Shown: positions 1 to 64,000 of the stretch, piece by piece
Layout of the letters: the number at the start of each line of letters is the position of its first letter
Position numbering within the stretch: position 1 is the stretch's first letter
From: Opitutia bacterium
Lineage (GTDB): Bacteria; Verrucomicrobiota; Verrucomicrobiia; Opitutales; Opitutaceae
Assembly (NCBI GenBank): GCA_016187925.1
Contig: JACPIS010000002.1
Coordinates: 1 to 64,000, forward strand
Direction of reading: 5' to 3'
Length of the DNA: 64,000 bases
Notes under the pieces: model-generated
Told to the model about the DNA's origin: nothing
Database searches by the model: none
What the model saw: only the letters and a program-made list of their open reading frames with translations
Program-made: the position numbers and the translations under genes

Positions 1-1
1 C

Positions 2-646
2 GAAGGTCGCGCTGACGTGGTGCACCTCGCGCTCGACATCCGCGGGCACGGGCGCAGCGCCGGCCAGGTCAATCCGGGCTTCGGGCTGCCCGGCTTCGTG
101 GGCCACCAGATCCATGATGCCGAGGCCTACGTCTACCGCGGCGCTTTTCTGGATTGCGGGCGGGCGCTGGAATTCCTCGCCGCGCGCGCGGAGGTGGATG
201 CCGCGCGCATCGCGGTCGAGGGCATGAGCCAGGGAGGCGGGCTGGCGTTCGCCACGGCGGCGCTCTTCCCGGGCCGCGTGGCAGCGTGCGCGGCCGGCGT
301 GCCGTTCCTCGGCGTCCCGCAGGACCACTTCCGCATCCGCCCGGTGTATCGCGAGGAGATGGAGCAACACCTCCGGCTCGCCGGGCGCGGCACCTGGGCG
401 GACACGCTGCGCAGTCTGGAGCTGGTCAACCCGTGGCACCTCGCCCCGCGCATCACCTGCCCGGTGTTCATGGCAGTGGCGCTGCGCGACGACGACTGCC
501 CGCCGCATCTCGGCTTCGCCGTCTACAACCGGCTGGGCGTGCCGCGCAGCTACCGGATTTTTCCCGCCTACGGGCACATGATGAACGGCGAATGGCCGGC
601 CGCCGCCGGCGCCTGGCTGCGCCGCCAGCTCGGCCTGCCCGAGTGA
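2..646 (+). CDS. Acetyl-xylan esterase / cephalosporin-C deacetylase family (AXE1), 5' end missing
   Basis: The reading frame is open from the window's first bases, so the N-terminus lies outside. The visible part is an alpha/beta-hydrolase of the AXE1 family, which removes acetyl groups from xylan or related esters. Counting from the GTG at 17, the nucleophile serine sits in GMSQGG (about residue 71), the acid in ALRDDD (158-160) and the histidine in AYGHM (187), so the catalytic triad is complete. The GTG at 17 is not the true start, because homologous sequence (the strand before DIRGHG) continues upstream of it. No downstream partner is visible: the next gene is convergent. Confidence 0.82.
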   Translation, partial: EGRADVVHLALDIRGHGRSAGQVNPGFGLPGFVGHQIHDAEAYVYRGAFLDCGRALEFLAARAEVDAARIAVEGMSQGGGLAFATAALFPGRVAACAAGVPFLGVPQDHFRIRPVYREEMEQHLRLAGRGTWADTLRSLELVNPWHLAPRITCPVFMAVALRDDDCPPHLGFAVYNRLGVPRSYRIFPAYGHMMNGEWPAAAGAWLRRQLGLPE

Positions 647-804
647 GCCCCGCCCGTCCGCCCGGTCCTCCTCACCGCCGCCCGCGCGGATAACGGGTGC
701 GCACGCACGGATGCCGCACGGGCGGCGCACGGATGGCGTGCGGAGGCTGGCGCGGGCCGCGGGTTGCGGGGCGTGGCGGACGTGGGCGGGCGGCCGCGGG
801 CGGA

Positions 805-1683
805 TCACTTCAGGCGTGAGAGGAACTCCTCGGGCCGCCATTGCGTGCCGTCGACGCGGTGGACGATCCGGCCGCGCTCGTCGATGAGCAGCGTCGAGAG
901 CGTGTGCTTCAGGTAGTTCTCGCCGGGCTCGACGATGATGCCGAACTGCACGAGCAGATCGCGCACGGCGCCCTCGGGGCCGGTGAGGAACGAGAAGTTG
1001 CCGGTGTCGATGCCGCGGACGCTCGCGTAGTCCTTCAGGACGGGCGGCGTGTCGTAGGCAGGGTCGAGCGTGATGCTGACGAGCTCGAGGTCGCGCACGG
1101 CGCGGGCCTTCGCGGCCTGTTGCAACGCCATCATGCGCTGCGTCGAGGCGGGGCACATCGTGGCGATGGGGCAGCGCGTGTAGATGAAATTCATCACGAC
1201 GCGCTTGCCGCGGAAGCGGTTGATCGGGACGATCTCGCCCTCCTGGTTGTAGAGCACGAACTGCGGCACGGTCTCGCCGACTTCGCGGTAGGCGCTTTTG
1301 CCGCGTGCCGAGGTGTCCTGCCGCAGCAGGTTCGCGGCCGCGGCGAGCTGCTGCTCCTTCAGCGGGTCGAGGATTTCGATGGCTTCGAGGTGCAGCTCGC
1401 CCTTCGCGTCGGGCGGAAGCAGGCGGGCGCGCAGGCGCAGGCCCTCCTTTAGTCGCGCCAGATCGGCATCGGCGACGATGAACTCCATCGTCATCGGTGG
1501 CATGTAGCCGGGGATCTCCTCGTGGTGGATGATGGCGGCGTGGCGGGCGGGCGCGAGATCGACCACCGTGCCGGTGAGCGAATAGAAATACATCGGCCCG
1601 GTGGCGGCGGGCTGCTTGCGGGTGCAGCCGGCCAGCGCCGCGAGGGCGAGGCAAGCGAGCGGGATGAGGCGCGGGAGGTTCAT
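805..1683 (-). CDS. SCO1/SenC-family lipoprotein with N-terminal CusF-like copper domain
   Basis: A two-domain copper protein, 292 aa. An N-terminal signal ends in a lipobox (LAALAGC, Cys20), so it should be an envelope lipoprotein. Residues about 35-105 resemble the CusF copper-binding fold (HEEIPGYMPPMTM). Residues about 135-292 are a thioredoxin-like SCO domain with FIYTRCPIATMCP, giving a Cys171-x5-Cys177 pair instead of the usual CxxxC, and the conserved His260. SCO proteins deliver copper to cytochrome oxidase or act as thiol oxidoreductases. Its start overlaps the stop of the upstream CusF-like gene by 4 nt, so the two are translationally coupled. Confidence 0.85.
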   Translation of the reverse strand: MNLPRLIPLACLALAALAGCTRKQPAATGPMYFYSLTGTVVDLAPARHAAIIHHEEIPGYMPPMTMEFIVADADLARLKEGLRLRARLLPPDAKGELHLEAIEILDPLKEQQLAAAANLLRQDTSARGKSAYREVGETVPQFVLYNQEGEIVPINRFRGKRVVMNFIYTRCPIATMCPASTQRMMALQQAAKARAVRDLELVSITLDPAYDTPPVLKDYASVRGIDTGNFSFLTGPEGAVRDLLVQFGIIVEPGENYLKHTLSTLLIDERGRIVHRVDGTQWRPEEFLSRLK

Positions 1684-2087
1684 CGGGCGGCGGGTTTGAC
1701 GTCTTCGAGATAGTACTCGCCGTCGCGCTCGACCAGCGTGGCGGTGATGGCGTCGCCTTTCTTCGCGGTGCGCAGCGTGACCTCGTCGACCTTGAAGAGC
1801 ATGGTCATGGCCATCATGTAGCCGGGGATTTCCTCGTGTTTGACCATCAGGGCGCCTTTGGCGGCGTAGACGTCGACAATGACGCCCTTGAGCGGATGGC
1901 GTTCGGCGTCAGCGGATTTCTTCCCGGCATCGGCGGGCTTTTCGTCGTGACAGCAGCAGGCCGACTTGCCCTTGCAGTCGGGGCAGGCGCATTGGTCGCA
2001 GGACTTCTCGTCGGCGCGCAGTGAGGGGAAAGACAGGGCAAGGAGGAGAACGGTGAGCAAGGAGGAGATACGGGAGATGTTTTTCAT
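1680..2087 (-). CDS. Cys-rich periplasmic CusF-like copper-binding protein
   Basis: 135 aa with a signal peptide (1-25). Next comes a cysteine cluster with seven Cys between residues 30 and 46, including CACPDC and ACCCH, that looks able to bind Cu(I). The C-terminal half (64-131) is a CusF-like domain with HEEIPGYMMAMTM. The same HEEIPGYM core appears in the SCO fusion downstream, so the two domains are probably related by duplication. It lies 115 bp after the small CxxC protein and overlaps the SCO gene by 4 nt. Role inferred: copper buffering or transfer to the SCO protein. Confidence 0.8.
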   Translation of the reverse strand: MKNISRISSLLTVLLLALSFPSLRADEKSCDQCACPDCKGKSACCCHDEKPADAGKKSADAERHPLKGVIVDVYAAKGALMVKHEEIPGYMMAMTMLFKVDEVTLRTAKKGDAITATLVERDGEYYLEDVKPAAR

Positions 2088-2202
2088 GGGAATGAGAGCG
2101 GGAGGTGCGCGCGGGGTGACGCGTGCGCGCAGGCGCGGCCCGATGGGGCGGAATGGAGAAAACGCTGCGCGGACGGCGCGCGGCGGATGCAGGTGCGGCG
2201 CG

Positions 2203-2586
2203 TCAGGCGCGCGGCGGCGGCACGGGCACGCGCTCGGCGCGGATCAGGCCGGAGTCATCGGCCGCGGAGGGCCAGGAAAAATCGGGAGCCGTCAGCACGA
2301 GCGGAGAGGCGACTTCGGCTGCGAGCAACAGGCGTTCGCTGTTGCCGCCGGGCGTGGCGGGCGACTGCGCGTCGCGGGCGGCATCCTTGCCGTGTTGGGC
2401 GACGGAGCATAGTTCGCACGGCTTGCTGCCATCGAAAGTCTTGGCGAGCGCCTTGGCCGGCGACAGGTAGGTCGAGTAGGTGGCGAACATCTTTCCCCAG
2501 GCGACGACCTGCACCGCATCCCACAACGCGCCGTTGGCACAGAGCCAGGCGAAGCAGAGGCAGAGGAGGGAAAGGCGGCGGCGCAC
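2203..2586 (-). CDS. Small secreted or membrane protein with CELC motif, unknown function
   Basis: 127 aa, not recognised as a named family. The N-terminus is hydrophobic (about 5-30: signal peptide or one membrane segment). It is followed by a conserved-looking block (VAWGKMFATYSTYLSP) and a CELC motif (Cys57, Cys60) that could bind a metal. The C-terminal part is variable and proline-rich. It lies between the propeller lipoprotein and the CusF-like gene on the same strand, which suggests a copper-related role. It could be a relative of DUF2946-type proteins found near copper receptors, but I cannot confirm this. Confidence 0.62.
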   Translation of the reverse strand: MRRRLSLLCLCFAWLCANGALWDAVQVVAWGKMFATYSTYLSPAKALAKTFDGSKPCELCSVAQHGKDAARDAQSPATPGGNSERLLLAAEVASPLVLTAPDFSWPSAADDSGLIRAERVPVPPPRA

Positions 2587-2662
2587 GCGAGGACACCAAT
2601 GTCCGGACCGGGGCGCGGTTCAAACGGAAAATCCGTCGCCCGGTGCTCTGTCCGGCGGCGGC

Positions 2663-3853
2663 TCAGTCGAGCGGGATCACCTGGGTGATGACCTGCGACG
2701 GGTCGCTGTCCTGCGTGTAGGCGAGCAACAATCGCCGCCCGTCGAGCGCGGCGAGGCGCGGGAAGCCGGAGGCGCGCGCGGGGCTGCTGGCGGCCAGCAG
2801 GCGCGGCGCGGAGAGTTGGCCGGAGCCGGACAAGGTGCGCAGGTAGATGCCGCCAACGACACCGGTTTCGGGATTGGCGCGCTCGAGCCAGGTGAGCACG
2901 CTCGTGCCGTTGGCGAGGATGAGGCAATCGACGCGGCCCTGCGGCCGGCCGAGATCGAGGCGCAGCGGCTCGCCGAAAGTCTCACCCCCATCGGTCGAGT
3001 GCTTGGCCTGGACGCGGGGCTGGTTGTCGGCGCCGGTGAACCACACCGCCGTCACCGCGGAGCCGCGGCTGGCGAGCCGCGGGCCGTTGACGGGGCAGGC
3101 ATTGATCTTCCAGCCGTCGGCGTGCAGCGGGCGGGGTTTCTCCCACTGGCCATTGCGGTAGCGGACGAGCCGGATGTCGCGCACTTCGTCAGTCGTGCGT
3201 CCGCGGTAGGCGAGCAGCGCGCCGCCATCGGGCAGAGGTGCGAAGGAAAGCTGGCAGCAGTCGCACACGAAACCGTCCACCGGCACGTCAGGGCCGGCCT
3301 CGGCGAGCACGCGGGCGTGGAGCGTCTGGTGGTCGCGGCCCGCGGCGCGTTCCCGGCCGTCGAGCCAGGCGGCGAGCGGGCGGCCTGTCGGACCGAGCGG
3401 ATGGATGGCCGTGAACTCCGTGCGCGCGCTCTCGGCGGAGATTTTTTGCGGCGCCGCCCAGGTGGCGCCGCCGTCGGCGCTCGTGCTGAACTCTGCGTGG
3501 TAAACCATCTCGTTGTCCGGCTCGTGCACGAACCACACCGCGATGAGCCGGTCGCGCTCCAGCGCCGTGACGGTCGGGAAGTCCGCCCAGTTGACGAACC
3601 AGTCCGGGCCTTGTGCAATGACAACCGGCGCTTGCCAGCGTTGGCCGGCCGCGTCGAACCGTGCGAGTTTCAGCGCCCACGTCTTGTCATGGGCGGGTTC
3701 CAGCCACGAAAGGAAAATCGCGCCATCGGCGGCGGTCGCGAAGGAGGCTCCGAGTGCGCCGGCGCCAGCGGGCGAGGAAATCGTGAGAGGTTCGGCCGCC
3801 CGGCGGGTGCAGCCCGCGAGGACGAGGAGGAGCAGGCAAGTCAGGATGCGCAT
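2663..3853 (-). CDS. Sialidase-like beta-propeller lipoprotein with CDCC motif
   Basis: 396 aa from the ATG at 3853, which gives a clean lipoprotein signal (LLLLVLAGC, Cys15); the longer open frame upstream belongs to shadow sequence. The body has repeated propeller blades with Asp boxes (SADGGATW at 126-133, STDGGETF at 286-293), so automatic annotation would call it an exo-alpha-sialidase. The sialidase catalytic residues are not evident. A CDCC motif at 197-200 and nearby Cys252/Cys310 suggest metal binding instead. It is the first gene of the copper operon running down to 805, 76 bp before the CELC protein. Confidence 0.72.
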   Translation of the reverse strand: MRILTCLLLLVLAGCTRRAAEPLTISSPAGAGALGASFATAADGAIFLSWLEPAHDKTWALKLARFDAAGQRWQAPVVIAQGPDWFVNWADFPTVTALERDRLIAVWFVHEPDNEMVYHAEFSTSADGGATWAAPQKISAESARTEFTAIHPLGPTGRPLAAWLDGRERAAGRDHQTLHARVLAEAGPDVPVDGFVCDCCQLSFAPLPDGGALLAYRGRTTDEVRDIRLVRYRNGQWEKPRPLHADGWKINACPVNGPRLASRGSAVTAVWFTGADNQPRVQAKHSTDGGETFGEPLRLDLGRPQGRVDCLILANGTSVLTWLERANPETGVVGGIYLRTLSGSGQLSAPRLLAASSPARASGFPRLAALDGRRLLLAYTQDSDPSQVITQVIPLD

Positions 3854-3974
3854 CACGGAGGTGGGGATTGGGGCGCTCCGACCATGGGCATCAACCGGGG
3901 TGCGGCAATCCGGATTTCTCGGCGGGCGAGTGCGCGGGCTTGAGCCGACGCACGGCGCCGCCAAGCTCGCGCCC

Positions 3975-4550
3975 GTGCTGCTCGCGCTCAACAAACCTTT
4001 CGGCGTCCTCTCGCAATTCACCCCCGAGCCCGGCTCGGCGTGGCGGACGCTCGCGGACTTCGGCCTGCCGAAGGGCGTGTACGCGCTCGGCCGGCTCGAT
4101 GCCGACTCGGAGGGGCTGCTGTTGTTCAGCGATGAGCCGGGGCTCAACTCGCGCCTGCTCGATCCGGTGCACGGCCACCGTCGCGAATACTGGGTGATGG
4201 TCGAGCGCGAGCCGACGGACGAGGCGCTCGCGCAACTCGCGGCGGGCGTCGTCCTCGGCGGCGAACGCACGCGGCCCGGCACGGTGCGGCGGCTCGATCC
4301 CGCGCCGGCGTTGCCACCGCGCGACCCACCGGTGCGTTTCCGGAAAAACGTGCCCGACTGCTGGCTCGCGCTCGAATTGACCGAGGGAAAAAACCGGCAG
4401 GTGCGCCGCATGACAGCGGCCATCGGTCATCCGACGCTGCGGCTGGTGCGCGCCCGCATCGGCACACTGGCGCTGGACTCGCTCGGGCTCGCCCCGGGCC
4501 AATGGCGCGAGCTCACGGCGGCGGAGCGCGCCGCCGCGTTGGCCCGTTAG
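3975..4550 (+). CDS. rluE: rRNA pseudouridine synthase, RluE/RsuA family
   Basis: A pseudouridine synthase of the RsuA/RluB/E/F family, closest in layout to RluE, which modifies 23S rRNA U2457 in E. coli. The catalytic-aspartate motif GRLDADSEGLLL is intact and ALNKPFGVLSQF opens the domain. No S4 domain precedes it, as in RluE. The GTG at 3975 gives 191 aa beginning MLLALNKPFG; a GTG at 3930 is the alternative, and neither has a clear Shine-Dalgarno. The stop codon (4548-4550) abuts the stop of the convergent EamA gene with no spacer, so the two transcripts must overlap at their ends. Confidence 0.85.
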   Translation: MLLALNKPFGVLSQFTPEPGSAWRTLADFGLPKGVYALGRLDADSEGLLLFSDEPGLNSRLLDPVHGHRREYWVMVEREPTDEALAQLAAGVVLGGERTRPGTVRRLDPAPALPPRDPPVRFRKNVPDCWLALELTEGKNRQVRRMTAAIGHPTLRLVRARIGTLALDSLGLAPGQWRELTAAERAAALAR

Positions 4551-5462
4551 TCAGGAATTACCCGGTGCCGCGGCGAGGGCGGGGCGGAGGAACTTGAGGC
4601 GCGGCCCGAAGACGCAGAGCACAAGGCCGCTGATGACGAACGCGGCGGCCTGCAGTTTCCAGCCGGGCAGCGCCTCGCCGAGGTAGAGCGCCGAGGTGAC
4701 CATGCCGAAGACCGGCACGAGCAGCGTGAACGGCGTGACGGTCGAGGCCGGGTAGTGCGACAGCAGCCAGCTCCAGATCGAGTAGGCGACGAGGGTGGAG
4801 AGATAGACCGTGTAGGCGACGCTCAGCCAGGTCGTGACGCCGGCGTGGCCGAGGCCGTGCCCGATGGCGGCGGGGCCCTCGAACACGAGCGAGGCGAGCC
4901 CCATCGGCAGCGGCACGACGAGTCCGCCCCAGACGACCAGCGCGAGCGGGTTGACCTTGCCGAGGCGGCGCGACGTGACGTTGGCAAACGCCCACGACAC
5001 CGCGGCGAGCAGCACGCACACGAGCCCGGCGACGGTCACGTCGCCCCCGGTGTGCAGCCCGACGACGACAAAACCGACCGAGGCCACGAGCGCCCCGGCG
5101 ATTTGCACGAACGCGATCCGCTCGCGGAGCAGCACGACCGAAAGGGCGAGCGAAACGAACACCTGGAACTGCAGCATCAGCGAAGCGAGGCCGGCGGGCA
5201 CCCCGAGTTTCATGCCGAGAAACATGAAGGCGAACTGTGCCGCGAACATCGCGCAGCCGTAGGTGAGCAGCTGCCCCCACGTGATCGCGGGGCGCGGCAG
5301 GAAAAACACCAGCGGCACCGACACGAAGACGAAGCGCACGGCGCAGAGCAGCAGCGGCGGCAGGTCGACCAGCGCCAGCTTGATGGCGACGAAATTGGAG
5401 CCCCAGATCGCGACGGTAAGCAGCGCGAGGAGCATGTGGCGGAAGGGCAGTGAGGACGGCAC
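4551..5462 (-). CDS. eamA: EamA-family (DMT superfamily) exporter
   Basis: About 303 aa with roughly ten membrane segments in two EamA repeats. It resembles E. coli EamA (YdeD), the O-acetylserine/cysteine exporter: WGSNFVAIKLAL near the N-terminus and PAGLASLMLQFQVF in the first repeat. The true substrate cannot be told from sequence. I chose the GTG at 5462, which gives a short polar lead before the first helix; an ATG at 5435 is also possible. It is convergent with rluE with no gap. Confidence 0.82.
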   Translation of the reverse strand: MPSSLPFRHMLLALLTVAIWGSNFVAIKLALVDLPPLLLCAVRFVFVSVPLVFFLPRPAITWGQLLTYGCAMFAAQFAFMFLGMKLGVPAGLASLMLQFQVFVSLALSVVLLRERIAFVQIAGALVASVGFVVVGLHTGGDVTVAGLVCVLLAAVSWAFANVTSRRLGKVNPLALVVWGGLVVPLPMGLASLVFEGPAAIGHGLGHAGVTTWLSVAYTVYLSTLVAYSIWSWLLSHYPASTVTPFTLLVPVFGMVTSALYLGEALPGWKLQAAAFVISGLVLCVFGPRLKFLRPALAAAPGNS

Positions 5463-5585
5463 GGCCAAGACAGTTGGCGCCGCGGTCCGGGTCGCAACCC
5501 GGGAACGCGTCACAGCGGCTCTGCTTTCGGCTAATCCCACCGGCACAGTCGCGGCACCGGCACAGTGCCCGCCCCGGACGGGCAA

Positions 5586-6647
5586 TCAGTCGGTCCGGAA
5601 GACGAAAATCTGGCCCTTCTCGGTGCCGACGGCGAGCAGCGCGTCGTCGCCGCGCCAGGCGAACTTGGTGGCGGCGGCCGGCATTTTCACCTCGGCGACG
5701 AGCGGATTTTTGCGCGTCGGCGCCCAGAGACAGAATTCGCCGTCGGCCGCGCCGGTGGCGAGCAGGCCGTGCCCGTTTTGGAACGCCACGGCGCAGGTGC
5801 GCGCGCTGTGCGGCAGCAGCAGCGGCTCGCGGCCCTCGGGGCCGGCGCCGGAGCAATCCCAGATGCACGAGTCGCGGCCGCCGCCGGTGGCAAGCCACTT
5901 GGAGTCGTGGCTGAACGAGAGTTCCTTCAGGCGGGTCTCGTAGCCGCTCATGTGCAGCTCGAGATCCTCGGCCGGCACCCAGAGATGCACGGCGTTGTCG
6001 TGGCAACCGGCGACGAGCCAGCGTCCGTCAGGCGACCACGTCAGCGCGTAGATGGCGTTGCCGTAGGCGAACTCCTTTTGCGCGGCGAACGTGTTCGCGT
6101 CCCACACGACGACGTGCCCGAAGCACGCGGCGGCGCAGGCCGACCCGTCGGCGCGCCATGCGAGCGACGAGATCGTTTTTGGCGCATCGGCAAAAGTGTG
6201 GGCGACCGAGCCGTCCGGCTTGAGTGCGACAAGTTTCCGTCCGGCGGCGGCGAAGAGCAGGGGCGAGTGAGCGGGCCGCCACGCGAGGTGCTCGACCCAC
6301 GCGTTACCGACTTTGGTCTCGGCGACTTGCGCGCCGGTGACGGAGTTCCAGAAACGCACGCAACCGTCCTGCCCGCCGGTGGCGAGAAGGGAGGGCGAAG
6401 CCTCCGGCTGAGCCGTTGGCGGGCGCGGCTCGTCGGGGACGGCTCGCCCTGCCGCCGGCGACCACGCGAGGCAGTTGGCGCCGTTCTCGTGGCCGGGCAG
6501 GGTGTGTTTCACGGTGCCGGTGGCGGCGTCGAAGAGCGTGATGCCGCCGGCCGCGGAGGCGGCGGCGAGCAACGAGCCGTCGGGCGACCACGCGAGGTCG
6601 ATGGCATAGTCGTCGAGCACAGCGGCCCAGTGTTTGGCGAAATTCAT
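5586..6647 (-). CDS. WD40-repeat protein next to COG0523 GTPase
   Basis: 353 aa, apparently one seven-bladed WD40 propeller filling the whole protein (repeats such as LAWSPDGSLLAAASAAGG, CVRFWNS, VHLWVPA, FCLWAP). No signal peptide is visible, so it should be a cytoplasmic scaffold. It is the downstream neighbour of the COG0523 GTPase on the same strand, separated by 83 bp containing a short tandem repeat. WD40 proteins are found beside COG0523 metal chaperones in some other genomes, so a joint role in metal-cofactor delivery is plausible but inferred. Confidence 0.82.
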   Translation of the reverse strand: MNFAKHWAAVLDDYAIDLAWSPDGSLLAAASAAGGITLFDAATGTVKHTLPGHENGANCLAWSPAAGRAVPDEPRPPTAQPEASPSLLATGGQDGCVRFWNSVTGAQVAETKVGNAWVEHLAWRPAHSPLLFAAAGRKLVALKPDGSVAHTFADAPKTISSLAWRADGSACAAACFGHVVVWDANTFAAQKEFAYGNAIYALTWSPDGRWLVAGCHDNAVHLWVPAEDLELHMSGYETRLKELSFSHDSKWLATGGGRDSCIWDCSGAGPEGREPLLLPHSARTCAVAFQNGHGLLATGAADGEFCLWAPTRKNPLVAEVKMPAAATKFAWRGDDALLAVGTEKGQIFVFRTD

Positions 6648-6657
6648 GGGACGGAAT

Positions 6658-6684
6658 CTCACGCAAAGGCGCAGAGACGCAAAG
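6658..6684. repeat. Short ACGCAAAG-type tandem repeat
   Basis: Imperfect repeat of an 8-9 nt unit (ACGCAAAG / GCGCAGAG / ACGCAAAG) in the spacer between the COG0523 gene and the WD40 gene. Similar degenerate units occur near 35190, 40440, 49055 and 55672. Confidence 0.55.
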
Positions 6685-6730
6685 CGGGAAATTGACCCGA
6701 CCTTTGGTCCTGACCGCCCGACGCGCGGTA

Positions 6731-8158
6731 TCAGTTCACCAAACAGGCCTTGAAGCCTTCGGTGAGGGCGGCGCGGTCGAGGTGTTTGCCGATGAAGACG
6801 AGGGTGTTGGTGCGGTTCTCGTCGGTCTTCCACTCGCGGTCGAACTTCGCGTCGAAGAGCATGTGGACGCCTTGGAAGACGAGGCGCTTGTTTGTGCCCT
6901 TGACGCAGAGCACGCCTTTCATGCGGAAGATGTCGCCGCCCTTGGTGCGGAGCAGCTCGCTGATCCACTCGTTGAGCTTCTTGCCGTCGAGATCGCCGGG
7001 CACGCTGATGCCGACGGAGGAGACTTCCTCGTCGTGGGAGTGCTCGTGGCGGAAGGTGCGGTCCCAGCCGTAGCGGACGAGCCCGCCCTGCGCGTCGTGC
7101 AGGTGCGTGGGCACGTCGTGACCGGTGAAGAGCAGGTAGCGGCCGGCGGCGGGGAGGGTGAGTTTGAAGTGGCCGTGCTCGTCGTGGAGCTTCAGGCGGT
7201 GCAGCTGGGCGCCGGGGGTGATGGCTTCGCCGGGCAGGACGATTTTCTCCCAGTCGGAAAAGGTCTGCACGGTGGCGTTGATGGCGGCCGAGATCGTCTG
7301 GTCGTCGAAGGCGCCCACCGGCAGCACGACGACATCGAGGGAGTTGTGGTCGTGGCCGCAGTCCGGGCCACACTCGTGATCGTGGTGGTGATGCTCGTGG
7401 CCTTCGTGGTCGCCGTTCTGCTGGCCAGCAGAATGGTCGTGATGTCCGATGCACAGCTCGTAGTCGCCCGCGGCGAGTTCGTAGCCGCCGGCCCACTCGA
7501 AGGGGTACTCCATCTCGAGGAACTGCGGGTCGATCTCGACGGCGCGCTCGAGGGTGAAGCCGCCGAGGTCGAGCACCTTGGCGAGTGCGATATCGGCGTT
7601 CGTGGTACGGTGGATCTTGGCGACGGCGTTGATGTGGTGGATGCGGTGCTCGACGGCGTCGAGCTCGGCGGGTGAGACGAGATCGGCCTTGTTGAGCAGG
7701 ACGACGTCGGCGAACGCGACCTGCTTCTGGGCCTCGGGGGAGTCGTCGAGGTGCAGGGCGATGTGCTTGGCGTCGACGAGGGTGACGATGGCGTCGAGGC
7801 GGAACTGTTCGCGCATCTCGGGATCGGTGAAGAACGTCTGGGCGACGGGCGCGGGGTTGGCCAGGCCGGTGGTCTCGATGAGGATGGCGTCGAGCCGGTC
7901 CTTGCGTTTCATCAGCCGGCCGAGGATGCGGAGGAGGTCGCCGCGCACGGTGCAGCAGATGCAGCCGTTGTTCATCTCGAAGATCTCCTCGTCGCTCTGG
8001 ATGACGAGCTGGTTGTCGACGCCGACCTCGCCGTATTCGTTCTCGATGACGGCGATCTTCTTGCCGTGCTGCCCGGTCAGGATGCGGTTGAGCAGGGTGG
8101 TTTTGCCGGCGCCGAGGAAGCCGGTGAGGACGGTGACAGGAATGGGTGCGTTGGCCAT
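6731..8158 (-). CDS. COG0523 (CobW/ZigA-like) metal-chaperone GTPase with His-rich insert
   Basis: 475 aa from the ATG at 8158. Walker A is GFLGAGKTT (13-21), the metal motif is CICC (Cys66, 68, 69) and the G4 motif is NKAD (156-159). A histidine-rich stretch at about 239-271 includes HEHHHHDHE and two more cysteines, and the CobW C-terminal domain follows. The family delivers Zn, Co or other metals to client proteins with GTP hydrolysis. The long His-rich insert favours zinc. No Zur-type palindrome was recognised upstream. The WD40 gene follows on the same strand. Confidence 0.88.
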   Translation of the reverse strand: MANAPIPVTVLTGFLGAGKTTLLNRILTGQHGKKIAVIENEYGEVGVDNQLVIQSDEEIFEMNNGCICCTVRGDLLRILGRLMKRKDRLDAILIETTGLANPAPVAQTFFTDPEMREQFRLDAIVTLVDAKHIALHLDDSPEAQKQVAFADVVLLNKADLVSPAELDAVEHRIHHINAVAKIHRTTNADIALAKVLDLGGFTLERAVEIDPQFLEMEYPFEWAGGYELAAGDYELCIGHHDHSAGQQNGDHEGHEHHHHDHECGPDCGHDHNSLDVVVLPVGAFDDQTISAAINATVQTFSDWEKIVLPGEAITPGAQLHRLKLHDEHGHFKLTLPAAGRYLLFTGHDVPTHLHDAQGGLVRYGWDRTFRHEHSHDEEVSSVGISVPGDLDGKKLNEWISELLRTKGGDIFRMKGVLCVKGTNKRLVFQGVHMLFDAKFDREWKTDENRTNTLVFIGKHLDRAALTEGFKACLVN

Positions 8159-8283
8159 GACGGAGGACAGAGGACGAAAAAACGGGGACCAGAAGACAGA
8201 GGACAGAATGGCGGAAGACGCAAGCGGCGAGCTGACCATGACGCACGGCTTGCCCGGGCCGGGCGTTGTGCTCTGCTGGCGGC

Positions 8284-8526
8284 ATGAGCCAAGACGCCCT
8301 GCCGCCGCTGCCGACCGAGCCGAGACCCGGCCGCTACCGCCACTACAAGGGGAACGAGTATCGCGTGGTCGGGCTGGCGCGGCACTCGGAGACACTGGAG
8401 CCGCTCGTCGTCTACGAGGCGCTTTACGGCGCGCGCGGCCTCTGGGTGCGGCCGGCGGCGATGTTCACCGAGACGGTGGAGATCGCCGGCCAGCGCGTGC
8501 CGCGGTTCGCGCGGATCGGGGAATAG
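8284..8526 (+). CDS. DUF1653 family protein
   Basis: 80 aa, matching the small DUF1653 family (PRPGRYRHYKGNEYRVVG near the start, then LVVYEALYG). Function is unknown; the fold is a small all-beta domain without obvious catalytic residues. The ATG at 8284 is chosen over the GTG at 8266 because the family starts near the proline-rich lead. It is divergent from the COG0523 gene across 125 bp. The end of this gene is mirrored by a remnant at 10657-10695. Confidence 0.85.
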   Translation: MSQDALPPLPTEPRPGRYRHYKGNEYRVVGLARHSETLEPLVVYEALYGARGLWVRPAAMFTETVEIAGQRVPRFARIGE

Positions 8527-8560
8527 ACCGAGGCGGCCGCTATCTTACGCCGTGTCCTTG

Positions 8561-9043
8561 ATGAAGCAGATATTCGTTCTCCTTGTCTGGCTCGGTTTGG
8601 CCGCCGGGGGGCTGGCGCAGGAATACAAGGCGATGGGGCCGGACATCTTCGATCCACAGGCCAAGGGCGAGGAGCTCATCGCGGGCGCTCTGACCCGGGC
8701 CGCGCGCGAGGACAAACGGGTGCTCGTGTTTTTCGGCGCCAACTGGTGCCCGTGGACACGGCGGCTCCACCGGGCGCTGACCGCGGATGCGGAGGTCTTG
8801 CGGACGCGGCGCCGCGGCTTTGTGCTGGTTTATGTCGACGCCAACACCCGCAAAGACAAGCAGCACAACGCGGCCGTCATCGAAAAGTACGGCAATCCGC
8901 TGCGCTTCGGCATCCCCGTATTCGTCGTGCTGGAGCGGGACGGCGCGCTGTTGACGACGCGCGAGACGCAATCCTTGGCGGCCAAGACCGACGAGGAAGT
9001 GGCCGCCCGGGTGAGGCAATTCCTAGAGACGTGGGTGCGGTGA
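8561..9043 (+). CDS. Secreted thioredoxin-like protein with a single active-site cysteine
   Basis: 160 aa. The ATG at 8561 gives a clean signal peptide (to about residue 20, GGLAQ); a GTG at 8552 would add three residues. The fold is thioredoxin-like (KRVLVFFGANWCPWTRRL), but the usual CxxC is CPWT, so only Cys63 remains. The later GIPVFVVLERDG contains the conserved cis-proline loop. It is probably an isomerase- or glutathione-type thiol protein, or a structural relative without redox function. It is 34 bp after DUF1653 in the same direction. Confidence 0.78.
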   Translation: MKQIFVLLVWLGLAAGGLAQEYKAMGPDIFDPQAKGEELIAGALTRAAREDKRVLVFFGANWCPWTRRLHRALTADAEVLRTRRRGFVLVYVDANTRKDKQHNAAVIEKYGNPLRFGIPVFVVLERDGALLTTRETQSLAAKTDEEVAARVRQFLETWVR

Positions 9044-9084
9044 CGCGTTGAGCCACGGCTCGCGTGCTTCGGGCGCCTGGCGAA

Positions 9085-9654
9085 TCAAGGCCGCTGCAGC
9101 TTCAAACCGAAATGCCAGGGAGGCAGATGGAAGCTCGCACCGTCGACGGCCAGACCAGCCTCAACGGCCCAAGCGATGATCCGCTCCGGCCGGGGACGGA
9201 TTTCGAGCGCCGGGCCACGTGGCGTGGCGATGTCGCTCCGCCAGTGGATGACGGCGATCAACCCGCCCGGTCGCACCACGGCACGGGCCGCACGGAGCAG
9301 CGCGACCGGCTCTTCGGCGTGCAGGATGTTGAAGAGCAGCGCGGCGTCGCACGAACCGGCCGGACGACCGAAACCGTCGGCCAGCACATCGCGCACGGCG
9401 GCCTGCACGTTGTGCAATCCCGCCGCGGCGGCGCGCTGCGCGGTGTGCGCCACCATCGCGGCGTCGATGTCGAGTGCATGCACGATGCCGCCGATGCGCC
9501 GCGCCAGCGGCAAAGTGAACGTGCCGTAGCCGCAACCCAGTTCGGCCACGTCGCCCGTGTGCGCAGCGAAACCGAATGTGTCGAGGATACGCGGCACATC
9601 GAGCAGCGTTTCCCAGTAATCCTGGGCGGGCATGCCGCTTTCGCGCAGCTTCAT
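9085..9654 (-). CDS. Class I SAM-dependent methyltransferase
   Basis: 189 aa. Motif I is VAELGCGYGTFTLPLA, followed by HALDID, and the motif IV region is CDAALLFNILHAEEP. This is a Rossmann-type methyltransferase of the Methyltransf_11/25 group; the substrate is unknown. The start codon at 9654 overlaps the stop of the upstream hydrolase by 4 nt (ATGA), so they form a coupled pair. The gene is convergent with the thioredoxin-like gene. Confidence 0.83.
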   Translation of the reverse strand: MKLRESGMPAQDYWETLLDVPRILDTFGFAAHTGDVAELGCGYGTFTLPLARRIGGIVHALDIDAAMVAHTAQRAAAAGLHNVQAAVRDVLADGFGRPAGSCDAALLFNILHAEEPVALLRAARAVVRPGGLIAVIHWRSDIATPRGPALEIRPRPERIIAWAVEAGLAVDGASFHLPPWHFGLKLQRP

Positions 9655-10607
9655 GGTCCGATTTCGGCAGTTCGGTTGGTCGGTACAGCGTCCGGCCGGG
9701 TGCCGGCGAGCAGCAGGCGCGCAATCGCCTGGGTGCGTCGTCCGATATCGGGCGCGAGCAGGAAGTGGTCGCAGCCGGTCATGACCAGCGTGGGGGCGTT
9801 TTTCGCCAAGGCGTCTTCGATCAGGGTCAGCCCGTCGTTGGGGCCGAGGTCGCGCAATTTCCGGTAACCGTCCCGGGCGCGCGCGGAGACCTCGTCCGGC
9901 TGCGGGATGCCCACCAGGTTGAGCGCCTGCAGGCTTTCGGGATGTTGCCAGGCGGCCGCCCGGGTTCGGCTCCGGGCGGTGGTCAGGCTGGCGATGGTCG
10001 CGAATTTCCAGCCGCGCACGAAAAAGAGGCTCCGGGCCAGCCAGCTCACGGGCCAGCGCAGGGCGTGGTCGGCAAGCGGAGTGCCGTGGAGCAGGCCGCC
10101 GATGTTCACCCAACAAATGATCCTGCCCGCCTCGCCGCGGGCGGTGAGACGGGAGATCGCTTCCGCGGCGGTCGGTCCGCCCGAGCTGGCGCTGACCAGC
10201 CAGAGCTGCCGGGCCGGATGTTGCCGGAGATATTCCGTCAGGAGCGTGGCGTTTTCCTCTACGGGCGAGGCCTCGCGCAGTGGCGCCGTTTCGACCTGCA
10301 ACCCCATTTCCCGCAGCGCTTGGGCGGGCCGGGCGAGATCGGCGCCGTTTCCCGCCAAAGACCGGTAGCCAAAACCAGGAACGAGCACCACGACCAGCCC
10401 GGCCGGCGGCTGCACCTGCGACGGGGAATCCAGTTCGGATGCGAAGGCCTGCTCGCAACGCAGGTTCGCGGGATCAGCCCGCAGGCGGGCGATCAGCTCG
10501 CTGGTTCTCCGGTCTTCGGTGGCGGCGTCCGCCACGATTGGGAAGGCAAGCCCGCCGAGCAGGATCGGCCACCAGGCGGCGCACGAAGGCATGAGGTCGA
10601 AGGGCAT
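9651..10607 (-). CDS. Alpha/beta-hydrolase-like protein, degenerate nucleophile motif
   Basis: 318 aa with an N-terminal signal (to about residue 28, VADAAT). LVVVLVPGFGYRS resembles the oxyanion-loop strand of lipase-like hydrolases, and LWLVSASSGG occupies the nucleophile-elbow position (SASSGG in place of GxSxGG). A candidate His is near TGCDHFLLAP. I would call it a lipase-like secreted hydrolase of unknown substrate. It is coupled by a 4 nt overlap to the methyltransferase gene. Confidence 0.6.
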   Translation of the reverse strand: MPFDLMPSCAAWWPILLGGLAFPIVADAATEDRRTSELIARLRADPANLRCEQAFASELDSPSQVQPPAGLVVVLVPGFGYRSLAGNGADLARPAQALREMGLQVETAPLREASPVEENATLLTEYLRQHPARQLWLVSASSGGPTAAEAISRLTARGEAGRIICWVNIGGLLHGTPLADHALRWPVSWLARSLFFVRGWKFATIASLTTARSRTRAAAWQHPESLQALNLVGIPQPDEVSARARDGYRKLRDLGPNDGLTLIEDALAKNAPTLVMTGCDHFLLAPDIGRRTQAIARLLLAGTRPDAVPTNRTAEIGP

Positions 10608-10656
10608 GACGGAGAACCATCAGAGAGAAAACAGAAGGAACACATATGCAAGCGGT

Positions 10657-10695
10657 GGCAGGCGCGTGCCGCGGTTCGCGCGGGTGGGAGAGTGA
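10657..10695 (+). pseudogene. Remnant of a DUF1653 gene 3' end
   Basis: In frame, this stretch reads R-V-P-R-F-A-R-V-G-E-stop, against R-V-P-R-F-A-R-I-G-E-stop at the end of the intact DUF1653 gene (8284-8526). Bases 10663-10683 are identical to 8494-8514 (21 of 21). Nothing further upstream is recognisable as DUF1653. The remnant is direct to the intact gene and lies past the thioredoxin, methyltransferase and hydrolase genes. Confidence 0.55.
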
Positions 10696-10766
10696 GCACT
10701 TGTGGCGGAGCCGCCTTCGCCCGCCGGGCTACGGCGCGCGGAAGCGCTCGGCCCCGAGCGATTGCT

Positions 10767-12905
10767 TCAGAATCGGAAAGTCCAGACGCCCTTCAGCGAG
10801 GTGTCGTTGCGCGTGGGGCGCAGCTGGCCGTCGGTGGCGTCGTAGCCTTGGTTGACGACGAAGTAGAATTCGTTGCCGGGTTGCACGATCCACTTCACGC
10901 GGAAGTTGGCGCCGAGCTGGTTGGAGAAATTGTCGTATTGTCCCAGCAGGCTGAGCTGCAGGCCGGGAGTGAACAGGTAGGCGACGCGCGCGGTGGCGAG
11001 GCGGACGGCGAAATTGCCCTCGGGCAGGCGGATGGATTGCAGGTCGAACTTGCTGGTGAACTCGAGGTGGCCCGACGGGCGCCAGTTGAACTGCGCGCCG
11101 TAGCGCGTGCGGTGGCCGGTGTAGAAACCGCCGCCGGCCCACGTGAGGCCCGCGCTCACCGGGCGGGCGGGGCTGCTGAGCCAGTCCGCCTGGAAAAGCA
11201 GCCAGCGGTGGTCGCCGGTGGGCAGCAGCACGCCGGGGCTGATGGCGAAGGGCGCGTCGAGCCGCTCGTGGTGTTCCTCCAGCAGCAGTTTCACCAGGTC
11301 GCCCGAGTGGGCCTCGATCTCGACGTAGGGGATCTGGTGGGCCTCGCTCAACGCCCGGCCGCGCAGGCTGGTGCTGATGTCGGAGTATTCCATCGCCTGG
11401 ATGCGGCGGATGCCGAACCGGTCGGGGCGCCACGTGTAGCGCGTCTGGAGAAAATAGGAATTGATGCCGGTGCGCTGGACGGAGCCGAGCGCGGGGTCGT
11501 AGTGGCTGCCGTAGCTGCCGGCATAGTAGGTGAACCCGAAGGGTTCGTTCGGATAATTCACGGCGACGGCCGAGGCGATGCCCTTGCCGCCGGCGAGGGT
11601 GGAGTCGGTCGCCTGGACCCAGGCGTGCGCCTCGATCGCGCGGTTGCCGGGCAGGTGGCTGCTGGCGTAGTTGAAATCGAAACCGACGAGCGTGTTGTCG
11701 CCGCCGGCGCGCGGGTCGCCGTGCGTGACGATGACGCCCGCGTTGGACTCCGCGAGCACCTGCACGCTGGCGCGGCCGACGAACAGGTTGCGCGACGGCA
11801 CGCCGCTGTGGCGGTCGGTCTGCACGTCGAGCACGCCGAGGGTGACGGGGCCGAGCCGGCCGGTGAGCTTGGCGCCGCCGAGCAGGTCGACCGGCGTGAA
11901 GTCGGCCGCGAGGCCGATGCGGCGCGAGAAGAACGGCAGCGGGTCGGTGCGCAGGCCGCCGAAGGTGAAGAGCGAGGCGTCCTGCGTGAAAAACGAGCGT
12001 TTCTCCGGGAAGAACAGCGGGAAGCGCGTGAGGTTGACCTGGCGCTCGTCGACCTCGGCGTCGGCGAAGTCGGTGTTGACGGTGAAGGTGGCGGCGAGCG
12101 ACGGCGTGACGTGCCAGACGAGGTCGAAGCCCGGCTTGAACTCGACCTCGTGCTGGTCGGGCAGCGGATCCGAGTGGCGCGTGAGCGAGGCGAACGGCTT
12201 GAACTCGAGGCCGCGGCCCTGGCGCAGGCCGGTGAGGCCGCGCAGTTCCCCGGCATCCGGCAGCGACGAGATGCCCTTGGCGCGCGTGTAGCCCGACCAG
12301 TTGATCTTCTCCTGCTTGCGGCGGATGACGCGCTGGAGGTTGAACCCCCACGTGTCGTTGGCGGGATCGAACGAGAGCGTCTTCAGCGGGATGGCGAACT
12401 CGGCGGACCAGCCGCCGGCGTCGCGGCTGACCTTGCCGTGCCACAGGCCGTCCCACTCGAACTTCGATTCCGTCTTGTTCTGGATGAGGCCGTCGAGCTT
12501 GCCGCCCGCGGCGGTCAGGCCGAAGAAATAGCCGTCGCGCTGGTGATGAAACGGATCGAAGAGAATCCACACCAGGTCGTCGGAATCGTTGTCTTGGTCG
12601 CGCTGCATGTTGACGGCGCGGATGTGCGCCGGCTCGCGGTCGTGGGCGCGAATGGCGACGTAGAGATTGTCCGCGTCGTAAGCGGCCCAAAACTCGGTGC
12701 GCTCGGTCGGGTCGGTGTTTTCCAGCGGCGTGATCTGGCGGAAGGCATCGCTGTGCGCGGCCGCGTCCCATTCGCCGGGGGAGAGCACGCCGTCGATCTT
12801 CGGCGCGACGGCCGCGGGCCGGAGGGCGAGGGCGGGCGTCTGGGCCGAAACGCGGGTTGTGACCGGCAGCAGTACCGTGGCGAGCAGGGCAAAACGGGAA
12901 ATCAT
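10767..12905 (-). CDS. DUF5916 outer-membrane protein with CBM9-like N-terminal domain (downstream paralogue)
   Basis: 712 aa from the ATG at 12905, with a signal peptide (to about residue 22, VSA). Residues about 30-215 form the CBM9-like sandwich typical of this family (PKIDGVLSPGEWD, YDADNLYVAIRAHD). The rest is a DUF5916 region rich in aromatic beta strands and ends in a barrel-like terminal Phe (WTFRF). Such proteins are predicted outer-membrane barrels of unknown substrate. It is a close paralogue of the gene at 13127-15289: long blocks such as TDFADAEVDER and FFPEKR are shared. Confidence 0.82.
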   Translation of the reverse strand: MISRFALLATVLLPVTTRVSAQTPALALRPAAVAPKIDGVLSPGEWDAAAHSDAFRQITPLENTDPTERTEFWAAYDADNLYVAIRAHDREPAHIRAVNMQRDQDNDSDDLVWILFDPFHHQRDGYFFGLTAAGGKLDGLIQNKTESKFEWDGLWHGKVSRDAGGWSAEFAIPLKTLSFDPANDTWGFNLQRVIRRKQEKINWSGYTRAKGISSLPDAGELRGLTGLRQGRGLEFKPFASLTRHSDPLPDQHEVEFKPGFDLVWHVTPSLAATFTVNTDFADAEVDERQVNLTRFPLFFPEKRSFFTQDASLFTFGGLRTDPLPFFSRRIGLAADFTPVDLLGGAKLTGRLGPVTLGVLDVQTDRHSGVPSRNLFVGRASVQVLAESNAGVIVTHGDPRAGGDNTLVGFDFNYASSHLPGNRAIEAHAWVQATDSTLAGGKGIASAVAVNYPNEPFGFTYYAGSYGSHYDPALGSVQRTGINSYFLQTRYTWRPDRFGIRRIQAMEYSDISTSLRGRALSEAHQIPYVEIEAHSGDLVKLLLEEHHERLDAPFAISPGVLLPTGDHRWLLFQADWLSSPARPVSAGLTWAGGGFYTGHRTRYGAQFNWRPSGHLEFTSKFDLQSIRLPEGNFAVRLATARVAYLFTPGLQLSLLGQYDNFSNQLGANFRVKWIVQPGNEFYFVVNQGYDATDGQLRPTRNDTSLKGVWTFRF

Positions 12906-13126
12906 GCCGGACCAATAGCCGGAGACGGCGCGGTGCCGCGGACGTTTTTCGGGCGACCAATTATGCGGGAGACGGGAGAAGAACATGCGAGGCGTCGGAC
13001 TATGCGCAGGCGGCCGCGAAAATCCACGGGCCGAACGGCTAGACACGTGACACCGTCGCAACGCAGTTTCCGTCACAGTTGGGCGCGGAGAGATGCAGGC
13101 AGGATTCTGCCCGCCCTGCCGTAGCC

Positions 13127-15289
13127 TCAGAAGCGGAACGTCCACGCGGCCTTCAGCGACGTGTCGTTCTGCGTGGGGATGAGGTGGTCGCCGGTGGTGT
13201 CGTAGCCTTGATTGACGACGAAGAAGACTTCGTTGCCGGGCTCGACGATCCATTTCACGCGGAAATTCACGCCGAGCCGGTTGGAGAAGTTGTCGTATTG
13301 GCCGAGCACGCTGAACTGGAGGTCGGGCGTGACGGTGTACACGGCCTTGAGGCTGGCGAGCCGCACGGCGAAATCGCCCTGCGGCAGCCGGATGTCGTAC
13401 AGCTTGTAACTGGTGGCCAGCTCGAGGTGATGGGACGGCCGCCAACCCAATTCCGCCTCGTAGTCGGAGCGATTGCCGCCGAAGAAGCCGCCTTCGCGCC
13501 ATTCGAGGTAGGCGGTGACCGGCCGCGAGGGCGTGCTGCGGAATTGGACGTGGGCGACGGACCAGTGGTAGTCGCGCGCCGGGATGACGATGCCGGACCG
13601 GATCGCGAACGGGTTGTCGAGCCGCTCCAGGTGGTCCTCCGCAAAAATGGTCAGCGTGTCGCCCCGGATGGATTCCAGTTCGACGCCGGGATAGAAGATA
13701 TTGTCGAGCCGCCGGCCGTCGAGTTGCGTGATGAGGACGTTTTCCGCAAAGGCGTCGATGCGCCGCAGCCCGTGCCAGTCGGGGAACCGGCGATACACGA
13801 GGACGGGGTGATGCTCGCGGATGCCGGTGCGGGACGAGAAGCCGAGGGCGGGATCGAACTTCGCGTCGATCCGGCTGAGCAGCAGGTTGAAGTTGATCGG
13901 TTCGTTCGGGTAATCGACGATGACGGTGGTGGCCGTGCCGCGACCGCCGGCCTGGTCGGTGTCGGTGGCCTGCACAGCGGCGTGGATATTGAGGACCTTG
14001 GTGCCCGCGATGTGGCTGTTGACGTAGTTGAAATCGGCGCCGACGAGGCTGGCGCTGCCGTTGAGGCGGGGTTCGCCGTGGGTGAAGATGAGGCCGGCGC
14101 TCGACTCGTCGAGCACCTGGCGGGCAATGCGCCCGACGAGCAGGTTCTTGCCGTTGATGCCGGCGTGGCGGTCGATCTGGGTGTCGAGCACGCCGATGGT
14201 CCACGGGCCTGCGCGGCCGGTGAGCTTGGCGCCGCCGAGCACGTCGACCTTGGTGCCGTCCTCCGCGAGGCCGATGCGGCGCGAGAAGAACGGCAGATTG
14301 TCCTGCTGGAGCCCGCCGAAGGCGAAGAGCGAGGCGTCCTGCGTGAAGAAGCCGCGTTTCTCCGGGAAAAACAGCGAGAAGCGCCCGAGGTTGACCTTGC
14401 GCTCGTCGACCTCGGCGTCGGCGAAGTCGGTGTTGAGCGTGAGTGTGGCGGCGAGCGAGGGCGTGACATGCCAGACGAGATCGAGCCCGGGCTTGAAGTC
14501 GTAGCGGTGCTCGTCGGTCTCGGGCGCCGAGTGGCGTGTGAGGCTGGCAAAAGGTTTCAGGTCGATGCCGCGTCCCTGCTTCAGGCCGTGCAGGCCGCGG
14601 AGTTCGCCGAGGTCGGGCAGGGAGAGGGTGTTCTTGTTGCGGAAAAAGCCGGACCAGCGTACCGCCTCCTGCTTGCGGCGGACGGCGCGCGCGACGTTGA
14701 AGCCCCAGGTGTCGTTTGCCGGGTCGAAGGAGAGTGTCTTCAGCGGGATGGCGAACTCGGCGGACCAGCCGCCCGCGTCGCGGCTGACCTTGCCGATCCA
14801 GAGGGCGTCCCACTGGTCGTTGGGCTCCGTCTTGTTCTGGATGAGGCCGTCATGCTTGCCGCCGGCGGCGGTGAGGGCGAAGTAATAGCCGTCGTTCTCG
14901 CGGTGGAACGTGTCGAAGACGATGCGCACGAGGTCGTCCGAGCCGTTGTCCTGATCGCGCTGCATCGAGTAGGCCCGCAGGCCGGCGAGCCCGGCGGAGT
15001 CGTGGTTGCGGACGGCGACGTAGATGTTGTCCGCATCATAGGTGACCCAGAACTCGGTGCGCTCGGTCGGTTCGCTGTTTTCCCGCGGGAAAACCTGCCG
15101 GAAGGCGTCACTGTGCGCGGCGCCGTCCCACTCGCCCGGCGAGATGACGCCGTCGATCTTCGGCGGCGTGGCGGCGGCGCGGGCCTCGATGCGGGGCGCG
15201 TCGTCCTTGGCGGTAGCGGCGAGCGGAATCAAGGCGGCGAAAACCCCCGGCAGCAACCGGGCGGGGCAGAGGCGGGGAAGGAGGGACAT
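13127..15289 (-). CDS. DUF5916 outer-membrane protein with CBM9-like N-terminal domain (upstream paralogue)
   Basis: 720 aa from the ATG at 15289; an ATG at 15355 would add 22 residues before a clear signal peptide (LLPGVFAALIPLAATA), so the later start is preferred. Domain order is the same as in its neighbour: CBM9-like sandwich (PKIDGVISPGEWD), then the DUF5916 barrel region ending in WTFRF. Both genes lie on the minus strand with a 221 bp gap, so they arose by tandem duplication and have diverged mainly in the middle region (about residues 380-560). Function unknown. Confidence 0.83.
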   Translation of the reverse strand: MSLLPRLCPARLLPGVFAALIPLAATAKDDAPRIEARAAATPPKIDGVISPGEWDGAAHSDAFRQVFPRENSEPTERTEFWVTYDADNIYVAVRNHDSAGLAGLRAYSMQRDQDNGSDDLVRIVFDTFHRENDGYYFALTAAGGKHDGLIQNKTEPNDQWDALWIGKVSRDAGGWSAEFAIPLKTLSFDPANDTWGFNVARAVRRKQEAVRWSGFFRNKNTLSLPDLGELRGLHGLKQGRGIDLKPFASLTRHSAPETDEHRYDFKPGLDLVWHVTPSLAATLTLNTDFADAEVDERKVNLGRFSLFFPEKRGFFTQDASLFAFGGLQQDNLPFFSRRIGLAEDGTKVDVLGGAKLTGRAGPWTIGVLDTQIDRHAGINGKNLLVGRIARQVLDESSAGLIFTHGEPRLNGSASLVGADFNYVNSHIAGTKVLNIHAAVQATDTDQAGGRGTATTVIVDYPNEPINFNLLLSRIDAKFDPALGFSSRTGIREHHPVLVYRRFPDWHGLRRIDAFAENVLITQLDGRRLDNIFYPGVELESIRGDTLTIFAEDHLERLDNPFAIRSGIVIPARDYHWSVAHVQFRSTPSRPVTAYLEWREGGFFGGNRSDYEAELGWRPSHHLELATSYKLYDIRLPQGDFAVRLASLKAVYTVTPDLQFSVLGQYDNFSNRLGVNFRVKWIVEPGNEVFFVVNQGYDTTGDHLIPTQNDTSLKAAWTFRF

Positions 15290-15493
15290 CAGGGGCGTTA
15301 ACGAGAAAAGAGAAGGATTCTTAGGTGGTCGCGAAAATGATGCGCTCGTCGGCATGACAACCGGACAAAGCGACGGGCGTTACAGTTTATCGCACGAACG
15401 GTCGACATCCGGGGATGGATGGATTGCCCGGTGCGATGACGCGCGGGCGGCCGCGCCGCTTCCAGGCGCGGAAAATATTTTTTGGCCGCAGGC

Positions 15494-16249
15494 TTAGGCG
15501 GCTTTTTTCTGCCGGCGGGCCGCGAGCTCGGCGCGGACTTCCTCGAGGGCCTGCCGCAGCTTGGGCGATTTCAACATCTCCCGGGCGAGCGCCTCACCGA
15601 GCAGTTGCCCGGCGACGACATCGCTGGGATAGTGCGCCCCGCCGACGATGCGGCTCCAGCGCACCAAGGCGGACTGGCGCTGCCAGTCGGCGGCGTGCTC
15701 GGGCAGGAGCTCGGTCAGCAGCGCGGCGAACAGCGCGGCCTCGGCGGAGTGGCCGCTGGGGTAGGAGGTGTTGTTCGGGCGGTCGACGACCGGCTGGATC
15801 GCGGCGTCGAAGGTGTAGGGCCGCTCGCGGGTCCAGCTGGCTTTGGCTCCGGTGATGGCCGGGCGCGCCTCGGCGTAGGCCTGCCGGAAGACAGCGGCGG
15901 TGCGCGGGAGATTTTCCGCCGTGCACCAGTCGCCGAGCACGGGCGCGAGCATGCGGAAGATGGTCAGATCCTCGTAGTATTTCGCGAGCTTCGCCTGCTC
16001 GGGAGTCCGCACCTCCTGCAGGTGGCGCATCAGCTCCTGTTCGCCGCGGGCGACGATGGAGTCGGGAGCGGGCGGCGGGGTGAGCAGCGCGCGCCAGTCG
16101 ATGGCGTCGGGGGCGATGAAATCGCGCGTGGCGGGCGGCGCCGCCGTTTTCATCGTCTCGGCGCGCAGGGCCGGAAGCGGGGCGAAGGCGAGCAGCGCGG
16201 CCAGCACGAGGCCGGCGCCGCGACGGAGGAGGGCGGGGGAGCGGGGCAT
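15494..16249 (-). CDS. PAP2-family class A acid phosphatase, secreted
   Basis: 251 aa with a signal peptide (to about residue 30, ALRA). The three PAP2 phosphatase motifs are complete: K136-x6-RP (143-144), PSGH (164-167) and SR-x5-H-x3-D (SRIVGGAHYPSD, 199-210). This is the periplasmic class A nonspecific acid phosphatase arrangement (PhoN-like). The start lies 5 bp after the stop of pyruvate kinase on the same strand, so it is probably co-transcribed with it. Confidence 0.87.
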   Translation of the reverse strand: MPRSPALLRRGAGLVLAALLAFAPLPALRAETMKTAAPPATRDFIAPDAIDWRALLTPPPAPDSIVARGEQELMRHLQEVRTPEQAKLAKYYEDLTIFRMLAPVLGDWCTAENLPRTAAVFRQAYAEARPAITGAKASWTRERPYTFDAAIQPVVDRPNNTSYPSGHSAEAALFAALLTELLPEHAADWQRQSALVRWSRIVGGAHYPSDVVAGQLLGEALAREMLKSPKLRQALEEVRAELAARRQKKAA

Positions 16250-16254
16250 GGAAA

Positions 16255-17691
16255 TCACTCGACGGTGCGGAGCTGGATGCTCTCGATGCGGCGGTTGCTC
16301 TGGGTGAGCACGTCGGAGATGATGACGAGCTTGTCGCCGGCCTTGATGCGGCCGAGTTTCTGCAGCGACTCGATGGCGCGGTTGATCGTCTTCTCCGGGT
16401 CGCCGAAGCTGGCGAGGTAATAGGGCTCGATGGAGCGGACCATGCGCAGGTGGCGCAGCGTCTCCATGGAATCCGTCACGGCGAGGATCGGCGCGCGGGC
16501 CGGGCGGTGCGCGGCGAGGCCGGCGGCGTTGATGCCGCGGCGCGTGAAGGTGAGCAGGAAGGAATTCGGCAGCTCGTTGGCCATGACGACGGCGGAGCGG
16601 CGGAGCTTCATGCGCTCGTCGAGGAAGACGGCGGGCTCGGGGAAGTCGTTGGCCACCTCGTCCTCGATGCGGCGGGCGATGAGGTCGAGCGCGCTGACGC
16701 ACTCGAGCGGGTATTTGCCGACGGTGGTCTCGCCGGAGAGCATGACGCAGTCGGCCTGCTCGTAGACGGCGTTGGCGACGTCGGTGATCTCGGCGCGGGT
16801 CGGCATGGGCTGGTTGATCATCGACTCGAGCATGTGCGTGGCGATGATGACGGGGCGGCCGATGGCGAGGCAGGTGCGGACGGCGCGGCGCTGGATGACG
16901 GGCAGCTCCTGCAGCGGCACCTCGATGCCGAGGTCGCCGCGGGCGACCATCAGCACGTCGGTGGCGCGGATGATCTCGTCGAGGTTGTCGATGGCGGACT
17001 GGTCCTCGATCTTGGCGACGATGCGGGCGCGGGAGTGGTGTTCCTTGAGGAAGGCGCGGAGCTGGAGGATGTCGTTTGCCTCGCGCACGAAGGACAGCGC
17101 GACGAAGTCGATACCCTCCTCGATGCCGACGTGCGTGTCGCCGCGGTCCTTTTCGGTGAAGGAGGGTAGGTTGACGTGCACGCCGGGCAGGTTGATGTGG
17201 CGGCGCGAGGTCAGCTGGCCGGGCGTGAGCACGCGGCAGCGGATGTGCGTGTCGCGCTTCTCGAGCACCTCGAGGCGGATGAGGCCGTTGTCGACGAGCA
17301 CGGTGTCGCCCACCTTGATGTCGTTGACGAGATTGCGGTAGTTGACGTCGACGGAGCGGATCTCCTCGGAGCGGTCGCGTTCGTCGCCGTCGGGCTTGAC
17401 CGTGAAATCGAAGATTTCGCCGACCTTCAGCTCGATGGGCACGGTGAGGTCGCCGGTGCGGATCTCCGGGCCCTTGATGTCCATCATGATCGCCACCTCG
17501 CGGCCGGCCTTCGTGGCGGCGGCGCGGATGCGGCGGATGATCATGCGCGTCCAGTCGTGCTTGGCGTGGGCCATGTTCAGGCGCACGACGTCGACGCCGG
17601 CCGTGATGAGCTTCACGAGCATCTCCTCGCTCTCGGTGGCCGGGCCGAGCGTGGCGATGATCTTGGTGCGGCGGAAAGGAGGTGTGAGCAT
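16255..17691 (-). CDS. pyk: Pyruvate kinase
   Basis: 478 aa. Phosphoenolpyruvate plus ADP gives pyruvate plus ATP. The N-terminal motif RRTKIIATLGPA, the signature IVAKIEDQSAIDNLDEII with its catalytic Lys and Glu, the RGDLGIE metal-binding stretch and IIATHMLESM are all present. The last usually reads ATQMLESM; the His is unusual. The C-terminal domain is complete. The ATG at 17691 gives the typical start (MLTPPFRRTK). It is 1 bp downstream of the MBL-fold gene and 5 bp upstream of the PAP2 gene. Confidence 0.95.
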   Translation of the reverse strand: MLTPPFRRTKIIATLGPATESEEMLVKLITAGVDVVRLNMAHAKHDWTRMIIRRIRAAATKAGREVAIMMDIKGPEIRTGDLTVPIELKVGEIFDFTVKPDGDERDRSEEIRSVDVNYRNLVNDIKVGDTVLVDNGLIRLEVLEKRDTHIRCRVLTPGQLTSRRHINLPGVHVNLPSFTEKDRGDTHVGIEEGIDFVALSFVREANDILQLRAFLKEHHSRARIVAKIEDQSAIDNLDEIIRATDVLMVARGDLGIEVPLQELPVIQRRAVRTCLAIGRPVIIATHMLESMINQPMPTRAEITDVANAVYEQADCVMLSGETTVGKYPLECVSALDLIARRIEDEVANDFPEPAVFLDERMKLRRSAVVMANELPNSFLLTFTRRGINAAGLAAHRPARAPILAVTDSMETLRHLRMVRSIEPYYLASFGDPEKTINRAIESLQKLGRIKAGDKLVIISDVLTQSNRRIESIQLRTVE

Positions 17692-17692
17692 G

Positions 17693-18487
17693 TCAGAACT
17701 CAAAGAATCCCGTGCCGCCCCCGGGCGCAACGACGGAAAACCCGCATGACAGGGTGGCGAACACCGGTCCGCACGCGGCCTCGACGGCCGCGAGGGAATT
17801 GCAGTCGCGGCTCAGGTGCGTGAGGAACACATGGCGCCAGCGCGGGCTGGCGACCGACTCCAGCAGCTCGCGCGCGGCGGCGTTGGAGAGATGTCCGTGG
17901 CGGCCGCTGATGCGCTGCTTGGTGCTCCACGGGCGCTTCGTGTCGGCCTGCAGGAGCTGCGGGCAGTGGTTGGCCTCGACGACGAGCACGTCGACCTCGC
18001 GGATCTGCTCGCGGACGTTGGCCGGTGCGTGGCCGAGGTCGGTGAGCCACGCGAGGCTGTGGCGCGGCGAGAGCAGGTCGCCATGGCCGTGCGCGATGTG
18101 GAAACCCACGGGGTCCTGCGCATCGTGCGGCACAGAGAAGGTGCCGACCTCGAAGTCGCGGAAGCGGAACGTGGCGCCGGTCTCGAAGAGGTGCCAGCTC
18201 ACGCGGTGCTTGAGCCCGCCCTGCACGGCCTCGGCGGTGCGGCGGTTGGCGTAGACCCGGATGTGCGGGAAGCGCGCCAAGCCGTTCAGCGCCGCGGAGT
18301 GGTCGCCGTGCTCGTGCGTGAGAAAAATGGCGTCGATGCGCTCCAGCGATTCGCCGGCTTCGGCGAGCAGCTCGCCGAGTTTGCGGGCGGAAAAGCCGGC
18401 ATCGACGAGCACGCGGGTGTCGTCGGATTGCAGCAGGGCGGCGTTGCCGGCGCTGCCACTGCCGAGAATGCGGAAGCGCAAGGGCAT
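17693..18487 (-). CDS. Metallo-beta-lactamase-fold hydrolase, WalJ/YycJ type
   Basis: 264 aa. The opening FRILGSGSAGNAALLQ and the zinc motif LTHEHGDHSAAL (HxHxDH) identify the MBL fold. Further ligands are likely at VPHDAQDP and FLTHLSRDCN. The short form resembles YycJ/WalJ, a 5'-3' exonuclease involved in DNA repair and cell-wall signalling in Firmicutes; the activity here is inferred. It starts a minus-strand operon with pyk (1 bp gap) and PAP2. Confidence 0.85.
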   Translation of the reverse strand: MPLRFRILGSGSAGNAALLQSDDTRVLVDAGFSARKLGELLAEAGESLERIDAIFLTHEHGDHSAALNGLARFPHIRVYANRRTAEAVQGGLKHRVSWHLFETGATFRFRDFEVGTFSVPHDAQDPVGFHIAHGHGDLLSPRHSLAWLTDLGHAPANVREQIREVDVLVVEANHCPQLLQADTKRPWSTKQRISGRHGHLSNAAARELLESVASPRWRHVFLTHLSRDCNSLAAVEAACGPVFATLSCGFSVVAPGGGTGFFEF

Positions 18488-18708
18488 CGCGGGGATTGAG
18501 CGCCGCGCCGCGGGCGCGAGCAATGGAAAAACCGGCTGGCGCAAACCCGGTCGCGCGGGCCGCTTGGAGCCGCGGCGCCCTCGCCACGGTGGCGGAGCGC
18601 GCCACGGGCGGCACGCCTCCCAAGGGCAAACCTTCGGGGCGGGATGGTCCTTTCGAGTTACGTGCCCGGGGTTGACCCGCGGCGCGAATTGGCTTCGCTT
18701 GACCCTCC

Positions 18709-19188
18709 ATGCCGAAGAAGGTCTCCAGTCGAAAATCGTCCGCGAAAGCCGTGCGCGTGCTCGCTGGCACCGTGTTCATCACGCGCCAGGTGCACTTCAA
18801 CTCCGCGCACCGCCTCTACAACCCGACCAAGAGCCTCGCCTGGAACCAAAAGCAATACGGCCTCTGCACCAATCCGCATTGGCACGGCCACAATTACGTG
18901 CTCGAGGTCACGCTCAAGGGCCGTCCCGATCCCATCACCGGCTACCTCATGGACCTCGGCGAGCTGAAGCGCATCCTCTTCCGCGCCGTCGTCGACCGGT
19001 GCGACCACCGCAACCTGAACGACGAGGTGCCGTTCCTGCGCGGCGTCATCCCGTCGACCGAGAATCTCACCATCGCGTTCTGGCACGAGATCGCCCCGCA
19101 CATCCCGGCGCCGGCCACCCTCCACTCCGTGCGCCTCTACGAGACGCCGCGCAACTACGCCGAGTTCTTCGGCCCCGACACCGACTGA
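18709..19188 (+). CDS. 6-pyruvoyl-tetrahydropterin synthase (PTPS)/QueD family
   Basis: 159 aa. Zinc ligands are His34 (NSAHRLYN) and His59/His61 (HWHGHNY); the catalytic Cys53 stands six residues before the first of these two His (C-x5-HGH). This spacing, plus [15 protein letters not shown] and IPSTENLT, matches the animal PTPS pattern (biopterin pathway) better than short QueD, which has C-x3-HGH. The product would be 6-pyruvoyl-tetrahydropterin, or carboxy-tetrahydropterin if it acts as QueD. FolE2, which makes its substrate, follows after 79 bp. The basic N-terminal 15 residues may be an extension. Confidence 0.85.
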
Positions 19189-19267
19189 CTTTTCCCGGCC
19201 AGCTAACCCCGCCCACGCGGGGCTACGGTTATCGTCCCAACCGCCTGGCCGCCGAACCAAAAACGAC

Positions 19268-20248
19268 ATGAGCAAAAAGAAACCGATGTATCTCCACCGC
19301 TCGAGCCACGGCCACCCGGCCCGGATCGCGCGGGGCTACGACAAGAAATTCAAGGTCCAGCCGACCTACCGCCAGTCGCTGCCCGACATGATGGAGGCCG
19401 CGCACGACGCCATCCAGGGCGCCAACGTGCCGATCCAGCAGGTGGGCATCCACAACTTCAAGCTGCCGCTGAAATACCGCACCAAGGGCGGCCAGATCCA
19501 CACGCTCGAGACCAGCGTCACCGGCACCGTCTCGCTCGAGGCCGAGCTGAAGGGCATCAACATGAGCCGCATCATGCGCACGTTCTACGAGCACAAGGGC
19601 GGCGTCATCACCGGCGAGTGGATGGGCAAGGTGCTCAAGAACTACCTGCGCAACGTCGACAGCAAGGACGCGCGCCTGAAGATCTCGTTCTCCTACCCGA
19701 TGCTGCGGCCCAGCCTGCGCAGCGGGCTCGAGGGCTGGCAGTTCTACGATGCCTCTTTCGAAGGCGTGATGACCCACACCGGCCGCTACCGGCGCTTCAT
19801 CCACTTCGACTTCGTCTACTCCTCCGCCTGCCCCTGCTCGGCCGAACTCTCCGAGCACGCCCGCGACCTGCGCGGCGCCTACACCGTGCCGCACTCGCAG
19901 CGCAGCAAGGCGCGCGTCACCGTCGAGGAGGCCGAGGGCAAGAAAATCTGGATCGAGGACATCCACCAGCACTGCCTCGACGCCCTGCACACCGAGACGC
20001 AGGTCATGGTCAAGCGCGAGGACGAGCAGGCCTTCGCCGAGCTCAACGGCGCCTACCTGAAGTTCGTCGAGGACGCCGCGCGCCTCCTCTACAAGGAGTT
20101 CGACGCCGACCGGCGCATCGCCGACTTCCGCATCGCCTGCACGCACCTCGAGTCGCTGCACTCGCACGACGCCGTCAGCGTCATCTGCAAGGGCGTGAAG
20201 GGCGGCTTCACCGCCGACTTCATGGACTTCGGCCAGCTGCTCTGCTGA
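19268..20248 (+). CDS. folE2: GTP cyclohydrolase FolE2 (type IB)
   Basis: 326 aa. It converts GTP to 7,8-dihydroneopterin triphosphate, the first step for folate, queuosine or biopterin. The active-site motif [14 protein letters not shown] (Cys188, Cys190) and GINMSRIMR (97-105) are typical of GCYH-IB. FolE2 replaces zinc-dependent FolE and is often used under zinc limitation; no zinc-repressor box is visible upstream. The ATG at 19268 follows PTPS closely, so they form one unit. Confidence 0.93.
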
Positions 20249-20259
20249 CCTGGAATTTT

Positions 20260-20695
20260 CCGCGGATGGCGCAGATGAACGCGGATAAGAACCGATGATA
20301 CACGAAGAGCTCAGCGGGAAGATCATCGGGGCGGCCATGACCGTGCTGAATGAACTCGGACCGGGGCTGGATGAGAAGCTTTATGAGCGGGCGTTAGTGA
20401 TCGAGCTGCGCCGGCGTGGCCACGGGGTCGAGCAGCAGAAGTCGTTTCCCGTGCATTACGCCGGTGAACTGATCGGCAATTTGGTGCCCGATACCATTGT
20501 TGACGGGCTGGTGATCGCCGATCCGAAGGTAGTGGAGACGTTCAGCGAGACGCACGTGCGCCAGATGATCGGCTACCTTGCCATCACCAAACTAAAGCTC
20601 GCACTCCTGTTGAATTTCAAACACGCCAAGCTGCAGTGGAAACGCATCGTCCGTGAGACCGAAAAATAATCCGCGTTCATCCGCGTCATCCGCGG
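20260..20695. mobile_element. GxxExxY cassette framed by 27-bp inverted repeats
   Basis: Left arm 20260-20286 and right arm 20669-20695 are inverted repeats matching at 25 of 27 positions (core ATCCGCGTTCATC...). Similarity extends outwards into an AT-rich hexamer on both sides. The arms themselves are built of a repeated ATCCGCG-type unit. The enclosed gene starts 8 bp inside the left arm, and its stop codon shares one base with the right arm. No transposase is present. Other copies of the arm sequence occur at 31397-31423, 31539-31565 and 40486-40512. Confidence 0.72.
20295..20669 (+). CDS. GxxExxY protein (PDDEXK-like fold)
   Basis: 124 aa of the GxxExxY family. The name motif reads G24-L-D-E27-K-L-Y30, followed by GHGVEQQKSFPVHYAG and a basic C-terminus (LLNFKHAKLQWKR). 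The family is assigned to the PD-(D/E)xK nuclease-like superfamily but has no proven activity. It fills the space between two inverted repeats exactly and interrupts the pterin cluster, which suggests it moves with the repeats. Lower GC than the neighbouring genes fits acquisition. Confidence 0.88.
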   Translation: MIHEELSGKIIGAAMTVLNELGPGLDEKLYERALVIELRRRGHGVEQQKSFPVHYAGELIGNLVPDTIVDGLVIADPKVVETFSETHVRQMIGYLAITKLKLALLLNFKHAKLQWKRIVRETEK

Positions 20696-21408
20696 GAAAA
20701 TCCGGCCCCGTCGCACTTGTCACCGGTGCCTCGCAGGGCATCGGGGCGGCCATCGCGAAAACGTTCGCGGCTGAGTTGCGCGGCGTCCGCCTCGCGCTGG
20801 TGGCGCGCAACGGGAAGAAACTGGCCGCGGTCGCGCGCGCCTGCGCGAAGCTGGGCGCCACGGCGGAGATCTTCCCGTGCGATGTGACCGATGAGGCCGC
20901 CGTGGACGCGCTGGCCCGGGCCGTGACGCAGCGCTTCGGCCACGTCGACGTGCTCATCAACAACGCCGGGGTCTTCGCGGGCGCGCCTTTCGCGGAGACG
21001 ACCGTCGCGCAGTTCGACCGCGTGGTCGCGGCGAGCCTGCGCAGCACGTTCCTAGTCTCGCAGGCGTTCGTGCCCGGCATGGTCCGGCGCCGGCGCGGCG
21101 ACGTGTTCAACATGTCTTCCATCGCCGGCCGGCAGGCTTATCCGGGCGGCGCGGCGTATTGCGCGGCGAAGTTCGGCGTCACCGGCCTGACGCAGGTCAT
21201 GCGCGCCGAGCTGAAGGACAAGGGCGTGCGCGTCTGCGGGGTGTTCCCCGGCGCCACGTGGACGCCGTCGTGGGAGCAATCCGGCTTCAAGGCGGAGCGC
21301 ATGATGCCCGCCGAGGACATCGCGCGCGCTATCCTCGATGTTTACCGGCTCAGCCGCCGCACCGTCGTCGAGGAGATCGTGCTCCGTCCGCAGCTGGGCG
21401 ACGTGTAG
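20653..21408 (+). CDS. Short-chain dehydrogenase/reductase, candidate pterin reductase
   Basis: 251 aa. The NAD(P) motif is TGASQGIG (24-31), then NNAG (103-106), Ser155/156, and the catalytic Y169-x3-K173 (YCAAK). The only start codon upstream of the Rossmann strand is the GTG at 20653, inside the GxxExxY gene. Residues about 5-15 are therefore encoded by the right inverted repeat. With FolE2 and an animal-type PTPS just upstream, a sepiapterin-reductase-like step is plausible, but SDR sequence alone does not fix the substrate. Confidence 0.8.
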   Translation: MRPKNNPRSSASSAGKSGPVALVTGASQGIGAAIAKTFAAELRGVRLALVARNGKKLAAVARACAKLGATAEIFPCDVTDEAAVDALARAVTQRFGHVDVLINNAGVFAGAPFAETTVAQFDRVVAASLRSTFLVSQAFVPGMVRRRRGDVFNMSSIAGRQAYPGGAAYCAAKFGVTGLTQVMRAELKDKGVRVCGVFPGATWTPSWEQSGFKAERMMPAEDIARAILDVYRLSRRTVVEEIVLRPQLGDV

Positions 21409-21455
21409 GCCAGCGGTGACTTGTCATTCCCGCCGGGGCCGGGCAGATAACACGC

Positions 21456-22163
21456 ATGCCGCTCCCGCGTCAGACGATCCTCGTGGTGGAGGATGAGGCC
21501 GCCATTGCCGAGACGATCACGTACGCCTTGCAGACGGAGGGCTTCGTTCCGCTCTGGAAAGCCACCGGGCGCGATGCGCTGGCCGCGCTGGCGCAGCAGC
21601 CGGTGGCGCTGGTCGTCCTCGACGTCGGCCTGCCGGACATGAACGGTTTCGACGTGTGCCGCGAACTGCGCCGCCGGCACGCGGTGCCGGTCATCTTCCT
21701 GACCGCGCGCAGCGGCGAGGTGGACAAGGGCGTGGGCCTCGAGCTCGGGGCCGACGATTATCTCGCCAAGCCTTTCAGCCCGCGCGAACTCACGGCGCGC
21801 GTGCGGGCCGTGTTGCGCCGGACGAACGGCCACGGTGCGCCCGGGCCGGTCGGGTCGCCGCCGGCGCCGTCCGGGGCCTGGCAGCACGACGAAGCGCGCT
21901 GCCGCATCAGCTACCGCGGCCGCGCGCTCGATCTCACGCGCAACGAATACCGGCTGCTCGGCGCGTTGCTCGCGTCACCCGGCCGGGTGTTCAGCCGCGA
22001 GCAGCTCATGGCGGCGGCGTGGGATGATCCCGGTGCGGCGCTCGACCGCACGGTCGATGCCCACATCAAGACGCTGCGCGCCAAGCTCCGCGCCGCCGCG
22101 CCGGACGCCGATCCGATCGTCACGCACCGCGGGCTCGGCTATTCGCTGCGCGAGGAAACGTGA
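21456..22163 (+). CDS. creB: Response regulator CreB (OmpR/PhoB type)
   Basis: 235 aa. Receiver domain 6-120 with Asp56 as phosphorylation site (VVLDVGLPD) and the conserved LAKPFSPRE lysine; a winged-helix output domain occupies about 140-233 (RNEYRLLGALLASPGRVFSREQL). Adjacent creC and nearby creD identify it as CreB rather than another OmpR-type regulator. Its stop overlaps the GTG start of creC (GTGA). A triple TTCAY direct repeat before the creD operon is its likely target. Confidence 0.9.
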   Translation: MPLPRQTILVVEDEAAIAETITYALQTEGFVPLWKATGRDALAALAQQPVALVVLDVGLPDMNGFDVCRELRRRHAVPVIFLTARSGEVDKGVGLELGADDYLAKPFSPRELTARVRAVLRRTNGHGAPGPVGSPPAPSGAWQHDEARCRISYRGRALDLTRNEYRLLGALLASPGRVFSREQLMAAAWDDPGAALDRTVDAHIKTLRAKLRAAAPDADPIVTHRGLGYSLREET

Positions 22164-23542
22164 AGATCCGCACGGCCATCTTCGGCGTGTACGTGGTCGC
22201 CTCGGCGATCGGGTTCGCCGGCATGATGGGCCTGGTGCTGCGCGACGTGCGGTTGCGCTACGTGGAATCGATGCGGCGCACGCTGGGCGACACAGCCACC
22301 TATCTGGCGGCGGTGGCGGCTCCCGTTTCCCCGGAGGAAGACTGGACGCGGCGCGTGGCGGCGCTGCCGCCGCACGCGGGCCAGCTGCGGGTCTTCGCCT
22401 GCGACCGCGACGGCCGGGTGCTCTTCGACTCCGCGGGGCGCGATGCCGGCCACATCTACACCTGGCCCTGGTTCGGCGGCGGGGCGCAGGCTTCGGAAAA
22501 CTACACCGTCGCCAACGTGGCGGAGGTCGGCGGCGAATTGCGCGTGGCGGCGCGGGTCCGGCGCGGCGACGAGGTGCTGGGCTGGGTCGGTGTCGGCCGG
22601 CCGCTGGTATCGGTGGACGAGGGCGTGCGCGCGGCGCGGTTGCATTTGATCTGGTCGGTCGGCGCCATCGCGCTGGTCATGGTCGTGGCGGGCTGGTGGA
22701 TCGCGGCGCGTCTGACGCGCTCGCTGGAGCGGCTGACCACCTACGCGCGCAACGTGCGCGACGGCCGGCCGGCGGCCCCGCCCGTTTCCCGCGCGACGGA
22801 GATCGCCGAGCTGGGCCGCGCCTTCGAGGAGATGCGCGACACGCTCGAAGGCCGGCAGCACGCCGAGCGCTACACGCAGGCGCTGGCGCACGAGGTGAAG
22901 GCGCCGCTGGCCGCCATCCGGGGCGCGGCGGAGCTGCTCGACGAGAACATGCCGGAGGAGCAGCGGAGAAAATTCATGGCCAACATCCGCTCCGAGGCGG
23001 CGCGCATCCAGCAGATCATCGAGCGGCTGTTGGAGCTGTCGTCGCTCGAGGCGCGCAAGACGCTCGGGGCCGCCGAGCGGCTGGCGGCGGGGGCGCTGCT
23101 CGAGGAAGCCGCCGGCACCGTGCGGCCGGCGTTCGCGGCGGCCCGGGTGGCGCTGCGGCTGGAAGGTGCCGGCGCGGAGGCGGCCTGCACCGGCGACCGC
23201 GTCCTCCTGCGCGAGGCGCTGGTGAACCTGCTGCAGAACGCGCTGGATTTCTCGCCCGCCGGCGGCGAGGTCGTGCTCGGCGTGCGTGTGGAAGCCGCCC
23301 GGGTCGAGTTTTCCGTCGAGGATCGCGGGCCCGGCGTGCCGGACTACGCGCTGCCGCGGGTGTTCGAGCGGTTTTATTCGCTGCCCCGGCCCGGCTCGGC
23401 GCGGAAGAGCACGGGCCTCGGCCTGGCGCTCGTGCGCGAGATCGCGCACCTGCACGGTGGCGCCGCGACGCTGGAGAACCGCCCCGCCGGCGGCGCGCGG
23501 GCGACCTTCTGGGTGCCGGGTGAAAGCAGCTGTAAGCTTTAA
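22160..23542 (+). CDS. creC: Sensor histidine kinase CreC
   Basis: 460 aa. There are two membrane helices (about 5-27 and 172-192) around a periplasmic sensor region, then a HAMP-like segment. The H-box is QALAHEVKAPLAAIRGAAEL, and the ATPase boxes NLLQNALD, DRGPGVP and STGLGLALV are intact. It phosphorylates CreB; in E. coli the pair responds to carbon source and cell-wall stress. The last five codons and the stop fall inside a palindromic repeat (23527-23609), so the C-terminus SSCKL was probably supplied by that insertion. Confidence 0.92.
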   Translation: MKIRTAIFGVYVVASAIGFAGMMGLVLRDVRLRYVESMRRTLGDTATYLAAVAAPVSPEEDWTRRVAALPPHAGQLRVFACDRDGRVLFDSAGRDAGHIYTWPWFGGGAQASENYTVANVAEVGGELRVAARVRRGDEVLGWVGVGRPLVSVDEGVRAARLHLIWSVGAIALVMVVAGWWIAARLTRSLERLTTYARNVRDGRPAAPPVSRATEIAELGRAFEEMRDTLEGRQHAERYTQALAHEVKAPLAAIRGAAELLDENMPEEQRRKFMANIRSEAARIQQIIERLLELSSLEARKTLGAAERLAAGALLEEAAGTVRPAFAAARVALRLEGAGAEAACTGDRVLLREALVNLLQNALDFSPAGGEVVLGVRVEAARVEFSVEDRGPGVPDYALPRVFERFYSLPRPGSARKSTGLGLALVREIAHLHGGAATLENRPAGGARATFWVPGESSCKL

Positions 23543-23609
23543 GCGATAAGCAAAAAGCGGCAAACGACGGACGCGGGGCTTACTGCTTAAGGCCTATCGC
23601 TTGGAGCTG
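23527..23609. repeat. Palindromic repeat covering the creC stop codon
   Basis: Left arm 23527-23551 (core AGCTTTAAGCGATAAGC) is inverted imperfectly at 23578-23609 (core GCTTACTGCTTAAGG...). The left arm contains the creC stop at 23540-23542. The RNA could fold into a hairpin and act as a terminator or mRNA end. Confidence 0.6.
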
Positions 23610-23622
23610 TTTTCCGCCCGAT

Positions 23623-23649
23623 TTCATCGTCGCTTCATCAAGGCTTCAC
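23623..23649 (+). promoter_or_regulatory. CreB-type direct repeat (three TTCAY units, 11-bp period)
   Basis: TTCAT at 23623, TTCAT at 23634 and TTCAC at 23645 are each separated by 6 nt. The published CreB target (cre tag) is TTCAC-N6-TTCAC. The array ends 22 bp before the ATG at 23672, which opens the creD operon. A weak SD-like GGTGG follows. No clear -10 box was found. Confidence 0.7.
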
Positions 23650-23671
23650 GCTGTCCGGGTAAGGTGGAAGC

Positions 23672-23926
23672 ATGAGTTCTGCACCTCCTGTTTTCGTTCC
23701 GTGGTTCAAGCGCTTCGGCTGGTTCTACCGGCCCGTCCATGTGTTCGGCTGGATCACCTCGCTGGTCGCGCTGGCGTTCGCCGCCCAGGTTTTTGTGGTG
23801 ATAGACCGCCAGTCGCACTCGGTCACGGACACGCTCTACCATTTCTACACCTACGCTGCGCCGACGTTTCTCGGACTGATGTGGATCGCGTCGCGCACGA
23901 GTGGGGAAAACAGAGGTGCCTCATGA
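23672..23926 (+). CDS. Small membrane protein preceding creD
   Basis: 84 aa with two hydrophobic segments (about 24-46 and 60-74) and an aromatic N-terminus (WFKRFGWFYRPVH). Not recognised beyond being a short membrane protein in front of creD. It overlaps creD by 4 nt (ATGA) and follows the CreB-type repeat, so it should be part of the CreBC regulon and membrane-localised with CreD. GTGG just upstream of the start is a weak SD. Confidence 0.72.
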   Translation: MSSAPPVFVPWFKRFGWFYRPVHVFGWITSLVALAFAAQVFVVIDRQSHSVTDTLYHFYTYAAPTFLGLMWIASRTSGENRGAS

Positions 23927-25326
23927 ACGCGCAGCCTCCGGTCATTCCCACTCCCGCGTCGCGCCGCCTGGCCGTCTTCCTCAAGCTCGCGAGCATCGGC
24001 CTGCTGCTCCTGCTGCTGCAGATCCCGCTCTTCATGACCCGCGGGGTACTCACCGAGCGGCAGGGCTACCAGCGACAGGCGACGCAGGAAATCGCGGCGT
24101 TGTGGGGCCGGCAGCAACAGGTCACGGGTCCCGTGCTCGCCATCCCCTACGAATACCGCGCGCTGGTGACCCGCACCCGCGAGGTGAACGGCCGGGCCGT
24201 CCAGGTGGACGAGTGGACCAGGTGCGAGGCCACGGCGTATTTCCTGCCCGAGACGCTGGCGGCGGACGGGGAGGTCGAGACCGAGGTGCGGCACCGCGGC
24301 ATCTACGATGCGGCCGTGTATGCGACCCGGCTGAAGCTGCAGGGCGAATTCCGTCCGGATTTCGCCGGGGCCGGCATCGAGAACGAGGCGGTGCACTGGG
24401 AGCGCGCGCGGGTTATGCTCGGGATTTCGGACCTGCGGGGGCTGCGCTCCGTCACGCCGTTGGGCCGGCCCGGCGGCCGCGCGGCGGCCTTTGAGACCAC
24501 GGATGGGAAGACGGCCGGGGAGTTTCCGCTGGCGGCCGCCGTCGGGCTGGCCGCCGGCGAAGCCGTGCCGTTCACGCTCGAGCTGGCGTTGCAGGGCAGC
24601 GAGCAGCTGGCCGTGGCCCCGACGGGCAAGCAGACGCGAGCGGCGCTGCATGCCGCGTGGGCCGATCCGTCGTTCGTGGGCGCCTATCTGCCGGTGAAGC
24701 GCACGATCGCGCCGGCCGGCTTCACGGCGGAGTGGGAGGTCTCGCATTTCAGCCGCGGATTTCCGCAGAGCTGGACGGATCGCACGGCCAACACCCCCGA
24801 GGTGCTGCGGAAGATCGATGCCGCGGGCTTCGGTGTCCGCTTCGTCCGGCCGATCGACGGCTACGGCATGGTCGAGCGGGCGCGGAAATACGGCGTGCTG
24901 TTCTTCGTGCTGGTTTTTGCGGTGTTCTTCCTCTTCGAGGTCACGGCGGGTCGGCGCATCCACCCGCTGCAATACGCGATGGTCGGCGCGGCGCTGTGCC
25001 TGTTTTTCCTCGGGTTCCTGGCGCTGTCGGAATTTCTCGCGACCGGCGCGGCCTACGGCATCGCCGCCGCGGCGTGCACCGCGCTCGTGGCGCTTTACGC
25101 GTGGAGCTTCCTCGGCAGCGGCGGACGGACGCTGGTCATCGGCGGCGGGCTCGCGGCGACGTATGGCTATCTGTATTTCGTGCTGCAGTCGCAGGACTAC
25201 GCGCGCGTCGCCGGCACGCTGGCGCTCTTCGCCGCGCTGGCCCTCGTGATGTTCTGCACCCGGCGGATCAACTGGTATTCACTCGAAATGAATGCTGCGG
25301 CCGCCCCGGCGGCCGGAAACAGGTAA
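23923..25326 (+). CDS. creD: Inner membrane protein CreD
   Basis: 467 aa. It has one N-terminal helix (about 18-38), a large periplasmic domain with the CreD pattern (TERQGYQRQATQEIAALWG; VTGPVLAIPYEY), then about five or six helices from about residue 325. The family is induced by CreBC and affects envelope integrity and beta-lactam/colicin responses in enterobacteria; molecular activity is unknown. The ATG at 23923 overlaps the stop of the small membrane protein. Confidence 0.9.
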   Translation: MNAQPPVIPTPASRRLAVFLKLASIGLLLLLLQIPLFMTRGVLTERQGYQRQATQEIAALWGRQQQVTGPVLAIPYEYRALVTRTREVNGRAVQVDEWTRCEATAYFLPETLAADGEVETEVRHRGIYDAAVYATRLKLQGEFRPDFAGAGIENEAVHWERARVMLGISDLRGLRSVTPLGRPGGRAAAFETTDGKTAGEFPLAAAVGLAAGEAVPFTLELALQGSEQLAVAPTGKQTRAALHAAWADPSFVGAYLPVKRTIAPAGFTAEWEVSHFSRGFPQSWTDRTANTPEVLRKIDAAGFGVRFVRPIDGYGMVERARKYGVLFFVLVFAVFFLFEVTAGRRIHPLQYAMVGAALCLFFLGFLALSEFLATGAAYGIAAAACTALVALYAWSFLGSGGRTLVIGGGLAATYGYLYFVLQSQDYARVAGTLALFAALALVMFCTRRINWYSLEMNAAAAPAAGNR

Positions 25327-25413
25327 CTGTGCGAAGCCCCCGGGGCCGGCGCAGCGCTCTTCAAAAGCGCCGCGGTCCGGTCCCGGGCGGTTTCAGCAAG
25401 GCGTGGCCATCCT

Positions 25414-26043
25414 TCAGGAACATTTGGTCAGCAGGGAAAGCACCACAAGAACGGCAGCCAAAATCCCCAGACCGGGTGTCAGGCAGCCGGAGGAACCGCC
25501 CCGGTGGGCCGCCAGTTCCAAGTTTCCCAGCCGGGTGGCCCGGTCGATGAGGGGCTGGATATCGATGTCGATTTTCCGGTCGGCGGAAACCCGGCCCTCG
25601 GCGGCATCGGCCACGGTTTGGAAGAATGGTTCGAGCTGGGCAATGATCGCGGCGGGGATTTCCCGGAGCGCCTCGAAGTTGCGGGCGAAACGCAACGGGG
25701 GAGTGGTGCGCCACATGGCTTCCGTCCAATCGGCGACCGCCTCGGGGCCCGCCATAAAATCCCGGCAGGCTTGGTCGAGTGCGATGACCGTGGCCGGCAG
25801 CGCTGGATCGTAGGCATTGGCGGTGGCGGAGAGCCGGGCGGCGGCCGTCACCAAGGAGCGCGAGCATTCGCGGATCATGGTGATCTGCTGGCCGAGAAAC
25901 GCTCCGTATTGCTCCTCGGTCAGGGCCGGGGCGGCCGCACCGACGGCCAGCCGGGCCGCGGCGACACGTTGGCGGAGGAGAGCCCAGTTGACGGAAATTC
26001 GCTCATGGGCGGCGGCCCAGCCGGGATGAGGTATGGCGCTCAT
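25414..26043 (-). CDS. Tail-anchored protein of unknown function, downstream of ISP-like enzyme
   Basis: 209 aa, unrecognised. The N-terminal 180 residues are predicted helical, acidic and alanine-rich, without a signal peptide. The C-terminus carries a single strong membrane helix (about 190-206, GLGILAAVLVVLSLL) followed by TKCS, so it looks tail-anchored in the inner membrane. It begins 28 bp after the stop of the restriction-modification-like gene on the same strand and is likely co-expressed. A soluble domain plus membrane anchor is a layout seen in defence effectors; that reading is inference. Confidence 0.55.
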   Translation of the reverse strand: MSAIPHPGWAAAHERISVNWALLRQRVAAARLAVGAAAPALTEEQYGAFLGQQITMIRECSRSLVTAAARLSATANAYDPALPATVIALDQACRDFMAGPEAVADWTEAMWRTTPPLRFARNFEALREIPAAIIAQLEPFFQTVADAAEGRVSADRKIDIDIQPLIDRATRLGNLELAAHRGGSSGCLTPGLGILAAVLVVLSLLTKCS

Positions 26044-26071
26044 GCGAAGTGTCCACCCAGGCGCGGGCGAT

Positions 26072-29000
26072 TCAGCTCTCCTTGTCCTCGGCCACGTAAA
26101 CGTGGGCGGCGTCGAGGTCGGCCTGGGTGTAGCCCCTGGCTTCCTTGCCGTCGCCGAACGGAGGCAGGGACTCGACCAGCTTCATGGTCTCGACGCTCAC
26201 CGTCACGACCTGACCGATCAAGCGGACGATGTACTCCTCGTCGTCCGCGCGGTTGGGGTCGCTGAGAATCTCGTCGGGGTTCTCCTTGCTCCGCTCCACC
26301 TGGTATTGGTCGACGATCCAGTCGAGCGCGCTGCGGTTGCCGAGGCGGTAGGTGTGGGCGGCGTCGGGAATGCCGGTGAGAGTCAGCCAGTCGTTGTAGA
26401 TCAGCTCGGTCTTGTCCTTGGAGAGCTTCATCTTCTCGACGCGCCAGTCGGGCTTCACGCCCTTGGCCTCGACGCGCTTCAGCTTGTATTCCTTCTGCGC
26501 CTCGTAGCCGGTATGGAGCACGGCCAGTCTCTCGCCGGCCTTGGCGAAGGCGGCGAAGTCAGGGGCGAAGGGAATGCGCGGCAGCTCGCGGCGGAGATTG
26601 GCCGCGTATTTCTCGCGGTAGGCCGGATGATGCAGCACGGCGTAGACGTAGTGGAAGATGTCCTTCTTCGTGACCTTCGCCTTCGAATACTGCGCCTGGA
26701 ACTGCAGGAGCGCCCAGTCGGTGACGTTATCCCGCCGGTGCCCGCCGTCGGCGTCATAGGTGTAGAGGGGGAAGCACTGGCAACTCGCGCCTCCTCCGAC
26801 GAGATGGAGGTCGTTGATCTCGGCTGAAACGAGTGCCATGAAAGGCTTCTCCGAACCTGCATCGGTGACACTCAAGACACGATTTTCTCCTTCGGTCTTT
26901 GCCATCGGGAAGAAGTCAGGGAACTGGTAGATGTCCTCGTTGAAGACGCGCTCAAAGAAAAAGCTGCGCCGGGTGAACGGCCGGTAGAGCGCGGTGCGAA
27001 TCTTGGTCGCATCGAATTCCACTTCCGTTTCCCGTAGCAGGTTCCGCTTGGTGTGTCTGATCCATTTGCACACCTTGGGATCCACCCGCAGAAATTCCTC
27101 CAAGTTCTCCGGTTTCTTCGCCCGGCGCCAACGATCCATCTCGGCTTGGTAGGCTTCGACCATCCGCTGGGAGCGTTTCTTCAGGCGGGCTGCATCAAAA
27201 TCATAGACCAAGTCGTCGTTATTGGACTTAACGCCGTTAGAAAAGGTGCGGAAGATGGCCTGAGCATCCAGACTATCGAGGGACTTGGCCGCCTTGGAAC
27301 CGATGGGAAGCAGACGCGCAAAACCAGCGCCTTCCTCGTCGTGAAGCCAGGTGTGCCGCTCGTCGGGCTTGAGAGTGCGCCACTTCACACCGCCGATGCC
27401 CTCCTTTTCCTCCAGCCACTTCCATTTGTGCTCTTTCGTCCAGTCCTCGCCGATCGCGGCGTAGTGGAGCACGCACTTTCGCGGCTTCAGTTCCTTCTGC
27501 TTGTGGCGGACGAAAAGCGCGATGCTGACGCCGACCTGGATGCCGAAGACATTGTGCGTGGTGCCCGAGAGCTTGGGGTTCTTCCGCACGTTGCCGCCGA
27601 GGTCGAGAATGTAGATGGCGTCGAAATCCTTGGCGAGATGGGCGCGCACACCGTCGGTGGCGAGCCCATCCACATAGCCGGAGTTGGTGACGTAGGCGAC
27701 GATGCCCTCGTCGCCGATGCGGTCGCTGGCCCAGCGGATGGCCTTGATGTAGGGATCGCTCAGCGAATTTTTGAGCGTGGCCTTGGAGTCGGTGGCGTAG
27801 GTGTTCTTGATCCGTCGGTCGAGGTGCGGGTATTTCCGGTTCTTGTTGTTGTCGTTCTCGTCCTGCTGCCACGCGTTGTAGGGCGGGTTGCCGAGGATGA
27901 CGCGGATGGGCGCCTTCTTCTGGGCGTTCACCCGCTCGGTGTTGGCGGCGACCATGAACTGGAACTCCGCTTCGTGCGGCTCGGCCAGCTCGAAGGTGTC
28001 GACGAGGCAGATGCCTTGGAAGGCCTCGTAGGTGCCGGTCTTCTCGAAGAACTCGTGTTCGATGTTCTGCGCCGCGATGTAGTAGGGCAGCAGCATGATC
28101 TCGTTGGCCCAGAGCTCGCCGCCGAATTTCCGCTTAAGCGCCTTGGCCGGCAGCTCGCGGATGAGGTGGACAAGGAAGTTGCCCGTGCCGGTGAAGGGAT
28201 CGAGCACGTGCACGCCGGGATCGCCGAGGTCCTTGCCGAACTCCTTCTTCAGCAGCTCGCGGATACTGGCGATCATGAAGCGGACGATGCTCGGGGGCGT
28301 GTAGACGATGCCCATGGTGTCGGCCACCTTCACCGCGAAGCCTTGGAAGAATTTCTCGTAAACCGTGTTCAGGAATTTCTGTTTCTCGGAGAAATCCTCG
28401 ATGACCGTGGCGGCGTTCTCGATGGCGAGGTAGAAGCGGTCGAGTTTCTTGAGGAAGTCCTGCCGCGAGAAATGGCCGGCGGTGAGGGCGTCGATCACCT
28501 TCTCGATCTCAACGGCCACGACGTTGCGGCGGGTGAACTCGGGATTGTTGAAGATGGAACCGAAAAGCCGGGCGGTGAGCAGATGCTGGATGAGCATCTC
28601 CTCGATGGCGGAGTCGGCGAGGCCGGGGTTGATGGCGGTGCGACAGAGGGCGGCGAAGTCGTCGAAGGCGGCGACGAATTTCTTGTTCGGCATGGTGCCG
28701 ACGGTGCCGCGGGCACGCTGGATGACCTCGCGCAGGTTGCGGCCCAGCTCGGCCACGCGCTCGCGGAACTCCTCGGTGGCGCGCTCCCAGTCGGCGATGA
28801 CGGGTTCGGTGTAGGCGAAAAAGGCCTGAAGGATTTCGCAGAGCTGCTCGGGCCGGGTGTCGAGCGGGAAGTCGTGCACGACCTTGCCGTCCTGCACGAG
28901 GATGGCGCGGCGGGGTTGCCAGAAGATGGTGTTCTTGGCCGGGTAGCCGAGCTTGATCTTGGCGCGCATCTCGGCGGCGAGGTCGTCTTTGTCGTCCTTG

Positions 29001-29260
29001 GCCTCGATGACGCCGTGGGGGATGCGGTAGGTGTCGAGGAGGACGGCGTCGAGGCGGAGGGGAGCAGCGCCATGGCGGGAGACGGAGTATTCGCGGACCA
29101 GCGTCCACTTGAGCGGGCCGGCGCAGTGCTCGATGAGGCGGTGCCAGGCCTCGCGGACGGCAGTTTCGTGGGTGGCGCCGACGTTGGCCAGTTGGGCCAA
29201 GGCAAGGGCGTAGGCCTTGACCGGAGCATGCGTGGGTTTGAGGGCGATGGGCGCCGACAT
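26072..29260 (-). CDS. Type ISP-like restriction-modification enzyme lacking a helicase domain
   Basis: 1062 aa from the ATG at 29260. In order: a Mrr-like PD-(D/E)xK nuclease (Asp71, Glu86-A-Lys88 in HGVIEAKDD); a helical linker; an N6-adenine methyltransferase with TPPSIV (321-326), DPFTGTGNF (354-362) and NPPY (458-461); and a C-terminal target-recognition region like LlaBIII-type ISP enzymes. Those enzymes are about 1,570 aa and carry a DEAD-like helicase between nuclease and methylase. No Walker A or DExx motif is visible here. The middle part (27.0-27.4 kb) looks lower in GC than the neighbours, consistent with transfer. No separate specificity gene is nearby. Confidence 0.85.
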   Translation of the reverse strand: MSAPIALKPTHAPVKAYALALAQLANVGATHETAVREAWHRLIEHCAGPLKWTLVREYSVSRHGAAPLRLDAVLLDTYRIPHGVIEAKDDKDDLAAEMRAKIKLGYPAKNTIFWQPRRAILVQDGKVVHDFPLDTRPEQLCEILQAFFAYTEPVIADWERATEEFRERVAELGRNLREVIQRARGTVGTMPNKKFVAAFDDFAALCRTAINPGLADSAIEEMLIQHLLTARLFGSIFNNPEFTRRNVVAVEIEKVIDALTAGHFSRQDFLKKLDRFYLAIENAATVIEDFSEKQKFLNTVYEKFFQGFAVKVADTMGIVYTPPSIVRFMIASIRELLKKEFGKDLGDPGVHVLDPFTGTGNFLVHLIRELPAKALKRKFGGELWANEIMLLPYYIAAQNIEHEFFEKTGTYEAFQGICLVDTFELAEPHEAEFQFMVAANTERVNAQKKAPIRVILGNPPYNAWQQDENDNNKNRKYPHLDRRIKNTYATDSKATLKNSLSDPYIKAIRWASDRIGDEGIVAYVTNSGYVDGLATDGVRAHLAKDFDAIYILDLGGNVRKNPKLSGTTHNVFGIQVGVSIALFVRHKQKELKPRKCVLHYAAIGEDWTKEHKWKWLEEKEGIGGVKWRTLKPDERHTWLHDEEGAGFARLLPIGSKAAKSLDSLDAQAIFRTFSNGVKSNNDDLVYDFDAARLKKRSQRMVEAYQAEMDRWRRAKKPENLEEFLRVDPKVCKWIRHTKRNLLRETEVEFDATKIRTALYRPFTRRSFFFERVFNEDIYQFPDFFPMAKTEGENRVLSVTDAGSEKPFMALVSAEINDLHLVGGGASCQCFPLYTYDADGGHRRDNVTDWALLQFQAQYSKAKVTKKDIFHYVYAVLHHPAYREKYAANLRRELPRIPFAPDFAAFAKAGERLAVLHTGYEAQKEYKLKRVEAKGVKPDWRVEKMKLSKDKTELIYNDWLTLTGIPDAAHTYRLGNRSALDWIVDQYQVERSKENPDEILSDPNRADDEEYIVRLIGQVVTVSVETMKLVESLPPFGDGKEARGYTQADLDAAHVYVAEDKES

Positions 29261-29451
29261 TGGTTGGCGGTGAGCAGAGCGGGCCACGGGACAGGCAGCA
29301 AGAATAGAGATACACCGGAAGACGCCGGCTGCGTGGCCCGGGGCAGAACAGCGCAGGCGGATGCGGACGGCAAGCACGGAGCGGGCAGGGGCAGTTCGTC
29401 TCCGCGACGGAAGATTCCCCTTCAGCCGAAATGACGGGCAGATTTGGAAAA

Positions 29452-29518
29452 GTGGGAGGGGCTTGATGCCCCGACTGGATTGCGTGCAGGGTTTGTCGGG
29501 GCATCAAGCCCCTCCCAC
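29452..29518. repeat. Large perfect palindrome (24-bp arms)
   Basis: Arms 29452-29475 and 29495-29518 are perfect inverted repeats (GTGGGAGGGGCTTGATGCCC... and its complement) with a 19-nt loop. A second member lies at 35223-35358. Together with the ruvB remnant it fills the gene-free stretch between the ISP-like gene and the zeta module; nothing else is seen in 29261-29451. Confidence 0.85.
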
Positions 29519-29546
29519 AAAACCTGGCGGCATCAGGCGATCCCGC

Positions 29547-29655
29547 CTACAGCAGCGCCTGCTGTTCGCCGGAGCCGGTGGCGGCTTTGAGGCCGATGGC
29601 GTGGTAGCCTTTGGCGGTGAGGACGCGGCCTTGCGAGATGGAGGCGAGGTTCACG
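29547..29655 (-). pseudogene. Second copy of the ruvB 3' end
   Basis: On the minus strand this reads on to L-K-A-A-T-G-S-G-E-Q-Q-A-L-L-stop, against [12 protein letters not shown]-stop at the end of ruvB. Bases 29577-29633 are identical to 30365-30421 (57 of 57); the flanks diverge. It is direct to ruvB and overlaps the last codons of the small ORF at 29651. The two ruvB ends bracket the zeta-like kinase and its small partner. Confidence 0.85.
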
Positions 29656-29797
29656 GAGTCTCGGCCACGAGTTTGCCGTTACGCATTACGTAAAGCTTTG
29701 TGCCAGCAGCGCGGGCGCGGGCCGCCGCAACCTTGGAGGCGCGACGCATGGCGGCATTGATGGCCTTGGTGCGTGGATCAAGAGAGCGTGTTTTCAT
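29651..29797 (-). CDS. 48-aa basic protein, probable partner of zeta-like kinase
   Basis: 48 aa, strongly basic (MKTRSLDPRTKAINAAMRRA...), ending in a short strand pattern LYVMRNGKLVAETP. It is shorter than most gene callers accept. It overlaps the zeta-like kinase gene by 4 nt (ATGA), an arrangement I associate with small proteins downstream of zeta-toxin-family kinases. A candidate antitoxin or regulatory partner; the function is inferred from position only. Its last few codons touch the ruvB remnant. Confidence 0.6.
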   Translation of the reverse strand: MKTRSLDPRTKAINAAMRRASKVAAARARAAGTKLYVMRNGKLVAETP

Positions 29798-30317
29798 GGA
29801 TGCTTTTCCAAAAGTATGGGCGGACGGACATTGGCGTCGTAAAGCCACCAAGCGTCACAGAGGGGACGATACAGGTTCTCGAAATTTCGCCAACTCCGAA
29901 CAAAGCGGCGGCGCACATCGACGGCGGGCACGTCATGTCCGCCTTCACGCACGCGGGCGGCAATGCGCTTTAAGGCAATTTCCGGTGAGTCCAGCCGAAG
30001 ATACACCAGCTCGATGCGGTAACCCAAGCACTTCCATTTCACGAGGCGCTCGTGGTAAGCGAGCCCGCTGAGCGTGCTTTCGAAGGCAAAATCAACCTTG
30101 GCCCCGGACAGACGGTCGAGTTCGGACAAAAGACCTTGCTCGCTTTCATAGTGGCCATGGCTGGTTTCAGAGGAGAAAGCCCGGCGGCAATCAGATCCGC
30201 ATTCACAAAATGAACTATGCCGGCTTCCCGGGGCAGGAACTCTTTGGCGAAGGTGGTCTTCCCGGCACCGTTGGGGCCGGCAATTATCAGACACAGAGGT
30301 TTGTTCGGGACAGCCAT
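29794..30317 (-). pseudogene. Zeta-toxin-family P-loop kinase, frameshifted
   Basis: The first frame (30317 down to about 30135) encodes [19 protein letters not shown] (Walker A) and [17 protein letters not shown]. The second frame continues with [35 protein letters not shown] and RVREGGHDVPAVDVRRRF to the stop at 29794. The halves join if one base is restored near the A-run at 30128-30131, so a single-base deletion has split the gene. Intact relatives phosphorylate UDP-sugars (true zeta) or act as uncharacterised kinases. It lies 23 bp downstream of ruvB and overlaps the 48-aa gene. Confidence 0.8.
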
Positions 30318-30340
30318 GGTCTCGCGGCGTGAAGCCGCTC

Positions 30341-31387
30341 CTACAGTAAGGACTGCTGGTCGCCGGTGGCGGCTTTGAGGCCGATGGCGTGGTAGCCTTT
30401 GGCGGTGAGGACGCGGCCTTGGCTCGTGCGGGCGAGGTAGCCTTCCTGGATGAGGAAGGGCTCGTGCACTTCCTCGAGCGTGTCGGCTTCCTCGCCGACG
30501 GCGATGGCGATGGTGCCGAGGCCGACGGGGCCGCCCTTGTAGTTCTCGGCCATGAGGCGCAGCACGCGCTTGTCCATCTCGTCGAGGCCGGCGGCATCGA
30601 TCTCGAGCAGCTCGAGCGCGGCGGCGGCGACGGGCTGGGTGATTTTGCCCTGGGCCTTTTCCGAGGCGTAGTCGCGGACGAAGTTGACGAGGTTGTTGGC
30701 GATGCGCGGCGTGCCGCGGGCGCGGCGGGCGATCTCCTGCGCGCCGCCGGTGTCGAGCTCGACCGTGAGCAGGCCGCAGCTGCGGCGGACGATGCCCTCG
30801 AGCGTGGTGCGCTCGTAGTAGTCGAGGCGGGTGTTGAGCGTGAAGCGCGAGCGCAGCGGGGCGGTGAGCAGGCCGGAGCGCGTCGTGGCGCCGACGAGCG
30901 TGAACTTCGGGATGGAGAGCCGCACGCTGCGGGCGTTGGGCCCTTGGTCGATCATGATGTCGAGCCGGAAGTCCTCCATCGCCGAGTAGAGGTATTCCTC
31001 GACGGTCTTCGGGATGCGGTGGATCTCGTCGATGAAGAGGATGTCGCCCTCCTCCATGTTGGTCAGCAAGCCGGCGAGATCGCCCGCCTTCTCGATGACG
31101 GGGCCGGAGGTGACGCGGACGTTGCGGCCGAGCTCGTGGCCGAGAATGAAGGCGAGGGTGGTCTTGCCGAGGCCGGGCGGGCCGGAGAGCAGGATGTGGT
31201 TGAGCGGCTCGCCGCGGCGCTTGGCGGCGCCGACCATGACCTTGAGGCGCTCGACGGTCTTGGGCTGGCCGGCGAAGTCGGCGAACGACAGCGGGCGCAG
31301 CGCGGCCTCGGATTGCGAGACGGGCGCGGTCAGGGCGTTCGTGATGAAGTCGGTGCCCTTGTTGGGGGCTTTTTCAGGGGAAGGCAT
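30341..31387 (-). CDS. ruvB: Holliday junction DNA helicase RuvB
   Basis: 348 aa. AAA+ motor for branch migration with RuvA at recombination intermediates. Walker A GPPGLGKT, Walker [10 protein letters not shown], sensor 1 GATTRSGLL and the C-terminal winged helix ([15 protein letters not shown]) are intact. Family features DFAGQ and RPLSF occur near the N-terminus. ruvA and ruvC are not in the window. A partial second copy of its 3' end lies 0.8 kb downstream. Confidence 0.97.
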
Positions 31388-31396
31388 TTTAGTTAA

Positions 31397-31565
31397 CCAC
31401 GGATTGCGCGGATGGGCACGGATGATGCGAGGCGGGATGCGGCGATCCCGCCCTACGGCAACCCGCTGACGCGAGAATGGGAGGGCTCAGCTCCCGCTGA
31501 GCCGCGGCCCACGGGGACGTGGGCCCTCCAGGAGATTTATCCGTGTTCATCCGTGTAATCCGTGG
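31397..31565. repeat. Gene-less inverted-repeat unit of the GxxExxY type, with nested hairpins
   Basis: Arms 31397-31423 and 31539-31565 are 27-bp inverted repeats (23 of 27 pairing; core ATCCGTGTTCATCCGTG) of the same type that frames the GxxExxY gene at 20.3 kb. The 115-bp interior has no ORF. It contains a GGCGGGAT...ATCCCGCC hairpin (31433-31452) and a 50-bp palindrome at 31480-31529 whose relatives are at 35515 and 44817. It fills the ruvB-murA spacer. Confidence 0.72.
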
Positions 31566-31577
31566 TCAAAAATGTTC

Positions 31578-32867
31578 TCACTTCCACTCCACCTGCGCGC
31601 CGATGCTGCGGAGGTTCTCGACGAAGTTGGGGTGGGCGCGCTTGATGGTGTCGGCGTTCTTCACGACGGATTTGCCGGGAATGCTGGCGGCGACCATGTA
31701 GAGCGCGACGGCGGCGCGGATGATGTAGGGCGCCTCGACGACGGTCGGGCGCAGCGGTTTGTTGCCGAAGACGGTGATGCGGTGCGGGTCGCTGACGACG
31801 ATGTGCGCGCCGAACTTCGAGAGCTCGGCCATCCACGTGAAGCCGCCTTCGTAGACCTTGTTCCAGAACATCACCTCGCCCTGGGCGCGGACGGAGAGGG
31901 CGATCATGACCGGCAGCAGGTCGACGGGGAAGTACGGCCACGGCGCCGCCTCGATCTTCGGGAGCAGGTTGGTGGTGAACGGCTGCTCGACGACGAGCTT
32001 CTGCTTCCGGCGCACGAGGGCGGTGTCGCCCTCGTATTCGATTTTCACGCCGAGCTTGGCGAAGGAGCGGTTGATGAGGTCGAAGTGATGCGGCAGGGAA
32101 TTTTTCACGCGCACCTCGCCGCCGGTGATGGCGCCGAGCGCGAGGAAGGTGACGACCTCGTGGTGGTCGGTGTGGATGGTGAACGTGCCGCCGCGGAGCT
32201 TCTTCACGCCGCGCACGGTGATCATGCTGGTGCCGATGCCCTCGAGGTCGGCGCCCATGCCTTCGAGCACGGTGCAGAGGTCCTGCACGTGCGGCTCGCT
32301 GGCGGCGTTGATGATGACGGACTCGCCGTCGGCCAGCGCCGCGGCCATGACGAAGTTCTCCGTGGCCGTGACGGACATGTAGTCCGGCCAGTGGCGCGCG
32401 CCCCGGAAGCGGCCCTTCAGGCGCATGGTGAGCTTGCCGTTGTGCGAGACCGCGGCGCCGAGTTTTTCCAAAATCTCGAGGTGCGGATCGAGCTCGCGGA
32501 TGCCGAGCGAGCAGCCCTTGGCGCTGGTCGGCACGACGAGCTTCTTCATGCGCTGCAACAGCGGCGCGAAGAGCAGCACGGAGGAGCGCATGCCCGACGG
32601 CAGCTCGCCGTCGAGCCGCGCGGCGTCGAACGTCGAGTGGTCGATGTCCATGCGGCCGCCGCCGCGGTCCCAGTTGATGCGCGAGCCCTGGTCGACGAAG
32701 AAGCCGACGAGCTTCTCGACGTCGGTGATGTTGGGGACGTTGAGGAGTGTGACCCGTTCGTCCGTGAGCAGCGACGCGCAGAGGATGGGCAGCACGGAGT
32801 TCTTGTTGCCGGAGGGCGTGATGGTGCCGCTCAGGGGTTTGCCGCCGTGGACGATGAGGTCAGCCAT
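31578..32867 (-). CDS. murA: UDP-N-acetylglucosamine 1-carboxyvinyltransferase MurA
   Basis: 429 aa. First committed step of peptidoglycan synthesis: enolpyruvyl transfer from PEP to UDP-GlcNAc. The catalytic Cys119 is in SAKGCSLGIRELD, and the conserved Lys/Asn near the N-terminus in SGNKNSVLPIL. With Cys rather than Asp at this position it should be fosfomycin-sensitive. Length is normal. It shares a strand with ruvB but is separated from it by a repeat-filled gap. Confidence 0.93.
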   Translation of the reverse strand: MADLIVHGGKPLSGTITPSGNKNSVLPILCASLLTDERVTLLNVPNITDVEKLVGFFVDQGSRINWDRGGGRMDIDHSTFDAARLDGELPSGMRSSVLLFAPLLQRMKKLVVPTSAKGCSLGIRELDPHLEILEKLGAAVSHNGKLTMRLKGRFRGARHWPDYMSVTATENFVMAAALADGESVIINAASEPHVQDLCTVLEGMGADLEGIGTSMITVRGVKKLRGGTFTIHTDHHEVVTFLALGAITGGEVRVKNSLPHHFDLINRSFAKLGVKIEYEGDTALVRRKQKLVVEQPFTTNLLPKIEAAPWPYFPVDLLPVMIALSVRAQGEVMFWNKVYEGGFTWMAELSKFGAHIVVSDPHRITVFGNKPLRPTVVEAPYIIRAAVALYMVAASIPGKSVVKNADTIKRAHPNFVENLRSIGAQVEWK

Positions 32868-32903
32868 GAAGGAGCTTGAAACGAGAGACGTTAAGCGCTG
32901 GGC

Positions 32904-32936
32904 AAAAAATAAGGCGTCCGCCGAAACGGACGCCTT
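32904..32936 (-). terminator. Rho-independent terminator after the Arg/Gly-rich protein gene
   Basis: Perfect 10-bp stem AAGGCGTCCG / CGGACGCCTT with a 6-nt loop (32911-32936). On the minus strand it is followed by a T-run (32904-32910). It lies 36 bp after the stop at 32972 and before the murA start. Confidence 0.88.
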
Positions 32937-32971
32937 GATAATGCGATTCGCGCAGGGCGCGCTGGCAAGGA

Positions 32972-33955
32972 TTAAGTGGCCGAGGAGCCGCCTTCGCCGC
33001 GCGGGCCGCGACCGCGACCACCGCGACGGCGGCGACCGCCCTCGCGATGTTCGCCGCCATGGGAGTGGCCGGACGACTCGCCGTGGCCACGACCGCCGCG
33101 ATGACGGCGATGTCCGCCGCGTTCGCCGTGGTCGGAGCGATGCTCGCCGTTGCGGGTCTCGGCGGGCTGGGCCTCGGGCGTGCCACCGAAGAGACCCTTC
33201 AGCCAGCCGAGGAAACCACCGGAGGACTTGGCCGCGGCCGGAGCGGCCGTGGTGGTCCGGGCGGTCGCCGGAGCGGACTCGGACTTCGGGCCGCGCTCGC
33301 GGGGAGCGCCACCCCAGTTGCGGGGCGTGGGCACGAACTTGACGCCCGGGCGGACGTAGAGGAACTGCGGGGGAATCGAGGCGATGTCGACCTCAGCGGC
33401 CGGCTCGTTGCTCTCCGCGGGCTCTTCGCGGCGCGGACGCTCGCCGCGCGACTCGCGGGCGGGACGGAAACCCTCGCTCTCCCAAGTCTGGGCGGGCGTG
33501 GTCTTCTGGCGCTCGGGCGGGAGGATGTTCAACTCGGCGGGTTCCTCCGCGGCGGCCGGAGCCGGGGCGGAAGACTCTTCGAGCGGGAACAACTCGCGGG
33601 GAGCGGGCGTCGCGACGGGCGCGGCGTTTTGGACAGGAGCGACTTGCTCGATGGGGGCGACGGGAGCCGGCGCGGCGGGGGCCGTGGGCTCGGGAGTCGC
33701 GGCAGCCGGCGTCTCCGCCGGTGCGAACGGATTTTGGTACTCGCGCGGAGCGGTGACGATCTCGATGGCGGTCGGCGTGTAGCCGGTGGGGGCGGCGGCG
33801 GTGCTGGTGGCAGGGCCGCTGGTCGTGGAACGCTTGCCGCGGGCCAGGCCCGAGCCGCGGCTGCTGCCGAATGTGGGGGCGGCGGCGGTAGCGCCGGCCG
33901 GCGTGGTCGCGGTGGCCTCGGCAGGGGCGGCACCGGACGATTCTGTGGATGACAT
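32972..33955 (-). CDS. Disordered Ala/Pro-rich protein with Arg/Gly-rich tail
   Basis: 327 aa from the ATG at 33955, with almost no globular domain. Residues 1-150 are Ala/Pro/Thr low complexity. A short conserved-looking core, FLYVRPGVKFVPTPRNWGG, lies near 210, and an amphipathic GFLGWLKGLFGG near 260. The last 60 residues are RGG-like, rich in Arg, Gly and His (RRRRGGRGRGPRGE). Such tails bind nucleic acids. Not assigned to a family. It has its own terminator and is divergent from the dUTPase gene. Confidence 0.68.
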   Translation of the reverse strand: MSSTESSGAAPAEATATTPAGATAAAPTFGSSRGSGLARGKRSTTSGPATSTAAAPTGYTPTAIEIVTAPREYQNPFAPAETPAAATPEPTAPAAPAPVAPIEQVAPVQNAAPVATPAPRELFPLEESSAPAPAAAEEPAELNILPPERQKTTPAQTWESEGFRPARESRGERPRREEPAESNEPAAEVDIASIPPQFLYVRPGVKFVPTPRNWGGAPRERGPKSESAPATARTTTAAPAAAKSSGGFLGWLKGLFGGTPEAQPAETRNGEHRSDHGERGGHRRHRGGRGHGESSGHSHGGEHREGGRRRRGGRGRGPRGEGGSSAT

Positions 33956-34148
33956 GTCTATGTTGTTGGTTGGGAGCGCCTGCCGCAGGGCGGCGGCGCG
34001 GATGGTGGAGCCAGCCGGAGCGCGACAAGCGCGCTCGACGGCGGCAATAACGAGGCAAATTCGCCGAACCCACCGAGAGGCGCAACAGCAAAAATTTTGC
34101 CACGGGCCGGGCTTGCCAGCGCCAATCGGCCCGCCCACGCTGCGCCGC

Positions 34149-34520
34149 ATGGACAAACTCGAGGAGATTTTCCGGATGCAAGATGCTCTCAACCGCCGGA
34201 TTGGCGTGGCTTTGCCCCCGCCGACCGACGAGGAGAAGGCCAAGTGGATCCTGAACTACACCCGCGCCATGCAGCAGGAGACGGCCGAGCTGATCGACAG
34301 CGTGCCGTGGAAGTGGTGGGCCAAATACCAGAAGTTCGACGAGCAGAACGCCAAGGTCGAGGTCGTCGACCTCTTCCATTTCCTCGTGTCCCTCGCGCAG
34401 ACCCTCGGCATGACCGCCGACGACGTCTATCAGGCCTACCTGAAGAAGAACGCCGTCAACCACCAGCGGCAGGACAGCGGCTACGTCCAAAAGAACGAGA
34501 CCGACTCGAAGCACATCTGA
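34149..34520 (+). CDS. Dimeric (MazG-superfamily) dUTP diphosphatase
   Basis: 123 aa, all-alpha. The EE..ExxD metal motif pattern is visible as QQETAELID and KVEVVDLFHFLVS, matching the dUTPase_2 family rather than trimeric beta dUTPases. It hydrolyses dUTP to dUMP and pyrophosphate, keeping uracil out of DNA. The ATG at 34149 is preferred, with the long upstream open frame antisense to the disordered protein. It stands alone on its strand. Confidence 0.85.
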   Translation: MDKLEEIFRMQDALNRRIGVALPPPTDEEKAKWILNYTRAMQQETAELIDSVPWKWWAKYQKFDEQNAKVEVVDLFHFLVSLAQTLGMTADDVYQAYLKKNAVNHQRQDSGYVQKNETDSKHI

Positions 34521-34631
34521 CGCACGGTGCGTCGGCCGTGAGCTGACAAGGTAGGGCGAATCCTCCGGATGAGCCGTTGGTCGCCATAGCCCGGCGAGAA
34601 GGTACGCGCTTCCCGCACGGAGAGCTCCGGG

Positions 34632-34690
34632 ATCACACCAGCGCCACGAAGCTGCCGCTGAATTCGACCGCGGGTTTGTCGCCCGCGCGC
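34632..34690 (-). pseudogene. Remnant of a thioesterase gene 3' end
   Basis: On the minus strand it reads K-P-A-V-E-F-S-G-S-F-V-A-L-V-stop, identical to the end of the thioesterase at 35589-36056. Bases 34632-34667 match 35589-35624 exactly (36 of 36); further in, the copies diverge. It is followed on the right by a YciI gene, as is the intact thioesterase. This points to an old tandem duplication of a thioesterase-YciI pair. Confidence 0.78.
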
Positions 34691-34788
34691 GGCTGAGAAA
34701 ACGGCGAAAATTTTGCGCGAATTGTCCAAATCGGCGACAGTGGATCGATTAGGATCAGTCCTCCGTTTCATCGTCCTCCGACAAACCC

Positions 34789-35148
34789 ATGAAAAAATTC
34801 CTCTGCCTCGTCTATTTTGAAGCCAAGCACCTGACGGCCCTTTCCTCCGAGGAGAGAGCCCGGCTCGACCGGGACTCCCTCGCGTACGACACCAAGCTCC
34901 AGCAGGCCGGGCACTACATCGCCGCCGAGGCGCTGCAATCGCCGCGCCAGGCCCGCACGGTGAGTGTGCGCAAGGGCAAGGTCTCCGTGACCGACGGTCC
35001 GTTTGCCGAGACGAAGGAGCAACTCGGCGGTTTCATCCTGATCAACGCGCGCTCGATCACGCAGGCCGTGAAACTCGGCGCCGGCATCCCGCTCGCGCGG
35101 CTGGGCCGGATCGAGGTCCGTCCGATTTTCAATATCCCCGGCGCGTGA
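34789..35148 (+). CDS. YCII-related protein (first of two nearby paralogues)
   Basis: 119 aa with the YCII-type ferredoxin-like fold: MKKFLCLVYF start, the diagnostic VTDGPFAETKEQLGGF and a closing GRIEVRPI strand. This subgroup often sits with ECF sigma factors; its reaction is unknown. It is a paralogue of the gene at 36191. No operon partner is evident, since the thioesterase is on the other strand. Confidence 0.87.
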   Translation: MKKFLCLVYFEAKHLTALSSEERARLDRDSLAYDTKLQQAGHYIAAEALQSPRQARTVSVRKGKVSVTDGPFAETKEQLGGFILINARSITQAVKLGAGIPLARLGRIEVRPIFNIPGA

Positions 35149-35222
35149 TCTACGCGGCGGGGGGCCGGCGCCACAAATCAGAGGAGAGCTGCGAAAAGAC
35201 ACGAAAGGCAGGAGGCGGAATT

Positions 35223-35358
35223 GTGGGAGGGGCTTTATGCCCCGACGGCTTTGGAGCTGCGGCGCCCCCGCCGCGGCCCAAGTGCCCTGACGCGCCAACG
35301 GCGACGAGTTGGCGCCGCCTCTAAAGGAAACGCAGTCGGGGCGTAAAGCCCCTCCCAC
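35223..35358. repeat. Large palindrome, second member of the 29452 family, with nested sequence
   Basis: Arms 35223-35246 and 35335-35358 (GTGGGAGGGGCTTTATGCCC...) are inverted repeats with one mismatch in 24. The 88-bp interior is itself GC-rich and partly palindromic (GGCGCC blocks), as if another repeat had inserted. It lies in the 440-bp gap between YciI and the thioesterase. Confidence 0.8.
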
Positions 35359-35514
35359 ATCACAATCCTTGGGAATCGCAATCCAGAGGCGCGCCACCAG
35401 GTTCGCGCCCGACGAGGAAGGAATTGAAAAATTGGAGCAACAAGGCGCAGCTTCAACCGTCGCCTGGCTATGGCTGCAGGCCTGCGGCGCCGTTTCCCGC
35501 GGGAGTGGAGAAAC

Positions 35515-35561
35515 GGAGGACTCGTCTCCTGACGAGCCGCGGCCCAGCGGGAGCTGGGCCC
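35515..35561. repeat. Composite palindrome (GGAGG...GAGCCGCGGCCC... family)
   Basis: Two adjacent stem-loops: ACTCGTCTCCTGACGAG and GGCCCAGCGGGAGCTGGGCC. Related 50-bp units are at 31480-31529 and 44817-44866. Confidence 0.68.
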
Positions 35562-35588
35562 AAGGTGCCCCGCGACCCCCGGACCGTC

Positions 35589-36056
35589 TCACACCAGCGC
35601 CACGAAGCTGCCGCTGAATTCGACGGCGGGTTTGCCGTTCGCGCCCTCGACGGTCACGCTCAGGATCATGCGCGCCTTCCTGTGCCGGCGCAGGTCGTTC
35701 AGGAACCCCGCGCACGCCGCCGCCGGCGGCCGGGCGCACACGGCGCGCAGCGTGCCGGTGACCGGCGCGCGGTAGTTCGCCTCGCTGTGCTTCACGACCA
35801 CGTGGCCGTCGATGCCGGCCTCGTGCAGCAGCGTCCACAGCGCCGAGTAGCAGGCGAGGGTGGGCAGCGTGTGCAGCGAGCCGCCGAACGCCGTGCCGAG
35901 GTGGTTGACGTTCCGGTCGAGCGGCGCCTCCAGCACGAGCCGCTGCGCGTTGCTCTCCGCCACGCGCAGCCCCATCGCGCGGGTGAGCGGGATTTTCTCG
36001 TGCAGGAAGGCCTCGAGGCCCTGCGCGGACATGCTGTCGGGGGTGAGATGGCTCAT
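35589..36056 (-). CDS. YiiD C-terminal-type thioesterase (hotdog fold)
   Basis: 155 aa. It resembles the putative thioesterase domain of E. coli YiiD/FabY (YiiD_C, hotdog fold), with NHLGTAFGGSLHTLPTLACYSALW as the core helix region; substrate unknown, presumably an acyl-ACP or acyl-CoA. The ATG at 36056 gives a short lead before the domain; a Met nine codons later is possible. A truncated copy of its 3' end lies at 34632. Confidence 0.8.
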   Translation of the reverse strand: MSHLTPDSMSAQGLEAFLHEKIPLTRAMGLRVAESNAQRLVLEAPLDRNVNHLGTAFGGSLHTLPTLACYSALWTLLHEAGIDGHVVVKHSEANYRAPVTGTLRAVCARPPAAACAGFLNDLRRHRKARMILSVTVEGANGKPAVEFSGSFVALV

Positions 36057-36190
36057 GGCGGCTGCGCGAACATGAAGTTACCCGGCTGACCGGCGCAAGT
36101 TTTCCTCTCGGGCAGCGGCACAACGAAAAGGCGATTAATTGTCCTGCACCGTCGGAACCAACCGTAGTAGGGTTGAAACCACTCAATCCC

Positions 36191-36547
36191 ATGAGCTCCC
36201 AATCCTCAGCCTCCCTCTATATCCTGTTGCTGCGCCAGCCCACCAAGGGCCCGCATCCGACCGCCGCCCAGATGCGGCAAATCATGGAACGATTCGGTGT
36301 CTGGATGGAAGACATCCGGACCCAGGGCCTGCTCGTCTCGTCCCATGGCCTGAAGAACAAGGGCAAGGTGCTGCGCGGCCCGCGTGGCGCCACGATCAGC
36401 GATGGCCCCTACGCGGAGACCAAGGAGATCGTCGGCGGCTACATCCTCATCAAGGCCGGCAGCATGGCGCGCGCCCTGCGCGTCGCCCGCGGCTGCCCCG
36501 GGCTGGACTACCGCCTGGCCGTCGAAGTCCGCCCGGTGAAACACTGA
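36191..36547 (+). CDS. YCII-related protein (second paralogue)
   Basis: 118 aa from the ATG at 36191; an upstream TTG at 36173 is less likely. The diagnostic ISDGPYAETKEIVGGYILI and the closing VEVRPV strand match the YciI at 34789. The N-terminal part has a longer helix (MRQIMERFGVWMEDI). It is divergent from the thioesterase gene. Function unknown. Confidence 0.86.
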   Translation: MSSQSSASLYILLLRQPTKGPHPTAAQMRQIMERFGVWMEDIRTQGLLVSSHGLKNKGKVLRGPRGATISDGPYAETKEIVGGYILIKAGSMARALRVARGCPGLDYRLAVEVRPVKH

Positions 36548-36600
36548 ACCGACGCCGTCAGGCGGCGGCGATTGCCGCTCGGGAAAAGCGCCGCCGGCAA

Positions 36601-36675
36601 GGTGGCGCGCGTTGACCGCAACGCGCGGTTGAACCCTCGCTCGCGGGCAGCGCGTTGAGGTCAACGCGCTCCACC
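36601..36675. repeat. Palindromic repeat (GCGTTGACC family)
   Basis: Arms 36601-36626 and 36650-36675 are inverted repeats matching at 24 of 26 positions (core GGTGGMGCGCGTTGACC). A related single unit lies inside the ogg coding sequence at 57295-57322. Confidence 0.8.
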
Positions 36676-36716
36676 CTCAAGGCAGGGTTCCGGCTGAACC
36701 GACGCCCGCGTGGGGC

Positions 36717-37136
36717 TCACTCGCCGATGATCTTCACGAGCACGCGCTTTTTGCGGCGGCCGTCGAACTCGCCGTAGAAAATCTGCTCCCACGGTCCGAA
36801 GTCCAGCCGGCCGCCCGTGACGGCGACCACGACCTCGCGGCCCATGATCTGGCGCTTGAGGTGCGCGTCGGCGTTGTCCTCGCCGGTGCGGTTGTGCTCA
36901 TAGGCGCTGTGCGGTTTCTCCGGCGCGAGTTTTTCCAGCCAGCGCTCGTAGTCGGCCTGCAGGCCGGACTCGTCGTCGTTGATGAAGACCGAGGCGCTGA
37001 TGTGCATCGCGTTCACCAGGCACAGGCCTTCCTTGACGCCGCTGGCGCGCAACGCGGCCTCGACCTGCGGCGTGATGTTGAGGAACGCGCGCCGGGTCGG
37101 CGTCTCGAACCACAGTTCCTGCCGGTGGGATTTCAT
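36717..37136 (-). CDS. YjbQ family (UPF0047) protein
   Basis: 139 aa. The UPF0047 signature [20 protein letters not shown] is present, as are [28 protein letters not shown] and the basic C-terminal strand. E. coli YjbQ has low thiamine-phosphate synthase activity; the physiological role is uncertain. It is divergent from the DUF748 gene across 96 bp. Confidence 0.92.
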
Positions 37137-37232
37137 GGGAAGATTGCTAACCGGGCGTAATTTTCCCGCCAAGCCGCAATCGCCGCTTCGCCGGGGTTGC
37201 CAAAGCCTCGCGTGGTTCCATGCTCGCGCCGT

Positions 37233-40200
37233 ATGACGCCTCGCGCCCGTGCCCGCCAACGCCGCCGCCGACTGCTGCTCGCCGCCCTGGCGGTCTTCGC
37301 GGCCGGGTCGCTGTTTGCGTTCGTCGGTCTGCCGCCGCTCCTCAAGGCGCGGGCGGAGAAGGAACTCACCGCGCTGCTGCACCGCCCGGTCACCATCGGC
37401 CGCGTGCGCGTCAACCCCTACACGCTGGCGCTGGCGGTCGAGCAGTTCGACGTGCGCGAGCGCGACGGCCGCACGTCCTTCCTCGGGTGGGACCGGCTTT
37501 CCGTGAACTTCGAGGCGCTGTCGTTCGTGACCGGCGAGTGGCGCTTCGGCGCCATCGAACTCGCCGGGCCGCACGCCCGGGTGCTGGTGAACAAGGACGG
37601 CTCGCTGAATTTCTCCGACCTGCTGTCGGCTACCGCGCCGGAAAAACCCTCCGCGTCCGCCGCGCCGGCCAAATCGATGCGGCCGCTGCACATCGACCGA
37701 TTCGTGCTGACGGGGGCGCGGCTCGATTTTGCCGACGAGTCACGCGCCGCGCCGTTCGCCACGACGTTCGGGCCGGTCGGCTTCAGCGTGACGGAGTTTC
37801 GCACGGCCGGCGGCGATCAGGCGCCCTACCACTTCGAGGCCGTCACCGAGTCGGGCGAGAAGTTCGCCTGGCGCGGCTGGATGGAGGCGGCGCCGTTCCG
37901 CTCGGGCGGCGAGCTCAGCGTGAGCGGACTGGTGCTGAAAAAATACGCGCCCTACTACGCGGAGAAGCTCGGCGTCGATCTCGCCGACGGCCGGCTGACC
38001 GTGCGCGGCAGCTACGAGGCGAGTTTCGACGAGAAGCGCCGCAAGCTCCAGCTGCTCGACGGCTCCGTGGCCGTGCGCAACCTGAAGCTCGTCGAGCGCG
38101 GCTCGGGCGAAACGCTGCTGGAGATTCCCGCGCTCGACCTGGCCGGCGCCACGGCCGACGGCCTGACACTCAAGGCCGGTGCCAAAGAGGTCGTGCTCAA
38201 CGGCGGTCGCCTGCGCCTGCGCCGCGAACAGGATGGTTCACTGAATCTGCAGAAACTCGTGCCGCCCGTTCCGGCGGACGCCATGCCGGCGCCGGTCGCG
38301 CCGGTGAGTTTGTCCGCGAGTGCCGCCCCGGCAGCGAGCCCGGTTGCGGTTGCGCCGGCCTTCGCGCTGAACGTCGGCGAGCTGGCGGTGAAGGATTTCG
38401 CGGTCGAGGTGCAGGATCTCGCTGTACCACACACCGCACAGCTGGGCGTCGCGCAGGTCAACGCGTCGCTGAAAAATTTCACGCTGACCGATGGCGCGCC
38501 GCTGCCGCTCGACGTTTCGCTCAACTGGCAGCCGAAGGGCACGCTGCACGCCGCCGGCACGGTGACGCTCAGGCCCTTCGCGGCGGACCTGCAGTTGCAG
38601 ACCGATGCGCTGGCGCTGCTGCCACTCAGCCCGTATCTGGAGCAGTTCGTCAACGCCCGGCTCACCGACGGCCAGGTTTCGGTCAAGGGCCGGACGACGC
38701 TCGCGCTGCCCGCCGGCCAGCCGCCGGCGGCGACGTTCGACGGCGAGGTGTGGCTCGAAAAACTCGGGCTCGTCGACGGCGCGCGTAGCGAGGACCTCGC
38801 CGGCCTGTCCGACCTCATCCTGCGCGGGCTCAAGCTTGCCACGGCGCCGAAACTCACCGTCGCGCTCGAGGAGATCAACCTCAACGCGCCTTACGCCCGC
38901 GTCACCGTCGACCGCGACGGCACGCTCAATCTCGCCGCGGTGGCCGGCGCGGCGAAAGCGCCGCCCGCCTCGCCCGCGCCCGCGGCGCCGCTGAGCGTTT
39001 CGCTGCCCGACACTTCCGCGGGCGCACCCGCTGCGGCGGCGACGGGCCCGGACCTTTCAGTCGGCCGCGTGGTCATCAACGGCGGCCGGCTGGATTTCAG
39101 CGACCGCTCGGTGAGCCCGCAGGTGCGCCTGACCGTCACGGAATTCGGCGGCACGCTCACCGAGTGGTCGTCGGCCAATCCCGGCCGCGGCAGCGCGGAA
39201 CTCAAGGCGTTCGTCGACAACCTCGGCCCGGTCGCCGTGGCCGGCCGGTTCGACCCGCTGGGCAAGGACATCTTCGTCGACACGCAGGTCTCGCTGCAGC
39301 GCGTCGATTTGCAGCCGTTCAGTCCCTACGTCGGCAAATACGCCGGCTACGAGCTCGCGCGCGGCAAGCTCTTCGTCGACGTGAAGGCGAAGATCGCCGG
39401 CCGCCGGGTCGACCTGAGCAACGTCATCACGCTCGACCAGTTCACCTTCGGTGCGGCGACCAACAGTCCCGACGCCACCAAGCTGCCCGTGCGCCTCGGT
39501 GTCGCGTTGCTCAAGGATCTCGACGGCAAGATCGTGCTCGATGTGCCCGTGCAGGGCAGCCTCGACGACCCGGAATTCCGCATCGGCCGCGTCGTGCTGC
39601 GCGTGGTCGTCAACCTGCTCACCAAGGCCGCCGTGTCGCCGTTCTCGCTGCTCGGGTCGATGTTCGGCGGCGGAGGCGACGAGCTCGGCTGGCAGGAGTT
39701 CGCGCCCGGCGAGTCGGCGCTGACGCCCGACGGCCTCGCCAAGCTCGGCACGCTCGTGCAGGCGCTCAATTCCCGGCCCGGCCTCAACGTGGATCTCGAG
39801 GGCAGTTTCGACCTGGCCGCCGACGGCTACGCGCTCAAGCACGCCAAGCTCACGGACAAGGTGCGCCGCACCGTCTGGGAGGCACGCCACGCCAAGGACC
39901 CCAACATCGCGCCGCCCGACAAGCTCGACCTCGCGCCGGAAGAGTTCGCCGCCGCGGTGAAAAAGATGTTCGACCGGCGCTTCCCGCCCGGCACGGAATT
40001 CGGCACGCCGCTCCCGCCGCCGCCCGTGATCGAGCCGTTCACCGGCACCCCGCCGCCGAATCTGCTGCGCCGCCTGATCGCGCTGGTCACGTTCAAGGAG
40101 ACGCGCGAGCGCGCGGCCTATAAACAGCAGCAAAAGAAGACACAGGAGGAATTCCTCAAGCAGGCGCGGGCCGCGGCCGCCGCCGGCCTGCCGCTCGAGG

Positions 40201-40424
40201 AGATGATCGGCCGGCTCGCCGAGGTCACCGAGGTGACGCCCGACGACTTGCGTGCGCTCGCCGCCGCCCGCGCCCAACGCGTGCGCGACTACCTCGTCAC
40301 CGAGGGCAAGATCGACGAGGCGCGGCTGTTCCTCTTGCAGCCCAAGGAACCGGTCGCCGCCGAAGGCACGCCGCCGCCGGCTCCGGTCGGCAAGGGCCCG
40401 CGTGTCTTCCTGACGCTGCAGTGA
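37233..40424 (+). CDS. DUF748 (AsmA-like) envelope protein
   Basis: 1063 aa from the ATG at 37233. A basic N-terminus ([21 protein letters not shown]) gives one inner-membrane anchor. The rest is a long periplasmic beta-rich AsmA/DUF748 structure with Ala/Pro-rich linkers near residues 355-385 and 575-605. Near the C-terminus a basic helix ([20 protein letters not shown]) leads into [22 protein letters not shown], which resembles an OmpA-like end. Such proteins are thought to bridge the envelope and move or position lipids. No operon partner is visible. Confidence 0.85.
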
Positions 40425-40436
40425 GGGCTGGGGGCC

Positions 40437-40703
40437 ACAAAAAGCACAAGAAGCGCAAAAAGCACGCCGGCTCGGCCCGGCGATTATCCGGGTGCATTCG
40501 TGTGATCGGAGGCTAAAGAAATCCCCATGAACCGAAAACCGCAGTGGGACACAGAGCACACAGAGGCGACCCGGAGAAACACGGAGGTTTGGACAGAAAC
40601 GCGGCCCCTTCTGTCGGTCACCCGTCGAGTGGACGATTCCTGGCCGATGCCTGTTCAACCAATCACCCTCTGCTCTCTCTTCTCAACTCCGTGGTCTCTG
40701 TGA
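40437..40703. repeat. Repeat-filled spacer before ykgJ
   Basis: This 303-bp gene-free stretch holds fragments of three repeat types: a CACAARAAGCRCAAAAAGC tandem (40437-40467), a single arm of the GxxExxY-type inverted repeat (40486-40512), and a CACAGAG/ACGGAG array (40551-40587) with its inverted counterpart at 40687-40703. No ORF or RNA gene was seen in it. Confidence 0.6.
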
Positions 40704-40727
40704 CTCAACTCATCTGCGGTATTTAGG

Positions 40728-41003
40728 ATGAATTGCCGACCCAACTGCGGTGCTTGTTGCATCGCCCCCAGCATCACATCGCCGATTCCTGGCATGCCGC
40801 ACGGCAAGCCGGCGGGGATTCCCTGCGTGCAACTGCGGCCGGACATGCGCTGCGCGATTTTCGGCCGACCCGAGCGTCCGGCCTTCTGCGCCAGCCTGCG
40901 CCCGACGGAGGAAATGTGCGGCTCGTCGCGCGAAGAAGCGCTCGACTACCTGGCGGCGCTCGAGGCGGCCACCGGCCCGACGGGAGAGGCATGTCCGCCG
41001 TAG
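40728..41003 (+). CDS. YkgJ-family zinc/iron-chelating (CxxCxxCC) protein
   Basis: 91 aa. The cluster MNCRPNCGACC at the start plus Cys34, 42, 53 and 63 match the short YkgJ (CxxCxxCC) family, which binds a metal or Fe-S cluster; function unknown. TTTAGG just before the ATG is a usable SD. The last two thirds are duplicated at 43256-43440 with only a few differences, so this intact copy is the parent. Confidence 0.88.
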   Translation: MNCRPNCGACCIAPSITSPIPGMPHGKPAGIPCVQLRPDMRCAIFGRPERPAFCASLRPTEEMCGSSREEALDYLAALEAATGPTGEACPP

Positions 41004-41091
41004 GCGTGGCGCAGGCGGATGAGGGGCATCGTGCGAGGAGGCGCGGGGAATACCTCGGGTATCTCGGGCGGCGGACACGGCCACAGGTGTT

Positions 41092-41514
41092 TCAGTAGTT
41101 CGGCCATATACCGGGCGTGACCAGCTCGATCAGATGATCGTCGGGGTCGCGAAAGTAGAGGCTACGCCCTCCGCGCGGCCACCGGGTCTCGCTTTCGATA
41201 ACGATGCCGTGCGAGGAGAGATGTGTGCGCCAGTTTTCGTTGTCTTCAGCCGTCACGGCGAGGCCGATGTGATGCGGTCCGGAGCCGTCATGCGGTGGAA
41301 TGACGCCTCCGGGCACCGGGGTGGGCTCAAGCGTGGCGCCTTGCTTGAAGAGAAGCAGCACCTGGCGCGGTCCGGCCTTGAAGGACTGGAAACGGGCCGG
41401 GTCGCCGGTCATCGGTTCGAGTCCGAGCACCTCGCGGTAGAAGGCAACCGACCGGGGAAGGTCGGCCGCGTACAGGATCGTCTCGACGATTCCCTCGATG
41501 CTAGGCGGCTTCAT
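41092..41514 (-). CDS. VOC (glyoxalase/bleomycin-resistance) family protein
   Basis: 140 aa, two beta-alpha-beta-beta-beta modules: ILYAADLPRSVAFYREVLGLEP opens the first and HHIGLAVTAEDNENWRTHL the second. FRDPDDHLIELV supplies the terminal Glu ligand. It is a probable metal-dependent lyase, dioxygenase or binding protein; the substrate cannot be told. It is the last gene of a four-gene minus-strand block (SnoaL, TetR, cytochrome c, VOC) lying between the two YkgJ sequences. Confidence 0.87.
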   Translation of the reverse strand: MKPPSIEGIVETILYAADLPRSVAFYREVLGLEPMTGDPARFQSFKAGPRQVLLLFKQGATLEPTPVPGGVIPPHDGSGPHHIGLAVTAEDNENWRTHLSSHGIVIESETRWPRGGRSLYFRDPDDHLIELVTPGIWPNY

Positions 41515-41552
41515 GGTCCACGACGAACACGTCTCCGGCGGATGGGCAAAAC

Positions 41553-42002
41553 TTACTTCGCGGGCAGCGAGCGCAGGAAGGCGGCGATGGCGGTGGCGTC
41601 ATCATGGTCAAAGCGGAAGGGGGGCATCGGTGGCAGCGGCTGGCCGCGTCCGTTTGGGCGCTCGCCCGTCATCAGGAAGTGGATCATTTGCTCCTCGTTG
41701 AAACCGGCGGGCAAACCGGCGAGGCGGGGGGCGACCGGCATCCAGGGCATGGGAACAGTCGGCGCGAAAGGGATTGGTGCGCCCATGAGTTGCCGCGATT
41801 CGATGAGCTCGCCCCTTTCATTGCGGGGCGAGTGGCAGTCGGTGCACAGGCCGGTGCGGAGGACGAGGTAGCGACCGCGCTCCAGCTGCGCTTCGGGCGA
41901 CGGGGCGACCGAAGCGGCTTGGGCGGGGAGGAGGGTGAGGGAGGCCGTGACGCCGAACACGAGGATGCCGGCGAGGCCGAGGAGGGTGATGGGTGCTTTC
42001 AT
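41553..42002 (-). CDS. Secreted monohaem c-type cytochrome
   Basis: 149 aa from the ATG at 42002, with a signal peptide (to about residue 28, PAQAA). One haem-binding motif, CTDCH, follows GRYLVLRTGL, and an axial Met is likely in MTGERPNGRG or LPPMPPFRF. The sequence resembles cytochrome subunits that work with alcohol or aldehyde dehydrogenases, but no such dehydrogenase is nearby. It is 82 bp downstream of the TetR gene. Confidence 0.85.
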   Translation of the reverse strand: MKAPITLLGLAGILVFGVTASLTLLPAQAASVAPSPEAQLERGRYLVLRTGLCTDCHSPRNERGELIESRQLMGAPIPFAPTVPMPWMPVAPRLAGLPAGFNEEQMIHFLMTGERPNGRGQPLPPMPPFRFDHDDATAIAAFLRSLPAK

Positions 42003-42083
42003 GGTGGGATGGTGGCGGGAGATTGGAAGATGGCAGGCGGCGGCATCGTGCCTCCGGTGGGGCACTTGCGGGAAGGAGAGAAA

Positions 42084-42707
42084 CTACTTGCGGCGGCCCT
42101 TGGGCTTGTCGTCGGTCTCCTGCAGTGCCGCACGCACGAGGGCGCGCACGGCCCAGCTCTTGACCGCACGCGCGGCCGGTCCATCGAGGCCGAGCACGTC
42201 GCGGAATACGATCATCGCCTCGGGGCCGAAGATGAGCGCGAGTGCGGCGCAGAGCTTGGCGTATTCGGTGTCCTTGAACCGATGATGCGCCGGGGCGAGT
42301 GCGGCCGCGATGAGCGGGCTGCGGCGGTTCTGACGAACAGGCGCACGGTCATTGGCGCGGTCGCGGCCGATGGAGTGGGCGAGCATGACGCGCAACTGCG
42401 CCTCGTTTTCGTAGATGATCTTATGCATGGCGGCTTCGGCTTCGTCGATACGGGTCTCGACATCGCCCGCCGGATTGGCGGCGAAAGCGGCGGCGGGATC
42501 ACCCGTGGCTTCGTCGATGGGCACCTCGGCGAGCAGGGCGTCCACGTTGCGGAAGCAGCGGTAGGCGGTGGCGCGGGAGACAAGCGCGGCGGCGGCGACC
42601 TCGTCCATCGTGGGCTTGCGGCCTTGCTTGATCAGTCGACCGGCGGCAAGGAGCAGGTCCTTGCGTGTGCGGAGTTCCTGGTTGCTGGGCGGGCGCGGTT
42701 TTTTCAC
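42084..42707 (-). CDS. TetR-family transcriptional regulator
   Basis: 207 aa from a GTG at 42707 that overlaps the SnoaL stop by 4 nt; an ATG at 42752 would overlap by 49 nt and add a Pro-rich lead. The helix-turn-helix is recognisable as TMDEVAAAALVSRATAYRCF. The ligand domain is unassigned. It probably controls the neighbouring SnoaL, cytochrome and VOC genes. No palindromic operator was clear in the upstream region. Confidence 0.83.
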   Translation of the reverse strand: MKKPRPPSNQELRTRKDLLLAAGRLIKQGRKPTMDEVAAAALVSRATAYRCFRNVDALLAEVPIDEATGDPAAAFAANPAGDVETRIDEAEAAMHKIIYENEAQLRVMLAHSIGRDRANDRAPVRQNRRSPLIAAALAPAHHRFKDTEYAKLCAALALIFGPEAMIVFRDVLGLDGPAARAVKSWAVRALVRAALQETDDKPKGRRK

Positions 42708-43129
42708 GGAAGGGGCGGGAGCTGGCGTTGGATGGCGGCGAGGTCGAGCCAAACCTGTTCCTGCTGGATCAGTCCGTCCGCAGTGTAGTTCACAACATGC
42801 AGCAGGCGGAAGGAGAGCGGCCGGCCGCGGCCCTCGAGGCCGAAAGGCCGGCCCGGCGCGGTGCCCTCCCAGAGGGACTCGTCGACGAGGAAATTCTCGC
42901 CGTAGAGGCGACGGATGGGCGCGACTTTGCTTTCGGCGAGGTCCGCGAAGAGCCCTTCGTAGAATTTGCGGGCGGCAGCATGACCGTGGCTCGGGCCGGA
43001 AGGATAGCCGATGACGTCGTGAGTGACGTCCGGGGCCAGGGTGGCGAGCACACCGGCGACATCGTCGCTACCTTCGTAGGCGAAGTGCTCGTCGATCTTG
43101 CGGTCCATTTGTTCGTGGGTGAGGGACAT
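42704..43129 (-). CDS. SnoaL-like (NTF2-fold) protein
   Basis: 141 aa from the ATG at 43129. The NTF2-like pattern is visible: an N-terminal helix, then VLATLAPDVTHDVIGYPSG and GRPLSFRLLHVVNYTADGLI. Members are small hydrolases, isomerases or binding proteins; the residues do not fix a reaction. It is the first gene of the block with TetR, cytochrome c and VOC. Confidence 0.82.
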   Translation of the reverse strand: MSLTHEQMDRKIDEHFAYEGSDDVAGVLATLAPDVTHDVIGYPSGPSHGHAAARKFYEGLFADLAESKVAPIRRLYGENFLVDESLWEGTAPGRPFGLEGRGRPLSFRLLHVVNYTADGLIQQEQVWLDLAAIQRQLPPLP

Positions 43130-43255
43130 GGCGGGGGAGGGTTGGGAGGGAGTGTCGGCAGTGTGTGAGACAAAAGTCTTATAGCAATACAAAAGTATTA
43201 TTCGCGGGCAAATATCCACCGGGCAACGTCATGGGGCGGAAATTCGGCGACCGCG

Positions 43256-43440
43256 TTCCCTGCGTGCAACTGCGGCCGGACATGCGCTGCGCGATTTTCG
43301 GCCGACCTGAGCGTCCGGCCTTCTGCGCCAGCCTGCGCCCGACGGAGGAAATGTGCGGCTCGTCGCGCGAAGAAGCGCTCGACTACCTGGCGGCGCTCGA
43401 GGCGGCCACCGGCCCGACGGGAGAGGCTGGTCCGCCGTAA
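43256..43440 (+). pseudogene. Truncated second copy of ykgJ
   Basis: From 43256 the sequence matches 40819 onward in the intact ykgJ with a single substitution over about 170 bp, then several differences to the stop and beyond (similarity fades by about 43490). It lacks the N-terminal CxxCxxCC cluster. An open frame continues upstream to 43165 but through unrelated sequence, so a product would not bind metal normally. It is direct to the parent and lies past the SnoaL/TetR/cytochrome/VOC block. Confidence 0.88.
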
Positions 43441-43510
43441 CCGTGGCGCGGGCGGATGGAAATTCTCGCGCGAGGCGTCGCGGGCGAGTCACCAGGGCGT
43501 GCATTTCAAC

Positions 43511-43616
43511 CCGGTTTGTCATCCTGAGCGAAGCGAAGGATCCACGGCATCGAAGGCCATATCGCGAGCGAAAGTATGGATTCTTCACTTCGTTCAGAAT
43601 GACAGGTTGAGTTGAT
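43511..43616. repeat. 106-bp CCTGAGCGAAGCGAAGG-type palindromic repeat, copy 1
   Basis: The inverted ends are TCATCCTGAGCGAAGCG and its imperfect complement near 43590. It differs from copy 2 (51694-51799) at one base in 106. Shorter relatives are at 53698-53785 and 57793-57864, and a partial one at about 44905-44932. Confidence 0.88.
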
Positions 43617-43776
43617 TGGGGGGAAGACACACCCCAGAAATCCGGCTGGATCGCCACGCTCGGCGGTGTCGGGCTTGCGATGACCAGACAGTGTAGAACG
43701 GACCCGGCGGACAGGAATACGGCTGCAGCGCTGGCTTGCGGGGCAACCTTTTTGCGGGCTCACTGTCCGCCTCAGG

Positions 43777-44199
43777 ATGAAATTTGCCGGACTACTCCTC
43801 GCGTTGGTGGCTTTGCTCGCCGGTTGCACGTCGGTCGACACCCGCACCGACACGACGGTGGACCTAAGCAAGTTCCGGCACATCTACGTCGAGAGCGCGG
43901 CGAACGACAGCAACCAGCTCGACGTGCTCATCGCGCAGGAACTCGTGCGGCTCGGCTACGACGCCACGAGCGGCGTGCGCACGTTGCGGCCGGACAACGC
44001 CGAGGCGGTCGTCACCTACGACGGCCAGTGGGAGTGGGATTTTCGCACGTATCTGATGAACCTGAACGTCAGCGTGCGCGGTGCCGAGAAGGGGCAATTG
44101 CTCGGCAGCGGGCGCATCTTTCATCCCGGCGTGACGAAGAAGTCGCCCGCCGAGATGGTGCACGAGGTGGTCGCCAAGCTGTTTCCGGCGCGGAAGTGA
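43777..44199 (+). CDS. Small lipoprotein, DUF4136-like
   Basis: 140 aa. The lipobox is LVALLAGC (Cys16). The mature part (DLSKFRHIYVESAANDSNQLD, AQELVRLGYDATSG, FHPGVTKKSPAEMVHEVV) resembles DUF4136-type periplasmic lipoproteins; function unknown. A GC-rich hairpin follows the stop. Confidence 0.75.
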   Translation: MKFAGLLLALVALLAGCTSVDTRTDTTVDLSKFRHIYVESAANDSNQLDVLIAQELVRLGYDATSGVRTLRPDNAEAVVTYDGQWEWDFRTYLMNLNVSVRGAEKGQLLGSGRIFHPGVTKKSPAEMVHEVVAKLFPARK

Positions 44200-44206
44200 C
44201 GGCAAG

Positions 44207-44230
44207 CGCCCCGCCGCGGACGGCGGGGCG
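44207..44230 (+). terminator. Hairpin after the lipoprotein gene
   Basis: Perfect 9-bp stem CGCCCCGCC / GGCGGGGCG with a 6-nt loop, 7 bp after the stop at 44199. There is no T-run, so it may only stabilise the transcript end. Confidence 0.5.
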
Positions 44231-44292
44231 TCGCCATGAGCGGACGGCCCTAGCCTAGAGCAGCCCGACTGACCTGCATTCGCTGGCGAAAC

Positions 44293-44790
44293 TCAGGTGA
44301 AGATGATCTGCCCGCCGGCGGCGATCTCGTAGAAGTCGCCGACCGTGAGCACGCGTTCCATCTGCGGCACGAAGTCGTCCTTGCTCAGGTGGAACATGTC
44401 GACCGTGGCCTTGCAGGCGTAGAGGTGGCCGCCGGCGTCGGAGATCATCTGGATGAACTCGCCGATGGGCGGGATGTCGAGCTGCTCCATTTCCTTCTGC
44501 ATCATTTTTGTGGCGAAGGCGGACATGCCGGGCAGGGCGCCGAGCAGCGTGGGCAGCGGGAAGCCTTTGGCGTCGGGCACGCGCATGGCGGGGTTGCCGA
44601 CCGTGGCGATCTTGATCTTGTCCTGGTAGTCCTTCAGCACCGCGTAGAGGCCGAAGAACGTGAAGAACACGTTGGCTTCGATGCCTTCCATGCGGGCGCC
44701 GTTGGCCATGATGAGGCCGGGATAGACGCCGTCGAGCGAGCCGCGCGAGATGATGATGGAGACCTTCTTGATTTTGTCGGGAGAGGACAT
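44293..44790 (-). CDS. DsrE/DsrF/DrsH-like family protein
   Basis: 165 aa. The opening KKVSIIISRGSLDGVYPGLIMANG and ANVFFTFFGLYAVLKD match the DsrE/F/H-like family. The candidate sulfur-carrying cysteine is in GGHLYACKATVDMF near residue 124. It is the last gene of the fadL-sqr-dsrC-dsrE cluster. Persulfide transfer is inferred from family and context. A 259-bp spacer packed with palindromic repeats separates it from dsrC. Confidence 0.88.
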   Translation of the reverse strand: MSSPDKIKKVSIIISRGSLDGVYPGLIMANGARMEGIEANVFFTFFGLYAVLKDYQDKIKIATVGNPAMRVPDAKGFPLPTLLGALPGMSAFATKMMQKEMEQLDIPPIGEFIQMISDAGGHLYACKATVDMFHLSKDDFVPQMERVLTVGDFYEIAAGGQIIFT

Positions 44791-44816
44791 GGGAGGAGGG
44801 GAGTAGATGGTGGTGG

Positions 44817-45004
44817 GGAGGGCGCAGCTCAGGCTGCGCCACGGCTCAACGGGAGCTGAGCCCTCCAAGGCGGAGGGTTGAGGCAGGCCGGGGAGGGGTG
44901 GATGGATTCTTCATTGCGTTCAAAATGGCGGAGGGGGGAGAGAGTAGGGCCTCACCTTGCGTGAGGCCTCGGGGCCACAGGCTCGACACGAGGTCGAGCC
45001 CTAC
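44817..45004. repeat. Three palindromic repeats inside the sulfur-relay operon
   Basis: In order: a 50-bp composite palindrome (44817-44866, relative of 31480-31529); a partial GGATTCTTCATTGCGTTC repeat (about 44905-44932, relative of 43511-43616); and a 61-bp palindrome (44944-45004, GTAGGGCCTCACC...GGTCGAGCCCTAC). The last has a 61-bp relative in the opposite orientation at 56738-56798. They lengthen the gap between dsrC and dsrE, which are otherwise in one orientation. Confidence 0.78.
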
Positions 45005-45049
45005 GGGGGCGGCGGCTTCGCGGGACCTGCGCCCCCGAGGCGGAGGGGC

Positions 45050-45367
45050 TCAGATGCAGCCGTGGGGTTTCTTGATGCCGGCGATCTTCGCGGCCTTCTT
45101 GGCGGGGCCGCCGGGGAAGAGCTCGTAGAGCTCCTTCGTCGGCACGCCGCTCTCCTTGGTGAGCTTGCGGATGCTGGGGCCGTCGCCCTTCGTCTCGAAT
45201 TCCTTGCGCATGTAATTCAGGACGACGAGGTGCCGGTCGGTGAGGGCGGCGATGCCCTCCTCGGCGGCGAGGACCTTGGCGATCTCGAGGTCCCAGTCCT
45301 TGTAGTTGGTCATGAAACCCTCGGCGTCGACGTCGAGGGGCTTGTTGTTGATGGTGCGGATGCTCAT
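45050..45367 (-). CDS. TusE/DsrC/DsvC-family sulfur relay protein
   Basis: 105 aa. NNKPLDVDAEGFMTNYKDWD at the start and the C-terminal KKPHGCI tail are typical of the family. Cys104, second from the end, carries the persulfide. The second, upstream arm cysteine of true DsrC is absent, so it resembles TusE or a single-Cys carrier rather than the sulfite-reductase DsrC. It is 54 bp downstream of the SQR-like gene and likely receives sulfur from the neighbouring enzymes. Confidence 0.9.
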   Translation of the reverse strand: MSIRTINNKPLDVDAEGFMTNYKDWDLEIAKVLAAEEGIAALTDRHLVVLNYMRKEFETKGDGPSIRKLTKESGVPTKELYELFPGGPAKKAAKIAGIKKPHGCI

Positions 45368-45421
45368 GGCGGTGGTGGATTGCAGGTTGAAGGATGAAGA
45401 AATGGAAAACGGCGGGAACGC

Positions 45422-46654
45422 TCAGGCGGCGCGCTTGCCGGTCATGCTGAAGTGGCTGGAGACGGGGAACGGGCGCGCGGGGAGCAGCATGTTCCAGTAG
45501 ACCCATTTGAACATGAGCTTCCCGAAATGATTGAGGCGGGTCTCCTTCAGCAGCGCCATCGGGCCGACGAGCGGCAGCGGGTAGCGGCCGGGCAGCGGCT
45601 CGACGTCGTAGCTGAAGTCGATGAGCAGGGCCTTGCCGTCGCCCGACTCGATGAAGCAGTTGGCGTGGCCGTCGAACTTCGCCTCGGGGGCGCGGCCGGC
45701 GACGACGGACATGATGTTCGCGAAGAGCACGTCGGCTTGGAAGTGTGCGACGGAGCCGGCCTTCGAGGAGGGCAGGTCGGTGGCGTCGCCGAGCGCGAAG
45801 ATGTTCGGCGCGGCCTTGGCGACGAGCGTGTGTTTGTCGGTCGGCACGTAGTTGAGTTCGTCGCCGAGGCCGGAGGCGCCGATGACGGGATCGCCCATGT
45901 TGGTCGGCACGGTGACGAGCAGGTCGTAGGGCACCTCGCGCTCGTCCCAGGAGAAAATCTTCTTCGCCTGCTGGTCGACGCGGGCGAGGGCGAAGTCGGG
46001 CTTCAGGTTGATGCGGCGCTTGGTGAGGAAGTCGCCCAGCTGTTCGGCGGCCTTCGGCTTGGTGAAGGCGGAGGAGAGCGGCGTGACGTAGTCGATCTCG
46101 ACCTTGTCGCGCAGGCCCTTGGCGCGGAGGTAGGCGTCGGCGAGGAAGGCGAACTCCAGCGGTGCGACGGGGCACTTGATGGGCATCTCGGAGATGTGCA
46201 CCACCAGGCGGCCGCCCTCGAAGCGATCGAGCTGGCGTTGCAGCGCCGTGCTGCCCGCGAGGGTGTAGAACTCGCCGACCGACTTGTGCCACTCGGGGCC
46301 GAGCATGCCCTCGTTCTGCTCCGGCATGGGGCGGGTGCCGGTGGCGATGATGAGGAAGTCGTAGTCCAGCACCACGCCACCCTTAAGGTGGACCTTGCGG
46401 TGGTCGGGCTCGATGCGCTCGATGAGCGATTCGACGAAGTCGACGCGGCGGTCGAGGTAGCGGCGGCGGGAGCGGACGATGTCGGCCGCCTCGTAGCCGT
46501 GAAACGGCACGAAGAGGAAGCCGGGCTGGTAGGGGTGGTCGTTGTCGCGGTCGACGACCGTGACGCGCCACTCGCGCTCGGGCAGGGCCCGGGCGAGCTT
46601 GTTGGCCATAATCGTGCCGGCCGTGCCGGCGCCGAGGATGAGGAATTTTTTCAT
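45422..46654 (-). CDS. Sulfide:quinone oxidoreductase-like flavoprotein
   Basis: 410 aa. The FAD-binding motif is ILGAGTAG (7-13), the second dinucleotide region lies near ATGTRP (104-109) and FALGDATDLP is near 286. IKCPVAP (Cys161) corresponds to a redox Cys of SQR. Another Cys at 333 (HANCF) may be the partner; canonical SQRs have a third Cys near 128 that is not seen. The C-terminal region has hydrophobic or amphipathic stretches (LMFKWVYWNMLL) for membrane binding. It would oxidise sulfide to a persulfide passed to the DsrC-like protein. Confidence 0.85.
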   Translation of the reverse strand: MKKFLILGAGTAGTIMANKLARALPEREWRVTVVDRDNDHPYQPGFLFVPFHGYEAADIVRSRRRYLDRRVDFVESLIERIEPDHRKVHLKGGVVLDYDFLIIATGTRPMPEQNEGMLGPEWHKSVGEFYTLAGSTALQRQLDRFEGGRLVVHISEMPIKCPVAPLEFAFLADAYLRAKGLRDKVEIDYVTPLSSAFTKPKAAEQLGDFLTKRRINLKPDFALARVDQQAKKIFSWDEREVPYDLLVTVPTNMGDPVIGASGLGDELNYVPTDKHTLVAKAAPNIFALGDATDLPSSKAGSVAHFQADVLFANIMSVVAGRAPEAKFDGHANCFIESGDGKALLIDFSYDVEPLPGRYPLPLVGPMALLKETRLNHFGKLMFKWVYWNMLLPARPFPVSSHFSMTGKRAA

Positions 46655-46688
46655 GGCGAATGCAGGCTAGCAGGTGAAAGGCGGGGAC

Positions 46689-48122
46689 TCAATAGCTGCG
46701 GCTATACATGACCTGGAAGTTGGTCTGGCGGTGGCTGACCGCTGCGCCGGAGCCGTTGACGGTGTCGACCGCAAAGCCGTAGACGGCCGAGAAGTTCACG
46801 GAGGAGCGCTCGTCGAACTTCCAGCCGAAGCCCGCTGTCAGGTGGTTCTTCACGATGGCGGGGAAGAGGCAGTTCAGGTAGGTGTCGGGCACCGGATTGT
46901 TGGCGAAGTTGCCGCCGAAACGCAGCGTGAGCCGGTCGGTGGCCTCGTAGGCGGCGCCCAGCTGCACGACGGTCTGGTTCTTCCAGGCTTGGAACAGCAC
47001 GGCGTCGAGCGTCTGGCCGGCGAACGGGCCGTTAGTCGCGGCGGCCGAGGCCGTGAAGGTCAGCGCGAAGTCCGCCATGACGCTCTTCCAGAAAATCTCG
47101 CGGACATCGGCCACGAGCATCCAGCGCGGGGCGGGGTGCCAGGCGAGGCCGGCGCCGAGCAGTGCGGGCCATTGGAAGTTGTGGATGCGGAAGTCGCCGG
47201 TGAGGGTCTGCGGCACCTGGCCCATGCCGGGGATGTTGAGCTGGAAGCTCATCGTGTCGCCCGAGGAGCGCAAGTCACCGAGGTCGGTCTGCGTGTGGTA
47301 GGTCAGGCCGAGGCTGAGGTCGGGCGAGGCCTGGTAGACGAGGCCGAGCTTGCCGGCGTAGCCGTAGCCGCGCGCCTTGCCGGTGAAGTCGCTGCCGTTG
47401 GAAAAGTTGAAATAGGCGTAGTCGACGGAGGTGCCGGGCGGCATCGTCGCCATGATCTGCCCGAAGCTCTGCACGATGCTGCCGCCGGCGCGGCCGAAGC
47501 GCTGGCTGGACGGCATCACGAGGTCGAAGAACTGGTTGCCGCTCATCGCCATTTTCAGGTCCATGCCGGCCCACACGAAGTCGGCCGTCGCTGCGATCTG
47601 CAGCTTCTCGCTCACCCGGTAGACGACGGGCACGATGACGCGGCCGATGGAGACCTCGGTGCGGTTCTTCAGGCCGAAGCCGAGGCCGCGCCAGCTGTCG
47701 GCGTCGTATTCGCAGCCCATGCCGCCCTGGCCGAACACGCCGAGGCCGTAAACGAAGTCGCCGCCGCGGCGCGTGTAGCCCATGGCCGGCATGTAGAACG
47801 CCGTGGCGGAGGACTTGGCCGTCTGGTTGGCGGGGACGTTGAAAAGGTTGGGCGCGGTCGCCGGGCTGCGGACGGAAATGTCGGGCCCGAGCACGCCGAG
47901 CGCGAGGTCGAGGCGGGCCTGGCCTGGCATGAGGCCGAGCGTGGCGGGGTTGTTGATCAGGCCGGCGGTGCCGTTGTCGTAGGCAAGGGATGCGCCGCCG
48001 AGCGCCGTGGCGACCGGCCCGTAGCCCTCCATGTTCATGCCGTTGGTCGCGACCAACGGACTCGCTGCGCAGGCCGCCACGCAGGCGGCGATCAGGGCTC
48101 GATGCAGGTGCTGGATGTTCAT
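46689..48122 (-). CDS. FadL/OmpP1-type outer-membrane porin
   Basis: 477 aa with a signal peptide (to about residue 25). Family features are the NGMNMEGYGPVATALGGAS hatch-like start, DNGTAGLINNPATLG, and alternating strands ending in YSRSY with a barrel-type terminal residue. FadL-type channels admit hydrophobic compounds. It is the first gene of the sulfur cluster (35 bp before the SQR-like gene), so it might import a hydrophobic sulfur compound or a quinone-related substrate; that part is speculation. A near-perfect palindrome lies about 90-110 bp upstream. Confidence 0.88.
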   Translation of the reverse strand: MNIQHLHRALIAACVAACAASPLVATNGMNMEGYGPVATALGGASLAYDNGTAGLINNPATLGLMPGQARLDLALGVLGPDISVRSPATAPNLFNVPANQTAKSSATAFYMPAMGYTRRGGDFVYGLGVFGQGGMGCEYDADSWRGLGFGLKNRTEVSIGRVIVPVVYRVSEKLQIAATADFVWAGMDLKMAMSGNQFFDLVMPSSQRFGRAGGSIVQSFGQIMATMPPGTSVDYAYFNFSNGSDFTGKARGYGYAGKLGLVYQASPDLSLGLTYHTQTDLGDLRSSGDTMSFQLNIPGMGQVPQTLTGDFRIHNFQWPALLGAGLAWHPAPRWMLVADVREIFWKSVMADFALTFTASAAATNGPFAGQTLDAVLFQAWKNQTVVQLGAAYEATDRLTLRFGGNFANNPVPDTYLNCLFPAIVKNHLTAGFGWKFDERSSVNFSAVYGFAVDTVNGSGAAVSHRQTNFQVMYSRSY

Positions 48123-48212
48123 GGGGGCGCCGGTTTGATCGGCGCGCCATTATCGCAGCCCCCGGCCCGGATCGCTGCGCATCGGTTGGTCAAGGTATGC
48201 GCATTGTTAGCT

Positions 48213-48232
48213 ATATGCGCAATTGCTCATAT
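48213..48232. promoter_or_regulatory. Palindrome upstream of the fadL-sqr operon
   Basis: ATATGCGCAATTGCTCATAT is palindromic at 18 of 20 positions around AATT. A further TATGCGCATTG half-site lies at 48196-48206. It falls between the ars-operon terminator and the fadL start, as expected for an operator of the sulfur cluster. It shares the ATATGCG half with the arsR upstream region. Confidence 0.55.
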
Positions 48233-48279
48233 TCATTAGGCCGGCTTCGCACCCCCGCTCTGGCGCCGGGCCGGCCGTG

Positions 48280-48304
48280 AAAAAGCCCCGCCGTCCGGCG
48301 GGGC
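48280..48304 (-). terminator. Rho-independent terminator of the ars operon
   Basis: Perfect 8-bp stem GCCCCGCC / GGCGGGGC, 4-nt loop (48285-48304), followed on the minus strand by TTTTT. It lies 40 bp after the aquaporin stop. Confidence 0.85.
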
Positions 48305-48344
48305 AAGATATGCGGAGGCGCCGGAGCGCGTGGTCCGCCGGCTG

Positions 48345-49684
<1,340 letters not shown>

Positions 49685-49734
49685 GGGCGGGAAAAGTTGA
49701 GAGTTGAGGGCTGAGAGTTAAAGGAGTCGGCAAC

Positions 49735-50790
49735 TCAGACGGCCGCGGGGAACCAGCGGCGGCGGAGCCAGAAGGCGACGTGCACGAGTCCGATCAGCGC
49801 CGGCACCTCGATGAGCGGGCCGACCACGGCGGCGAACGCCACGCCGGAGCCGAGCCCGAACACCGCGATGGCGACCGCGATGGCCAGCTCGAAGTTGTTG
49901 CCCGCCGACGTGAACGCCAGCGTCGTGGCGCGCGGGTAGTCGGCGCCGAGTTTCTTCGCCATGGCGAAGCTGACGAGGAACATCACCGCGAAGTAGATGA
50001 CCAGCGGCAGCGCGATGCGCAGCACGTCGAGCGGCAGCTTGACGATGGCGCCGCCCTTGAAGGTGAACATGACGACGATGGTGAAGAGCAGCGCGCCGAG
50101 CGTGAGCGGCGAGATGCGCGGGATGAACGTGCGGTCGTACCACTCCTCGCCCTTGAGCGGCACGAGCACGAGGCGGCTCAGCACGCCGGCGGCGAACGGA
50201 ATGCCGAGGTAGATCATCACGCTCCAAAAAATGTCCAGCATGCGCACCGGTACGACCGCGCCCGCCAGGCCGAAGTGCGGCGGCAGCACGGTGATGAACA
50301 CCCAGGCGTAGAAGCTGTAGAACACGATTTGCGCGATGCTGTTCAGCGCGACCAGCCCGGCGGCGTATTCGTGGCTGCCTTTGGCGAGATCGTTCCAGAC
50401 GAGCACCATCGCGATGCAGCGGGCGAGGCCGACGAGGATGAGGCCGACCATATAGTCGGGGTGGTCGCGCAGCAGCGTGACCGCCAGCAGGAACATCAGC
50501 ACCGGCCCGATGAGCCAGTTCTGCACGAGCGAGAGCGTCAGGATGCGGGTGTTGGCGAAAACCTCCGGCAGGCGGGCGTATTTCACCTTCGCGAGCGGCG
50601 GATACATCATGACGATCAGGCCGAGCGCGATGGGCAGGTTGGTCGTGCCCACCGTCAGCGGGGCGAAGAACGCCACCGGGTCGGCGATGACGAAGTTGCC
50701 GAGCAGCACGCCCAGCCCCATGGCGGCGAAAATCCAGACCGTCAGGTAACGGTCGAGGAACGACATGTTTTTGGCGACGGATTCGGTCAT
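49735..50790 (-). CDS. acr3: Arsenite efflux transporter Acr3
   Basis: 351 aa with about ten helices, ACR3 (BASS-superfamily) type rather than ArsB. The conserved cysteine is in [15 protein letters not shown] and the conserved Glu in [16 protein letters not shown]. It exports As(III)/Sb(III) from the cytoplasm. The ATG at 50790 is chosen because the long open frame before it runs through arsR sequence. It is 35 bp after arsR. Confidence 0.95.
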
Positions 50791-50825
50791 GGCGGGATGG
50801 GTTGGCGGTGCGCAGCGAAAGAAGG

Positions 50826-51221
50826 TCAGGCTTTGCGCGTCAGGCGCAGGAGCTTGCGGCGGGGGACGGCGTCGGCGCAGCCGCAGTCGACCTTGGCCGA
50901 GAGTTGCTCGAGTTGGGCGAGGTCGCGCCGCAGTTGCGGCTCCTCGGCCAGGGCGTCCTGCAGGCAGGCGAGATTGGCGGCGAGCACCGCCGGGGCGGGG
51001 GAGGCGAGGGCGTAGACGCGCCACGGGCCGCGTTGCTCGGCCGTGACCATGCCGTTGCGCCGCAGATAGGCGAGGTGGCGCGAGATCCGCGCCTGCGGCA
51101 GCTGCAGCACCGCCTCGAAGTGGCAGACGCACAGCGGACGCCGGGCCAGCAGGCTCAGCAGCCGGAGCCGGGTGGCGTCGCAGAGGCAGTCATAGACACG
51201 GAGCAGTCGCACGGGAGGCAT
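50826..51221 (-). CDS. arsR: ArsR-family repressor
   Basis: 131 aa. Winged helix with [23 protein letters not shown]; Cys31/Cys33 in the CxC before the recognition helix are the classical As(III) ligands, and CGC near the C-terminus may contribute. It should repress its own operon until arsenite binds. A 22-bp imperfect palindrome lies 16-37 bp upstream of its start. Confidence 0.93.
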
Positions 51222-51236
51222 TCAAGGCTCGGTATT

Positions 51237-51258
51237 CATATTCGCCAAGGCAAATATG
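51237..51258 (-). promoter_or_regulatory. Probable ArsR operator
   Basis: CATATTCGCC and GGCAAATATG face each other across 2 nt (9 of 10 positions pair). Position just before arsR and the AT-rich half-site fit an autoregulatory ArsR/SmtB-type site. Confidence 0.72.
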
Positions 51259-51317
51259 CGTCACACGCCTCCCCGGCGGTTACGTTTGCGTGACAGGCCG
51301 GCCAGTGGACGGACGGC

Positions 51318-51617
51318 TCAGGCGCCGGTGACCCAGGTTTCGAGCAACGGCTGGCGCTTGACGGGGTTGAACTCCACGAAGCGGTAGCTGGCCGCCTGGG
51401 CCTGCTGGTAGGGATCATCGCGGAAGAACGCCTCGAGCTCGGCGCGCGACGGGGCGCGGGCGATGATGATGCCGCCGGTGCGCGGGCTCTGCGGGCCGGA
51501 GGCCAGCAGCCAGCCGCGGTCGTAGCCGGTCTGGAGGAAGGAGCGGTGGGCCGGCAGCACGCGGTCGATCTCGGCCAGCGGAGCGGTGTAGGTGATTTCG
51601 ACGACGAAGTGGAGCAT
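51318..51617 (-). CDS. YciI-like protein
   Basis: 99 aa from the ATG at 51617; an ATG four codons earlier is possible. VVEITYTAPLAEIDRVLPAHRSFLQ, ASGPQSPRTGGIII and the FFRDDPYQQA helix match the short YciI family with its conserved His and Asp. Function unknown. Near the arsenic operon but separated from it by the arsR promoter region. Confidence 0.85.
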   Translation of the reverse strand: MLHFVVEITYTAPLAEIDRVLPAHRSFLQTGYDRGWLLASGPQSPRTGGIIIARAPSRAELEAFFRDDPYQQAQAASYRFVEFNPVKRQPLLETWVTGA

Positions 51618-51693
51618 GCCCCGAGGCATAGACGCCGGACCGCTGAAGGAAACCCCTAATGGGCACTAAGACTCACTAGGCGTGTATTCAAAT

Positions 51694-51799
51694 CCGGTTT
51701 GTCATCCTGAGCGAAGCGAAGGATCCACGGCATTGAAGGCCATATCGCGAGCGAAAGTATGGATTCTTCACTTCGTTCAGAATGACAGGTTGAGTTGAT
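51694..51799. repeat. 106-bp CCTGAGCGAAGCGAAGG-type palindromic repeat, copy 2
   Basis: 105 of 106 bases match copy 1 at 43511-43616. It fills most of the gap between the YciI-like gene and ettA; the rest of that gap holds a GATTAGTG-type short repeat (51850-51875). Confidence 0.88.
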
Positions 51800-51932
51800 C
51801 GGTGGGATTTGATGACACCCTAATCCCAAGCCATCCTTCCCAACATTAGTGATGATTAGTGTGGATTAGTGGTTAAAGAATGCCCTCCCTTTCAGCTCAC
51901 TCCGACCTCTACTTTCCGCTTCAACAGTTTCC

Positions 51933-53621
51933 ATGGCCCAAGCCGACTCCACCCCCAAGATCATCTTCTCGATGCTCGGCGTCTCGAAAAAGATCGAGCG
52001 CAAGGAAATCCTCCGCGACATCTCGCTGTCGTTCTTCTACGGCGCGAAGATCGGCGTGCTCGGCCTCAACGGCTCCGGCAAGTCGTCGCTCATGCGCATC
52101 CTCGCGGGCATCGACAAGGAATTCGACGGCCACGTGGCCTTCGAGCCGGGCTACAGCGTCGGCCTGCTCGCGCAGGAGCCGCATCTCACCGCCGGCGCCA
52201 CGGTGCGCGCCTGCGTCGAGGAGGGCGTGCAGCACCTCACCGCACTCACCGCCGCCTACGACGCCTCGTGGGACGAGCTGGCGGAGGCCGCGGACGACGC
52301 CGCGAAGGACGCCATCGCGGACAAGCAGGCCAAACTGCAGGAAAAGATCGACGCGCTCGGCGCCTGGGACACCGCGCCGCTGGTCGAGCAGGCGATGGAC
52401 GCGCTCCGCTGCCCGCCGCCGGACGCCATCGTGGACACTCTCTCGGGCGGCGAGCGCCGCCGCGTCGCGCTGGCGCGGCTGCTCTTGCAGAAGCCGGCCA
52501 TCCTGCTGCTCGACGAGCCGACCAATCACCTCGATGCCGAGAGCGTGGGCTGGCTGGAGCAGCACCTCGCCCGCTACGAGGGCACGGTTATCGCCGTCAC
52601 GCACGACCGCTACTTCCTCGACAACGTCGCCGGCTGGATTCTCGAGCTCGACCGCGGCCATGGCATCCCGTGGAAGGGCAATTACTCCGAGTGGCTCGAG
52701 CAGAAGCAGCGCCGGCTCGCCGTCGAGCAGCGCACCGAGGACCGCCGCCAGAAGGCCATGGCTCGCGAGCTCGAGTGGATCCGCTCGGGCGCGAAGGCGC
52801 GCCAGGCCAAGGGCCAGGCGCGCATCAATGCCTACGAGGCCATGCTCAAGCAGGACGTGGCCGAGCAGGAAAAGAAATTCGAGATCATCATCCCGCCCGG
52901 TCCGCGGCTCGGCACGCTCGTCGTCGAGGCGCAGGGCGTGACCAAGGGCTACGGCGACAAGCTGCTGTTCGAGAATCTCTCGTTCTCCCTGCCGCCCGGC
53001 GGCATCGTCGGCGTCATCGGCCCCAACGGCGCGGGCAAGACGACCCTCTTCAAGCTCATCACCGGCCTCGAGCGGCCCGACGCGGGCACGTTCCGCGTCG
53101 GCGAGACGGTGAAGTCCGCCTACGTCGAGCAGTCACGCGACTCGCTCCAGAACGACAAGACTATCTGGGAGGTCATCAGCGACGGCCAGGAGCTGATGCC
53201 GCTCGGCGCGCGCACCGTGAACAGTCGCGCCTACTGCGCGCAGTTCGGCTTCACCGGCGCCGACCAGCAGAAGAAGGTCGGCGTGCTCTCCGGCGGCGAG
53301 CGCAACCGCGTGTTGCTGGCCCGCGTGCTCAAGAGCGGCGCCAACCTCATCCTGCTCGACGAGCCGACCAACGACCTCGATGTGAACTCCATCCGCGCAC
53401 TGGAGGAGGGCCTGGAGAACTTCGCCGGCTGCGCCGTCATCATCTCGCACGACCGCTGGTTCCTCGACCGCATCGCGACGCACATCATGGCGTTCGAGGG
53501 CGACAGCTACGTCCACGTCTTCGCCGGCAACTACTCCAGCTACATGGAGGATTTCCACCGCCGAAAGGGCAAGGACGCTGACCAGCCGCACCGCATCAAG
53601 TACCGGAAACTGACGCGCTGA
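51933..53621 (+). CDS. ettA: Energy-dependent translational throttle protein EttA (ABC-F)
   Basis: 562 aa with two ABC domains and no membrane part. Walker A motifs GLNGSGKSS and GPNGAGKTT, signatures LSGGERRR and LSGGERNR, and DEPTNHLD and DEPTNDLD are all intact. The inter-domain linker (SGAKARQAKGQARINAYE) is the P-site tRNA-interaction motif. EttA gates translation in response to the ATP/ADP ratio at the ribosomal E site. Length is normal. It stands alone. Confidence 0.96.
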   Translation: MAQADSTPKIIFSMLGVSKKIERKEILRDISLSFFYGAKIGVLGLNGSGKSSLMRILAGIDKEFDGHVAFEPGYSVGLLAQEPHLTAGATVRACVEEGVQHLTALTAAYDASWDELAEAADDAAKDAIADKQAKLQEKIDALGAWDTAPLVEQAMDALRCPPPDAIVDTLSGGERRRVALARLLLQKPAILLLDEPTNHLDAESVGWLEQHLARYEGTVIAVTHDRYFLDNVAGWILELDRGHGIPWKGNYSEWLEQKQRRLAVEQRTEDRRQKAMARELEWIRSGAKARQAKGQARINAYEAMLKQDVAEQEKKFEIIIPPGPRLGTLVVEAQGVTKGYGDKLLFENLSFSLPPGGIVGVIGPNGAGKTTLFKLITGLERPDAGTFRVGETVKSAYVEQSRDSLQNDKTIWEVISDGQELMPLGARTVNSRAYCAQFGFTGADQQKKVGVLSGGERNRVLLARVLKSGANLILLDEPTNDLDVNSIRALEEGLENFAGCAVIISHDRWFLDRIATHIMAFEGDSYVHVFAGNYSSYMEDFHRRKGKDADQPHRIKYRKLTR

Positions 53622-53631
53622 ACGGTGCCCT

Positions 53632-53844
53632 GTGGCGGCGGTCTATGACCACAGCCGTCCCACAGCGCACCCGACTTCCGGCGCCAGCTTCGTATCCTGT
53701 CATTCTGAGCGAAGCGAAGAATCCACGCGTGCGAATCCTGCATCGCGCCCGAGCACGTGGATCCTTCGCTTCGCTCAGGATGACATGCAAATGAGGACCG
53801 AAACGAGTTCTTGTGGGACGGCTGCGGTCGTAGACCGCCGCTAC
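53632..53844. repeat. Nested palindromic repeat: outer 33-bp arms around an inner repeat
   Basis: Outer arms 53632-53664 and 53812-53844 (30 of 33 pairing; core TGTGGGACGGCTGYGGTC) enclose an inner TGTCATTCTGAGCGAAGCG-type palindrome (53698-53785). The nested order suggests the inner repeat inserted into the outer one. It lies in the ettA-amidohydrolase gap. Confidence 0.8.
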
Positions 53845-53902
53845 AGATTTTTGGAGCGCAGGCAGGCTTGAGCCCAGGCGGTCGGTTCGCTTGGCTGCCG
53901 TC

Positions 53903-55192
53903 ATGAAAATCCGCGCGCTGTTTCTCGCCTTGCTCCTGCCGCTGCTCGTCCACGCCGGCGACAAAATCCTCCTCAAGGCCGCACGCCTGCTCGATGGCCA
54001 CGGCGGCGTGCCGTTGGCTCCGGCGATGGTGCTGATCGACGGCGACCGCATCGCCGATGTCGGTTCGAACCTCAAGGCGCCCGAGGGCGCGAAGGTCATC
54101 GATCTCGGTGGCGCCACGCTGCTGCCGGGGCTCATCGACCTGCATACGCACCTCTGCGGCAAGTACGGCGTCCACTGGGAGGACGAGCTCATCAAGACCA
54201 CGCCGGCTTTCTCCGCTCTCTGGGGCGCACACAACGCCCGCGTCACGCTGCTGGCGGGCTTCACCACCGTGCGCGACATGGGCACGGCGTGGCCGTACGT
54301 CGATGTCGAGCTGCGCAACGCCATCAACGGCGGCGCGGTCCCCGGGCCGCGCATGATGGTGGCGGGCGCCTACGTCTCCTCGACCGGCGGCGCGGGCGAC
54401 GCCGCGCAGTTCTCCGAATACGTGCAGGTGCCGAGCGTCGACAATCTCGCCGACTCGCCCGAGGAGGTCGTCAAGCAGGTGCGCAAGAACTTCAAGCACG
54501 GCGCCGACTTCATCAAGCTGCTCGCCACGGGCGCGGTGCTTTCGAAGGGCCAGGCGCCCGGCGCGCAGCAATTCTCCGACGAGGAAATCCGGGCCGCGGT
54601 CACGGAGGCCAACCGCTGGGGCCGGCAGGTCGCCGTGCATGCCCACGGCATCGGCGGCATCAAGACTTCCATCCGCGCCGGCGTGCGCACGATCGACCAC
54701 GGCTCTTATCTCGACGACGAGGCGATCGAGATGCTGAAGGCGACCAACCGGAAAACCTTCTACGTGCCCACGCTCTACACGAGTACCGTCATCGCACGGC
54801 AGGGCCGCGCGGCCGGCATCCCCGAATCCGAGATCATGCGTTCGAGGATGATCAGCGATATCAAGGACCTCGGCTTCAAGCGCGCTCTCGCCGCCGGTCT
54901 GCCCATCGGCTTCGGCACCGACTCCGCCGTGATTCCGCACGGCGAGAACGCCCAGGAATTCCTCGAGCGTGCCCGGCTGGGCGAGTCGCCGATGGCCGGC
55001 ATCGTCTCCGCCACGAGCCTCAATGCCGAGATCATGGGCTGGGCCGACCGCATCGGCGCCGTCGAGCCGGGCAAGTTCGCCGATCTCATCGCCGTGGTGG
55101 CCAACCCGCTCGACGACATGAAGGCGCTGCTCAACGTCGGCTTCGTGATGAAGGGCGGCGTCGTTTTCAAGAACGAGCTGCCGAGGCAGTAA
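53903..55192 (+). CDS. Secreted amidohydrolase-family metallohydrolase
   Basis: 429 aa with a signal peptide (to about residue 18, LLVHAG). Metal ligands are in LIDLHTHLCG (HxH), the bridging Lys lies in FIKLLATGAV, His pairs in VAVHAHGIGG and TIDHGSYL, and the Asp in FGTDSAV. This fits the Xaa-Pro-dipeptidase / imidazolonepropionase-like subgroup of periplasmic amidohydrolases. Substrate not assignable. The ATG at 53903 is preferred over the GTG at 53891. No operon partner. Confidence 0.88.
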   Translation: MKIRALFLALLLPLLVHAGDKILLKAARLLDGHGGVPLAPAMVLIDGDRIADVGSNLKAPEGAKVIDLGGATLLPGLIDLHTHLCGKYGVHWEDELIKTTPAFSALWGAHNARVTLLAGFTTVRDMGTAWPYVDVELRNAINGGAVPGPRMMVAGAYVSSTGGAGDAAQFSEYVQVPSVDNLADSPEEVVKQVRKNFKHGADFIKLLATGAVLSKGQAPGAQQFSDEEIRAAVTEANRWGRQVAVHAHGIGGIKTSIRAGVRTIDHGSYLDDEAIEMLKATNRKTFYVPTLYTSTVIARQGRAAGIPESEIMRSRMISDIKDLGFKRALAAGLPIGFGTDSAVIPHGENAQEFLERARLGESPMAGIVSATSLNAEIMGWADRIGAVEPGKFADLIAVVANPLDDMKALLNVGFVMKGGVVFKNELPRQ

Positions 55193-55194
55193 AT

Positions 55195-55267
55195 TGTAGG
55201 GCGGGGTCGCTGACCCCGCCGTTTGGTTGTAGCGCATTCGCGGCGGGGTCAGCGACCCCGCCCTACA
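55195..55267. repeat. Perfect 26-bp-arm palindrome between convergent genes
   Basis: Arms 55195-55220 and 55242-55267 (TGTAGGGCGGGGTCGCTGAC...) are perfect inverted repeats with a 21-nt loop. It fills the gap between the stops at 55192 and 55273, so it probably ends both transcripts. Confidence 0.85.
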
Positions 55268-55272
55268 GCCTC

Positions 55273-55650
55273 TCACTCGTAGCCGAACAGGTGCGCCATG
55301 TCGCGGCGGTCCTTCTTGGTCGGCCGGCCGCGGCCGCGCTCGCGGGCGAGCATGTGCTCGATGCCGGCCTGCTTGGCGCGCTCGTATTCGGCGGCGGGCG
55401 TCAGGTCTTGCACGAATTCCGGCAGCTGCTTCGCGGCGACGCGCGAGCGGGGATGACCAAGCACCTTGAGCGTGCGGGTCACGACGCCGACTTTCGCCGT
55501 CACGGTCTCGCCGGCATGCACGTCGCGGCCGGGCTTGGCGTCGAGGCCGTTCACCTGCACGCGGCCGTTGCGGCAGACGGCGGCCGCCTCGGCGCGCGTC
55601 TTGAACACGCGTACGCTCCAGAGCCACTTGTCGAGCCGGGTGTCGTCCAT
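55273..55650 (-). CDS. hslR: S4-domain RNA-binding protein, HslR (Hsp15) type
   Basis: 125 aa. The S4 motif begins at once: RLDKWLWSVRVFKTRAEAAAVCRNGRV, then VNGLDAKPGRDVHAGETV. The C-terminal part is basic (RERGRGRPTKKDRRD). Hsp15 recognises stalled 50S subunits carrying peptidyl-tRNA. The ATG at 55650 gives the typical MDDTRLDKWL start. Confidence 0.92.
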   Translation of the reverse strand: MDDTRLDKWLWSVRVFKTRAEAAAVCRNGRVQVNGLDAKPGRDVHAGETVTAKVGVVTRTLKVLGHPRSRVAAKQLPEFVQDLTPAAEYERAKQAGIEHMLARERGRGRPTKKDRRDMAHLFGYE

Positions 55651-55907
55651 GGGAATGCCAGAGTGATTGCCACAAAAAGGCGCAAAAAGACACCAAAAGG
55701 ATGCGGGCCGGGCGGGTGGCCCGGGCTTGGAGTTCATTGCAAAACTCATCTTTGTGTAGAGGCGTGGCTCGACTACGCCCGGGCGCACACCAGGCACGCT
55801 CCTACGAGGGGGCACGGTTTTGAAATGAGTCCTTACCACGCCCAGGAGGTTTTCCGGGACGCGATTGTCCGCTCGCCTTTCGGGGCGCCGTCCCGAAAAT
55901 CCCGCGC

Positions 55908-56660
55908 ATGGTTGACGAACGTCTGACGCTCGCGAGCGCCTCCCGGTGGCGCGACACCTGGCCGGATGTCCTGGCCTTCGGGGCGGGCCTGGCGCTGGCG
56001 TGGCAGTTTCACTGGGCAAGCACGGACCTGGTGTGGAGCCTTTGGCTGTCGAGCCTGTTGGTCGGCTATGCGATGATCGTGTGGTCGATCTTCGGGCCGG
56101 CGGTGTTTGTGGGCATCAAGGCGTGGACCGGCCGCGAGCTGCTCAAGGACGCGCCCGTCCTGCCCGTGGCCTTGGGCGGGGCCGCCTATCTCGTCGGCGG
56201 GCTGTTCATGCTGGCGTTCTTCACCGTGCACTTCGGGATGTTTCATTTCATCCACTCGGTTTTCCTGAACCTGTTTTTCCCGGTGATGCCGGTGAAAGGT
56301 GCGCTGCCCTACGAGGGATATCTCGGCGTGCTGCGGGCGTATTGGTACTTCGTCCCCTTGGCGGCGCTGTCCGAGCGGCAGGCGTTCCGCTTCAATCCGG
56401 TGCCGGACGCGCCGCCCGACACGTCGGTCAAGGCGGCCGACATCGCGGCACGCAAGGCCCGCAACGCGCGGCAGGGTCTCGGCAACGGCATGATGGCGCC
56501 CTACAAGAACGTCGTGCGCATGCACCTGCTGATTTTCTTCTTCGCCTTCGCCCACTTCGCGAAGATCGAAAACTTCCTCGTCTACGCCGTCGTCTACGCG
56601 GCGTATTTCTTCCCGTGGCGGGTGCTAAGAAAGCAATCAGCGATCAGCAGTCAGCCGTAA
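55908..56660 (+). CDS. DUF6498-like integral membrane protein
   Basis: 250 aa with about five helices (about 22-40, 42-70, 90-135, 200-235). The pattern FFTVHFGMFHFIHSVFLNLFFP with repeated His/Phe is typical of the DUF6498 family; function unknown. The last residues (KQSAISSQP) run into a repeat-like QSAISSQ tail, so the C-terminus may be altered. Two palindromic repeats follow. Confidence 0.8.
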   Translation: MVDERLTLASASRWRDTWPDVLAFGAGLALAWQFHWASTDLVWSLWLSSLLVGYAMIVWSIFGPAVFVGIKAWTGRELLKDAPVLPVALGGAAYLVGGLFMLAFFTVHFGMFHFIHSVFLNLFFPVMPVKGALPYEGYLGVLRAYWYFVPLAALSERQAFRFNPVPDAPPDTSVKAADIAARKARNARQGLGNGMMAPYKNVVRMHLLIFFFAFAHFAKIENFLVYAVVYAAYFFPWRVLRKQSAISSQP

Positions 56661-56737
56661 GCGGGCCCGGGCGCTCGGTTCTCGCGGCGCGTTTGGTGTG
56701 GAGGGCACACGTCCTCGTGTGCCGCGGATCGCAGATC

Positions 56738-56798
56738 GTAGGGCTCGACCTTGCGTCGAGCCTTCGGGTCAAGGTCTCAAGGCCAGGTGAGGCCCTAC
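56738..56798. repeat. 61-bp palindrome, inverted relative of 44944-45004
   Basis: It starts GTAGGGCTCGACC and ends GGTGAGGCCCTAC. Its length equals that of the unit at 44944-45004, whose complement it resembles. Just upstream, GGCACACGTCCTCGTGTGCC (56704-56723) is a separate hairpin. Confidence 0.72.
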
Positions 56799-56853
56799 GG
56801 TTGGCCAACAAAAATTGCCCGTTCAGTGGATAGGAGACGATACGAGCATCGCT

Positions 56854-57798
56854 CTACTGCTTACGGTTCTTCCGCTCCCAGCTGAAGAGGAACTGCTGTG
56901 CGTAGCCGGCGAGCGGACCGAAGTGCGCGCGGCCGAACTGCGCGAGTCGCGCCGGCTTCCAGCCGGCGAGGCCGTAGCGCCGTTCGAGCGTTTTCAGGAT
57001 CCATACGTCGACCGGGAAAGCCTCCAGCTGGGCGGCGCCAAAGAGCAGCACGCAGTCCGCCACCTTCTCGCCTACGCCGGGCAGTTCGAGCAACCGGGCT
57101 TTCGCGACGACGTAGGGCAGTCGTTCCGTCTCCGCGAGCCATGCGGGATTTTTCGCCAGAAACAGCGCCGTCTCATGGATGAAGCGCGCCCGGAAGCCGA
57201 GCAGGCAGCCGCGCAATTCCTTCTCGGGCACGGCGGCGAGTTCCGTCCAGGTCGGGAGGCGGTAAAGGTGGGCGGCGTCGACTCCAGCGCCACCGAACGC
57301 GTTGAGGTCAACGCGTTCCACCAAGGGCGCGCCATGTCGCGCGGCGAGCAGCGCGACCATCTGCTTGATCTGCACGATCTGTTTCGTAGCGCTGCAAAGG
57401 AAGCCGAGCAGCGTTTCGCCAAATGGCTGGCGCAACAGGCGCAGCCCGGAAAATTCCCGCAGGCATGTCGCGAGGTGAGCGTCGCTGCGCCACGGGAGCG
57501 AATCGGCGCGCGCGGTCCAGTCGACGTCGAGTCCGAGATACGCCGGCAGCGCCGAGGCGACGCGCTTCGAGATCGCCGCGGGCGCGCGCCATTCGAGGAG
57601 GTCGTTGGTCCGGCGCAGTTGGGCGACGTTATCGGACCAAGTGCCGGTCCAGACGTCGGGCGCGTCGCGCTGCCATCGAAAGGCCTGTCCGCCATCCAGC
57701 GTCTCGGCGAGGACGGCGGGGGAAGGCGACCACCCGCCCGGCAGCGGCAGCCACTCGCTCCAAGAGTATGGCGGGAGCTTTTTGTCGCGGCGTGTCAT
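56854..57798 (-). CDS. ogg: 8-oxoguanine DNA glycosylase (OGG1-type, HhH-GPD)
   Basis: 314 aa. The OGG N-terminal domain (LDGGQAFRWQ) is followed by the helix-hairpin-helix LLELPGVGEKVADCVLL with the catalytic Lys245 and the distal Asp264 (FPVDVW). It excises 8-oxoG and nicks the abasic site. The only reasonable start (ATG at 57798) lies inside a palindromic repeat (57793-57864), so the first codons come from the repeat. Residues about 159-168 (VERVDLNAF) are encoded by another palindromic repeat unit at 57295-57322. Confidence 0.9.
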   Translation of the reverse strand: MTRRDKKLPPYSWSEWLPLPGGWSPSPAVLAETLDGGQAFRWQRDAPDVWTGTWSDNVAQLRRTNDLLEWRAPAAISKRVASALPAYLGLDVDWTARADSLPWRSDAHLATCLREFSGLRLLRQPFGETLLGFLCSATKQIVQIKQMVALLAARHGAPLVERVDLNAFGGAGVDAAHLYRLPTWTELAAVPEKELRGCLLGFRARFIHETALFLAKNPAWLAETERLPYVVAKARLLELPGVGEKVADCVLLFGAAQLEAFPVDVWILKTLERRYGLAGWKPARLAQFGRAHFGPLAGYAQQFLFSWERKNRKQ

Positions 57799-57864
57799 CC
57801 TGAGCGAAGCGAAGAATCCATGGCCGGGACGAATTCAACTGGATTCGCTGCGCTCAGAATAACA
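57793..57864. repeat. CCTGAGCGAAGCGAAG-type palindrome carrying the ogg start codon
   Basis: It starts TGTCATCCTGAGCGAAGCG and ends with the imperfect complement near 57843-57864. The minus-strand ATG (57796-57798) of ogg is part of its TGTCATCC end. It also fills the gap to the gene ending at 57874. Confidence 0.82.
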
Positions 57865-57873
57865 CAAGCAGTG

Positions 57874-58350
57874 TCAGCCGCCCACGGGTTTTTCCCAGAG
57901 ATAGCTCTTCTCGGTGGCGAGCACGCGGCCATCGTCGGCGGAGAGGATCAGTACCTGCCAGGCGACGGGTTGGGCCTTGGCGTTCTGCCACTCGGGACCG
58001 GTGAGGCCGAGTTGGAAGACGCTGGTCCCCGTCTTCACCTCGGCGGGGAACACCGTGGTGTGTTGCGCGGGCTGGCCGGCCTCGATCAGTTGCAGCTGGA
58101 ATTGCGCCCGCGCCGGTGCGCCGGGGTTGCTCACGCGGACGAGGAAATAGTAGCCGCCGCGCTGCCCGGGATGCGTGCGCAGCACGATCTCGCCGCCGGT
58201 GTGCTCCTTGCCGTCGAAGTACTCCGCGATGCGCTTGAACGACTCGGCGTCGCGCCAGCCGGTGAACACGCGGACGATCTTCAGGTCGGAGGCCGAGACC
58301 GGAGCGACCACACCGATAAATAGGCAGAGGAGAAGGCCACGGGTTAGCAC
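57874..58350 (-). CDS. Secreted protein of unknown function
   Basis: 158 aa from a GTG at 58350, which gives a signal peptide (LLLCLFIGVVAPVSA). The mature part is beta-rich (FTGWRDAESFKRIAEYFDGKEHTGGEIVLRT, YYFLVRVSNPG, FQLGLTGPEW) and resembles immunoglobulin-like or copper-trafficking periplasmic domains only loosely. Family not recognised. Same strand as the membrane protein upstream (82-bp gap). Confidence 0.6.
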   Translation of the reverse strand: MLTRGLLLCLFIGVVAPVSASDLKIVRVFTGWRDAESFKRIAEYFDGKEHTGGEIVLRTHPGQRGGYYFLVRVSNPGAPARAQFQLQLIEAGQPAQHTTVFPAEVKTGTSVFQLGLTGPEWQNAKAQPVAWQVLILSADDGRVLATEKSYLWEKPVGG

Positions 58351-58432
58351 AAAAGGAGTCTCCGTGGTGAGCGCACCCCATGCAAGTATGGAGTGCCAGC
58401 CGCCGCCTGTCGCCGCCGGTCGTTTGGTATCG

Positions 58433-58882
58433 TCAGCCAGGCTGCCCTGAAGTGAATGCCGTCTGCGCCTCCGCCTCCCTGCGCACTGCCAGGTGTGCCC
58501 AGATGATGAAGGGAATCCAGAGCCACTTCGTGAGGACAATCAGTCCCATCAGACGCGTGGGAATATCGCCGTGCAGGAAGCCCAGTGTGATTACGGAAGC
58601 GGTGATGGTCTTCTCGATCCAGTTGTACTTGATGAGAGCGGCTTTGCCGCGGACGTCCCGGCTCACTTCCCAGAACATCCAGCCGAACATGAAGACGAAC
58701 CCCTGCCAAAGGCGGATGACCGAAGGGTAGTTCGGATCCAGTCCGCCAAAGATCGCCGCTGCTGCGCTCGGGCTGATCAGACCGGGGAGCGAGACAATCC
58801 AGTTGATGATTGCGTTGCTGAGGAAAAGCCAACGCACATAGCGAACGGTGGCGGACGTGTTCAAACCGGATTCGTGGGGCAT
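58433..58882 (-). CDS. Integral membrane protein of unknown function
   Basis: 149 aa with four hydrophobic segments (about 15-37, 57-76, 88-108, 112-132). YVRWLFLSNAIINWIVSLPGLISP at the start suggests a small DoxX- or DUF-type four-helix protein. No conserved catalytic residues. Not assigned to a family. Confidence 0.68.
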   Translation of the reverse strand: MPHESGLNTSATVRYVRWLFLSNAIINWIVSLPGLISPSAAAAIFGGLDPNYPSVIRLWQGFVFMFGWMFWEVSRDVRGKAALIKYNWIEKTITASVITLGFLHGDIPTRLMGLIVLTKWLWIPFIIWAHLAVRREAEAQTAFTSGQPG

Positions 58883-59028
58883 GGAGACTCCGTCATTAGG
58901 GTGGTTCGGACGGCTGCGAGCGCACCCAGCACGTGCCAAGCGTGTCAGAGCGGCGGAGTCGTTCCGGAATGGGGCAAGGTTAAGCCATCGTGCCGATGAC
59001 CTACGATGAGAGCTGCGATCCTTGGATT

Positions 59029-60657
59029 CTATTCCGTCTGCAGCGCCAGGTATTGGTAGCGACGGAAACCGAGCGGGGCGGGCACCCAGCCCTTGACGGC
59101 GGGGTGGAGCAGGTAGGTCTGGGCGCCGAAGTGAACGGGTGACACGGGGGCGCTCTCGAGCAGGAGCTTTTCCGCCTGTTGAAAAAGCTCGTAACGCTGC
59201 ACCGGGTCGAGCGTGACGGCGGCGCGCGCGAGGAGCGCATCGAATTCGACGTTGGTCCAGCCGGTCCAGTTGTAAGCGCTGTCGGCGGTGAACAGGCCGA
59301 GGAAGGTGACGGGATCGGGGAAGTCGGCCGTCCAGGCGGCGAGGGTCACGGCGTAGCTGAGGGTCTTCTGGTTCTGGATCCAGATTTTCTGTTCGGTCGG
59401 TGCGATGGTCGTGCGGATGCCGAGCTCGCGCTGCCACATCGCCTGCAAGGCCTCGGCGAGGCGCGGGTTGAGGGCGTCGTTGCGGGTCTGGATCTCGAAA
59501 ACCGGCAGACCGTGGCCGCCCGGATAACCGGCGTCGACGAGCAGCTGGCGCGCGGTGGCGAGGTCGGTGTGCACCCTCGTGCGGGAGACATACCCGCCGG
59601 TGCCGGGCGGCGTGAGGCTGTGCGCGGGCTGGCGGCTGCCTTGCAGGACGGTGCGGGCGAGAATGTCGCGGTCGATCGCGAGCGAGAGCGCGCGGCGGAC
59701 CGCGGGATTGTCGAGCGGCGACTGGCGGGTGTTGAAGCGGAGGAAGAACGTTTGGAGGATGGGGTCGAGCCGGAGCTGCGCGGAGGCGTTCTGCTGGCCG
59801 GCAGAACGCCAGCCGCTGATCTTGTCGACCGGCAGGTTGAACGTGACGTGCAGCTGGCCGGCGCGGTAGTTGCGCTCCTCGACATCGGGATTTTCCACCG
59901 GGAAGAAAACGACCTGCTGCAGCTTCGTCTGCGCTGCCTCGCGATGATGCGGGTTTTTCTCCACGACGATGCGGGCGTTGGGCGACCACTCGACGAGTCG
60001 GAACGGACCGTTGCCGACGTGGTTGCCGGCGCGCGTCCAGGCGGTGTCGCGCCGGGATTGCGCGCCGAATTTTGCGATCACGCGCGGATTGACCGGGAAC
60101 CAGGCTGGCAGCGACACGAGCGCGGGCAAATAGGGCACGGGATGCTCGAGCGTGAGCACGATGGTGTGTTCGTCCGGCGCGGCGAAGCCCAGGGCGGCGG
60201 GCTCGGCGAGTTTGCCGGTGTTGAACGCCTCGGCGTTCTTGACGGCGTAAAGGTACCACGCGTTCTCGGCGGCGAGCCTGGGATCGAGCGCGCGCTGCCA
60301 GGCGGCCACGAAATCGCCCGCGGTCAGCGGCTCGCCGTCGGACCACTTGAGCCCGGCGCGCAGATGGAACGTCCACGTCAGGCCGTCGGCCGAGGTTTCC
60401 CATCGCTCGGCGGCGGCGGGCACGGGTCGGGTCGTTTGCTCATCGAGCGCGGTGAGACCCTCGAAGAGCGCCATCATGATATTCTGGTCGGTGAGGACCG
60501 TGACGATCTGCGGGTCGAGGTCCTGCGGCTCGGCGCCGTTGCCGATGAGGAGCGTCTGGGTGCGGATGCCGGCATCGACCGGGGTTTCGCGGCGGGTGCA
60601 ACCGGCCAAGGTGAGCAGAAGGCAGAGCAGGGCGAACAGAGTGCGGCGCAAGGCCAT
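59029..60657 (-). CDS. Peptide ABC transporter substrate-binding lipoprotein (OppA/MppA type)
   Basis: 542 aa. The lipobox is LLLTLAGC (Cys20). The SBP_bac_5 fold is clear: LIGNGAEPQDLDPQIVTVL, WTFHLRAGLKWSDGEPLTAGDFV, GNGPFRLVEW, RRALSLAIDRD. It binds oligopeptides in the periplasm. No permease or ATPase gene is next to it, so it must use transporter subunits encoded elsewhere. It is divergent from the sigma-VWA gene across 100 bp. Confidence 0.9.
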   Translation of the reverse strand: MALRRTLFALLCLLLTLAGCTRRETPVDAGIRTQTLLIGNGAEPQDLDPQIVTVLTDQNIMMALFEGLTALDEQTTRPVPAAAERWETSADGLTWTFHLRAGLKWSDGEPLTAGDFVAAWQRALDPRLAAENAWYLYAVKNAEAFNTGKLAEPAALGFAAPDEHTIVLTLEHPVPYLPALVSLPAWFPVNPRVIAKFGAQSRRDTAWTRAGNHVGNGPFRLVEWSPNARIVVEKNPHHREAAQTKLQQVVFFPVENPDVEERNYRAGQLHVTFNLPVDKISGWRSAGQQNASAQLRLDPILQTFFLRFNTRQSPLDNPAVRRALSLAIDRDILARTVLQGSRQPAHSLTPPGTGGYVSRTRVHTDLATARQLLVDAGYPGGHGLPVFEIQTRNDALNPRLAEALQAMWQRELGIRTTIAPTEQKIWIQNQKTLSYAVTLAAWTADFPDPVTFLGLFTADSAYNWTGWTNVEFDALLARAAVTLDPVQRYELFQQAEKLLLESAPVSPVHFGAQTYLLHPAVKGWVPAPLGFRRYQYLALQTE

Positions 60658-60757
60658 GGCGGCATAGAAACCGGAATGGACGGGGGCGCAAGGAGGGGCT
60701 GTAAATTTCAGCGGCGCTTTACTGGAGTGGCCGGCGTTTGCGCCGATAGAACAGGGG

Positions 60758-63454
60758 TTGAGCCCGGAAACCACAGCTCCCGAAAACACGGCCCAGATTC
60801 AGTCCGCCATCGAGCGCCACGAGGCCGCGTTGGTGCGCTATGCCGCACGCCTGATCGGCGGTGATGCGGCCAAGGCGGCGGAAGCGGTGCGGGCGACGCT
60901 GGAGCAGTTCCGGCAGCTGCCACCGGAAGAGACGGCGGACAATGCGGCCGAATGGCTGTTCGCGGCGTGCCGCCGGCAGGTGATGGACGTGCTGCGGCGC
61001 GAGGGCCGCATCACGCGTTTCGAGTCGGGCGGCGGACAAACGGCGGGTGGTGAAACCGGCGCCGCCGACGGCGAGCCGCCGCACGTCACGATGCAACGCC
61101 TGATTGCCCGGCTCACGCCGAAGCAGCAGGAGGTCGTGCGTCTGCGTTTTCAGGACGGGTTTTCCCATAAGGAAATCTCCCGCATCACCGAACTGACGGC
61201 GTTCAACGTCGGCGTGCTTATCCATAATGCGGTCGCCCGGCTCGGGCGGGAACTTGGCGACCAGCATCCCGAGCTCGCTCCGGCGGAGCGGCCGGCCGGG
61301 CAGTCCGATGATCCGCGGCTGACGGCCTTCGCGCTCGGCGAGCTGGACGAGGAGGAACGAAAGGCGTTCGAGAAATCCCAGCTCGACCGGAAAACAGCCA
61401 ACGCGCGCGTCGAGGAGATCCGCGCGATCAGCACGCAGATCGGCCAGACGCTCGCGATCGAAGCGGGTGCGCCCGCCCCACGCACCGTGCGGAAAAAAGC
61501 CCGGCGCGCGGCGGGTGGCTGGTGGGGTTTTCCGCGCGTGCTCGTGCCGTTGGCTGCGGGCGGACTGCTGGTGGGCGGTGGCGCGTTTCTTTGGCTTCGT
61601 TCGACCGGCGAGCCTCAGGCTGTCGCGCGGGAGCAGCCGGATTTCCGCCTGAAAGCGGCGGATTGGAAGGAAACCCCGGCCGAAGCGAATGAAGCGCCTG
61701 ACAAGGTTGCCGGTTCGGGGGCAGCGCCTCTGCCGGCCGGCCTGACCGGCGGACGCATGTCCTCCCCGATGGCGCACAGTCCGATGCCCGCCGCCGCACC
61801 CGTCAACGAGCGGAGGGTCGCGGATGATGCGGAAGCTCCACGAGCGACGGTGGAGACGGGCGTGCGCAAAGAAGGTGCGCCGACCGGGGCCACGCCCCGC
61901 GGTGTGAGTGCGGTTGCGCGCGGACAAGTCGGGGAGAATTCCCGGCAGACCACAGCGGCGGAGTCGGGCGGCGAGTCGGGAGAGGTTGCAGCCGAGGCGT
62001 CATCGACGCCGGAATACCCTGCGCCGAGATCAGCTCTTGCCGCGCGACCCGCTGACCCGCCGCGAACGGGTGCGGCGGCGCCTTCTTCCCAATCGCGGGC
62101 GACTGAGGCGGCAAAGACAGGCGATTCGCCCGAGCGGAAATTCGAGACGGCGAAAGACCGGCCTTCATCGCAATTGCCCGTGGAAGCCGGGACAGCGAGC
62201 ATCGCCGACCTGAAGCGCGCCCTGAGTGGAGGCCGCTCGCCGGAGCGTGCGGCGGTGAAGATCGAGCAGTTGTTGAACTACTTTCCCTTTCAGTACGCGC
62301 CTCCCACCGGACCGGCGCTGTTCGCGGCCGAGCTGGAGACAGCTGAGGCGCCGTGGGCGCCGACGCACCAGCTGGTGCGGGTCGGGTTGCGAGGTCGCGA
62401 CGTGCCCGCGCCGCCGCGCCCGCTCGCGACGCTGGTCTTCCTGGTCGATGTGTCCGGCTCGATGGTGGCGCCCAACCGGCTGCCGCTCGTGCAGGAGGCG
62501 TTGCGATTGCTGCTGGGCCGGTTGCGGCCGGACGACCGTGTCGGTCTCGTCACCTATGCGGGCGAGTCGCGGTTGACGCTGGCGCCGACGCCGATGACGG
62601 AGGCGAAGAAAATCCGCGACGCACTCGACCGGCTGGAGGCGCGCGGCCTGACCAACGGCGGCGCCGGGCTCGAGCTCGCCTACGATCTGGCGAGGGCGAA
62701 CGTCGCGGAAGGCGGCGCCAACGCCGTGATCCTGTGCACGGACGGAGACTTCAATGTCGGTGCGACCAGCGAGGCGGAGCTGGGTCGGCTGATCGATCAG
62801 CGGACGGACTCGCGCGTGGCGTTGAGTATTTTTGGATTTGGCCGCGGCAGCCGGATCGACGGCCGGCTCGAGGCGCTGGCGAAACGCGGCGGCGGCCAGA
62901 GCGGCTACGTCAGCACGCGACGCGAGGCCGAGCAGGTGCTGGTCGCGCAGGTCGGCGGCCAGCTGGAGCCGCTGGCCAAGGACGTGCGGGTGGAGGCGGT
63001 GTTCAATCCGGCGCAGGTGGCGAGCTACCGGTTGCTGGGCTATGACGACGACCCGACCCTCGCGGGCGTGGCGGCGGACGGCGCGACGATCGCCCCCGGC
63101 CACACGCTGACCGCCCTCTACGAGGTGGTGCCGGCGGCGGGAGCGAAACCGTCCGCGGGGGCGATGCTCACGCTCAAGGTCGATTTTCGTGACGCCCACA
63201 CGGGCGGGCCGGGCCGGCAGCAGTTTGCGCTGCAGGACGCGGGCAAGGCGTTTCAGGACGCGAGCGCCGATTTCAAATTTGCGGCGGCCGTGGCGGCCTT
63301 CGGCCTGATCCTGCGGGACTCACCGCAAAAAGGCGCGGCCACGCTCGAGCAAGTGGCGGAGTGGGGCCGGCAGGGAGCGAGCGGTGACGCCGGCGGCTAC
63401 CGGACGGAGTTTCTGCAGTTGGTGGAGCAGGCGCGGGCGATCCGGGCCCGCTAG
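60758..63454 (+). CDS. ECF sigma factor fused to a membrane-anchored VWA (YfbK-like) protein
   Basis: 898 aa from a TTG at 60758 (CAGGGG just upstream). Residues 17-85 are a sigma70 region 2-like domain and 112-165 a region 4 helix-turn-helix (LTPKQQEVVRLRFQDGFSHKEISRITEL). Residues 184-250 (DDPRLTAFALGELDEEERKAF) resemble the N-terminus of stand-alone VWA proteins, and a helix at 261-280 crosses the membrane. A 200-residue Ala/Pro/Thr linker is followed by the von Willebrand N-terminal segment (491-513, RAAVKIEQLLNYFPFQY), a VWA domain with intact MIDAS (DVSGSM 564-569, TDGD 661-664) and a DUF3520-like C-terminus. Region 2 has lost the usual DvvQ-F signature (AEAVRATLEQF), so core-polymerase binding may be impaired. 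Confidence 0.88.
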   Translation: MSPETTAPENTAQIQSAIERHEAALVRYAARLIGGDAAKAAEAVRATLEQFRQLPPEETADNAAEWLFAACRRQVMDVLRREGRITRFESGGGQTAGGETGAADGEPPHVTMQRLIARLTPKQQEVVRLRFQDGFSHKEISRITELTAFNVGVLIHNAVARLGRELGDQHPELAPAERPAGQSDDPRLTAFALGELDEEERKAFEKSQLDRKTANARVEEIRAISTQIGQTLAIEAGAPAPRTVRKKARRAAGGWWGFPRVLVPLAAGGLLVGGGAFLWLRSTGEPQAVAREQPDFRLKAADWKETPAEANEAPDKVAGSGAAPLPAGLTGGRMSSPMAHSPMPAAAPVNERRVADDAEAPRATVETGVRKEGAPTGATPRGVSAVARGQVGENSRQTTAAESGGESGEVAAEASSTPEYPAPRSALAARPADPPRTGAAAPSSQSRATEAAKTGDSPERKFETAKDRPSSQLPVEAGTASIADLKRALSGGRSPERAAVKIEQLLNYFPFQYAPPTGPALFAAELETAEAPWAPTHQLVRVGLRGRDVPAPPRPLATLVFLVDVSGSMVAPNRLPLVQEALRLLLGRLRPDDRVGLVTYAGESRLTLAPTPMTEAKKIRDALDRLEARGLTNGGAGLELAYDLARANVAEGGANAVILCTDGDFNVGATSEAELGRLIDQRTDSRVALSIFGFGRGSRIDGRLEALAKRGGGQSGYVSTRREAEQVLVAQVGGQLEPLAKDVRVEAVFNPAQVASYRLLGYDDDPTLAGVAADGATIAPGHTLTALYEVVPAAGAKPSAGAMLTLKVDFRDAHTGGPGRQQFALQDAGKAFQDASADFKFAAAVAAFGLILRDSPQKGAATLEQVAEWGRQGASGDAGGYRTEFLQLVEQARAIRAR

Positions 63455-63513
63455 GCGGCGCCCGGGCAGGTTTTTCGTGTCTTTTGCCTAAGAATCCGCA
63501 CGCTGGCGCGTAG

Positions 63514-64000
63514 ATGAAGGCAGGTGACGTGAACACCGGAACGCAAATCCATGAAGGCACCGCTTTCGTCCAGACGGCCGTCGATCGCCATCAGGCGCCG
63601 TTGCTGCGCTACGCGGCGCGGCTGCTGCATGGCGATGCCGACCGGGCGCGCGATGTCGTGCAGGACACGTTTGTCCGGCTCATGGCCCAGCCGCGCGAAC
63701 AGGTGGAGACGCATCTCGCCGAGTGGCTTTTCACCGTTTGCCGGAACCGTGCGCTCGACGTGCTGCGCAAGGAGGGGCGCGTGAGTTTTTTTGCCGAAGG
63801 CCAGGCCGAGCGGCTCGCCGCCGCCGAGCCGCGACCCGGCAGCGGGATCGAACGCGCCGAGGCGCACGCCGCCGTGCTCCGACTCATCGGGCACCTGCCG
63901 CCGAATCAGCAGGAGGTCGTCCGCCTGAAGTTCCAAAACGGATTTAGCTACAAGGAAATCAGCCGCATCACATCGCTGTCGGTGACGAATGTCGGCTTTC
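63514..64000 (+). CDS. ECF RNA polymerase sigma factor, 3' end outside window
   Basis: The frame opens with the ATG at 63514 (59 bp after the sigma-VWA stop) and runs off the end. Region 2 keeps the canonical RDVVQDTFVRLM and EWLFTVCRNRALDVLRKEGRV; region 4 begins at LPPNQQEVVRLKFQNGFSYKEISRIT. It is clearly related to the sigma part of the preceding fusion but more canonical. Whether it too continues into a VWA domain cannot be seen. Confidence 0.88.
   Translation, partial: MKAGDVNTGTQIHEGTAFVQTAVDRHQAPLLRYAARLLHGDADRARDVVQDTFVRLMAQPREQVETHLAEWLFTVCRNRALDVLRKEGRVSFFAEGQAERLAAAEPRPGSGIERAEAHAAVLRLIGHLPPNQQEVVRLKFQNGFSYKEISRITSLSVTNVGF

Follow-up and report, generated by a model that had tools for sequence, protein, structure and literature searches.

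A GxxExxY gene framed by heptad-triplet inverted repeats, and its likeness to RAYT-REPIN systems

RAYTs are IS200/IS605-related tyrosine enzymes, and their partner REPs are palindromic and headed by GT(A/G)G; the passages of PMC2817692 that treat these genes place them always between two inverted REPs, and REPINs appear in the corresponding passages of PMC3116915 as doublets of REPs in inverted orientation, linked to RAYTs that occur in single copy. The window (the whole stretch of DNA analysed, 64,000 nucleotides) carries a GxxExxY cassette resembling these systems, as those passages portray them, in having a small gene between two inverted repeat copies, gene-less inverted doublets of the same repeat dispersed outside genes, and a small number of gene copies that each have a repeat type of their own, with repeat and protein co-evolving. 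It differs in its enzyme, which is of the predicted PD-(D/E)XK type with no IS200/IS605-type Transposase_17 domain, and in its arms, which are heptad triplets of variable word with no palindromic GT(A/G)G-type head; slot-wise exchange of word and gene is a feature seen at the GxxExxY cassettes. By analogy, the GxxExxY system appears to work like RAYT-REPIN without being a member of it, and to stand closer to RAYT/REPIN than to an ordinary hopping insertion sequence.

There are also likenesses to MITEs and insertion sequences: gene-less elements bear the terminal repeats of the gene-bearing element, an internal-deletion derivative occupies the same site (L071), elements can be nested (L334), and some orthologous sites are empty (slot D in G002 and G011, slot B in G001; both slots are described below). 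Unlike these elements, GxxExxY has no transposase domain, words vary among the elements of one genome, and the gene sits at fixed slots across congeners; a plain insertion sequence was rejected on the absent transposase domain and the slots common to congeners. In a comparison by eye of filled and empty sites, which are diverged, no target-site duplication was recognised. Intervening sequences of 23S rRNA with an IVP are likewise one-gene inserts with complementary ends, but the IVP (PF05635) is of another protein family with another repeat format, and the GxxExxY slots examined lie between protein genes.

The window cassette and its protein

The cassette lies between folE2 and an SDR gene, with the following features:

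19268-20248, plus strand: folE2, the neighbour upstream of the cassette slot
20252-20286, plus strand: left arm, with its core at 20260-20286
20295-20669, plus strand: GxxExxY gene, 124 aa, predicted PD-(D/E)XK fold of Cas4/RecB-like type
20669-20703, minus strand: right arm, with its core at 20669-20695, overlapping the stop codon
20653-21408, plus strand: SDR, in a frame opening at a GTG within the 3' end of GxxExxY, the presumed start codon

The earlier note had described inverted arms that pair at 25 of 27 positions, begin 8 bp before the gene and overlap its stop codon, and these coordinates are confirmed: 20260-20286 (+) pairs with 20669-20695 (-) at 25/27 positions, the ATG of GxxExxY lies 8 bp past the end of the left arm, and the right arm begins on the final base of the stop codon. 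When extended, the arms (20252-20286 and 20669-20703) are 35 nt long and 89% complementary. The core of the left arm reads C followed by CGCGGAT (20261-20267), CGCAGAT (20270-20276) and CGCGGAT (20280-20286), separated by GG and GAA; that of the right arm reads ATCCGCG at 20669-20675, 20679-20685 and 20688-20694, separated by TTC and TC and closed by G, which on the minus strand is CCGCGGAT GA CGCGGAT GAA CGCGGAT, three direct heptads. Each arm of the cassette is composed of three heptad copies (C[AG]C plus four letters) with 2-3 bases between copies. The right arm would be read as the N-terminus of the SDR, with GTG 20653 probably the start codon used. In the congener G003, which is without the cassette, the SDR begins MKPVV as judged by eye.

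The protein matches TIGR04256 (E 2.4e-36; 124.6 bits against a cut-off of 35) and PF13366 PDDEXK_3 (E 4.6e-35; 120.9 bits against a cut-off of 22), and no other Pfam family at E <= 0.001, transposase domains and Transposase_17 included. Residues invariant in 25 diverse members include G24, E27, D66, K78, Q90, Y94, N107, F108 and R117, and position 76 is D or E (by eye, in the same 25 proteins); the window protein has D66, D76-x-K78, Q90 and Y94; we take this D..(D/E)xK..QxxxY layout to be that of RecB-type nucleases. The structure model has a pLDDT of 95.5 and its best-scoring structural matches are largely PD-(D/E)XK nucleases, the closest by Z being 4ic1 (SSO0001, presumably a Cas4 protein; Z 9.4, 101 residues aligned, rmsd 3.5). 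Foldseek E-values are weak, with LHK-Exo as the top match (E 1.2e-3) and tRNA-splicing endonucleases among the weaker-scoring ones. A sequence search of the PDB gave no solved relative and one spurious hit (E 0.66). GxxExxY is predicted, from profile and model, to belong to the PD-(D/E)XK superfamily with a Cas4/RecB-like fold and to be a putative nuclease; it would share the fold and the D, (D/E)xK and QxxxY residues of the Cas4/RecB family (SSO0001, lambda-type exonucleases, AddAB), and differs from it in being only about 120 aa long.

A transmissible phage or plasmid gene was considered and rejected: tblastn with a single protein (L118), which may miss distant members, gave no match among 50,697 phage records; among 72,556 plasmid records it gave eight, each on a plasmid predicted to be non-mobilizable.

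Arms, words and slots of other GxxExxY genes

The genome that contains the window has four GxxExxY genes, all between inverted arms of the window style. Each has its own word, namely CGCGGAT (window), CACGAAA (C17), CACTAAT (C44) and CACAGAG (C38), the last with less clean arms that score 24, below the threshold of 26. We scored arms by comparing the reverse complement of the 150 bp upstream with the 150 bp downstream (SW score >= 26) in a genus sample, which comprises all 41 GxxExxY places listed in 13 congeneric genomes (12 of which have the gene), and in a phylum sample of 90 loci, taken from near the top of the matches listed for 240 genomes, some near contig ends being passed over; with L044 and L177 set aside for their short flanks, 129 of 131 loci were scored. 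The arms are general: 105 of the 129 loci pass (33/40 in the genus, 72/89 in the phylum) and 24 fall under the threshold; the background rate is 1.9% for distal flank pairs (n = 618) and 2.6% for random placements (n = 346). An alternative null made by pairing arms of different elements has its 95% point at 31, higher because elements share format and words. A stricter heptad-triplet test (score 16, reached by 2.0% of null sides) is passed on both sides by 55/129 loci and on at least one side by 81/129.

Outside the phylum, 64 of the 76 loci with enough flank pass the arm test and 12 do not (null 1/280), these loci being the best 80 of at least 592 candidates picked through one peptide of one subgroup. 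They come from Acidobacteria, Chloroflexi, Planctomycetes, Bacteroidia, Proteobacteria, archaea and others; two of three archaeal loci pass, and the sole cyanobacterial locus fails. The earlier note had named a general lack of such arms around GxxExxY genes in relatives as grounds for refutation; they generally do have them, in the genus, in the phylum and, among those best 80 of at least 592 candidates, elsewhere. Its observation was right and is more general than first supposed. A chance inverted repeat was ruled out by the reversed, null and placement controls, and a lone insertion peculiar to this genome by the generality of the arms. Other arm formats (e.g. ATCCTGT repeats) occur beside some GxxExxY proteins. 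Two open frames of about 280 aa in G174 (C31:15547-16290 and C43:115252-115989) each hold two PF13366 matches and are apparent tandem-domain GxxExxY proteins; no arms were found around one domain of each.

The commonest downstream-arm heptad has the form wwwwGYG, repeated three times, and the word is readable in 113 of 205 loci. The word detector rewards equal words and GYG, so these are not independent findings, and leaves positions 2 and 3 unscored. Position 1 of the 113 readable words is C in 65, T in 28 and A in 20, position 2 is T in 107, and position 3 is C in 79 and T in 31. Spacers of 2-3 bases give a period of 9-10 bp, about one helix turn. Within an arm, words agree at 0.84, a figure biased upward by the detector's preference for equal words, and spacer letters at 0.35, which is unbiased (102 elements with a readable word).

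The word varies between elements and tracks the clade of the GxxExxY protein. The tree used here, in which alignment columns are few relative to rows, comprises 101 proteins after exclusion of one short protein and of 11 loci with another format. On it, word position 1 requires 8 changes, against a mean of 36.7 and a minimum of 31 in 500 shufflings, and the whole four-letter word 37 changes against 58.2 (minimum 54); position 6 carries little clade signal (17 changes against 21.7, minimum 16). Such agreement could arise from the linkage of gene and arm alone, without recognition.

Many cassettes in the genus occupy orthologous slots, and at three slots, whose contents in congeners were read by eye, the elements lie where one gene ends and its neighbour begins. 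At the folE2-SDR junction the window genome has the full cassette and G002 the same cassette with an internal deletion (a relic, L071), and G011 and G009 have gene-less doublets with the word CACGAAA. In G003, G010 and G004 the junction contains an inverted element that likewise lacks a gene but is of a different format, the AAGCTCCAA type. Another ORF precedes the SDR in G007, G005 has another ORF with the SDR out of view, and the SDR is not adjacent to folE2 in G006 and G008. The earlier note had also named a fixed and ancient insertion across the family as grounds for refutation; the insertion is not fixed. A clear folE2 is found in 11 genomes of the genus, and of these the window genome and one congener alone have the insertion. 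The earlier note stated that folE2 and the SDR would be adjacent without the cassette, and proposed looking for empty loci: five congeners have no GxxExxY gene, or any other gene, between the two, though each of the five has a gene-less inverted element there.

Slot B, which we take from protein motifs to be the gatA-gatB junction, contains GxxExxY genes in G000, G008, G010 and G009 and gene-less doublets in G005 and G006 (CACGAAA), G007 (CACGGAA), G002 (CACGAAA/CACAAAG) and G012 (GGAG-type); G004 has the other format found at the folE2-SDR junction, G001 an empty site, and G011 and G003 are unreadable. Slot D has an ATTCGTG cassette in G005, G007 and G008 and an ATCTGTG cassette in G012, is empty in G002 and G011, where stop and start codons overlap or are one base apart, and has another palindrome in G000. 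In G010 it is 35 bp long and includes AACGAAA/TTTCGTT, a 7-bp palindrome and possible remnant of an element. Two side observations concern this slot: in G004 (L334) an inverted-repeat element is nested within another of different format, and the GTG of the last heptad may, by eye, be the start of the next gene.

The best case for a cassette changed as a unit, gene and word together, is the pair L036/L039, in which the flanks are 92-97% identical, the genes 64%, and the words different; L030/L061 is similar, with L061 truncated, and no exchange was seen in L043/L055 and the other slot pairs. The genes are under purifying selection, with dN/dS of 0.03-0.10 in 12 of 14 gene pairs with finite dS (dS is near saturation in most). 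The description of the cassette as a minimal mobile unit in the earlier note is too simple given the slots that several cassettes keep across congeners, the purifying selection and the mostly gene-less repeats.

Gene-less repeats

Gene-less copies of the repeat are found elsewhere in the window:

31397-31565: gene-less inverted doublet, word CACGGAT, with arms at 31397-31423 (plus strand) and 31539-31565 (minus strand), preceding an ORF that starts at 31572
49055-49081, plus strand: single arm, word CACGAAA, as in the C17 cassette of the same genome
51845-51872, minus strand: single arm, word CACTAAT, as in the C44 cassette of the same genome

The window doublet encloses another repeat, GGCTCAGCTCCCGCTG.GCCGCGGCCC...GGGCCCTCCAGG (about 31484-31532), which recurs at L012 (about 1430-1485).

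The window-arm sequence itself, with up to three mismatches, occurs at 12 sites in its genome (reversed control 0). A strict pattern of the repeat (CCACDRADN{2,3}CRCDRADN{2,3}CRCDRAD) finds 54 sites in this genome and 11-113 in each of 11 other congeners, with none for the reversed control in all 13; G001 (74% complete), the single congener without a GxxExxY gene, has no strict sites. Across the phylum, at least one strict site is present in 130 of 138 gene-bearing and 17 of 102 gene-lacking genomes (Fisher P 1.3e-37, inflated by relatedness of the genomes), a cross-tabulation made by hand in which 82 gene-lacking genomes are known from the tally alone; the reversed pattern matches 11 times, in nine of the 240 genomes. 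The contrast recurs within genera (e.g. in g27, where G063 has three genes and 13 sites and nearly all others have none). The 17 genomes with sites and no detected gene include G203 (42 sites), G127 (26) and G153 (21), and eight gene-bearing genomes are without the strict pattern, e.g. G233 with four genes and no sites. Genomes reached from other loci (the best 80 of at least 592 candidates) have sites in 26 of 29 gene-bearing cases, with two control hits in the 29, and a Methanosarcinales archaeon genome has 63 strict sites.

In three congeners, for which 150 of 155 sites were used, 23 of 25 neighbouring site pairs (<=250 bp) are doublets of the form CCAC..GTGG, and many strict sites have no strict partner inside 250 bp. 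In G251, G257 and G274 (the genomes of L199, L208 and L259) doublets are oriented the other way (GTGG..CCAC), their starts lying about 40-46 bp from each other, and are apparently tied to particular words.

The words of gene-less sites partly match those of the resident genes, with a mean match of 0.44 against 0.23 in permuted genomes (P 0.0035, 14 genomes, of which G102 and G116 are of one genus). Gene words were chosen by hand in this comparison, genes without a readable word and G002 were excluded, and gene-flanking sites were removed by hand from the listed sites (48 in the window genome). The match is uneven: 41 of 48 gene-less words match a gene word in the window genome and 1 of 15 in G156, and none do among the listed sites of G136, G177 and G024.

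Possible roles of GxxExxY

The reading we favour, at a probability of about 0.58, is a partnership of the RAYT-REPIN kind in which the enzyme is instead a PD-(D/E)XK nuclease, unrelated to RAYTs, that would recognise the word and maintain or spread the repeats. From the observation that the arms belong to the gene we infer the further steps: word binding, cutting, and cutting-driven insertion or exchange by GxxExxY. The putative nuclease would recognise all three copies of the heptad word in an arm, which share a face of the helix, and would act on the cassette that encodes it and, in trans, on gene-less doublets and single arms that carry its word. Cleavage would let a cassette or doublet be copied or moved into gene junctions, where new cassettes might enter empty junctions or replace a resident element, gene and word together, and because they would be replaced together, protein and word would change as a unit. 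The repeats would in this way be maintained and occasionally spread at junctions, much as is proposed for REPINs and their RAYT transposases. Several points count against this reading. Dispersed word-intact copies would also be targets, so that free cutting would be suicidal, and cutting would have to be restricted, e.g. to single-stranded or hairpin DNA; in addition, some loci fall under the arm threshold (24/129 and 12/76), sites and gene occur apart in 17 and eight genomes, the gene-less words of G136, G177, G024 and mostly G156 match no gene word, and the reversed-pattern controls are not all zero. The suggestion of the earlier note that GxxExxY acts on the repeats gains from the co-occurrence, the agreement of word and clade and the partly matching gene-less words, which are consistent with such action and leave it an interpretation.

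Other relations of gene and repeat would account for part of these data. Another enzyme may move the repeat family, with GxxExxY a stable cargo between two arms; the mostly gene-less repeats (54 sites and four genes in the window genome) and the presence of repeats in 17/102 gene-lacking genomes would fit this, as would the 23S_IVP genes of the window genome, which are likewise between short-word inverted repeats, so that several genes may share such frames. The co-occurrence of gene and repeats (130/138 versus 17/102) and the tracking of GxxExxY clade by word argue otherwise, the repeat format of the IVP genes differs, and one nuclease family in archaea and many bacterial phyla is not expected of mere cargo, so we regard this as unlikely. 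A homing-like process, in which cassettes are slot alleles whose nuclease attacks chromosomes that have a different word or no element at the junction and is copied in by repair, leaving scattered arms as by-products, would explain different gene-word pairs at orthologous slots with similar flanks (L036/L039, and L030/L061 with its truncated member) and the empty sites of slots B and D. It is nonetheless improbable, as it leaves unexplained the tens of gene-less sites per genome, many of them one-orientation doublets in the genus, and the presence at a single slot of gene-less elements whose words differ.

The 35-nt complementarity of the arms, the location of elements between a gene end and the next gene start at the three slots examined, and the weak-scoring tRNA-splicing endonucleases in the Foldseek list would suit a role in RNA, with the arms forming a long transcript stem, like that of 23S rRNA intervening sequences, that serves as a processing site, insulator or attenuator and GxxExxY acting on RNA or being incidental. 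A stem has no need of triplicated heptads, whose words agree far better than their spacers (0.84 and 0.35, by a detector that favours equal words), many sites are without a strict partner within 250 bp, and the 9-10 bp spacing suits duplex DNA; we consider this very unlikely. The words could also be chromosome-wide DNA signals, Chi-like marks of repair or recombination for a RecB-family nuclease that would be autoregulated through the arms beside its gene, as the RecB/Cas4-like predicted fold with its D..(D/E)xK..QxxxY residues and the tens of word copies per genome might suggest. This is highly improbable, for the copy number is low and very uneven among congeners (0 to 113), and neither inverted pairing around the gene nor exchange of words would be expected of such marks.

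No description of a link between GxxExxY and repeats was found in the literature, in open-access PMC text, and six repeat strings had no match in that text. With the partnership reading, GxxExxY, a widespread family of so far obscure role, gains a concrete candidate substrate, and a widespread class of genomic repeats a candidate enzyme; as the putative target adjoins the gene and varies, binding specificity would be readable across many natural protein-word pairs. Were this reading true, these pairs would be a ready-made recognition code, the RAYT-REPIN way of life would have arisen more than once with unrelated enzymes, and the remodelling of operon junctions, displaced start codons included, would be partly explained. 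More tentatively, and at somewhat less than even odds, GxxExxY may form a second independent system of REPIN-RAYT type in Bacteria and Archaea, built on a minimal Cas4-like nuclease whose specificity is spelled in the adjacent arms, with word switching as a competition of alleles and the IVP genes as a third system.

It is possible that the IVP genes and their repeats are a parallel system. The window genome has nine matches to the four-helix-bundle 23S_rRNA_IVP family (PF05635) among short-word inverted repeats of another format (e.g. CTTTCAACTTTCAAC, CGTTGAACGTTGAAAGTT), and of the IVP loci L017-L024 (C46, C44, C43, C17, C5, C12 and C30), 3/8 reach the arm score of 26.
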